A stretch of DNA of 32,440 bases, from contig DAHUYF010000063.1 of the NCBI GenBank assembly GCA_027315365.1, positions 1 to 32,440 of the forward strand, read 5' to 3'. This document shows positions 1-32,440 of the stretch, piece by piece. The translations under genes were made by a program, and so were the position numbers. Position 1 is the first letter of the stretch, and every line of letters begins with the position of its first letter. The stretch is from Rhodospirillales bacterium. Its GTDB lineage: Bacteria; Pseudomonadota; Alphaproteobacteria; ATCC43930; CGMCC-115725. The notes beneath the pieces were generated by a model. The model did no database searches and was not told where the DNA came from. It saw only the letters and a program-made list of their open reading frames with translations.

Positions 1-153
1 GTGGCGTCCGTGGTCGAACTCAAGCGCTCCCGGAGCAAGCCCGATCGCGGCGTCGTCACGCTCCGCCACGACACCTTCAACCAGCGCGGCGAGCGCATCA
101 TGACCGCGCTCTGCCTGCACCTGCTGCGCGCGCGCGAGGCACGCGGCGCCTGA
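1..153 (+). CDS. MaoC-like dehydratase, C-terminal fragment (5' end outside window)
   Basis: Frame 1 is open from the first base to a TGA at 151-153 and gives the last 50 residues of a protein. The stretch TLRHDTFNQRGERIM matches the C-terminal strand of MaoC/hot-dog enoyl-CoA hydratase-like proteins, where an N-Q-x-G-E motif follows a V-T-x-x-x sequence. Such proteins hydrate or dehydrate acyl-CoA thioesters in the cytoplasm. The N-terminal catalytic Asp/His part lies outside the window, so substrate and activity cannot be judged. The GTG at position 1 is probably internal and not the start. The assignment rests on a short motif only. Confidence 0.6.
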   Translation: MASVVELKRSRSKPDRGVVTLRHDTFNQRGERIMTALCLHLLRAREARGA

Positions 154-183
154 GCCTGCGGTCGACGGCCGCGGCGCCGGTCG

Positions 184-276
184 GTCGATACGGCCGCGGC
201 GTGCGGCTTCACCGACAAAAACCACATGACGCGGCATTTCAAGCAGGCCGATAGCACGTCGCCGCGCCGACGGGAC
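184..276 (+). pseudogene. Relic of an AraC-family helix-turn-helix domain
   Basis: Frame 1 (the frame of the ATG at 226) reads AAACGFTDKNHMTRHFKQ followed by ADSTSPRRRD. This is the second helix-turn-helix of AraC-family activators (A-x-x-C-G-F-x-D-x-x-H-x-x-R-x-F-K). The preceding bases give only VDT before the match fades, so the first helix-turn-helix and the whole effector domain are missing. After residue 31 the similarity ends and the frame runs into the leader of the DUF302 gene. It has no start or ribosome site of its own. I read it as a decayed fragment, perhaps of a regulator that once served the neighbouring catabolic genes. Confidence 0.55.
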
Positions 277-387
277 CAAAAGCACTCGACTCTTCTGTCC
301 GGCAGGCGACAATCGGGCGGCAAGGCGGCGACCGCGCCGGGCTGGACTCGAGCGTTACGCAGCGCCGGCCTGCAAGGAGAGTGTGCG

Positions 388-792
388 ATGGCGGCAGACG
401 GGTTGACGACCATGCGCAGCGGCTTTGGCGCGAAGGAGACGATGGATCGCCTCGAGGCCGCGGTCAGGGCCAAGGGCATGAGCGTGTTCGCGCGCGTCGA
501 TCACGGCGCCGGAGCTGCGGCCGTCGGCCTGCCGCTGCGGCCGACGGAGCTGCTGATCTTCGGCAGCGCCAAGGCCGGTACGCCGCTCATGCAGCTCGAT
601 CAGGCGATCGGCATCGATCTGCCGTTGAAGGCCCTGGTCGCTGAGGACGCGTCCGGCGCGGTGTGGCTGTCCTACGACGATCCGCGCTGGCTCGCCCGCC
701 GCCACGGTCTCGGCGCCGCGGCCGCGGCGGCCGTCGCGGCGATGGCCGCCGCGCTCGAGGCGGTGGCGGCGCAGGCGACGACGCGGCCCTGA
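388..792 (+). CDS. DUF302-family protein
   Basis: A 134-residue protein of the DUF302 family, whose members are small and of unknown biochemical role. Visible family marks are an N-terminal helix that pairs with a strand (TMDRLEAAVRAKGMSVFARVDH), the central LLIFGSAKAGTPLMQLDQAIGIDLP (given here in two parts: LLIFGSAKAGTPLM and QLDQAIGIDLP) and the later VWLSYDDPRWLARRHG. The C-terminus is an alanine-rich helix. The start is set by AAGGAGA at 374-380, seven bases before the ATG; the frame is open upstream to 226, but that part is the AraC relic. There is no signal peptide or membrane segment. It converges on the MFS gene, with 22 bases between the stops. Function unknown. Confidence 0.8.
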   Translation: MAADGLTTMRSGFGAKETMDRLEAAVRAKGMSVFARVDHGAGAAAVGLPLRPTELLIFGSAKAGTPLMQLDQAIGIDLPLKALVAEDASGAVWLSYDDPRWLARRHGLGAAAAAAVAAMAAALEAVAAQATTRP

Positions 793-814
793 CCCCCGCG
801 CCGGCGCTTGCCGC

Positions 815-2155
815 CTACACAGTCTCCGGCAGCTTGCGGCCGCGCGTCTCGGGCAGGAACGGCGTGGCGATGAATCCCAGGATATAGATGAAGCCGACGC
901 TCACCGCCGCGAGGCCATAGCCGCCGAGTTCTACGATGAGCGAGCCGGCGACGAGCGGGCCGAGAAAGGCCACGAAGCGCGGCGCGTTGAAGCTGAAGGC
1001 GACGCCGGTGGCGCGCAGCCGGGTCGGGTAGAGCTCCGGCAGCCAGGTCGACATCCAGGTATATTGGCCGAGGCTGAAGAAGCCGTTGATGGCGGCAACC
1101 AGCAGCAGCAGATGCAGCTCGTGCGTCCACAGGAACAGCACCGGCGTCAGCACGAAGGCCATGGCGAAGAACAGCATCGTGACCGGCTTGCGACCATAGG
1201 CGTCGGCGAGGAAGCCCAGGCCGATATAGCCGGCGATGGCGCCGACATTGTAGCTCATGCCGGCAAAGCTCGCCCATTGCGCCGCCGGGAGCCCGGCCTT
1301 GGCGGCGGCGCCGCCGATATAGGGCGGGACCCAGGACGAGATGCCCCACCAGCCGAGCGTGGTCGTGAGCGACATCAGCAGCGCGATCAGCGTGCGCCGC
1401 CGGACGACGCGATCGGCGAACAGGTCGACCAGCGTGAAGCGCGCCAGCGCCGCGTCGTGGGCGCCCAGCTCGGCGCCGCTCCGCTTGCGCTCGACCGCCG
1501 CGCGCCGCTGCCGATTGGCGCTTTCCCACAGCGCCGATTCCGGGATGCCGCGCCGGATCCACAAGGTGACCAGCGCCGGCAGGATGCCGATCAGATACAT
1601 CGCACGCCAGGCGCCGGGGCCGTAAGGGCTCACCAGCAGCCAGACGAACGAGGCGATGAAGAAGCCGATGCCGAGGCCGCATTGCATCAGCCCCGCGCCC
1701 TTGCCGCGGGCGTCATCGGGCCACAGCTCGGCGGTGATCGAGGTGCCGGTCGCCCATTCCGAGCCGATGGCGATGCCGACCAGGAAGCGCAGGATGGCAA
1801 ACGATCCCCAATTCCAGGACAGCGCGCTCAGCCCGGTCATCAGCGAATAGGCCAGGATGGCCAGCATCATCGTGCGCTTGCGGCCGATGTAGTCGGCGAG
1901 CACGCCGCCGATCAGGCCGCCGATGCCCCAGCCGAGCAGCGTGATGGCGATCACCGTGCCGGCATAGGCGGGCAGCGCCGCATGCAGCGCCGGATCGAGC
2001 AGCTGGCGCAGCGCCAATCCGACGGTGAGGATCAGCGCATAGGTCTCGTAGCCGTCGAACAGCCAGCCGAGATTGGCCGCCAGCAGCGCCCCCCACTGGC
2101 CGCGCGACAGAGCGCGGTACCACGGCGTCGATCCCACGGCGATATCCTGCTGCAT
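815..2155 (-). CDS. MFS transporter, aromatic acid:H+ symporter type
   Basis: A 446-residue twelve-helix inner-membrane transporter. Between helices 2 and 3 it has the MFS signature GGVLADYIGRKR, with a degenerate repeat, GFLADAYGRKPV, in the second half. The N-terminal W-L-F-D-G-Y-E-T segment in helix 1 resembles the D-G-Y/F-D motif of the aromatic acid:H+ symporter and metabolite:H+ symporter families (benzoate, hydroxybenzoate, sugar acids). The ATG at 2155 is chosen because a strong AAAGGGGGGA at 2161-2170 precedes it; an in-frame start at 2182 would overlap the upstream gene. It is the last gene of the molybdoenzyme operon, 13 bases after the [2Fe-2S] subunit, so it probably imports that enzyme's substrate. 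The actual ligand cannot be read from sequence. Confidence 0.85.
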   Translation of the reverse strand: MQQDIAVGSTPWYRALSRGQWGALLAANLGWLFDGYETYALILTVGLALRQLLDPALHAALPAYAGTVIAITLLGWGIGGLIGGVLADYIGRKRTMMLAILAYSLMTGLSALSWNWGSFAILRFLVGIAIGSEWATGTSITAELWPDDARGKGAGLMQCGLGIGFFIASFVWLLVSPYGPGAWRAMYLIGILPALVTLWIRRGIPESALWESANRQRRAAVERKRSGAELGAHDAALARFTLVDLFADRVVRRRTLIALLMSLTTTLGWWGISSWVPPYIGGAAAKAGLPAAQWASFAGMSYNVGAIAGYIGLGFLADAYGRKPVTMLFFAMAFVLTPVLFLWTHELHLLLLVAAINGFFSLGQYTWMSTWLPELYPTRLRATGVAFSFNAPRFVAFLGPLVAGSLIVELGGYGLAAVSVGFIYILGFIATPFLPETRGRKLPETV

Positions 2156-2168
2156 GATGTTCCCCCCT

Positions 2169-2657
2169 TTATCCAGCGGCACCCCTGCGCTTTGCCGCCG
2201 CCAGCTTCACCGCCTGCACGATCTCGGGATAGGCGCCGCAGCGGCAGAGATTGCCGGCGAGATAATGCCGGATGTCGTCGTCGCCGGGATCGGGATGCTG
2301 CTCGAGCAGCTGCCGCGTCATCAGCACGAAGCCCGGGGTGCAGAAGCCGCATTGGAAGGCGCCGGCCTCGATGAAGGCCTGCTGCACCGGGTCGAGCGTG
2401 CCGTCGGCGTCGAGATGCTCGATCGTCGTCACCGCGCGGCCGTCGACCAGCGCCGCCAGCGCCAGGCAGGATGACACCGCCCGCCCGTCGACCAGCACGG
2501 TGCAGCAGCCGCAGAGCCCCTGGCCGCAGCTTTCGCGCGCGCCATAGAGCGCGAAGCGGTCGCGCAGCATGGTCACCAGGCTCTCTTGCGGCGCGACCTC
2601 GGCCGCGACCGTCCGGCCGTTGAGGGTGAAGCGGATGGTTCGCGGCGCGGCGCTCAT
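2169..2657 (-). CDS. [2Fe-2S] subunit of a xanthine-dehydrogenase-family molybdoenzyme
   Basis: A 162-residue electron-transfer subunit of the CoxS/XdhA-small type. The N-terminal plant-ferredoxin-like domain carries C44, C49, C52 and C64 (pattern C-x4-C-x2-C-x11-C). The C-terminal four-helix domain carries C103, C106, C138 and C140 in CGFC and CRC motifs. Both clusters are complete, so electrons can pass from the molybdenum subunit to the FAD subunit. The ATG at 2657 follows the large-subunit stop by one base, with GAGGA just upstream, which implies translational coupling. A much longer open frame upstream of this start overlaps the large subunit and is not coding. Confidence 0.93.
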   Translation of the reverse strand: MSAAPRTIRFTLNGRTVAAEVAPQESLVTMLRDRFALYGARESCGQGLCGCCTVLVDGRAVSSCLALAALVDGRAVTTIEHLDADGTLDPVQQAFIEAGAFQCGFCTPGFVLMTRQLLEQHPDPGDDDIRHYLAGNLCRCGAYPEIVQAVKLAAAKRRGAAG

Positions 2658-2658
2658 C

Positions 2659-4941
2659 TCATTCCTCCGCGAGACTGTCGCCGGCGGCGGCTCGGATCGC
2701 GCGATAGATCGCTTCCGGCGTGAGCGGCAGCGAGGTGAGCCGCACGCCGACGGCGTCGTGGATGGCGTTGGCGATGGCGGGCGAGACGCCGAAGGTGCCG
2801 CTCTCGCCGACGCCCTTGGCGCCGAAGGGACCGCTGTGCTGGGAAGCCGCCACCGTCTCGCTCTCGATCCGCGCCGGCAGGTCGCCCAGCCCCGGGATCT
2901 TGTAATCGGCGAAGGACGGGTTCTTGAGCTGGCCGTCGCGGTCGAACTCCATGCTTTCCAGCAGGGTGAATCCGAGCTGCATGATGGCGGCGCCCGACAG
3001 CTGCGTCTCGACGATGCGCGGATTGAGCGGCGTGCCGACATCGGCGACGGTGACCAGCCGCAGCAGCCGCACCCGGCCGGTCTCGCTGTCGACCTCGAGC
3101 TCGACCCCCGTGGCGCCCACCATCCAGAACGGCGTGGCGTTGTCGGTGAGCCCGGTCGCAAGGTCGGGCGGCGCATAGCTCGGCAGGAAGCTTGCGGTGC
3201 CGATGATCGTGCCCGCCTGCATGCCGTAGCGGCGGCGGAACAGCTCGGCGATCTCGACATTGGCGCCCGGCGGCAATCCCAGCTCGGCGGCGAGCGCCGC
3301 GAGCTTGTCGCGCGCATCCTCGGCGGCGCGCTTCACTGCATTCCCCATATGGAAGGTCGAGCGCGAGCCCAGCGTCGCCATGTCATAGGGCGTCACGTCG
3401 GTGTCGGGATGGACGATGCGCACCGATTCCGCCGGGAGGTTCAGCACCTCGGCGGCGATCTGCGCCATCGCCGTGTCGGAGCCCTGTCCCATATCGACGG
3501 TGCCGCACTGCACGGCACAGCTGCCGTCGGCGGCGATCGTCACCAGCGCCACCGAGGCGGTGGGCGAGATGCTCGCCTTGAAGCCCAGCGCGATGCCGCG
3601 GCCGCGCTTGACAGGCCCGGTGCCGCGCTCGAAAGGCCGGCCCCACTCGAGCTTCTGCGCCAACCGCTCCAGCACCGCGGCGATCGCCGCGTCGCGCATC
3701 ACCGTGCCGGTGGCCTGCGGCCTGCCCTCGCGCAGGATGTTGCGGCGGCGGAACTCCACGGGGTCGAGCGCCAGCGCCCGGGCGATCAGGTCGGTGTGGC
3801 TCTCATAGGCCCAGACCAGCTGCGGAATGCCGAAGCCGCGCAGCGCGCCGGCCGGCGGCCGGTTGGTGTAGAGCGCGACGCTGTCGATCGCCACGTTCTC
3901 GATGTCATAGGGCCCGGCGGCGGTGAAGCCCGATTTCTGCGTCACCCGCGGCCCGATATCGGCATAGGCGCCGCCGTTCCACCACACCTCGCAGCGCCGC
4001 GCGGTGATGCGGCCGTCGCGGTCGACCGCGCTCTTGATGCGCACGGTGCAGGCATGCCGCGTGATGGTATAGAACTGCTCCTCCATGGTGAGCGACACCT
4101 TCACCGGCCGGCGCGCCAGCAGCGCCAGCGCGGTCACCAGCGCCTCAAGCTTGATATAGAGCTTGGCGCCAAAGCCGCCGCCGAGATAGGCCGTCCGCAC
4201 CCGCACCCGGTTCTCCGGCCAGCCGAGCAGCCGCGCGATCTCGATGCGCACGAAGGACGGGCTCTGCGACGCCGTGTGGATGGTTACCGACGCCTCCGTC
4301 GCCTCGGCCAGCGCCACCATCGGCTCGAGCGGCGTGTGCATCACCGGCTGGCTGCGGAAGCTGTGCTCGAAGACCTGCCCGGCCGCCGCGAAGGCACGCT
4401 CGACATCGCCGCGCCGGAGCCGGAACTCGAGCGCCACATTGGTGCCGCGCTTGCCGCCGAGATGCTTGAGATCGGCAAACGTGCCGGCGGGCTTCAGCGC
4501 CTCGTGCACCAGCACCGGCGAGGTCGCCGCCTCGACCTCGTCGAAGATGCCGGGCAGTTCGTCATACTCGACCGTCACCAGCTGCGCCGCCGCCTCGGCG
4601 ATGGCGGCATCGGCGGCCAGCACCGCCGCCACCGGCTCGCCGATATGGCGCACCTTGTCGATGGCGAGGATCGGCTGGTCATGGAAGGCCGGCCCGTAAT
4701 AGGGGCTCGGGATGATCTGCCGCACCTCGGCACTGGTGATCACGGCATGGACCCCGGCCATCGCCCGGGCGGCCTCGGCATCGATGCGGCGGATGGTGCC
4801 GTGGGCGATCGGGCTGCGCACCAGCTTGCCGTAAAGCATGCCGGGAAGCTGCAGATTGTGGATGTACTCGGCCCGCCCCGTGACCTTGGCGCGGGCTTCG
4901 AGCCGCGGCAGCGAGCGGCCGACCTGGCGGGCGGCCCTCAC
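2659..4941 (-). CDS. Molybdopterin-binding catalytic subunit, xanthine-dehydrogenase family
   Basis: A 760-residue molybdenum hydroxylase large subunit. It starts with the usual G-R-S-L-P-R-x-E-A-x-x-K-V-T-G segment. It carries the cofactor-binding GGGFGAK at 254-260, the second loop GALRGFG at 365-371 and the catalytic glutamate E713 in KGVGESGTFG. Such enzymes hydroxylate purines, aldehydes or N-heteroaromatics with water as the oxygen source. The CO dehydrogenase loop A-Y-x-C-S-F-R is absent, so it is not a form I CO dehydrogenase. The GTG start shares a GTGA overlap with the FAD-subunit stop; the open frame upstream of it is a shadow. The enzyme appears cytoplasmic, as no Tat signal is present. 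The substrate is unknown, but the adjoining aromatic-acid-type transporter points to an aromatic or heteroaromatic compound. Confidence 0.92.
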   Translation of the reverse strand: MRAARQVGRSLPRLEARAKVTGRAEYIHNLQLPGMLYGKLVRSPIAHGTIRRIDAEAARAMAGVHAVITSAEVRQIIPSPYYGPAFHDQPILAIDKVRHIGEPVAAVLAADAAIAEAAAQLVTVEYDELPGIFDEVEAATSPVLVHEALKPAGTFADLKHLGGKRGTNVALEFRLRRGDVERAFAAAGQVFEHSFRSQPVMHTPLEPMVALAEATEASVTIHTASQSPSFVRIEIARLLGWPENRVRVRTAYLGGGFGAKLYIKLEALVTALALLARRPVKVSLTMEEQFYTITRHACTVRIKSAVDRDGRITARRCEVWWNGGAYADIGPRVTQKSGFTAAGPYDIENVAIDSVALYTNRPPAGALRGFGIPQLVWAYESHTDLIARALALDPVEFRRRNILREGRPQATGTVMRDAAIAAVLERLAQKLEWGRPFERGTGPVKRGRGIALGFKASISPTASVALVTIAADGSCAVQCGTVDMGQGSDTAMAQIAAEVLNLPAESVRIVHPDTDVTPYDMATLGSRSTFHMGNAVKRAAEDARDKLAALAAELGLPPGANVEIAELFRRRYGMQAGTIIGTASFLPSYAPPDLATGLTDNATPFWMVGATGVELEVDSETGRVRLLRLVTVADVGTPLNPRIVETQLSGAAIMQLGFTLLESMEFDRDGQLKNPSFADYKIPGLGDLPARIESETVAASQHSGPFGAKGVGESGTFGVSPAIANAIHDAVGVRLTSLPLTPEAIYRAIRAAAGDSLAEE

Positions 4942-5822
4942 CGTGTCTCTCCCGCCGCCGGCAGATCGAGAAGCCGCGCCAGCGCGCGGCGCAGCTCCAC
5001 CTCGAGCAGCCGGCGCTTGTAGGCCGAGGAGCCGCGGGCATCGGCGATGATCGCCGCCGCCGCCTCCGCCGCCGCCACCCGCCCCGCCTCGCCGATGAGC
5101 GCCGCATCGGCCGTCCGCCCGGCGAGCAGGCTCTCCGCCTGGGCAAGACGCATCGGCCGCTCCGTCGCCGCCCCCAGCACGATGGTGGCGGCGCGGATCG
5201 CCGCGCCGTCCGCCTCGAGCGAGAGCGCCAGGCCCAGCGCCGGCCAGTCGTCGGCGGCGCGCGTCGTGCATTTGACGTAGAGCGCGCGCCGGCGCGGCTG
5301 CGGCGGCACGATCGCGGCGACGATGAGCTCGTCGCCGCGCAGCACCGTCTCGTAGTATCCCGAGACGAGGCCGTCGACCGGCAGCCGGCGCCGCCCGGCC
5401 GGCCCCTCGATCTCGACCTCGGCGCCGAGCGCGATCAGCACCGGCGGCAAATCCATATGCGGGTCGCCATGGGCGAGATTGCCGCCGACGGTGGCGACAT
5501 TGCGCACCCGCGGATTGGAATGGCGGCGCAGCGCCGCGGCGATCACCGGCGCCGCGCGCCGGATCTCGGGTGCGCGCTCCAGCTCGGCCAGCCGCACCAT
5601 GGCGCCGATCCGCAACTCGCCCGTGGGCGAGAGCGAGAGGCTCGCGACGTCGCCCGCCAGCGCATTGAGGCTGACCAGCCGCTTCGGCCGGAAGAAGCCC
5701 GACTTCATCATCAGCATCAGCGCCGTGCCGCCGGCGAACGCACGCACCGCGGAATCCTCGGGATCGAGCAGCGCGAGCGCCTCGCGGAGCGTGCCGGGCT
5801 CGACGAGATCGAACGGCATCAT
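4938..5822 (-). CDS. FAD-binding subunit of the molybdenum hydroxylase (CoxM-like)
   Basis: A 294-residue flavoprotein of the CoxM/XdhB type. The two FAD-contacting loops are visible: A-G-G-T at 30-33, and TVGGNLAHGDP at 111-121 followed by a D-L-P-P. The C-terminal CO-dehydrogenase flavoprotein domain follows, with the typical K-C-T-x-R-A-A-D-D-W-P. It transfers electrons from the [2Fe-2S] subunit to an acceptor. Two ATGs in tandem (5822 and 5819) begin MMPFDLVEPG, the usual family start; the ribosome site is weak. It is the first gene of the operon, giving the order FAD-Mo-FeS-transporter. It overlaps the molybdenum subunit by four bases. Confidence 0.92.
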   Translation of the reverse strand: MMPFDLVEPGTLREALALLDPEDSAVRAFAGGTALMLMMKSGFFRPKRLVSLNALAGDVASLSLSPTGELRIGAMVRLAELERAPEIRRAAPVIAAALRRHSNPRVRNVATVGGNLAHGDPHMDLPPVLIALGAEVEIEGPAGRRRLPVDGLVSGYYETVLRGDELIVAAIVPPQPRRRALYVKCTTRAADDWPALGLALSLEADGAAIRAATIVLGAATERPMRLAQAESLLAGRTADAALIGEAGRVAAAEAAAAIIADARGSSAYKRRLLEVELRRALARLLDLPAAGETR

Positions 5823-5956
5823 CGCGCCGCGCCCGCCGCCTTCCCGCCGGATGTCGTCCGTCCAGGCATCGTTCCGTCCTCTCCTGCCGGTCGTCGGCGT
5901 CCGCAGCGCCGATCTTGCTTCCGACCGTGAGTATAGGTCGCGTCGCGGCAACGGCA

Positions 5957-5986
5957 ACCGCACTGCGCTACACCGCACTGCGCTTA
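5957..5986. repeat. Tandem 15-bp direct repeat, possible operator
   Basis: The 13-mer ACCGCACTGCGCT occurs at 5957-5969 and again at 5972-5984, a start-to-start distance of 15 bases. The repeat lies in the gap between two divergent operons, about 45 bases upstream of the predicted -35 box of the quinoprotein gene. Closely spaced direct repeats are typical of sites for AraC-like or response-regulator proteins. No intact regulator gene is nearby. It could also be a chance tandem duplication. Confidence 0.45.
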
Positions 5987-6029
5987 ACGCCCCTTGCGCC
6001 GCCCGCGCCGGCACCGTTCAGGAACCGGC

Positions 6030-6058
6030 TTGGCGCAAGCCCTTGTTGCAGCTATGCT
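6030..6058 (+). promoter_or_regulatory. Candidate sigma-70-like promoter of the quinoprotein operon
   Basis: TTGGCG at 6030-6035 and TATGCT at 6053-6058 are separated by exactly 17 bases. Each hexamer matches the consensus at four of six positions. The surrounding region is the most AT-rich part of the gap. Predicted transcription would begin near 6065, leaving an untranslated leader of about 115 bases. Confidence 0.35.
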
Positions 6059-6179
6059 ACTTTTGATAGCCGATCCGTCGGCGATCTCGGGCATGAACAA
6101 TCCTGCCTCCAAAGGGGGTGTAGGAAACCGAGCGGCAGGCGCGGGTTTGAACACGCCGCCGCCATCATGGGAGGGAGCG

Positions 6180-7943
6180 ATGCATCATACGAGGGCGATG
6201 GCATTCGCCGCGGCGATGGCTGCGGGAGCGCTGCTGACCGGCTGCGCTCAGCAGGAGACGGCGATGGCGCCAGCCGCCGCGCCGCAGGCGGCTGCGGCGG
6301 CGATGATGCCGGTGCCGCCGGACGGCGCGACCGGCGCCGACTGGACGAGCTATCACGGCACCTGGCGGGACTACGACTTCAGCAGCCTCGATCAGATCAA
6401 CACCGGCACGGTAAAGAACCTGCAGGTGGCCTGGACCCACGATCCCGGCCGCGACACCCGCGGCCTGCAATCGATGCCGCTGGCCGAGGGCGGCGTCCTC
6501 TACTACTCGGGCTCGTACAGCCGGGTCTACGCGCTCGACGGCGCCACCGGCAAGGTCATCTGGTCCTATTTCCCGAAGCTCGACGAGGGGCTCATCAAGC
6601 GGCAGACGCATTCGCCCTATAACCGCGGCGTCGCTCTGGGCCATGGCCGGGTCTATGTCGGCACGATGGATGGCCGGCTCATCGCCCTCGACCAGAAAAC
6701 CGGCAAGCCGGTCTGGGACACCAAGCTCATCAACTCGCAGAAGCTGACCGTGGGCTTCACCGGCGCCCCGATCGTCGTCAAGGACATGGTGGTGATCGGC
6801 GCCCAGGGCGGCGAGTGGCCCTATCGCGGCCCGATCTTCGGCGTCGACGCCAACACCGGCAAGAAGAAATGGACCTTCCTCACCGTGGCGCCCGACGCGA
6901 AGTCGCAAGCGACCTGGGGCCATAATTCCTGGCGCACCGGCGGCGGCGGCGGCTGGATGCCCGGCACCTATGACGCCGCGACCAACACGCTCTGGTGGGG
7001 CACCGCCAACCCGGCGCCGCTCTATGACTGGTCGGGAGCGGATTTCATGCACAACGGCGCCCGGCCCGGCAACAACCTCTATACCACCTCGGTCATCGCG
7101 CTCGATCCCGACACCGGCAAGCTCAAATTCTATCACCAGGAGCTGCCGCATGACGGCTGGGACTTCGACAGCGCCATCGGCGAGTTCGTGATGATCGACC
7201 AGGGCGGCAAGTCGTTGATCGTCCATCCCAACAAGAGCGGCTACATCTTCGTCTACAACCGCGGCGACGCCAGCCTGGTCAACGTCTGGCGCATCACCGA
7301 GAACAGCAACTTCGTTCAGAGCATCGATCCCAAGACCGGCGAGCTCATCGGACGGCGCGACTTCACCGCGGGCCATGTCGACCCGCCGCTCTGCCCGGCG
7401 ATCGACGGCGGCGTCAGCTGGAATTCGGGCGCTTATGATCCGCGCACCAACACTTGGTACAAGGTCGGCAACGAGTGGTGCATGGATCTGAAGGTGGTGA
7501 AGACCCGGCCCATCCTCGAGCCGCAGGCGCAACTCGACATCGGCGCCGATTTCCACGAAGTGCCGCCTCCCGGCGCCGACAAGCCCTGGGGCCATGTCGA
7601 CGCGCGCGACCCCGTCACCGGCCAGATCAAATGGCAGGTGAAGTTCAAGGAGCCGCCGATGGCGAGCCTCTTGGCGACGGCCGGCAACCTGCTCTTCGTA
7701 CCCGATGCCGAAGGCATGCTCCATGCCTATGATTCGCGCACCGGCAAGGAGCTGTGGTCGCATTCCGACGGCGTCGGCCATGATGGCGGCATCATGACCT
7801 ACGCCGCCAACGGCAAGCAGTACGTCGCCGTCGTCGCCGGCTGGGGCGGCATGGCGACCGACGGATTTCCCAAGATGTTCGGCGAGCCTTTCACCAGCAT
7901 GCCGCGCAACACCGGCGTGCTGACGGTCTATACGCTGAAATAA
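6180..7943 (+). CDS. PQQ-dependent alcohol dehydrogenase, lanthanide-type signature, predicted lipoprotein
   Basis: A 587-residue quinoprotein dehydrogenase with an eight-bladed propeller. It would oxidise an alcohol in the periplasm and pass electrons to cytochrome c. The signal sequence ends in the lipobox L-L-T-G-C (C22), followed by an Ala/Pro-rich tether to about residue 48, so it should be membrane-anchored. The metal and PQQ ligands align as E212 (GGEWPYRG), N277 (GTANPAP), catalytic D328 and D330 in WDFD, and K352. Asp at the +2 position (D-x-D) marks lanthanide-dependent enzymes such as XoxF and PedH; calcium enzymes have Ala or Ser there. The vicinal Cys-Cys pair seen in MxaF is absent, while the distal cysteines in LCPAIDGG and EWCMD remain. 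GGGAGG before the ATG at 6180 fixes the start. The substrate is unknown. Confidence 0.9.
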   Translation: MHHTRAMAFAAAMAAGALLTGCAQQETAMAPAAAPQAAAAAMMPVPPDGATGADWTSYHGTWRDYDFSSLDQINTGTVKNLQVAWTHDPGRDTRGLQSMPLAEGGVLYYSGSYSRVYALDGATGKVIWSYFPKLDEGLIKRQTHSPYNRGVALGHGRVYVGTMDGRLIALDQKTGKPVWDTKLINSQKLTVGFTGAPIVVKDMVVIGAQGGEWPYRGPIFGVDANTGKKKWTFLTVAPDAKSQATWGHNSWRTGGGGGWMPGTYDAATNTLWWGTANPAPLYDWSGADFMHNGARPGNNLYTTSVIALDPDTGKLKFYHQELPHDGWDFDSAIGEFVMIDQGGKSLIVHPNKSGYIFVYNRGDASLVNVWRITENSNFVQSIDPKTGELIGRRDFTAGHVDPPLCPAIDGGVSWNSGAYDPRTNTWYKVGNEWCMDLKVVKTRPILEPQAQLDIGADFHEVPPPGADKPWGHVDARDPVTGQIKWQVKFKEPPMASLLATAGNLLFVPDAEGMLHAYDSRTGKELWSHSDGVGHDGGIMTYAANGKQYVAVVAGWGGMATDGFPKMFGEPFTSMPRNTGVLTVYTLK

Positions 7944-7961
7944 GTCTCTAGCGAGCGTTTG

Positions 7962-7990
7962 AAGGGCGGGGCGAGCTTGCCCCGCCCTTT
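7962..7990 (+). terminator. Strong intercistronic hairpin
   Basis: AAGGGCGGGGC (7962-7972) pairs perfectly with GCCCCGCCCTT (7979-7989) around a six-base loop: an 11-bp stem followed by only a short T run. It lies 18 bases after the dehydrogenase stop and just before the cytochrome gene. It may partly terminate transcription or protect the 3' end of the dehydrogenase message, so that less cytochrome than dehydrogenase is made. Confidence 0.65.
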
Positions 7991-8008
7991 CGACGCCGGA
8001 GCGCCGAT

Positions 8009-8329
8009 ATGTCGAAATCCCTGCTCGGAATCGCCGCTGTCGCCCTCTGCCTCACCGCCGCGCCGGTCCTCGCCGCCGACAAGGGCGGCGGGATGAGCGA
8101 CGACGAGGTGGAAGGACTCTTCGCCTCCACCTGCGGTTTCTGCCATCAGGACGGCGGCCGCGTCGCCGGCAAGGGCCCGCAGCTCATGGGCACCAAGCGC
8201 AGCGACGCCTTCATCGTCAATCGCATCAAGCACGGCAAGGAAGGCTATATGCCGGCCTTCGGCCAGGCGTTGACCGATCGCGAGATCAAGGGCATCGTAC
8301 ACTACATCCGTCACCTGAAGCCGGATTGA
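8009..8329 (+). CDS. Small periplasmic c-type cytochrome, electron acceptor of the quinoprotein
   Basis: A 106-residue class I cytochrome c. A Sec signal peptide (about 1-22, cleaved after VLA) is followed by a mature domain with one haem site, C42-G-F-C45-H46, and a probable distal ligand M81 in GYMPAFG. It lies directly downstream of the PQQ dehydrogenase and upstream of a XoxJ-like protein, the position of xoxG in methanol dehydrogenase operons. It is therefore the likely direct electron acceptor of the dehydrogenase. GGAG at 7998-8001 precedes the ATG. The last bases overlap or abut the next gene. It is shorter than typical XoxG, so the name is not applied. Confidence 0.88.
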   Translation: MSKSLLGIAAVALCLTAAPVLAADKGGGMSDDEVEGLFASTCGFCHQDGGRVAGKGPQLMGTKRSDAFIVNRIKHGKEGYMPAFGQALTDREIKGIVHYIRHLKPD

Positions 8330-8331
8330 CC

Positions 8332-9105
8332 GTGTCGCGGGTTCACTCCCTCGCCATCTTCGCCGTGCTGCTGGCCGCTGCGCTCGCGTCGCCGGCGGCG
8401 GCGCGCAGCCTCGCGGACATCAAGGCGAGCGGCACCATCGCGCTCTGCGCCCATCCGAACTCGCTGCCCTTCGCCAGCAAGAACGGGGCCCGGCACGGCT
8501 TCCAGGTCGAGCTGGCCGAGGCGCTGGCGCGGCGGCTCGGCGTGAGCCTGACGCGCGACTGGGTGATCACGCGCTACGACCTGTTCCGCGCGCCCTGCGA
8601 CATCGTCATGGACAGCATCGCCGACCCCGAGGCGCAGGCGGATTCAGGGCTGCAGCTTTCCAAGCCCTATCGGCGCAGCGGAGTGGCGCTCGCGCTGCGC
8701 GCCGGCGAGAAGATCCACTCGCTCGACGACATCGGCCGGCGCAAGGTCGGCGTGCTGACCAGCTCGATCGCGGCGATGACGCTCAACAAGCGCGGCATCG
8801 ACACCGTGCCCGGCCTGTTCGAGGACGAGATCCTGACCATGCTGGCCACGCGGGAAATCGACGCGGCCGCGGTGACGCCGACCTCGGTGGGATATTTCAA
8901 CCTGCGGCATCCCGGCGCCAGGCTTGCGCTGATCTATGCCTTCGAGGGCGACCCCGATCTCGCCTGGAATGTCGCCGTCGGCATGCGGCGGCCGGACGCG
9001 GCGCTGCATCAGGCGATCGACGCGGCGCTGACCCGTCTTCTCGCCGACGGCACGGTGACGCGCATCTACGCCCGCTACGGCGTCGCGGTCCAGCCGCCGA
9101 GCTAG
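8332..9105 (+). CDS. Quinoprotein-associated periplasmic binding protein (MxaJ/XoxJ-like)
   Basis: A 257-residue periplasmic protein of the family 3 solute-binding fold, with a signal peptide ending in PAAARS. The segments L-C-A-H-P-N-S-L-P-F, GFQVELAEALARRLG, the late RKVGVLTSS and the TVTRIYARYGV terminus match the group of substrate-binding proteins found beside quinoprotein dehydrogenases (MxaJ/XoxJ). XoxJ is thought to help activate or assemble the dehydrogenase and not to serve an ABC transporter; no ABC genes are present here. Two cysteines (ALCAHP and APCDIV) may form a disulfide. Starts at TTG 8326 or GTG 8332 are both possible; I chose GTG because the other overlaps the cytochrome stop. 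Confidence 0.82.
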   Translation: MSRVHSLAIFAVLLAAALASPAAARSLADIKASGTIALCAHPNSLPFASKNGARHGFQVELAEALARRLGVSLTRDWVITRYDLFRAPCDIVMDSIADPEAQADSGLQLSKPYRRSGVALALRAGEKIHSLDDIGRRKVGVLTSSIAAMTLNKRGIDTVPGLFEDEILTMLATREIDAAAVTPTSVGYFNLRHPGARLALIYAFEGDPDLAWNVAVGMRRPDAALHQAIDAALTRLLADGTVTRIYARYGVAVQPPS

Positions 9106-9182
9106 TGTACCGACCTTGAGGCTTGGGCCCCGATGGTCGTTTTGCCTGCGAAAGCGTGCATCGAGCGTCCGTGGCGCCTGGA

Positions 9183-9212
9183 TTCCGGCGCTCCGCTTCG
9201 CTCCGGCCGGAA
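9183..9212. repeat. Imperfect palindrome, possible dispersed intergenic element or terminator
   Basis: TTCCGGCGCTCCG and CTCCGGCCGGAA form an imperfect inverted repeat around a TTCG loop. It sits in the 184-base gap between the convergent XoxJ-like gene and fliJ. GC-rich palindromes of this kind are common between convergent genes in alphaproteobacteria and can act as terminators for both strands. No second copy was found in this window. The rest of the gap shows nothing coding. Confidence 0.35.
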
Positions 9213-9289
9213 CGACGGTCCCGGGATGGAACCAGGTGTTTGAAGCGCAGCACTCGGAGGCTGTTCAGAATCCGCCCGCGGCGCGACGC

Positions 9290-9715
9290 CTACTCGCCGC
9301 CGGCGGTCTTGCGGCGGAAGCCCTCGATGCCGAGATCGTCCATCACCTGCTGCTGGCGCCTGGCCTCGCGCTGCTCGATCTCCCGGGCGCGGTTGGCGGC
9401 GGCGACCTCGGAGCGCTTCAGCTCGCGGAACGCCTCGGCCAGCGCGTCGCGTCCGCCGGCGATCCTCTCGGCGGCATCGTGCTGAGCCTGCTGCAGCCGG
9501 CGGCGCCGCTCGATCAGCACGCGCGCATAGGCCGCATAGGAGAATGCCGCCTCGGGCGCGGCGACGGCGACCGCGCGCTCGCGCTCGTCCTCGGCGTCGA
9601 GCCTGCGCCGCTCCTCGGCCAGCCTCGCCGCGTTCTCCTCGAGCGCGGCGAGCTCGCGCCGGCGCTCGTCGACCTGCCAGCGATGCAGCCGGATCAGGCT
9701 GTCGAAGGTGCTCAC
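9290..9715 (-). CDS. fliJ: Flagellar export protein FliJ
   Basis: A 141-residue, almost entirely helical, Arg/Glu/Gln-rich coiled-coil protein of the usual FliJ length, beginning [20 protein letters not shown]. FliJ is the central stalk of the flagellar type III export ATPase, helping FliI deliver substrates to the export gate. Its identity is supported by position: the ATG overlaps the fliI stop by four bases (ATGA), the normal fliI-fliJ arrangement. Sequence conservation in this family is low, so the synteny carries much of the weight. Confidence 0.88.
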
Positions 9716-11037
9716 GCCACCGGCGCCTTGAGCAGCGCGGCGAGCTGGTCGTAGCCGCTGGCGAGGTCGGCACGCTCCTGCTTCTGCTGCGCCAGGAAGG
9801 CCTCGATCAGCGGATAGCGCCGGATCGCCTCGTCGATCCTGGCGTCGCTGCCGCGCTTGTAGGCGCCGAGCCGGATCAGCTCGGCCATGTCCTCATAGGC
9901 GGTGATGAATTGCCGCGCGGCGGCGACAGTCGCGTTCTCCGCCTCGTTGTTGCAGCCCGGCATGGTGCGCGAGATCGAGCGCAGCACGTTGACCGCGGGA
10001 AAGCGGCCGCGCTCGGCGATCGCCCGGTCGAGCATGATATGGCCGTCGAGGATGCCGCGCACCGCATCGGCGATCGGCTCGTTGTGGTCGTCGCCCTCCA
10101 CCAGCACGCTGAACAGGCCGGTGATGGTGCCCCGCCCCGTTCCCGGCCCGGCGCGCTCGAGCAGCCGCGGCAGCTCGGCGAAGACGGTCGGCGTATAGCC
10201 CTTGGTGGTGGGCGGCTCGCCGGCCGAGAGGCCGATCTCGCGCTGCGCCATGGCGAAGCGGGTGACGCTGTCGATCAGGCAGAGCACATCGCGGTCGCGG
10301 TCGCGCAGGAACTCTGCGACGGCGAGCGTCAGATAGGCCGCCTGGCGGCGCATGAGCGGAGATTCATCCGAGGTGGCGACGACGACGATGCTGCGCTTCA
10401 AGCCCTCGGGCCCGAGATCGTCCTCGAGGAATTCCTGCACCTCGCGACCGCGCTCGCCCACCAGGCCGATCACCGTTGCGTCGGCGGCGGTATAGCGGGC
10501 GATCATCGACAGCAGCACCGACTTGCCGACCCCCGAGCCGGCGAAGATGCCCATGCGCTGGCCGCGACAGCAGGTCAGAAACGTGTTCAAGGCGCGGATG
10601 CCGAGATCGATCTTGCCCTGCACACGCCTGCGCGCGTGGGCCGGCGGCGGCTGGGAGCGCAGCGGATAGGCGCGGCGGCCGTGCGGCAGCGGCCCCTTGC
10701 CGTCGATCGGCTCGCCCATGGCGTTCACCACGCGCCCGAGCCACCCATCGTCGGGATAGATCGCCGCCGGGCGCTCGGACAGCTCGACCTTGCAGCCGAG
10801 GCCGATCCCATCGAGCGCGCCGAACGGCATCAGCAGGGCGCGGCCATTGCGGAATCCCACTACCTCGCAGATAAGCCGCCGGCCCTCTTGCCCCGCCACG
10901 ATGCAGCGTCCGCCGATGGTCAGCCGCTGCGGCAGCCCGCCGACCTCGAGCAGCATGCCCGAAACCCCGGCAACCCGCCCGAACCGGTGATAATCCGGGA
11001 TAAGGGCGATCTCGTCCATCAGGTCGGGCAGGCTCAC
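9712..11037 (-). CDS. fliI: Flagellum-specific ATPase FliI
   Basis: A 441-residue ATPase of the F1-beta/FliI/YscN family that energises export of flagellar proteins through the type III apparatus at the inner membrane. The Walker A loop is GSGVGKS (167-173); the Walker B strand is [18 protein letters not shown]. Also diagnostic are [16 protein letters not shown] and the C-terminal [10 protein letters not shown]. The GTG at 11037 is preferred because AAGGGG lies seven bases upstream and the product then has normal length; the frame is open further upstream to a TTG at 11136, but that would run through the CtrA box. It is followed by fliJ and is divergent from ctrA. Confidence 0.95.
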
Positions 11038-11081
11038 GCGGCAACCCCTTGCGATGACGGTCGCATCATCGCCAAACACGC

Positions 11082-11096
11082 TTAATTCACGGTTAA
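11082..11096 (-). promoter_or_regulatory. Perfect CtrA-binding site in front of fliI
   Basis: TTAA at 11082-11085 and TTAA at 11093-11096 are separated by seven bases (TTCACGG), an exact match to the TTAA-N7-TTAA CtrA box. It lies 45 bases upstream of the fliI GTG, where it could activate or repress fliIJ. Flagellar genes are classical CtrA targets in Caulobacter. Confidence 0.75.
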
Positions 11097-11183
11097 GCCG
11101 TCGCCTGCCCGCCGCGGCAGCACGGGTCGGGCTCAACCCACAGGCAAATTCCTTTCACTCGAAGCAACATTTTTTGGCCTTAG

Positions 11184-11198
11184 TTAACCCCGTATTAA
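11184..11198 (+). promoter_or_regulatory. Perfect CtrA-binding site in front of ctrA (autoregulation)
   Basis: TTAA at 11184-11187 and TTAA at 11195-11198 are separated by seven bases (CCCCGTA): a second exact TTAA-N7-TTAA box. Its right half is part of TTAACC (11195-11200), which sits 17 bases before TTAAGA (11218-11223), so it could overlap the -35 region of a ctrA promoter. This predicts that CtrA controls its own transcription, as known in Caulobacter. No GANTC methylation site was seen in the gap. Confidence 0.75.
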
Positions 11199-11279
11199 CC
11201 TCGGTTGGTAAGAATGATTAAGACGGGGTATGGTTGATCAGTGGCTGATCGGCCTTAAGGGATCAAGCGGAGGCGGATG

Positions 11280-11999
11280 ATGCGGGTACTACTCGTCGAG
11301 GATGATTCGGCCACCGCGGCCAGCATCGAGATGATGCTGCGTGCCGAAGGCTTCATCTGCGACACCACGGATCTCGGCGAAGACGGCCTGGAGATCGGCA
11401 AGCTCTACGATTACGACATCATCATTCTCGACCTGATGCTGCCGGACATCGACGGCTACGAGGTGCTGCGCCGCTTGCGCGCCGCGCGGGTGCGCACGCC
11501 CATTCTCATCCTGTCGGGGCTCGCCGAGCTCGACCACAAACTCAAGGGGCTGGGCTTCGGCGCCGACGACTTCCTGACCAAGCCCTTCGACCGCCGCGAG
11601 TTGATCGCGCGCATCCAGGCGATCGTCCGCCGCGCCAAGGGCCATTCGGAATCGGTGATCCGCACCGGCAAGCTCACCGTCAATCTCGACAGCCGCACCG
11701 TCGAGGTCGAGAACCAGCCGCTCCACCTCACCGGCAAGGAATACGGCATCCTCGAGCTGCTGTCGCTGCGCAAGGGGACCACGCTCACCAAGGAGATGTT
11801 TTTGAACCATCTCTACGGCGGCATGGACGAACCCGAACTCAAGATCATCGACGTCTTCGTCTGCAAGCTGCGCAAGAAGCTCGCCACCGCCACCAAGGGC
11901 GACAATTACATCGAGACCGTGTGGGGCCGCGGCTATGTGCTGCGCGACCCGCCGGCCGACACCGCCGCCTCGGCGCGCAAGCTCGCCAAGGCGCAGTAG
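11280..11999 (+). CDS. ctrA: Cell-cycle/motility response regulator CtrA
   Basis: A 239-residue OmpR-type response regulator. The receiver domain (1-120) has acidic residues E7, D8 and D9, phosphoacceptor D51 (same number as in Caulobacter CtrA), and the TKPF lysine. The winged helix (about 125-230) holds the nearly invariant run [20 protein letters not shown] and the [14 protein letters not shown] segment diagnostic for CtrA. CtrA binds TTAA-N7-TTAA and controls division, flagellar and chemotaxis genes; it receives phosphate through CckA and ChpT. Two ATGs are adjacent (11277, 11280); the second is six bases after GGAGG (11269-11273) and gives the canonical MRVLLVEDD start. The Ala-rich tail (about 230-239) is variable. 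Confidence 0.96.
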
Positions 12000-12030
12000 C
12001 GCCGCGGGCGCGCCAGCGCTCGCCGGCAGC

Positions 12031-12069
12031 GGCGCCAGCGGTTGCGCAGCAACCGCGAGAGCCGCACGG
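12031..12069. repeat. Dispersed hairpin element, copy 1
   Basis: GCGGTTGC (12038-12045) pairs perfectly with GCAACCGC (12049-12056) around a GCA loop. GGCGCCA precedes the stem and a G-A-R-A-G-C plus CGCACGG tail follows it. The same framework recurs at 21087-21127 with a different loop. The element lies 31 bases after the ctrA stop. Its conserved stem and flanks with a variable loop suggest a REP-like family or a recurring RNA structure. Confidence 0.6.
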
Positions 12070-12095
12070 GTTCAGGATTTCCGCGGGGGGTGCGG

Positions 12096-12121
12096 AGCGG
12101 CCGCGTGCAAGCGCGGCCGCT
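12096..12121 (+). terminator. Probable terminator of ctrA
   Basis: AGCGGCCGCG (12096-12105) and CGCGGCCGCT (12112-12121) form a perfect 10-bp stem around a six-base loop. It is followed by TGCGTTT, a short T-rich stretch. It lies about 100 bases after ctrA and fits a rho-independent terminator with a weak U-tract. Confidence 0.55.
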
Positions 12122-12400
12122 TGCGTTTCGGCAAGCCACCCGCGGCGGGCATCCACTACCCGTCAAGAGCGATCCCGAAAACCCTCAGCTGTTACGCAGC
12201 GAGCATCTATCGCCATGACGTATCGTTTCTGGACGGTATCGCGCGCTTTCACTACAGTTGGTTGACCTGGGGCGATGCTATAGATCGTCTTACGGCGTAA
12301 TCAGGCTTTCGGGCGGGCGATTCCGGGTCGGTTCTGCGCTGTCTGCAGCGAAGCGGTCGTTGCCAGCGCCGCGGCTGCCGCGCCGCTCGGCGGGGGAGGA
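12122..12400. other. Gap before the hybrid kinase gene, no gene seen
   Basis: This 279-base stretch separates the ctrA terminator from the kinase gene. The part from about 12165 to 12300 is more AT-rich than its surroundings and may hold the kinase promoter, but no clear -35/-10 pair or CtrA box stands out. Open frames here are short and have no recognisable product. Confidence 0.4.
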
Positions 12401-15349
12401 ATGTTCGGCGGGACGCTGACAGGCGCTGTTCGACGCTGGCCGTGGCCGTTATTGGTGCTGCTGCTGCTGGGCTTGGCGATCGCCGGCATCGCGCTCTTCG
12501 CCTTTCATGCGCAATCCGCCGCGCTGGAAAAGCAGGCGCTGGCCAACCTGCAAACGGTAGCCCGCCTCAAGGCCGAGGCCATCGGCCGATCGCTGGCCGC
12601 CGAGGAGGCGCGCACCAGGATCCTAAGCCGGGCGCCGACTTTCGTGGAGTTCCTGCGGCGCGGCATCGACCGGACGAGCCCGGAGCAGCGCGCGCACCTG
12701 GCCACCTTTCTCGAGGAAGCACGAGGCGCCGCGGAGCTGGACAACCTTCTGCTCCTGGACGCTGCCGGCCGGCCGCTGCTGGCGGCGCGGGACCTCCCCG
12801 CCGGCGACACGGTCTGGAGCGACGCCGCCAGGGAAGCCCTGGCAACCGGCGAGATCGTGTTCGTCGATTTCCGTCGCGCCGGCGCGGGCGACGGCGTCGA
12901 GCTGGGCTTCGTGGCGGCGATCCGCCCCGCCGGAATTCCGGGTCAGCCGGCGCTCGGCGCCGTCGCCCTCGACCTCGCCGCGGCGCGGTTTCTCGGCCCG
13001 CAGCTCGCCCTCTGGCCCGCGGCAAGCACCACCGGCCGGACGGTGTTGGCCCGCAAGGACGGCGGCGACCTCCTCGGTCTCGGCCAATTCGGCGCGGCTC
13101 ACGACGCGGCCCTCTCGTTCCGGCGCCTCCCCGCCGGCGCCGGCGGGATCGTCGCCCGCGCGCTGGGCGGCGAGACCGGACCGATGATCGATGCGGATTT
13201 TCGCGGCGCGCGGCTGCTCGCCGCCTCGGCGGCGGTGCCGCGGACGCACTGGATGCTGCTGGTCGCCATGGACCGCGACGAGGCGCTGGCCGAGGTAACG
13301 CGGCTTGCCGTCGACACTGGCCTGCTGACGGCGGCGGCGCTGGTCGCGGCGATCATCTTCGCCTTCTTCCTCGATCAGCGCGGCCGGCTGCGGGCGGCGC
13401 TGGCGAAGATGGCGCACGATCGGGCGTTGCACGCCGCCGAGACGCAGTTCCGCGGCGTCTTCGAGCAAGCCGCCATCGGCATCGCGCTGGCGACGCCCAA
13501 CGGGCAATGGCTGCAGGTCAACCGCCGGCTCTGCGACATGCTGGGATACACCGAGGCGGAGCTGCTCGCGCGGCCCGCCATCGCGGTCACCCATCCCGAG
13601 GACCGCGCCGCCTCGCAGGCGCTCATGGCCGGCCTGCTGGCCGGCGAGGCCGATCGTTTCACCGCGGAAAAGCGCTATGAGCGGCGCGACGGAGCCATCG
13701 TCTGGGCAACCACCGTAGTCAGGCTGGTGCGCCAGGCGGACGGCACCCCCGACTACAGCATCGCCGTCATCGAGGACATCACCGAGCGCAAACGCGCCGA
13801 GCAGCAGCTTGCCGACAGCGAGCAGCGCTTCCGCCGCGTCGTGGAATCCGCACCGAACGCAATGGTGATGAGCGCCGCCGACGGCACCATCGCCATGGTC
13901 AACCGCCAGGCGGAGATGCTGTTCGGCCACGCGCGCGGCGACCTGCTGGGCCGGCCGATCGAGATGTTGATCCCGGAGCGCTTCCGCCAGGCGCATGGCG
14001 GGCTTCACCGCAGCTTCGTCGCCGCGCCCCGGCCGCGGATGATGGGTGCCGGCCGCGACCTCTTCGGCCTGCAGCGCGACGGCCGCGAGTTTCCGGTGGA
14101 GATCGGCATCACGCCGATCGAGACCGAAGCCGGCCTGATGGTGCTGGCGACGCTGGTCGACCTCACCGAGCGGCGACGCCACGAAGAGGCGCTGAAGAAG
14201 AGCGAGGAGCAGCTGCAGCAGTCGCAGAAGATGCAGGCGATCGGCAACCTGACCGGCGGGATGGCGCATGATTTCAACAATCTCCTGGGGGTGATCGTCG
14301 GCAACCTCGACCTGGCGCAGCCCCTGCTGGAGGAGCGCCGCGACGCCGGCGATCTCGTCCGCGAGGCGCTCGATGCCGCGCTGCGCGGCGCCGACCTGAC
14401 GCGCCGGCTTCTCGCCTTCGCACGCCGCCAGCCGCTCCGCCCGCGGCGCGTCGCCATCGACGAGCTCGTCGCCGGAACCGTCAAGCTGCTCAGCCGCACC
14501 CTGGGCGAGAACATCGAGATCTCGGTCGAGCTCGCCGACGACCTCTGGCCCGTGACCGTCGACCCCGCGCAGCTCGAGGCGGCGCTGGTCAATCTGGCCA
14601 CCAACGCGCGCGACGCCATGGCGGCAGGTGGGCGGCTGAAGGTCGCCGCCGCCAATCGCCGGCTCGATGCCGACTATGCCAGCCTGCATTCGGAGGTGAC
14701 GCCGGGCGACTACGTCAGGATCGAGGTGAGCGACACCGGGACCGGCATGGCGCCGGCAATTCTCGCCCGCATCTTCGAGCCGTTCTTCACCACCAAGGAG
14801 GTCGGCAAGGGGACCGGGCTCGGCCTTGCCATGGTGTTCGGCTTCATGAAGCAGTCGGGCGGACACGTCAATGTCTACAGCGAGCCCGGCGCCGGCAGTA
14901 CGTTTCGCCTCTATCTGCCGCGCGCGGCAGCAGCCGCCGCTGACGCGCCGGAGCCGGACACCGCGCCGGCGCGCCGCGCCGCCGGCGAGACGGTGCTGGC
15001 GGTCGAGGACAACGCGGCGCTTCGCCGGCTTGTCGTGCGCCAGCTCGCGGAGCTCGGATATCGCGTCATCCCGGCGCAGAACGCCACCGAGGCGCTGGCG
15101 CTGCTCGAGCACGAGACGGTCGATCTCCTCTTCACCGACGTCGTCATGCCCGGCGACATGGACGGTTTCGGCCTGGCGCGTCATGTCCTGGCTCATTGGC
15201 CGAAGATCAGGGTGGTTCTCACCTCGGGCTTCCCCGAGACGAGGATCGACGGCAAGCTGGGAGTTTTGACCGCCTCGACGCGGCTTCTGAGCAAGCCCTA
15301 TCGTCGGACGGAGTTGGCGCGTGCCTTGCGCGACGCGCTCGACGGCTGA
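12401..15349 (+). CDS. Membrane PAS hybrid histidine kinase
   Basis: A 982-residue hybrid sensor kinase. Helix 1 (about 15-35) and helix 2 (about 304-324) enclose a 270-residue periplasmic sensor region, possibly Cache-like. Two PAS domains follow (about 345-465 and 475-595). The HisKA domain has phosphoacceptor H623 in GGMAHDFNNLL. The ATPase domain has N-box N-L-A-T-N-A-R-D-A, G1 box DTGTGM and G2 box GTGLGLAM. A receiver domain (about 862-982) has D913 and K965. It sits next to ctrA but has its own leader. Its catalytic core resembles CckA (M-A-H-D-F-N-N), but the large periplasmic domain and the receiver are of a common orphan hybrid type, so its partner is unknown. GGGAGGA lies immediately before the ATG, unusually close. 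Confidence 0.9.
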   Translation: MFGGTLTGAVRRWPWPLLVLLLLGLAIAGIALFAFHAQSAALEKQALANLQTVARLKAEAIGRSLAAEEARTRILSRAPTFVEFLRRGIDRTSPEQRAHLATFLEEARGAAELDNLLLLDAAGRPLLAARDLPAGDTVWSDAAREALATGEIVFVDFRRAGAGDGVELGFVAAIRPAGIPGQPALGAVALDLAAARFLGPQLALWPAASTTGRTVLARKDGGDLLGLGQFGAAHDAALSFRRLPAGAGGIVARALGGETGPMIDADFRGARLLAASAAVPRTHWMLLVAMDRDEALAEVTRLAVDTGLLTAAALVAAIIFAFFLDQRGRLRAALAKMAHDRALHAAETQFRGVFEQAAIGIALATPNGQWLQVNRRLCDMLGYTEAELLARPAIAVTHPEDRAASQALMAGLLAGEADRFTAEKRYERRDGAIVWATTVVRLVRQADGTPDYSIAVIEDITERKRAEQQLADSEQRFRRVVESAPNAMVMSAADGTIAMVNRQAEMLFGHARGDLLGRPIEMLIPERFRQAHGGLHRSFVAAPRPRMMGAGRDLFGLQRDGREFPVEIGITPIETEAGLMVLATLVDLTERRRHEEALKKSEEQLQQSQKMQAIGNLTGGMAHDFNNLLGVIVGNLDLAQPLLEERRDAGDLVREALDAALRGADLTRRLLAFARRQPLRPRRVAIDELVAGTVKLLSRTLGENIEISVELADDLWPVTVDPAQLEAALVNLATNARDAMAAGGRLKVAAANRRLDADYASLHSEVTPGDYVRIEVSDTGTGMAPAILARIFEPFFTTKEVGKGTGLGLAMVFGFMKQSGGHVNVYSEPGAGSTFRLYLPRAAAAAADAPEPDTAPARRAAGETVLAVEDNAALRRLVVRQLAELGYRVIPAQNATEALALLEHETVDLLFTDVVMPGDMDGFGLARHVLAHWPKIRVVLTSGFPETRIDGKLGVLTASTRLLSKPYRRTELARALRDALDG

Positions 15350-15373
15350 CCGCCGGCAGGCGCCGGCGACATG

Positions 15374-16228
15374 TCAGCCGGCTCCGGCCGCAAGCTTCTG
15401 CGCCATGGCGGAGGGCGAGATCACCGGCGAGTAGATGCCGCGCTGTTCGGGCAGCGACTGGAACTTGTCGCTGATGCCGATCACCGTCTCGGCGCCGCCG
15501 AGATAGAGGAAGCCGTCGGGCGGCAGCATGCGCGACATCCGTTCCAGCACCGCCGTCTTGGTCGGCTGGTCGAAATAGATCAGCACGTTGCGGCAGAACA
15601 CGACGTCGAACGACCCCATCGCCGTGAAGTCGTCAAGCAGGTTCAGGCAGCGGTACTTGACCATGCCCCGGATGCCGGAGTCGATCTGCCAGCGTTCGCC
15701 CTGCTGCTTGAAATATTTGACCAGCAGCTGGATGGGCAGGCCGCGCTGCACCTCGAACTGCGAATATGTCCCCGCCTGCGCCTTCTCCAGGATCTCGGTC
15801 GAGAGATCGGTGGCCACGATCTCGATCGTCCAGCTCGGCAGCTTTGCCTTCTCCTCGCTGAGCAGCATGGCCAGGGAATAGGGCTCCTGGCCGCTCGAGC
15901 AGGCGGCGCTCCAGATGCGGATCGACTTGCGCTGCGCCCGCGACTTCATGAGCTGCGGCAGGATGAAGTTCTTGAACTGGTCGAACGGCTTGATGTCGCG
16001 GAAAAAAAACGATTCGTTGGTGGTCATGGCCTCGACCACGTCGCGCACCAGCTCGCCCTCCGGCCGGCCGCGCAGCGCGACGATGAGATCGTCGAGCGAT
16101 TTCATGTTGCGCTTGCGCGCCACCGGCAGCAACCGGCTCTCCAGCAGGTACGCCTTGTCGCGCGTCAGCGTCAGGCCGGAACGGTCCTTGAGCAGGCGGC
16201 AGAGGAAATCGAAATCGTCGCCGGTCAT
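15374..16228 (-). CDS. cheR: Chemotaxis protein methyltransferase CheR
   Basis: A 284-residue S-adenosylmethionine-dependent methyltransferase that methylates glutamates of chemoreceptors. The N-terminal helical domain (1-80) ends with T-N-E-S-F-F-F-R-D. The SAM-binding loop is WSAACSSGQEPYSLAM, followed by EIVATDLSTEILEKA and the FCRNVLIYFD motif typical of CheR. The ATG at 16228 overlaps the cheB stop in ATGA, and the shorter reading is preferred over a frame open to 16297. It is the last gene of the che operon and converges on the hybrid kinase gene 24 bases away. Confidence 0.95.
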   Translation of the reverse strand: MTGDDFDFLCRLLKDRSGLTLTRDKAYLLESRLLPVARKRNMKSLDDLIVALRGRPEGELVRDVVEAMTTNESFFFRDIKPFDQFKNFILPQLMKSRAQRKSIRIWSAACSSGQEPYSLAMLLSEEKAKLPSWTIEIVATDLSTEILEKAQAGTYSQFEVQRGLPIQLLVKYFKQQGERWQIDSGIRGMVKYRCLNLLDDFTAMGSFDVVFCRNVLIYFDQPTKTAVLERMSRMLPPDGFLYLGGAETVIGISDKFQSLPEQRGIYSPVISPSAMAQKLAAGAG

Positions 16229-17388
16229 CGTCCCGCCCGCGCTGCAAGCTTGCCGATGAAAGGACCGATCTCGTCGAGCGGCAGCACCGCGCTGCACAGC
16301 CCGGCCATCGCCACCGCGCCCGGCATGCCCCAGACGACGCTGCTGGCCTCGTCCTGGGCGACCAGCGTGCCGCCGGCGTCGACCACCCCGCGGCCGCCCT
16401 CGAGGCCGTCATGACCCATGCCGGTAAGGATCAGCGCCAGCACGCGGCCGCCATAGAGCGCGACGAGGCTGCGCAGCATCGGATCGACCGACGGCCGGCA
16501 GAAATTCTCGGGCGGCGTCTTCAGCAGGCGCACCACCTTCTCGCCGCGCGCGCTCTCGACCGTCATGTGGAAATCGCCCGGCGCCACGTAAACCCGGCCG
16601 CCGCGCACCGGCTCGCCGTCGACGCCCTCGGCGGCGGCATAGCCGCTGGCGCGCGCGACATGCTCGGCGAGGATGGTGGTGAACGTCGCCGGCATGTGCT
16701 GGGTGATGAAGATCGGCAGCTTCAGCGCGCCCTTGAGCGCGCCCATGACGCGGAACAGCGCCTGCGGGCCGCCGGTCGACGAACCGATGGCGAACACCTC
16801 CGGCGGCTCGCGCGCGGCGGTGCGCAACGCCATCATCCGGCGCTGCGGCTCGGGCGGCGGCGGCGCGAGCGCGCCGACGGCGCCGACGGCCGCCGCCGGC
16901 ATGGCGGCGCCCGAGCCGCGGCGGCGCGCCTGGCCCAGCGCCTTCACCTTGGCGAGCAGCTCGTGCTTGAATTCCTCGGCGCTGGTCAGCGCCGAGGCGC
17001 CGGGCTTGGTGAGGTAGTCGGCGGCGCCGGCAGCCAGCGCCTTCATGCTGATGTCGGCGCCGCGCCGGGTCAGCGTCGAGGCGATGATCACCTTCAGCCC
17101 CGGCTTGGCGGCGAGCATCTTGGGCAGCGCCGTGAGCCCGTCCATCACCGGCATCTCGATGTCGAGGATGACGATCTCGATGTCGTGGCGCGAGAGCGCA
17201 TTGAGCGCCATCTCGCCGTTGCTGGCCGAGGCCATGACCTCGACCTCGGGATCGGCTTCGAGCGAACGCGTGAGCAGGCCGCGGATGACCGCGCTGTCGT
17301 CCACCACCATCAGCCGGTAGGGATGGGCGGCGCGGCCGCCATGCGATCCGCTGGCGCCCGTCACATGGGCCGCCTCGGCGTTCCTCAC
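16225..17388 (-). CDS. cheB: Chemotaxis methylesterase/response regulator CheB
   Basis: A 387-residue receptor-glutamate methylesterase and deamidase. The receiver domain (about 23-145) has D30, D31, phosphoacceptor D76 and a TKPG lysine. A Pro/Ala-rich linker (about 155-182) leads to the esterase domain with catalytic triad S204 (GSSTGG), H231 (ITQHMP) and D327 (GMGHDG). All key residues are present. The GTG start shares GTGA with the cheY stop. The first 22 residues are a low-complexity extension compared with typical CheB. Confidence 0.95.
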   Translation of the reverse strand: MRNAEAAHVTGASGSHGGRAAHPYRLMVVDDSAVIRGLLTRSLEADPEVEVMASASNGEMALNALSRHDIEIVILDIEMPVMDGLTALPKMLAAKPGLKVIIASTLTRRGADISMKALAAGAADYLTKPGASALTSAEEFKHELLAKVKALGQARRRGSGAAMPAAAVGAVGALAPPPPEPQRRMMALRTAAREPPEVFAIGSSTGGPQALFRVMGALKGALKLPIFITQHMPATFTTILAEHVARASGYAAAEGVDGEPVRGGRVYVAPGDFHMTVESARGEKVVRLLKTPPENFCRPSVDPMLRSLVALYGGRVLALILTGMGHDGLEGGRGVVDAGGTLVAQDEASSVVWGMPGAVAMAGLCSAVLPLDEIGPFIGKLAARAGR

Positions 17389-17750
17389 AGCAGCCCCACT
17401 TGCGCGAATTTGGCCTGGAGGATGTCGCTGTCGAACGGCTTCATGATGTACTCGTTCGCGCCGGCGCCGATCGCCTCCTGGATGTGCTGGATATCGTTCT
17501 CCGTGGTGCAGAAGACCACCACCGGAGAATCGCCGCCCGGGGCGCGTCGCAGCTGACGCAGGAAATCGATGCCGTTCATCACCGGCATGTTCCAGTCGAG
17601 CAGGACCACGTCGGGCATGTGCTTGAGGCAGGCGTCGAGGGCGAGCTTGCCGTCGGCCGCCTCTTCGATGGTGAAATGCAGATCCTCGAGGATGCGGCGT
17701 GCGACCTTGCGCACGACCCGCGAGTCATCGACGATGAGACAGGACTTCAT
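17385..17750 (-). CDS. cheY: Chemotaxis response regulator CheY
   Basis: A 121-residue single-domain receiver with D8, D9, phosphoacceptor D52 (LLDWNMPVMNG), T82/T83 and K104 (IMKPF). It is phosphorylated by CheA and binds the flagellar switch, or it acts as a phosphate sink. Its place inside cheA-W-Y-B-R supports the chemotaxis role. It starts 30 bases after the cheW stop and overlaps cheB by four bases. Confidence 0.94.
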   Translation of the reverse strand: MKSCLIVDDSRVVRKVARRILEDLHFTIEEAADGKLALDACLKHMPDVVLLDWNMPVMNGIDFLRQLRRAPGGDSPVVVFCTTENDIQHIQEAIGAGANEYIMKPFDSDILQAKFAQVGLL

Positions 17751-17780
17751 GTCCGCTGACTCCGGGGCCCCGGCGCCGGC

Positions 17781-18269
17781 TCAGGCGGCTTCGACGCGAG
17801 CGGAGAAGTCGAGCACGCGGGCGACATCGAGGACGATGAGAAGCGTCTTGTCCAGACGATGGATCCCGCCCGACACCTCGCGCCAGATCGGATCGAGCGT
17901 CGCCGGATTGCGCTCGACGGTCCCGGCCCCGAGACTCAGCACCTCGCCCACCTGGTCGACGATGACGCTGTAGAGCTCGCCGCCGTAATCGACGACGATG
18001 CTCATGCCGGCCTGCCCCTCGGGCAGCGGCGGCAGCCGCAGCCGGGTGCGCAGATCGATGGCGGTGACGATACGCCCGCGCAGGTTCAGCGAGCCGGCGA
18101 TCTCGGGCGGCGCCAGCGGAATGCGGGTGATGCGCTGCGGCCCCAGCACGTCCTGCACCTGCAGCACCGGAATGCCGAAGAGCTGGCCCGCCACCGTGAT
18201 CGACACGAACTCGCTGTGATCGTCGGCCGCGGCCGACTTGCCGCGCGCCTCGCTGATATCCCTGCTCAT
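17781..18269 (-). CDS. cheW: Chemotaxis coupling protein CheW
   Basis: A 162-residue scaffold that links CheA to chemoreceptor tips. After a charged 20-residue lead the CheW fold shows F-V-S-I-T-V-A-G-Q-L-F-G-I-P-V, then L-A-P-P-E-I-A-G-S-L-N-L-R-G-R-I-V-T and DQVGEVLSL, all standard CheW signatures. The ATG overlaps the cheA stop by four bases. No chemoreceptor gene lies in the window, so the receptors served are encoded elsewhere. Confidence 0.94.
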   Translation of the reverse strand: MSRDISEARGKSAAADDHSEFVSITVAGQLFGIPVLQVQDVLGPQRITRIPLAPPEIAGSLNLRGRIVTAIDLRTRLRLPPLPEGQAGMSIVVDYGGELYSVIVDQVGEVLSLGAGTVERNPATLDPIWREVSGGIHRLDKTLLIVLDVARVLDFSARVEAA

Positions 18270-20923
18270 GCGGCACCCCTTTCAGCACTGAGCGCTTCGG
18301 CGAGCGTATGGAGAAGTGCGTCGCGGTCGAACTTCGCGACGTAGTCGCTGAACCCCGCCGCGCGGCCGCGGTCGAGATCCTTCGGCGTGGCGTGCGAAGA
18401 CAATGCGACGAGCGGCGTATTCTGCCAGCGGCTGGCGTTCTTCACCGTGCTGGCGAACTGGTAGCCGTCCATGCCCGGCATCTCGATGTCGCTGATGATG
18501 ACGTCGAAATCCTCGCCCGCCTCGCACAGCCCGAGCGCGCGGTCGGCCGATTCCACCGTGGTCACCTCGTAGCCCGCCACCGACAGCAGCGGCGTCAGCA
18601 GATTGCGGAAGAACGGGCTGTCGTCGACCAGCAGCACCCGCTTGCCCTTCTCGCCCTCGAACTCGCCGTCCGCCTGCGCGCCGAACCAGTCGTTGTAGGC
18701 TCTGGTGAGATAGAAGCCGGCGTCGATGAGGTCGGTCGCCTTGCCCGCGACGATGGCGCTGCCGATGAGTCCCGGCCGGTCGACCGCAACCTCGATCTTG
18801 AGCTGGTCCTCGACGATGTCGACGATCTCGTCGACGACGAGGCCCATGGTGTGGTCCTTGTCGGCGAACACCAGGATCGGCTGGCGGCCTTCGTTGCGCA
18901 TCTGGTAGTCGGCATCGATGGTGACCAGCGGCATGAGCTTGCCGCGATACTGCACGACCGGCTTGTCGTGCGAGTGCTCGACCTGCGCGCGATCGATCTC
19001 CTCGAGGCGCGCAACGAGCGCCAGCGGCACCGCCTTGGGCGCGCCGGCGCCGGCGCGGAACAGCAGCAGGCTGGTGAGGTCGCCGCCCGTGCCACCCTTC
19101 GCCGCCGCGGTATCGGCCGCCCTCTTCGCGCTCTCGCTGACGGTGATCTCGCCCGTCCCGGCGGCGATGCCGTTGGGATCGAGGATCATGATGACGCTGC
19201 CGTCGCCGAGGATGGTGTTGCCCGAGAACATCCCGATGTCGCGCAGGATCGGCGCCACCGGCTTGACCACGATCTCCTCGGTGTCGAAGACGCGGTCGAC
19301 GATGATGCCGAAGGTGTAGGTGCCGACCTGGGTGACGACGATGAAGGTCTCGCTCGGCTGATCGGCGCGCTTGCCGAGCTTCAAGAGCTCCTGCAGCGAG
19401 ACCAGCGGCAGCAGCCTGTCCCGCAGGCGCAGCACCGGCGCGTTGTTGAGCCACTCGATGTTGTTCTCGGAATTGGCGGCGGCGCGCACCAGCTCGACGA
19501 CGCTGATCTGCGGGATGGCGAAACGCTCGCCGGCGCATTCGACGATCAGCGCCGAGACGATGGCCAGCGTCAGCGGGATCTTGATGACGAAGGTCGAGCC
19601 CTTGCCGCGGTGGCTCTTCATCTCGACCGTGCCGCCGATCTTCTCGATGTTGGTGCGCACCACGTCCATGCCGACGCCGCGGCCGGAAACGCTGGTCACC
19701 TTGGCCGCGGTGGAGAAGCCGGCCTTGAAGATGAACTGCTGGATTTGCTGCTCGGACATCGCGGCGAGGTCGCTCTCGCTGGCCAGCCCGGTGGCGACCG
19801 CCTTCTGCTTGATCCGGTCGATGTCGAGACCTTTGCCGTCGTCGGCGATCTCGATGATGATGTGGCCGCCCTCGTGGAAGGCGTTGAGGGTGATCGTGCC
19901 GGTCTCCGGCTTGCCTTGGCCGGCGCGCTCGGCCGGCATCTCGATGCCGTGATCGGCGGAGTTGCGCACCATGTGGGTGAGCGGATCCTTGATCATCTCA
20001 AGGACCTGGCGGTCGAGCTCGGTCTCGGCGCCGTGCATCTGCAGGTCGATCTTCTTGCGCAACTCGTGCGACAGGTCGCGCACGATGCGCGGCAGCTTCG
20101 CCCAGGCGTTGCCGATCGGCTGCATGCGCGTCTTCATCACGCCTTCCTGCAGCTCGGTGGTGACGTGCGACAGGCGCTGCAGCGGCGCGCCGAACTCGCT
20201 GTCCTTCTGCCCGCGCAGGATCTGCATGAGCTGGTTGCGCGTCAGCACCAGTTCGCTCACCATCGTCATCAAATTCTCGAGCAGGTCGACGTTGACGCGG
20301 ATGCTCTGCGCCGCGACCGCGGATTCCTTGGTCTCGGCCGCTTCGCTGCGCGGCTCCTTGGCGTCCTTGGGCTTGGCTTCCTTGGCCTCGACGGGCGCCG
20401 CCTCGATCGGCGCAGGCTCGGGTTCCGGCTCGATGATCGGCGTCGCCAGCACCGGCTGCGCCGGCGCGGCTTTCGCTTCCATCTTGGGCGCGGGCGCGGG
20501 CGTCTCCGGCTGCGCGACCACAGCCGCAGCCGCGGCCGGGCCCGCGTCGCCGGCGGCGAGCGCGTTCAGCCGCGCGATGAGGTCGCTGTCGTCGCCGGCG
20601 GGCTCGGACTCGTTGGCCTCGAGCTGCGCCAGCAGCGATTTGATCTGGTCGAGCGACGCCAGGATGAGGCTCACCGCCTGCGCGGTCACCTTCTGCTCGC
20701 CGTCGCGGAACTTGCCCAGCACGTTCTCGGAGGCGTGCGCCACCGCTTCGAGCCGCGGCAGGCCGAGGAAGCCGCAGGTGCCCTTGATCGTGTGCACGAG
20801 GCGGAAGATGTTGCCGAGCAGCGCCGGGTCGTTGGGGTTCTGCTCGAGCCTCACCAGCTCGAGATCGAGCACGGCCAAGCTCTCGTTGGTCTCGGTCAGG
20901 AATTCGCTGAGAAGGTCATCCAT
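18266..20923 (-). CDS. cheA: Chemotaxis kinase CheA with duplicated CheW-like domain and C-terminal receiver
   Basis: An 885-residue hybrid CheA. The domains in order are: HPt (1-105) with phosphoacceptor H44 in RLVHTIKGTCGF; an Ala/Pro/Glu linker (about 125-205) in place of a clear P2 domain; dimerisation helices (about 208-275); ATPase domain with MVRNSADHGIE, I-A-D-D-G-K-G-L-D and GRGVGMDVVR; CheW-like domain 1 (about 460-595); a second, more diverged CheW-like domain (about 620-755); and a receiver (about 763-885) with D812 in ISDIEMPGMDG. A receiver on CheA can act as a phosphate sink or an extra output. It heads cheAWYBR, 248 bases downstream of chpT. Confidence 0.95.
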   Translation of the reverse strand: MDDLLSEFLTETNESLAVLDLELVRLEQNPNDPALLGNIFRLVHTIKGTCGFLGLPRLEAVAHASENVLGKFRDGEQKVTAQAVSLILASLDQIKSLLAQLEANESEPAGDDSDLIARLNALAAGDAGPAAAAAVVAQPETPAPAPKMEAKAAPAQPVLATPIIEPEPEPAPIEAAPVEAKEAKPKDAKEPRSEAAETKESAVAAQSIRVNVDLLENLMTMVSELVLTRNQLMQILRGQKDSEFGAPLQRLSHVTTELQEGVMKTRMQPIGNAWAKLPRIVRDLSHELRKKIDLQMHGAETELDRQVLEMIKDPLTHMVRNSADHGIEMPAERAGQGKPETGTITLNAFHEGGHIIIEIADDGKGLDIDRIKQKAVATGLASESDLAAMSEQQIQQFIFKAGFSTAAKVTSVSGRGVGMDVVRTNIEKIGGTVEMKSHRGKGSTFVIKIPLTLAIVSALIVECAGERFAIPQISVVELVRAAANSENNIEWLNNAPVLRLRDRLLPLVSLQELLKLGKRADQPSETFIVVTQVGTYTFGIIVDRVFDTEEIVVKPVAPILRDIGMFSGNTILGDGSVIMILDPNGIAAGTGEITVSESAKRAADTAAAKGGTGGDLTSLLLFRAGAGAPKAVPLALVARLEEIDRAQVEHSHDKPVVQYRGKLMPLVTIDADYQMRNEGRQPILVFADKDHTMGLVVDEIVDIVEDQLKIEVAVDRPGLIGSAIVAGKATDLIDAGFYLTRAYNDWFGAQADGEFEGEKGKRVLLVDDSPFFRNLLTPLLSVAGYEVTTVESADRALGLCEAGEDFDVIISDIEMPGMDGYQFASTVKNASRWQNTPLVALSSHATPKDLDRGRAAGFSDYVAKFDRDALLHTLAEALSAERGAA

Positions 20924-21006
20924 GTGCTGTCCTCGATCGCGTCGGCACGCGGCCCCGCCGGCGTGAATGGGCAGGAAAATTCGGCCTAAACCATCGCGGA
21001 TATTCT

Positions 21007-21021
21007 TTAAGAACCGGTTAG
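21007..21021 (-). promoter_or_regulatory. Near-consensus CtrA box upstream of cheA
   Basis: TTAA at 21007-21010 and TTAG at 21018-21021 are separated by seven bases: one mismatch to TTAA-N7-TTAA. It lies 84 bases upstream of the cheA ATG, in a short AT-richer patch. CtrA control of the chemotaxis operon would fit the neighbouring chpT gene and the ctrA locus. Confidence 0.5.
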
Positions 21022-21086
21022 CACTACCGGTGGTGAATCAACCCCTGCGCGACGCCCGCGCGACGCGAGCGGCGTCGTCGCGAGCG

Positions 21087-21127
21087 GGCGCCAGCGGTTG
21101 CCCTTGCAACCGCGAAAGCGCGCACGG
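21087..21127. repeat. Dispersed hairpin element, copy 2
   Basis: GCGGTTGC (21094-21101) pairs with GCAACCGC (21106-21113) around a CCTT loop, with the same GGCGCCA lead and CGCACGG tail as the element at 12031-12069. It lies in the 248-base gap between chpT and cheA. About 25 further GC-rich bases on the left also look alike in composition. Confidence 0.6.
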
Positions 21128-21171
21128 TGCGGGCGACTCTCAGCCTCTTGGAGTATTCGAGCGGTTGCCCC

Positions 21172-21801
21172 CTACCCCGCCGCCGCGCGGAACACCGCCC
21201 GTTGCGGCACCGCCTCGGCGAGTGCGAGGGTCGCCCCGAGCCGCGATGCCAGCCGCGCCGTGAAATAGGCGTGGACGGTGCGCGAGGTGAGCTGCTCCAC
21301 CGTCGCCGCGGGATCGAGCGCGGCACGCATCTCGGGGCTGAGATTGACGCTCTCGCCTTCCGCCGCCACCTCGATGCCCGAGGCGCCGCCATGCAGCGGC
21401 CGGATCAGCACGGTGCCGCCGCGCGGCAGCGCCTCGGCGGCAAGCACCAGCATGTTGCAGGCCAGCCGCTGCCAATCGGCAGGGAGCGTCGCCGCCTCGG
21501 CCGGCCAGTCGCAGCGCACCTTGCCGCCCTCGAGCAGCCCTGCCGCGAGGTCGCCGCCATGGCCGGCGGCGCCGCCGCTGGAGCTGGTCGTCGTGCCGTA
21601 GGCGAAACGATAGAATTGCAAACGCTGTCCCGCCTTGCGCGCGCTTTGGCCGATCAGCCGGATGGCGTCGCGGACGAAATCGGGATCGTCATCGTCGAGC
21701 AGTTCGACACCATTGTTAATGGCACCAACGGGACTCACCAGCTCGTGGCACAGCCGCGCATTCAGCAATTCCAGGACCCGAAACTCGATCGTCCCGCTCA
21801 T
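21172..21801 (-). CDS. chpT: Histidine phosphotransferase ChpT
   Basis: A 209-residue protein that relays phosphate from CckA to CtrA (and CpdR). The N-terminal helical hairpin contains phosphoacceptor H19 in ARLCHELVSPVGAINNGVEL, the hallmark of ChpT. The C-terminal domain is a degenerate ATPase-like fold without nucleotide-binding boxes, as in other ChpT proteins (C-terminal segment R-L-G-A-T-L-A-L-A-E). The ATG at 21801 is preceded by AGGGG; a frame open to 21864 is not needed. It lies between mobA and cheA on the same strand, about 9 kb from ctrA, its partner. Confidence 0.92.
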   Translation of the reverse strand: MSGTIEFRVLELLNARLCHELVSPVGAINNGVELLDDDDPDFVRDAIRLIGQSARKAGQRLQFYRFAYGTTTSSSGGAAGHGGDLAAGLLEGGKVRCDWPAEAATLPADWQRLACNMLVLAAEALPRGGTVLIRPLHGGASGIEVAAEGESVNLSPEMRAALDPAATVEQLTSRTVHAYFTARLASRLGATLALAEAVPQRAVFRAAAG

Positions 21802-21897
21802 CGCGCCCCTGACCTCTTCCTTGTCGTCAACGTCTGCGCCGTTTGGAATTGCCGACACTACCATAATGCTCGGCGGCGCAAGCGACGGGATGGCGGG

Positions 21898-22548
21898 TCA
21901 GCCGGTCGCCGCCGCCGCGGCCAGCCGCTCGGCCGCGGCGAGGTCCTCGGCGCGGTTTATATTGAAGAAGGGATCGAGCGGCACCGCCGGAAACTCGACC
22001 ACCGCCAGCCGGAAGCGCCGCATCCATTGCTCGACCTTGCGCACCCCCTCGAGCGTCAGCGCGCGGCGGAGCTCTTCGCGCAGCGCCACCGGCCAGAGGC
22101 CGAAGACCGGATGGACGCGGCCGGCCGAAGCGGCGCAGGCGAGATCGTGCCCCTCGGCCAGCGCCGCGCCGAGCCGCTCGACCATGTCGCCGGGCAGAAA
22201 CGGCGCGTCGCCGGCAAAGCTCGCCAGATGCGTCGCCGCCGGCTGCTCCGCCGCCGCCCAATCCAGCCCGGCCAGCACGCCTGCCAACGGCCCGGCGAAA
22301 CCGGCGACGCCGTCGGCGACCACCGGCAGCGCAAACCCGGCGAAGCGGGCGGGATCGCCGTTGGCGCCGAGCGCCAGAGCCGCCACCTGCGGCCGCGCCC
22401 GGGCGATGACATGGGCGAGGATCGGCCGTCCCGCCAGCCGCCGCAAACCCTTGTCGCCGCCGCCGAGGCGGCGCGACCGGCCGCCGGCAAGCACGATGCC
22501 GACCGGTCGCCCGATGTCGGGATTGCCGGGAGGCGCGCCCTCTTTCAT
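21898..22548 (-). CDS. mobA: Molybdenum cofactor guanylyltransferase MobA
   Basis: A 216-residue nucleotidyltransferase that joins GMP to molybdopterin to give the MGD form of the cofactor. The nucleotide-binding loop L-A-G-G-R-S-R-R-L-G-G-G-D-K-G (20-34) and the F-A-G-D-A-P-F metal site fit MobA; a conserved N-I-N-x-x-E-D-L is near the end. MGD serves DMSO-reductase-family enzymes, whereas the hydroxylase at 2169-5822 would use the MPT or MCD form, so the two need not be linked. It is upstream of chpT (96-base gap) and divergent from moaA. The ribosome site is weak. Confidence 0.9.
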   Translation of the reverse strand: MKEGAPPGNPDIGRPVGIVLAGGRSRRLGGGDKGLRRLAGRPILAHVIARARPQVAALALGANGDPARFAGFALPVVADGVAGFAGPLAGVLAGLDWAAAEQPAATHLASFAGDAPFLPGDMVERLGAALAEGHDLACAASAGRVHPVFGLWPVALREELRRALTLEGVRKVEQWMRRFRLAVVEFPAVPLDPFFNINRAEDLAAAERLAAAAATG

Positions 22549-22655
22549 GGCAGAATGATGGGGGCGGCGCCGGCGGCGCGCAAGCCGAGGCCGTCCGGCA
22601 CATCCGCGCTACTCCCGGCGCCCGGAGAATATGCTATAGGGAAGCGGGAGGAACC

Positions 22656-22694
22656 TTGAGGATCCGCCAACGGGTCCCCATAACAAGACGATGA
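22656..22694 (+). other. Possible leader peptide coupled to moaA
   Basis: GGGAGGA at 22646-22652 is followed by a TTG that opens a 12-codon frame ([12 protein letters not shown]). Its TGA overlaps the moaA ATG as ATGA. moaA itself has no good ribosome site, so coupled re-initiation is possible. The spacing between GGGAGGA and the TTG is short (3 bases), which makes this tentative. Confidence 0.2.
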
Positions 22695-23683
22695 TCGACC
22701 CCTACGGCCGACATATCAGCTATCTTCGCGTCTCGGTCACCGACCGATGCGACTTCCGCTGTCTTTATTGCATGGCGGAAGACATGACCTTTCTGCCGAA
22801 ATCGGAAGTGCTGACGCTGGAAGAACTCGACCGGCTGTGCAGCGCCTTCGTGCGCCTCGGCGTGCGCAAGCTCCGCCTCACCGGCGGCGAGCCGCTGGTG
22901 CGCCGCAACATCCTGTCGCTGGTGCGTGCGCTCGGCCGGCACCTGGAAAGCGGCGCGCTGGACGAGCTCACGCTGACCACCAACGGCAGCCAGCTCGCGC
23001 GCTACGCGGCGGAGCTCAAGGACGCCGGCGTGCGGCGGATCAACGTCTCGCTCGACACGCTCGACCCGGCGAAGTTCACCGCGATCACCCGCTGGGGCAA
23101 GCTCGACAAGGTGCTGGAGGGCCTCGACGCCGCCAAGCGCGCCGGGCTCCAGGTCAAGATCAACGCGGTGGCGCTGCGCGGCGTCAACGACGACGAGTTC
23201 GACGGGCTGGTGCGCTGGTGCGGCGAGCAGGGCTTCGATCTCGTCTTCATCGAGGTCATGCCGCTGGGCGAGATCGGCGCCGATGCGCGGCTCGACCAGT
23301 ACCTGCCGCTCTCCATGGTGCGGGCATCGCTGCAGCGGCGCTGGACGCTCGACGAGACCGATTACCGCACCGGCGGACCGGCACGCTACTACGTCGTGCG
23401 CGAGACCGGACGGCGGCTCGGCATGATCACGCCGCTCACCCATAATTTCTGCGAGAGCTGCAATCGCGTGCGGCTGACCTGCACCGGCACGCTCTTCATG
23501 TGCCTCGGCCAGGAGGACGCCGCCGATCTGCGCGCGCCGCTGCGCCTCTCCGAAAGCGACGATCTGCTCGAGCCGGCGATCCGCGCCGCGATCGCGCGCA
23601 AGCCCAAGGGTCACGATTTCGTGATCGACCGCCGGCACAACCGGCCGGCGGTGAGCCGGCATATGAGCGTCACCGGCGGGTGA
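22691..23683 (+). CDS. moaA: GTP 3',8-cyclase MoaA
   Basis: A 330-residue radical-SAM enzyme that converts GTP to 3',8-cyclo-dihydro-GTP, the first step of molybdopterin synthesis. The SAM cluster is C20-x3-C24-x2-C27; the second GTP-binding cluster is C254, C257 and C271 in [11 protein letters not shown]. The GG C-terminus needed for activity is present (TGG end). The TGGEPL strand is intact. The ATG gives the standard M-I-D-P-Y-G-R[13 protein letters not shown] start. It leads a compact plus-strand group with nadK, argE and a zinc hydrolase. Confidence 0.96.
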
Positions 23684-23717
23684 GCGCCGCCGCGCCCCCT
23701 GCCCCGCCCCAGCCGCG

Positions 23718-24488
23718 ATGAGCCCCCTTCCCGGCATAGCCTGCGTCGCCAGCGACGCGCCCGCGGCGCAGCAGGCGCTGGCCGAGCTGCAAGCGCTTTA
23801 CGGCGAGATCCCGCCGGAAGCCGCCGGCGTCATCGTCGCGCTGGGCGGCGACGGCTTCATGCTGGAGACGCTGCACCGCTATCTCGAGCTCGGCGTGCCG
23901 ATTTTCGGCATGCATCGCGGCAGCGTCGGCTTTCTCATGAACGGCTACGACGCCGCCGGCCTGCGCGAACGCATCGCCCGCGCCGCGCCGGTGCGCATCC
24001 ACCCGCTGCAGATGCGCGCCACCGACGTGCGCCGGGCGGAGCACGAGGCGCTGGCCTTCAACGAGGTCTCGCTGCTGCGCGAAACCCGGCAGACGGCAAA
24101 GCTCAGGATCAGCGTCGATCACGTGGTCCGCGTCGACGAGCTGAGCGCCGACGGCATTCTCGTCGCCACGCCGGTCGGCAGCACCGCATACAATTTCTCG
24201 GCGCACGGCCCGATCATCCCGCTGGGCGCCGGCGTGCTGGCGCTGACGCCGATCAGCGCCTTCCGCCCGCGGCGCTGGCGCGGCGCGCTGCTGCCGCATG
24301 CCGCCGAAGTGCGCTTCGACATCATCGAGGCGGAGAAGCGGCCGGTGAGCGCGGTCGCCGACTACACCGAGGTGCGCGACGTGCTGTCGGTGACGGTGCG
24401 CGAGAATCGCGACATCGCCCTCACCATGCTGTTCGATCCCGAGCACAATCTCGAGGAGCGGGTGCTCAAGGAGCAGTTCCTGTCCTGA
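23718..24488 (+). CDS. nadK: NAD kinase
   Basis: A 256-residue kinase that phosphorylates NAD to NADP in the cytoplasm. The GGDG motif (43-46, catalytic D45), N115-E116 and the GSTAYN motif (154-159) are all present, the three signature blocks of the family. The length fits the short alphaproteobacterial form. It begins 34 bases after moaA with no strong ribosome site. Confidence 0.95.
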
Positions 24489-24552
24489 CCGCCGCCTCTG
24501 GCGCCGGCCGCCGCGCCCCGCCATTATGGGCCCGACCTGCGAGGAAAATCGC

Positions 24553-25716
24553 GTGCCCGGAGCCGTCCTTTCCAGCCTCGACCTGATCGGCCGCCTCGTC
24601 GCCTTCGACACGACGAGCCGCGATTCCAATCTCGCGCTGATCGGCTTCGTGCAGGACTATCTCGACGGCTGGGGCGTCGACTCCGAGCTGGTCTACGACC
24701 GCGAGCGGCGCAAAGCCAATCTCTACGCCACCATCGGGCCGGCGGAGAAGAGCGGCATCCTGCTGTCGGGCCACACCGACGTGGTGCCGGTCGACGGCCA
24801 GGCCTGGGACAGCGATCCCTTCGCCGTCGCCGAGAAATCCGGCTGCCTCTACGGCCGCGGCACGTCCGACATGAAGAGCTTCATCGCCGTGGTGCTGGCG
24901 CTGGTGCCGGAATTCCTCGCGCGCGGCCTCAAGACGCCGGTCCATCTCGCCTTCACCTACGACGAGGAGGTCGGCTGCATCGGCGTGCGCGAGCTCATCG
25001 CCGCCCTCAAGCAGCTTCCGGTGCGGCCCAGCGCCTGCATCGTCGGCGAGCCGACCATGATGCGGCCGGTGATCGCGCATAAGGGCAAGCGCAGCCTGCG
25101 CTGCCGCGTGGCCGGCCGCGAATCCCATTCGGCGCTGGCGCATGAGGGCGTGAACGCGGTCGAGGCCGCGGCCGAGATCGTCGCCTATCTCAAGGCGATG
25201 GCGCGGCGCAAGCGCGACCACGGCCCGTTCGACCCCGCCTTCTCGCCACCCTACACCACCGTCCATACCGGCGTGATCCACGGCGGCACCGCGCTCAACA
25301 TCGTGCCGCGCGACTGCGCCTTCGATTTCGAGTTCCGCAACATCCCCGGCGACGATCCCCAGCACCTGCTCGACGAGGTCAAGCGCTACGCCGCCGCGAC
25401 GCTGCTGCCCGAGATGCACGCGGTGAGCGACGCCACCGGCATCGTCTTCGAGGAGATGAACGCCGTCGACGGGCTCGACATGGCGCCGGACCATCCGCTG
25501 GTGCTGCTGACGCAATCGCTCACCGGCGCCAACGACACCGGCAAGGTCAGCTTCTGCGCCGAAGCCGGGCTCTACCAGGAGGCGGAGATCCCGACGGTGA
25601 TCTGCGGCCCCGGCTCGATCGAGGTGGCGCACCGGCCCAACGAGTACATCGCCATCGGCCAGGTGCGGCACTGCGAGAGCTTCATGCGCCGCCTGATGGA
25701 TCGCCTCGCGCGCTAG
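24553..25716 (+). CDS. argE: Acetylornithine deacetylase-like M20 peptidase
   Basis: A 387-residue M20-family amidohydrolase, best fitting ArgE, which removes acetate from N-acetylornithine in arginine synthesis. Metal ligands are H74 and D76 in SGHTDVVP, D106 in GRGTSDMKSF and E138-E139 in TYDEEVGC; the G-T-A-L-N-I-V-P and C-terminal G-S-I-E-V-A-H-R-P-N-E-Y-I are ArgE hallmarks. GAGGAAA at 24541-24547 favours the GTG at 24553 over an ATG at 24526 that has no ribosome site. Its partner below is a related zinc hydrolase. Confidence 0.85.
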   Translation: MPGAVLSSLDLIGRLVAFDTTSRDSNLALIGFVQDYLDGWGVDSELVYDRERRKANLYATIGPAEKSGILLSGHTDVVPVDGQAWDSDPFAVAEKSGCLYGRGTSDMKSFIAVVLALVPEFLARGLKTPVHLAFTYDEEVGCIGVRELIAALKQLPVRPSACIVGEPTMMRPVIAHKGKRSLRCRVAGRESHSALAHEGVNAVEAAAEIVAYLKAMARRKRDHGPFDPAFSPPYTTVHTGVIHGGTALNIVPRDCAFDFEFRNIPGDDPQHLLDEVKRYAAATLLPEMHAVSDATGIVFEEMNAVDGLDMAPDHPLVLLTQSLTGANDTGKVSFCAEAGLYQEAEIPTVICGPGSIEVAHRPNEYIAIGQVRHCESFMRRLMDRLAR

Positions 25717-25720
25717 GCTG

Positions 25721-26668
25721 ATGGTGGACGGCTACGCCATGGAGCTCGTCGCGCCGGACATCACGCCCTATGCCGCCGGCAATACCGGCATTCCCTACGT
25801 CACCACCTTCGACAGCGGACGGCCCGGTCCGCATGTGCTGGTCAACGCGCTGACCCATGGCAACGAGATCTGCGGCGCCATCGCGCTCGACCGGCTGCTG
25901 CGCGACGGCGTGCGGCCGGTCGCCGGCAGGCTGACGCTGAGCTTTGCCAATGTCGCGGCGTTTGCCGGCTTCGATCCCGCCAACCCGACCGCGTCGCGCT
26001 TCGTCGACGAGGATTTCAACCGCGTCTGGGACGCGGCGACGCTCGCCGGTCCGCGCCGGAGCGCGGAGCTGCAGCGCGCCCGCGCGCTCCGCCCGGTCGT
26101 GGCCGCGGCGGACCTGCTGCTCGACCTGCATTCGATGCAGCAATCGACCGAGCCGCTGATGCTGGCGGGCCTCACCGACAAGTCGCTGGCGCTGGCGCGG
26201 CGCGTCGGCGTGCCGGCGGTGGTGGTGCGCGATGCCGGCCATGCCGCCGGCCGGCGCATGCGCGACCACGGCGCCTTCGACGATCCCGCAACGGCGCCGG
26301 CGGCGCTGCTGGTCGAATGCGGCCAGCATTGGCAGCGGGGCGCCGCCGCCGTGGCGCTCGAGGTGACGCGACGCTTCCTCGCGGTGGCGGGCGTGCTGCC
26401 GCCGCACGAGGCCGCACGCTTCCTCGCCGATCCCGTGCCGCCGCAGCGCGTCGTCACCGTCAGCGAGGCCGTGACCATCGCCACCGACCGTTTCGCGTTC
26501 ATCCGCGACTATCACGGCCTCGACGTCATCCCGGAACGCGGCACGGTGATCGCCCGCGACGGCGACCGCGAGATCCGGACGCCTTATGACGATTGCGTGC
26601 TGATCATGCCGTCCCGCCGCCTGATGCGCGGCCAGACGGCGGTGCGGCTGGGACGCTTCACCGATTAG
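25721..26668 (+). CDS. AstE/AspA-family zinc hydrolase
   Basis: A 315-residue M14-like carboxypeptidase fold of the succinylglutamate desuccinylase/aspartoacylase family. The zinc ligands H46 and E49 are in THGNE and H137 is in DLHS; a general-base Glu lies in LLVECGQHW. D-E-D-F-N-R is the substrate-side motif. These enzymes remove an acyl group from an N-acyl amino acid. It starts 4 bases after argE, so the two are probably co-transcribed and may act on related N-acyl amino acids, but the substrate is not shown. It overlaps the glycosyltransferase by 11 bases at the 3' ends. Confidence 0.85.
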   Translation: MVDGYAMELVAPDITPYAAGNTGIPYVTTFDSGRPGPHVLVNALTHGNEICGAIALDRLLRDGVRPVAGRLTLSFANVAAFAGFDPANPTASRFVDEDFNRVWDAATLAGPRRSAELQRARALRPVVAAADLLLDLHSMQQSTEPLMLAGLTDKSLALARRVGVPAVVVRDAGHAAGRRMRDHGAFDDPATAPAALLVECGQHWQRGAAAVALEVTRRFLAVAGVLPPHEAARFLADPVPPQRVVTVSEAVTIATDRFAFIRDYHGLDVIPERGTVIARDGDREIRTPYDDCVLIMPSRRLMRGQTAVRLGRFTD

Positions 26669-27545
26669 CGCCGGCATTCCCCCTCTCCGCCCCGGGGGGC
26701 GGCGAGGGCTGGGGCGCGGTGGGGCCGTCTGCCAGGCTGCGACCGGCGGCGCCGGCCTCGAGCCGCGTCGCCACCTTCAGATAGACGAACATCGGATAGA
26801 GCGCCGAGAACAGCGCCAGCGCCATGCCGTAGGGGCCTTCGCGGTAGCCCTTGCGCGCGACATAGGACTTCCAGGCGCGGCTGAACATGCGGCGGAAGGA
26901 AGACCGGAAGACCGGGATCCGGCCGCGGTCGATGGCGTCGGCCGCCGCGGCGTCGGTGTAGCTGTTGAGGCGGCGGAACATGTCGCTGAGGTCGCGGTCG
27001 ACGAAATGGTCGATCGGATGCTCGAGCACGCGCCGCTCGCCGGTGTAGCGCACCGGCGGATGGACGCGGCCCTTGCCCCAGATCTTGCCGCCCGGTCGAT
27101 AGAGCGCGGCGCGCGCCGCGGCGCCGTTATAGGCGCCCCAGCCGAAGCGCACGAGCCGGCCGCCGACATGGTTGGCGATCGGGATGAGGAAATAGGCGTC
27201 GCCCGGCGTCGCCTCGATCGCCCGGCGCGCCTCCAGCGCCAGCCCCGGCGTCACCCGCTCGTCGGCATCGACCTCGATCACCCAGTCGGTGCGGCAGGCC
27301 TTGACCGCTGCGGTGCGGCGCTCGCCTTCGAGCGGCCAGGCGCCCTCGACGACGCGCGCGCCGAAGCCGCGGGCGATCTCGGCCGAGCGGTCGGTGCTGC
27401 GGTCGAGCGCCACCACGATCTCATCGGCAAAGCGCAGCGTCTCGAGGCAGGCGGCGAGCTGCCGCTCCTCGTTGCGCGCCACCACCAGCGCCGACAGCGT
27501 CGGCCGGCGCTCGGCTCGGGTCTTGGCTTCGTCCAGGGCTGCCAT
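26658..27545 (-). CDS. Family 2 glycosyltransferase (WaaE/KdtX-like)
   Basis: A 295-residue GT-A glycosyltransferase. The nucleotide-sugar motif ALVVARNEE, the D-E-I-V-V-A-L-D-R-S-T-D segment and the metal-binding D93-A-D95 are present. The C-terminal R-x-G-x-x-E-G-P-Y-G-M-A-L-A-L-F region with a hydrophobic helix resembles the lipopolysaccharide beta-1,4-glucosyltransferases WaaE/KdtX. It probably acts on lipid A core or other envelope glycan at the inner membrane. The last about 16 residues before the stop (about 274-289) are encoded by a palindromic repeat and look added. The start ATG is at 27545 without a strong ribosome site. Confidence 0.85.
   Translation of the reverse strand: MAALDEAKTRAERRPTLSALVVARNEERQLAACLETLRFADEIVVALDRSTDRSAEIARGFGARVVEGAWPLEGERRTAAVKACRTDWVIEVDADERVTPGLALEARRAIEATPGDAYFLIPIANHVGGRLVRFGWGAYNGAAARAALYRPGGKIWGKGRVHPPVRYTGERRVLEHPIDHFVDRDLSDMFRRLNSYTDAAAADAIDRGRIPVFRSSFRRMFSRAWKSYVARKGYREGPYGMALALFSALYPMFVYLKVATRLEAGAAGRSLADGPTAPQPSPPPGAERGNAGANR
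26681..26724. repeat. Palindromic repeat inside the 3' end of the glycosyltransferase gene
   Basis: CCCTCTCCGCCCC (26681-26693) pairs with GGGGCGGCGAGGG (26696-26708) with a single mismatch. It is followed by CTGGGGCGCGGTGGGG. This is a diverged, partial copy of the element at 27652-27726. It encodes the Pro-rich tail of the glycosyltransferase when read on the minus strand. Confidence 0.65.
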
Positions 27546-27651
27546 GGCGGCGAGATTAATCGCTCCGCCGCGGGAAGCAAGAAATCCGCCGCGGGCCTCG
27601 GCAGCGGAGGGCGACGCTCCCCGTACCGACTATCGCAGGTCCGTGACTCGC

Positions 27652-27726
27652 CCCACCTCACCCCACCCCTCTCCGCCCCCAAGGGGCGGAGAGGGAGGGA
27701 CCCGCGCAGCGGGAGGGTGAGGTGGG
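27652..27726. repeat. Nested palindromic repeat (outer stem with two inner hairpins)
   Basis: An outer stem of CCCACCTCACCC (27652-27663) and GGGTGAGGTGGG (27715-27726) encloses two hairpins. The first is CCCTCTCCGCCCC/GGGGCGGAGAGGG (27667-27679, 27683-27695), a perfect 13-bp stem. The second is CCCGC/GCGGG (27701-27705, 27709-27713). A related partial copy lies at 26681-26724. The compound fold is typical of a dispersed intergenic element. Confidence 0.75.
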
Positions 27727-27802
27727 AGTCGATGATCCCGCGCTGTCTCAGTCATTTGCGATGTGCACCGCCGACAGAAGATGCTCGCCGCGGGGCGCGG
27801 CA

Positions 27803-27831
27803 TTGTCACGCGGTTGGAATCTTCCTAAGCT
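27803..27831 (+). promoter_or_regulatory. Candidate promoter of the indolepyruvate oxidoreductase gene
   Basis: TTGTCA at 27803-27808 matches the -35 consensus in five of six positions. It is 17 bases from TAAGCT at 27826-27831, which matches the -10 in three of six. Transcription would begin near 27838, giving a leader of about 28 bases to the ATG at 27866. Confidence 0.45.
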
Positions 27832-27865
27832 CGCCGTGGGCGAAGGAAAAGCGAGGGAGACGGGC

Positions 27866-30800
27866 ATGCAGCTCGCCGCGGTCACGCTCGACGACAAATA
27901 CACGCTGCAGACCGGCCGCATCTATCTCTCGGGGGTCCAGGCGCTGGTGCGCCTGCCGATGCTGCAGCGCCAGCGCGACCAGGCGGCAGGCCTCGTCACC
28001 GGCGGCTTCATCTCGGGATATCGCGGCTCGCCGCTCGGCACCTATGACAATGCGCTGTGGCAGGCGCGGCCTCATCTCAAGCAGAACAACATCCATTTCC
28101 AGCCGGGCCTCAACGAGGACCTGGCGGCGACCGCGCTCTGGGGCAGCCAGCAGGTCAACCTGTTCCCCGGCGCGACGGTCGACGGCGTCTTCGGCATCTG
28201 GTACGGCAAGGGTCCCGGCGTCGACCGCTCGGTCGACCCGCTGAAGCACGCCAACGCCGCCGGCACCTCGCGCCATGGCGGCGTCCTCGCCATCGCCGGC
28301 GACGATCACGGCTGCCAATCCTCGACGCTGGCGCATCAGAGCGAGCAGATCTTCGAGGCGGCGATGCTCCCGATCCTGAACCCGGCGACGGTGCAGGAAT
28401 ATCTCGATTTCGGCCTGTACGGCTTCGCGCTGTCGCGCTTCTCGGGCTGCTGGGTGGGCTTCAAGGCGATCGCCGAGACGGTGGAGAGCAGCGCCTCGGT
28501 GCAGATCGATCCGGCGCGGCACGATTTCGTGCTGCCGCAGGATTTCGCGATGCCGCCGGACGGCCTCAACATCCGCTGGCCCGACCCGCCGCTCGACGCC
28601 GAGCGCCGGCTGCACGGGCCGAAGATGGCGGCGGTGGCCGCCTTCGCCCGCGCCAACCGCGTCGACCGGCTGGAGATCGACCCGCCCGCGGCGCGCCTGG
28701 GCATCATCACCACCGGCAAGGCCTATCTCGACGTGCGCCAGGCGCTCGCCGATCTCGGCATCGACGACAAGGCCGCGCAGGCGCTCGGCATCCGACTTTA
28801 CAAGGTCGGCCTCACCTGGCCGCTCGAGGCGCAGGGCGCGCGGCGCTTCGCCGAGGGCCTGCGCGACGTGCTGGTGATCGAGGAGAAGCGCGGCTTCATC
28901 GAGAGCCAGCTCGTGCGCCTGCTCTACAACCTCGACGCGGCGCGGCGCCCGAGCGTCGTCGGCAAGGCGGACGAGAGCGGCGCGCCGCTGCTGCCGAGCG
29001 CCGGCGAGCTCACCCCCACCGTGGTGGCGCGCGCGATCGTGCTGCGCCTCAAGCGGCTGGGCGAGGAGAGCCCGCACCTCACCCAGCGCCTGGCGCGGCT
29101 CGAATCCTTCGAGAAGATGCTGGAGGCGCCGCTGCCGGCGACGCAGCGCACGCCGTTCTTCTGCTCCGGCTGTCCGCACAACACCTCGACCCGCGTGCCC
29201 GAGGGCAGCCGCGCCCAGGCCGGCATCGGCTGCCACGCCATGGCGATGTACGTGCCGTCGCGCAACACCCAGACGATCACCCATATGGGCGGGGAAGGCG
29301 CCAACTGGATCGGCCAGGCGCCGTTCACCCGCGACACGCATGTCTTCCAGAATCTCGGCGACGGCACCTATTCGCACAGCGGCCTGCTCGCCATCCGCGC
29401 CGCCGCCGTGTCCGGCGTCAACATCACCTACAAGATCCTGTTCAACGACGCCGTGGCGATGACCGGCGGCCAGCCGGTCGAAGGCCACCTCACCGTGCCG
29501 CAGGTCACGCGCCAGGTGATGGCCGAAGGCGCCAGGCGCGTCGTCGTCGTCACCGACGAGCCCGAAAAATATCCCGCCGACGCCGGCTTCGCGCCGGGCG
29601 TCGAGATCCGCCACCGCGACGCGCTCGACGAGGTGCAGCGCGCGCTGCGCGAGACGCCGGGCCTCACCGTGCTGGTCTACGACCAGACCTGCGCCGCGGA
29701 AAAGCGCCGGCGGCGCAAGCGCGGCCAGTTCCCCGACCCGCCCAGGCGCGTCTTCATCAACGAACGCGTCTGCGAAGGCTGCGGCGACTGCTCGGAGAAG
29801 TCGAACTGCGTCTCGGTGAAGCCGGTCGAGACCGAGTTCGGGCGCAAGCGCGCCATCGACCAGTCGAACTGCAACAAGGACTTCTCCTGCATCAAGGGCT
29901 TCTGCCCGAGCTTCGTCACCGTCCATGGCGGCCAGCCGCGCAAGCTGCGCAAATCCGCCGCCGCGGTGGCCGACGACCCCTTCGCCTCCCTGCCGCTGCC
30001 GCAGCAGCGGCCGCTGGGCGACGCCTATGGCATCCTCGTCACCGGCATCGGCGGCACCGGCGTCATCACCCTGGGCGCGCTCCTCGGCATGGCGGCGCAT
30101 CTCGAGGGCAAGGGCTGCACCGTGCTCGACTTCACCGGCCTGTCGCAGAAGAACGGCGCGGTGATGAGCCATGTGCGCCTGGCGCCGCAGCCCGAGGACC
30201 TCCATGCCGTGCGCATCGCCGCCGGCGGCGCCGACCTGCTGCTCGGCTGCGACATGGTGGTGGCGGCGAGCCCGGCGGCGCTGTCGCGGGTCGAGCACGG
30301 CGTGACCCGCGCCATCGTCAACTCCTACCTGGCGCCGACCGCCGCCTTCGTCGTCAACCCCGACATCGATTTCGAGACGCTCGCCATGCAGCGCGCGCTC
30401 AAGGCGGCGGCGGGCGATGGCGGCGCCGAGTTCCTCGACGGCACCGAGCTGGCCACCGCGCTGATGGGCGACAGCATCGCCACCAACCTGTTCATGCTGG
30501 GCTACGCCTTCCAGAAAGGGCTGGTGCCGCTGAGCCTCGCGGCCATCGAGCGCGCCATCGAGCTGAACGGCGTCGCCGTCGACGCCAACAAGCGCACCTT
30601 CGCCTGGGGCCGGCTCGCCGCTCATGACCGCGCCCGGGTCGAGGCGCTGGTGCGGCCGGCGCTGCACGAGGAGGCGCCGGCGGCGCCGGGCCTCGCCGAT
30701 CTCGTCGAGCGCCGCGCCCGCTTCCTGGCGGACTATCAGGACGCCGCCTATGCCCGGCGCTATCGCGACGCCGTGGCGTCGATCGAGGCGGCCGAGAAGG

Positions 30801-31348
30801 CGCGCGGTCGCGGCCTCTCCGGCCTCGCCGAGGCGGTCGCGCGCAACCTCTTCAAGCTGATGGCCTACAAGGACGAATACGAGGTGGCGCGGCTCTACAC
30901 CGACGGCGCCTTCCTGCGCCAGCTCCAGCAGCAGTTCGAAGGCGATTTCCGCCTCGAATTCCACTTGGCGCCGCCGCTTTTCGCCAGGCGCGATCCCGCC
31001 ACCGGCGAGTTGCTCAAGCGCGGCTACGGTCCCTGGGTGTTCGCCGCCTTCCGGCTGCTGGCGCGCCTCAAGCGGCTGCGCGGCACGCCCTTCGACATGT
31101 TCGGCCGGACGGCCGAGCGCAAGCACGAACGCCGGCTCATCGCGGACTACCAGGCGGTGATCGCCGAGCTTGCTGCCGCGCTCACTCCCGACAACCACGC
31201 GCTCGCCGTCGAGATCGCGCGCGTGCCGGAGCGGATCCGCGGCTACGGCCACGTCAAGGAGCGCAACCTCGCCGCCGCCAAGGCGCGCGAAGCGGCGCTG
31301 CTGGCGGCGTTCCGCTCCCCGGCGTCGCGGGCGACGGCGGCGGAGTAG
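27866..31348 (+). CDS. Fused indolepyruvate ferredoxin oxidoreductase (alpha-gamma fusion)
   Basis: A 1160-residue one-chain oxidoreductase that decarboxylates indolepyruvate and other aryl-pyruvates to acyl-CoA, feeding electrons to ferredoxin. Domains: an N-terminal pyrimidine domain (G-F-I-S-G-Y-R-G-S-P-L-G); a cysteine motif C-S-G-C-P-H-N-T-S-T; the thiamine pyrophosphate domain with G-I-G-C-H-A-M, GGEGANWIGQ and GDG...N (N-L-G-D-G-T-Y-S and I-L-F-N-D-A-V-A-M-T-G-G-Q); a cysteine-rich cluster region with C-E-G-C-G-D-C and K-G-F-C-P-S-F; and a gamma domain beginning GIGGTGVITLG. The C-terminal part is a DUF6537-type tail. GAGGGAGA at 27853-27860 fixes the ATG. It is monocistronic with its own promoter. 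Confidence 0.93.
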   Translation: MQLAAVTLDDKYTLQTGRIYLSGVQALVRLPMLQRQRDQAAGLVTGGFISGYRGSPLGTYDNALWQARPHLKQNNIHFQPGLNEDLAATALWGSQQVNLFPGATVDGVFGIWYGKGPGVDRSVDPLKHANAAGTSRHGGVLAIAGDDHGCQSSTLAHQSEQIFEAAMLPILNPATVQEYLDFGLYGFALSRFSGCWVGFKAIAETVESSASVQIDPARHDFVLPQDFAMPPDGLNIRWPDPPLDAERRLHGPKMAAVAAFARANRVDRLEIDPPAARLGIITTGKAYLDVRQALADLGIDDKAAQALGIRLYKVGLTWPLEAQGARRFAEGLRDVLVIEEKRGFIESQLVRLLYNLDAARRPSVVGKADESGAPLLPSAGELTPTVVARAIVLRLKRLGEESPHLTQRLARLESFEKMLEAPLPATQRTPFFCSGCPHNTSTRVPEGSRAQAGIGCHAMAMYVPSRNTQTITHMGGEGANWIGQAPFTRDTHVFQNLGDGTYSHSGLLAIRAAAVSGVNITYKILFNDAVAMTGGQPVEGHLTVPQVTRQVMAEGARRVVVVTDEPEKYPADAGFAPGVEIRHRDALDEVQRALRETPGLTVLVYDQTCAAEKRRRRKRGQFPDPPRRVFINERVCEGCGDCSEKSNCVSVKPVETEFGRKRAIDQSNCNKDFSCIKGFCPSFVTVHGGQPRKLRKSAAAVADDPFASLPLPQQRPLGDAYGILVTGIGGTGVITLGALLGMAAHLEGKGCTVLDFTGLSQKNGAVMSHVRLAPQPEDLHAVRIAAGGADLLLGCDMVVAASPAALSRVEHGVTRAIVNSYLAPTAAFVVNPDIDFETLAMQRALKAAAGDGGAEFLDGTELATALMGDSIATNLFMLGYAFQKGLVPLSLAAIERAIELNGVAVDANKRTFAWGRLAAHDRARVEALVRPALHEEAPAAPGLADLVERRARFLADYQDAAYARRYRDAVASIEAAEKARGRGLSGLAEAVARNLFKLMAYKDEYEVARLYTDGAFLRQLQQQFEGDFRLEFHLAPPLFARRDPATGELLKRGYGPWVFAAFRLLARLKRLRGTPFDMFGRTAERKHERRLIADYQAVIAELAAALTPDNHALAVEIARVPERIRGYGHVKERNLAAAKAREAALLAAFRSPASRATAAE

Positions 31349-31394
31349 GCGCGGCGGCGCCCGGTCCGATGCAAAAATACCTCAGGGCGACCCC

Positions 31395-31595
31395 ATGAAA
31401 GCAACCTACGACTCTAGAACCGATACGCTCAGCATCGTTCTCAAGGCAGATGGCCGCGTTGCCGAGAGCGACGAGGACAAACCCGGCGTGATACTCGACT
31501 ACGACGAAGAGGGGAACCTCATCTCCCTTGAGATACTTGATGCCTCAAAACGCGTTACGGAGGCGCGCCGGATCGAATTCGAGACGGTGGGATGA
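31395..31595 (+). CDS. DUF2283-family small protein
   Basis: A 66-residue beta-rich protein with the DUF2283 signature: Y-D-x-x-x-D-T-L-S-I near the start, G-V-I-L-D-Y-D-E-E-G-N-L-I-S-L-E-I-L-D-A-S in the middle (given in parts), and R-I-E-F-E-T-V-G at the end. Family members often lie beside DUF4258 proteins in what look like toxin-antitoxin pairs. No such partner is beside it here. The ATG follows the oxidoreductase by 46 bases; the ribosome site is weak. The role is unknown. Confidence 0.75.
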   Translation: MKATYDSRTDTLSIVLKADGRVAESDEDKPGVILDYDEEGNLISLEILDASKRVTEARRIEFETVG

Positions 31596-31741
31596 CCGGC
31601 TCGCGTCTCCGGCACAATATCGTATCACCGAGTACCGGCGAAGATGGGCAATGATGATCAAGCGTGCATCGATCGAGGATGCGGCGGACTAGGCGCGACG
31701 GATTGCTCCCGCTGCTGCCGGCCGGGCGCCGCCCCGTCGGT
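31596..31741. other. Gap with possible gene debris
   Basis: No full gene is seen in these 146 bases. A 13-codon frame at 31651-31692 (MMIKRASIEDAAD) resembles the N-terminus of GNAT acetyltransferases and then stops, which may be a decayed gene start or chance. Confidence 0.2.
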
Positions 31742-32005
31742 CTACAGATTGTGCCTGATGTAGCCGGGTAATGCCGCGATGCCGGTCGCAACGCTGATCC
31801 AGTTCTTGTCTCTGCCGATTGAGACGCCCGGGCACGCCTTGAGTAATTGCCGCGTCTCAAAAACGATGTAGCCGCGAGCGTCGCATAACGCACCGGGAAA
31901 CCGTTCGAGCTTGTGATACCAAGTGCCGTCTTTGCGGTAGAGTACGTGACGTGCGGCAATCCCCCATTGCTTCTGCAAAAGCTTGCCGGTGACACGTGCT
32001 TGCAT
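31742..32005 (-). CDS. Orphan 87-residue protein, function unknown
   Basis: An 87-residue protein with good coding features: an ATG at 32005 preceded by GAGG at a spacing of six, and mixed composition with many aromatic residues. The core reads R-K-D-G-T-W-Y-H-K-L-E-R-F-P-G-A-L-C-D-A-R-G-Y-I-V-F-E-T (split here by single letters) and ends G-I-A-A-L-P-G-Y-I-R. The pattern W-Y-x-x-L-x-x-F-P-G-A-L-x-D-x-x-G-Y-x-x-F-x-T recalls a domain that accompanies some HNH/restriction-like proteins, but I cannot confirm this. The DNA here is less GC-rich than that of the neighbours, hinting at acquisition. Confidence 0.55.
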   Translation of the reverse strand: MQARVTGKLLQKQWGIAARHVLYRKDGTWYHKLERFPGALCDARGYIVFETRQLLKACPGVSIGRDKNWISVATGIAALPGYIRHNL

Positions 32006-32272
32006 TGTCGCCTCTACCGAAGTGAACGCTGCCCTCCGGCCCCGCCTGACGCACCGACAGAATGTTATCGTCGACTCCGGTAATTGTCATCTGGGGAAGC
32101 TCGGAACAACTGCTTGATCGTTTACGACCGTTGCCCGACAGCAAGCGGTCGCCCGGGACGGTTCATGCAGGCAATCGTGCGACCCTGACGGTACACCTCT
32201 GCCACAGGCCTCCGCCCCCCTTTGCCCGCCGGCGTCTTCGCGGTAAGCTTTCCCTCTCATCGGGAGGCGAGC
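32006..32272. other. Gap before the cupin gene, no gene seen
   Basis: This 267-base gap separates the divergent orphan and cupin genes. It is less GC-rich than the main operons. Open frames here lack ribosome sites and recognisable products. The promoters of both flanking genes presumably lie here, but none could be named. Confidence 0.35.
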
Positions 32273-32440
32273 ATGGCCGTGACCGAGAGCGTTTCCCATT
32301 ATACCGTCGCCGGACGCGAGACGGTGGCGGAGACCGCGGAGCTGCGCATGGTGGTGCTGACGCTGGCGGCCGGCCAGGAAGTCCCCTGGCACTGGCACAG
32401 CAACGTCAGCGACCACGTCATCTGCCTGGAAGGACCGATG
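32273..32440 (+). CDS. Cupin-domain protein, N-terminal part (continues beyond window)
   Basis: The first 56 residues of a cupin. After an N-terminal strand, W-H-W-H-S-N-V-S-D-H-V-I-C-L-E-G-P matches cupin motif 1, with likely metal-binding histidines in HWHSNVSDH. GGGAGG at 32262-32267 precedes the ATG at 32273 at a good distance. The gene runs off the window end, so motif 2 and any function remain unseen. Confidence 0.8.
   Translation, partial: MAVTESVSHYTVAGRETVAETAELRMVVLTLAAGQEVPWHWHSNVSDHVICLEGPM

Follow-up and report, generated by a model that had tools for sequence, protein, structure and literature searches.

Which branch of the PQQ dehydrogenases does an enzyme belong to that has retained the residues associated with rare-earth metals but not the cysteine ring of its studied relatives, and which metal and electron route does it use? 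The question is raised by a dehydrogenase encoded in the window, the whole stretch of 32,440 nucleotides analysed here, and by a rare branch of relatives that show the same combination. Lanthanide enzymes in metagenomes are counted by their D-x-D motif, for example in PMC11996626. A clade that has D-x-D but lacks a further trait of those alcohol dehydrogenases that have been tested therefore offers a direct test of how far the D-x-D rule reaches. The features concerned are as follows.

6180..7943, plus strand: PQQ-dependent dehydrogenase, 587 aa, eight-bladed propeller (open reading frame, PF01011, TIGR03075, model)
6180..6245, plus strand: predicted lipoprotein signal peptide with lipobox LLTGC, Cys22 codon at 6243-6245 (prolipoprotein pattern match at Cys22)
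6246..6338, plus strand: Ala/Pro/Gln-rich tether, about residues 23-53 (sequence; pLDDT below 50 for residues 1-51)
6606..6611, plus strand: T143-H144, at the place of the vicinal Cys-Cys of relatives (alignments)
6813..6815, plus strand: E212, predicted metal ligand (alignments)
7008..7010, plus strand: N277, predicted metal ligand (alignments)
7161..7169, plus strand: D328-F-D330, catalytic Asp and extra Asp of the D-x-D signature (alignments)
7392..7394, plus strand: C405, first distal cysteine (invariant in 23/23)
7479..7481, plus strand: C434, second distal cysteine (invariant in 23/23)
8009..8329, plus strand: small periplasmic c-type cytochrome, 106 aa, likely electron acceptor (PF13442, 53.4 bits)
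8326..9105, plus strand: XoxJ/MxaJ-like periplasmic binding-fold protein, 259 aa (TIGR03871, match to XoxJ 6onp)

The dehydrogenase scores 230.7 bits against PF01011 (cut-off 26.7), which places it in the superfamily, and 437.7 bits against the methanol/ethanol family TIGR03075, below the curated cut-off of 480. Its AlphaFold model (mean pLDDT 76.1, residues 1-51 below 50) superposes on PedH (PDB 6zcw) with Z 44.4 and an rmsd of 2.4 over 519 residues at 31% identity; 1kv9 and 1yiq give Z values within 1 of this. An earlier sequence-only reading had described a PQQ dehydrogenase with E212, N277, D328 and D330 in a WDFD motif, lacking an adjacent Cys-Cys and keeping the distal pair. The alignments bear out both the residues and their numbering: in the window enzyme T143-H144 stand in place of the Cys-Cys of PedH and MxaF (RQTHSPYNRG against RPCCDVINRG), C405 and C434 are present, and positions 22, 405 and 434 are the only cysteines of the whole protein.

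With E. coli Gcd as outgroup, the window enzyme and 26 relatives form one clade (A+B; support 100/100, branch length 0.59), and this clade lies outside a group of 33 rows (97/87) that comprises XoxF, MxaF, PedH, ExaA and the quinohemoproteins. The enzyme falls neither in the XoxF/MxaF nor in the PedH/ExaF clade, and its clade is neither XoxF nor PedH by descent. The separate branch proposed from the sequence thus stands: once the phylogeny was run with the D-x-D column marked, the enzyme was found in a clade of its own that is not nested among calcium enzymes and has D-x-D in all its rows. The order of clade A+B relative to the other deep branches is left as a fork. Clade-wide, D-x-D, the Asn ligand and the distal cysteine pair each occur in 27/27 rows and the vicinal cysteines in 0/27; the metal-ligand Glu is kept in 19/19 clade-A rows and replaced by Asp in 7/8 rows of its sister, clade B. 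The ligand and cysteine pattern is not a matter of chance, since E, N, D-x-D and C405/C434 recur in all 19 clade-A rows and the gene order is kept. Half of the other clade rows (13/26) came from searches with whole proteins or profiles and hence were not selected by the short D-x-D peptide. The phylum search scored the three best candidates per genome. The partial L127 was left out of the tree, and L011 was dropped wherever the identical protein L016 was used; L026 and L029 were also left out of the tree but were read for residues. Nine of the 65 PedH-like loci were included, and sorbose, DON-type and lupanine enzymes have no reference in the tree.

The resemblance to known systems is divided among several of them. 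Members of the ExaF/PedH group, exemplified by PedH, share the fold, the E-N-D-x-D ligands and the WDFD motif with the window enzyme, but PedH has Cys-Cys (CCDV or CCDI in 65/65 PedH-like loci), lacks the distal pair, belongs to another clade and differs from the window's genus in the lipobox. XoxF shares the four ligands E, N, D and D, the distal pair and the order dehydrogenase, cytochrome c, XoxJ-like protein; the window enzyme differs from it in having no vicinal Cys-Cys, in lying outside the XoxF/MxaF branch and in a XoxJ-like partner that scores far below the model cut-off. The top pairwise phmmer score in the PDB (275 bits) goes to type II quinohemoprotein alcohol dehydrogenases (1kb0, 1kv9), enzymes with a fused haem domain, which, like the window enzyme, have Lys where MxaF, XoxF and PedH have Arg, but which possess Cys-Cys and D-x-T and form a separate clade. 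The membrane glucose dehydrogenase Gcd of E. coli, which carries a membrane domain at its N-terminus and is not known to have a partner gene for a cytochrome c, resembles the window enzyme in D-x-D and in the lack of vicinal Cys-Cys, but enters the tree as outgroup only. D-x-D without Cys-Cys is already on record: in PMC7300363, the quinoproteins of marine heterotrophic Thaumarchaeota, which have no assigned function, all lack Cys-Cys, 9 variants keep DYD or D-x-D, and 19 of 21 families have predicted transmembrane domains. These proteins are archaeal, and they are likened to the clade by their published description. No description of the clade was found in the literature searched, outside which most subscription papers lie; it may match a numbered PQQ-ADH type of Keltjens et al. 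2014.

Downstream of the dehydrogenase, the open reading frames of the small cytochrome c and the MxaJ/XoxJ-like protein lie in the order noted before, laid out as in xoxF-xoxG-xoxJ. The cytochrome carries one CGFCH haem site (codons 8132-8146), and the TTG start of the XoxJ-like gene overlaps its stop. Judged by its profile score, the XoxJ-like protein is a distant family member: it matches XoxJ 6onp with E 1.6e-11 and reaches 70.7 bits against a cut-off of 212 for TIGR03871 (MoxJ/XoxJ). A similar cytochrome lies directly 3′ of the dehydrogenase gene in 12/12 other A1 loci with downstream sequence, in 5/5 loci of A2 (Burkholderiales) and in 10/10 clade-B loci. The XoxJ-like gene occupies the same place in those 12/12 A1 loci and in 7/9 clade-B loci with room, and was not found in 4/4 A2 loci with room for it. 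The complete order is seen in the window and in all 12 of these A1 loci; in L140/G019 the last gene is cut by the contig end, and L009/G003 stops at the dehydrogenase. As weak similars of the XoxJ-like protein (E < 1e-5) also occur in 43/65 PedH-like control loci, gene order by itself is not special.

The lipobox LLTGC and the Ala/Pro tether are present as described, and Cys22 agrees with a prolipoprotein pattern of the PS00013 type in 4/4 genus members, so that the enzyme is predicted to be a lipidated bacterial lipoprotein. The wider proposal of a membrane-anchored branch did not hold: a lipobox was found in 4/28 scanned sequences, namely the four genus members, and anchoring of the branch as a whole was rejected in favour of a genus-level trait. 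Relatives at 50-68% identity have signal peptides that look ordinary by eye. The lipobox could itself be accidental and the dehydrogenase soluble in the periplasm, as its relatives are, in line with the 24 extra-genus sequences that lack it. We regard this as improbable, because the three other genus members retain Cys22 and the pattern with just 10-11/21 identical positions in residues 1-21, and because a genus-specific Ala/Pro tether follows.

The use of PQQ by the clade is supported by neighbouring genes: pqqE (569.2 bits, cut-off 381) and pqqC (376.6, cut-off 240) lie directly upstream of relative G027, and a PqqU receptor gene, present to about half its length, adjoins the Rhodococcus cassette. 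The window's genome itself contains pqqE (574.2 bits). The reading that we favour, with somewhat more confidence than doubt, is that of a periplasmic PQQ-dependent alcohol dehydrogenase of a clade of its own, which probably uses a lanthanide, passes electrons to a cytochrome c and is lipidated within the genus. In such an enzyme, the propeller would hold PQQ and a metal, most likely a light lanthanide, at E212, N277, D328 and D330, and the XoxJ-like protein, by analogy with XoxJ, would help to load both. From the chemistry of the family, D328 would take the proton from the alcohol and the hydride would pass to PQQ. Electrons would then leave singly to the adjacent cytochrome c without a vicinal disulfide, which enzymes of the ExaA type have close to PQQ, T143-H144 standing at that place. 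Lipidated Cys22 and the flexible tether would hold the enzyme at the membrane in the window's genus.

As to the metal, the ligand residues suggest that the window enzyme is probably lanthanide-using. D-x-D was rejected as proof and does not settle the metal, since E. coli Gcd, a Ca/Mg enzyme, also has it (HHDLWDMD) and likewise has no Cys-Cys in the alignment. A Ca- or Mg-dependent or metal-promiscuous dehydrogenase, with D-x-D as an ancestral feature kept without lanthanide use, is thus a serious contender even if we hold it to be unlikely. D-x-D is not rare, since of the 38 tree-set rows left unclassified 28 have it (nine of the 38 were fetched with a D-x-D peptide among the patterns), and the replacement of Glu by Asp in clade B argues against assuming an unchanged XoxF site. 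Moreover, according to PMC11996626, m-GDH can form complexes with Ca, Mg, Zn and Sr, and facultative lanthanide use is predicted there. The parallel with Gcd is weakened by its position as mere outgroup and by the N and V that it has, in a distant alignment, at the places of the E and N ligands, whereas clade A has all four XoxF/PedH ligands throughout. That the enzyme is instead a divergent methanol/formaldehyde dehydrogenase acting as a second XoxF is highly improbable. The gene order, D-x-D and the distal pair, common to XoxF and MxaF, would fit, but the tree position, the TIGR03075 score and the distant helper protein speak against it, and a XoxF (E 1.8e-285 to M. extorquens XoxF 6oc5) is already encoded in this genome, followed about 0.85 kb downstream by a XoxJ (285.7 bits, over the cut-off). 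This XoxF and XoxJ also give the genome a lanthanide context, which favours a lanthanide for the window enzyme. Against it counts an EF-hand search of this genome for a lanmodulin-like protein, which brought nothing above the cut-off; its four hits are weak, and two of them are neighbours on contig C75.

A small alcohol or diol would be the first guess for the substrate, because some clade-B relatives adjoin acetoin-dehydrogenase genes, a neighbourhood hinting at 2,3-butanediol for these relatives. Homologues (E 1e-15) of the five aco proteins of L027 occur in 4/10 clade-B loci (L027-L030), which really represent two lineages, three being close Vibrionaceae; among the clade-B loci without aco, three are shorter than 8 kb. 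At the same threshold they were found in 0/65 PedH-like and 0/18 clade-A loci, several of which are short; the PedH-like loci serve here as a control that supports the aco link. The labels acoR, acoX and acoA are presumptive and based on context, and these genes have no NCBIfam match over the cut-off; acoB passes the cut-off set for a pyruvate dehydrogenase E1-beta subfamily, and acoC alone is named acetoin dehydrogenase. Sugars, polyols, hydroxy acids and other larger substrates, of the kind used by sorbose and glucose dehydrogenases, appear unlikely. They would agree with a TRAP binding protein, a RuBisCO-like protein and an SDR next to the Oxalobacteraceae copy L023, with hydantoinase A/B and a TRAP binding protein next to that of G422, which adjoins Bradyrhizobium in the tree, and with the absence of Cys-Cys common to Gcd. 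However, neighbours vary between lineages, and sorbose dehydrogenase and DON-type enzymes score 264-271 bits with the family profile versus 401-411 for PedH. Elsewhere, a formamidase-like gene (G003) and a histidine kinase (G277) are found, and, beyond the cassette, the part of the neighbouring genes scanned around clade-A copies showed no recurring gene that would name a substrate. The molybdenum hydroxylase genes that lie upstream of the cassette in the window (2169-6014, minus strand) were rejected as functionally linked, since the dehydrogenases of L136 and L137, the two annotated ones among the three other genus members L136, L137 and L016, have other neighbours.

Another question posed by the clade is by what route PQQ enzymes hand on electrons if the vicinal disulfide is missing; PMC12997753 links this disulfide, in ExaA, to electron transfer to cytochrome c550. 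Cysteine pairs recur at other sites: Cys-Cys stands four residues after the metal Glu in 5/5 A2 members and at the Trp loop in L013 and L014, and C-x-x-C precedes the FSSPP/FTSPP strand in 7/10 clade-B loci. A speculative and rather doubtful extension would be that this lanthanide alcohol dehydrogenase clade dropped the vicinal disulfide, adopted another route from PQQ to a dedicated cytochrome and gained new cysteine pairs elsewhere in its sub-branches; if true, the redox ring would be a replaceable part rather than a fixed one.

Within the window's family, 9 genomes have a member. Eight of these are incomplete drafts, and among 21 good genomes the window's own alone has one, so that binning error may account for the eight. 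Members are also present in records that carry no MAG label, for example those of Bradyrhizobium sp. Ec3.3 (clade A) and of Grimontia marina CECT 8713 (clade B), and tests therefore need not await an uncultured organism.

The sequence-only reading had placed a PQQ dehydrogenase, a small cytochrome c and a XoxJ-like protein in a row, and the positions of all three hold. These and the other window genes noted are as follows:

2169-6014, minus strand: xanthine dehydrogenase-type molybdenum hydroxylase in three parts, in divergent orientation to the cassette
6180-7943, plus strand: PQQ dehydrogenase, 587 aa
8009-8329, plus strand: cytochrome c, 106 aa, one CGFCH site
8326-9105, plus strand: periplasmic-binding-fold (XoxJ-like) protein, 259 aa
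22691-23683: moaA gene
27722-31348: indolepyruvate ferredoxin oxidoreductase family protein, 1208 aa

An MFS transporter gene lies beyond the molybdenum hydroxylase. The dehydrogenase matches PF01011 with 230.7 bits and reaches 437.7 bits against the methanol/ethanol model TIGR03075, below the curated cut-off of 480. Its AlphaFold model (mean pLDDT 76.1) aligns with PedH over 519 residues (Z 44.4, rmsd 2.4). Since 1kv9 and 1yiq score within one Z unit of PedH and the other listed quinoprotein alcohol dehydrogenases within four, the fold picks no subfamily. The assigned numbering of E212, N277, D328 and D330 is correct, and the catalytic motif PHDGWDFD is shared with PedH. The adjacent cysteines of PedH and MxaF (vicinal Cys-Cys) are indeed missing: PedH RPCCDVINRG corresponds to RQTHSPYNRG, with T143 and H144 in their place. 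Only three cysteines are present (22, 405 and 434), of which C405 and C434 make up the expected distal pair, found in XoxF and MxaF but not in PedH.

The closest relatives of the enzyme belong to other members of the same genus (84-89% identity), followed by Bradyrhizobium sp. Ec3.3 (68%), genome G031 (67%), a Hyphomicrobiales and an Acetobacteraceae MAG (65% each), genome G027 (61%), a Rhodococcus qingshengii plasmid (60%), genome G019 (59%) and Burkholderiales (50-52%). Relatives down to the Burkholderiales, together with three further genomes (L148-L150), constitute clade A, in which the Burkholderiales form subclade A2 beside A1. The sister clade B (39-44% identity) comprises Skermanella plasmids, Oxalobacteraceae, Polynucleobacter, Vibrionaceae and two genomes of the window's family. 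At E 1e-150, a phylum sample of 397 genomes with completeness of 90% or more, each scored for three candidates, has four carriers, the window's own genome among them. In the window's family 9 of 39 genomes carry a member; the other eight carriers are incomplete drafts, and the window's genome is the sole carrier among 21 good ones. In a maximum-likelihood tree of 73 sequences and 546 columns, rooted on the long branch of the Escherichia coli membrane glucose dehydrogenase Gcd, clades A (19 sequences) and B (8) form one branch (100/100, length 0.59). XoxF, MxaF, PedH, ExaA and quinohemoprotein alcohol dehydrogenases form a group of 33 (97/87) that excludes A+B, and the order of the deep branches, A+B versus the rest, is not settled by the tree. 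The phylogeny proposed as a check, with the D-x-D column (catalytic Asp plus extra Asp) marked, yields a clade of its own with D-x-D throughout (27/27), but one outside the XoxF/PedH group. With the reference sequences and classification of Keltjens et al. outside the comparison, A+B is a real, rare and separate clade, a variant of PQQ dehydrogenases for which any claim to novelty is limited.

Vicinal Cys-Cys is found in none of the 27 A+B sequences, in 31 of 38 unclassified sequences, in 7 of 8 references and in all 65 PedH-like loci; D-x-D occurs in 28 of the unclassified sequences and 4 of the references. Sequences from the locus search were fetched via short peptides, one spanning D-x-D; the motif is also present in 13/13 A+B sequences found by whole-protein or profile searches (13 of the 26 besides the window's). 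The distal cysteine pair is universal in A+B (27/27), and the Glu ligand is kept in 19/19 clade A sequences and 1/8 in clade B, the other seven having Asp. A second small clade (L122, L131-L134; genomes G069 and G067) likewise combines D-x-D with absent Cys-Cys and has Asp for the Glu ligand; one G067 contig carries three copies close together.

As in the wider family, the metal would polarise PQQ, D328 would act as base and electrons would pass to the cytochrome; A+B enzymes would have to work without vicinal cysteines, or with substitutes. New cysteine pairs lie at three places near active-site motifs (in L019-L023, L013-L014 and clade B loci): GGELSGCCGPIF directly after the metal Glu in A2 (5/5), Cys-Cys in the AGWGG loop of L013 and L014, and C-x-x-C upstream of FSSPP/FTSPP in 7 of 10 clade B loci (L015, L147, L028-L030, L107, L108). 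None of these pairs is present in the remaining 12 A1 sequences that were read, among them that of the window. The new pairs are candidates for redox rings.

Lanthanide use by the dehydrogenase, as originally suggested, is somewhat favoured. Clade A keeps all four ligands tabled for XoxF and PedH in PMC11845868, the window's genome encodes a XoxF together with a XoxJ that scores over cut-off, and the clade B member L030 is carried by Grimontia marina CECT 8713, whose XoxF5 is tabled there with La-Nd. Counting against this reading, D-x-D without Cys-Cys is common to A+B and Gcd, which according to PMC11996626 can form complexes with Ca, Mg, Zn and Sr, and to marine thaumarchaeal quinoproteins, to which PMC7300363 assigns no function.

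The order dehydrogenase, cytochrome c, XoxJ-like protein recurs in the window and in 12/12 other A1 loci with downstream sequence (L009, from a genus member, stops at a contig edge). A2 loci have the cytochrome (5/5), but the search turned up a XoxJ-like protein in none of the four with room; for clade B the counts are 10/10 and 7/9 with room. Weak XoxJ-like matches also occur in 43 of 65 PedH-like control loci. Three partner cytochromes have a C-x3-C-H haem site (CAGYCH or CAAYCH) instead of C-x2-C-H:

L025, 6782-7243
L026, 1792-2256
L027, 7762-8151

A lipobox had suggested a membrane-anchored branch. The prolipoprotein pattern, which we take to be PROSITE PS00013, matches at Cys22 in the window's enzyme and three other genus members, but in none of 24 other sequences scanned (19 plus five), so the predicted anchor does not extend to the branch. 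Lipidation, predicted by pattern, is likely real and a genus trait, because the genus members keep Cys22 amid N-terminal divergence (10-11 of 21 residues identical at 1-21, 15-20 of 26 at 23-48, 461-481 of 535 in the body) and the others lack the pattern.

Nothing in clade A names a substrate. In clade B, a Polynucleobacter MAG (L027, 3802-13525) carries the dehydrogenase with a sigma-54 regulator and four genes ordered as acoX-acoA-acoB-acoC (acetoin dehydrogenase) within 6 kb. AcoC is identified by NF011457 (444.9 bits, cut-off 307), AcoB exceeds the cut-off of a model for pyruvate dehydrogenase E1-beta, and the remaining labels are assigned by context. In Vibrionaceae L028-L030 the region beyond the cassette has homologues of this regulator and of acoX, acoA and acoB, whereas none of 65 PedH-like loci has them. 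Quinoprotein alcohol dehydrogenases of Pseudomonas putida are known to convert 2,3-butanediol to acetoin, with PedE and PedH acting on the 2S,3S form (PMC8427195). So 2,3-butanediol is a fair guess for part of clade B; for the window's enzyme it is only a lead. The neighbourhood of one Burkholderiales copy (L023, 377-3462) includes genes for a TRAP binding protein, a RuBisCO-like protein and an SDR, and that of L020 resembles it by eye.

PQQ genes accompany some cassettes: in G027, pqqE (569.2 bits, cut-off 381) and pqqC (376.6, cut-off 240) lie directly upstream on the same strand. In the window's genome, pqqE is encoded on contig C79 (574.2 bits). A whole cassette resides on a Gram-positive plasmid (L106, 11878-16123, NZ_CP054209.1, Rhodococcus qingshengii CX-1), followed by about half of a gene for PqqU, an outer-membrane receptor (306.6 bits, model positions 9-337 of 676); it looks like a transfer from a Gram-negative. 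An IS21 istB gene lies 10 kb upstream of this cassette, and a plasmid of strain JCM 15477 carries a dehydrogenase of the same identity.
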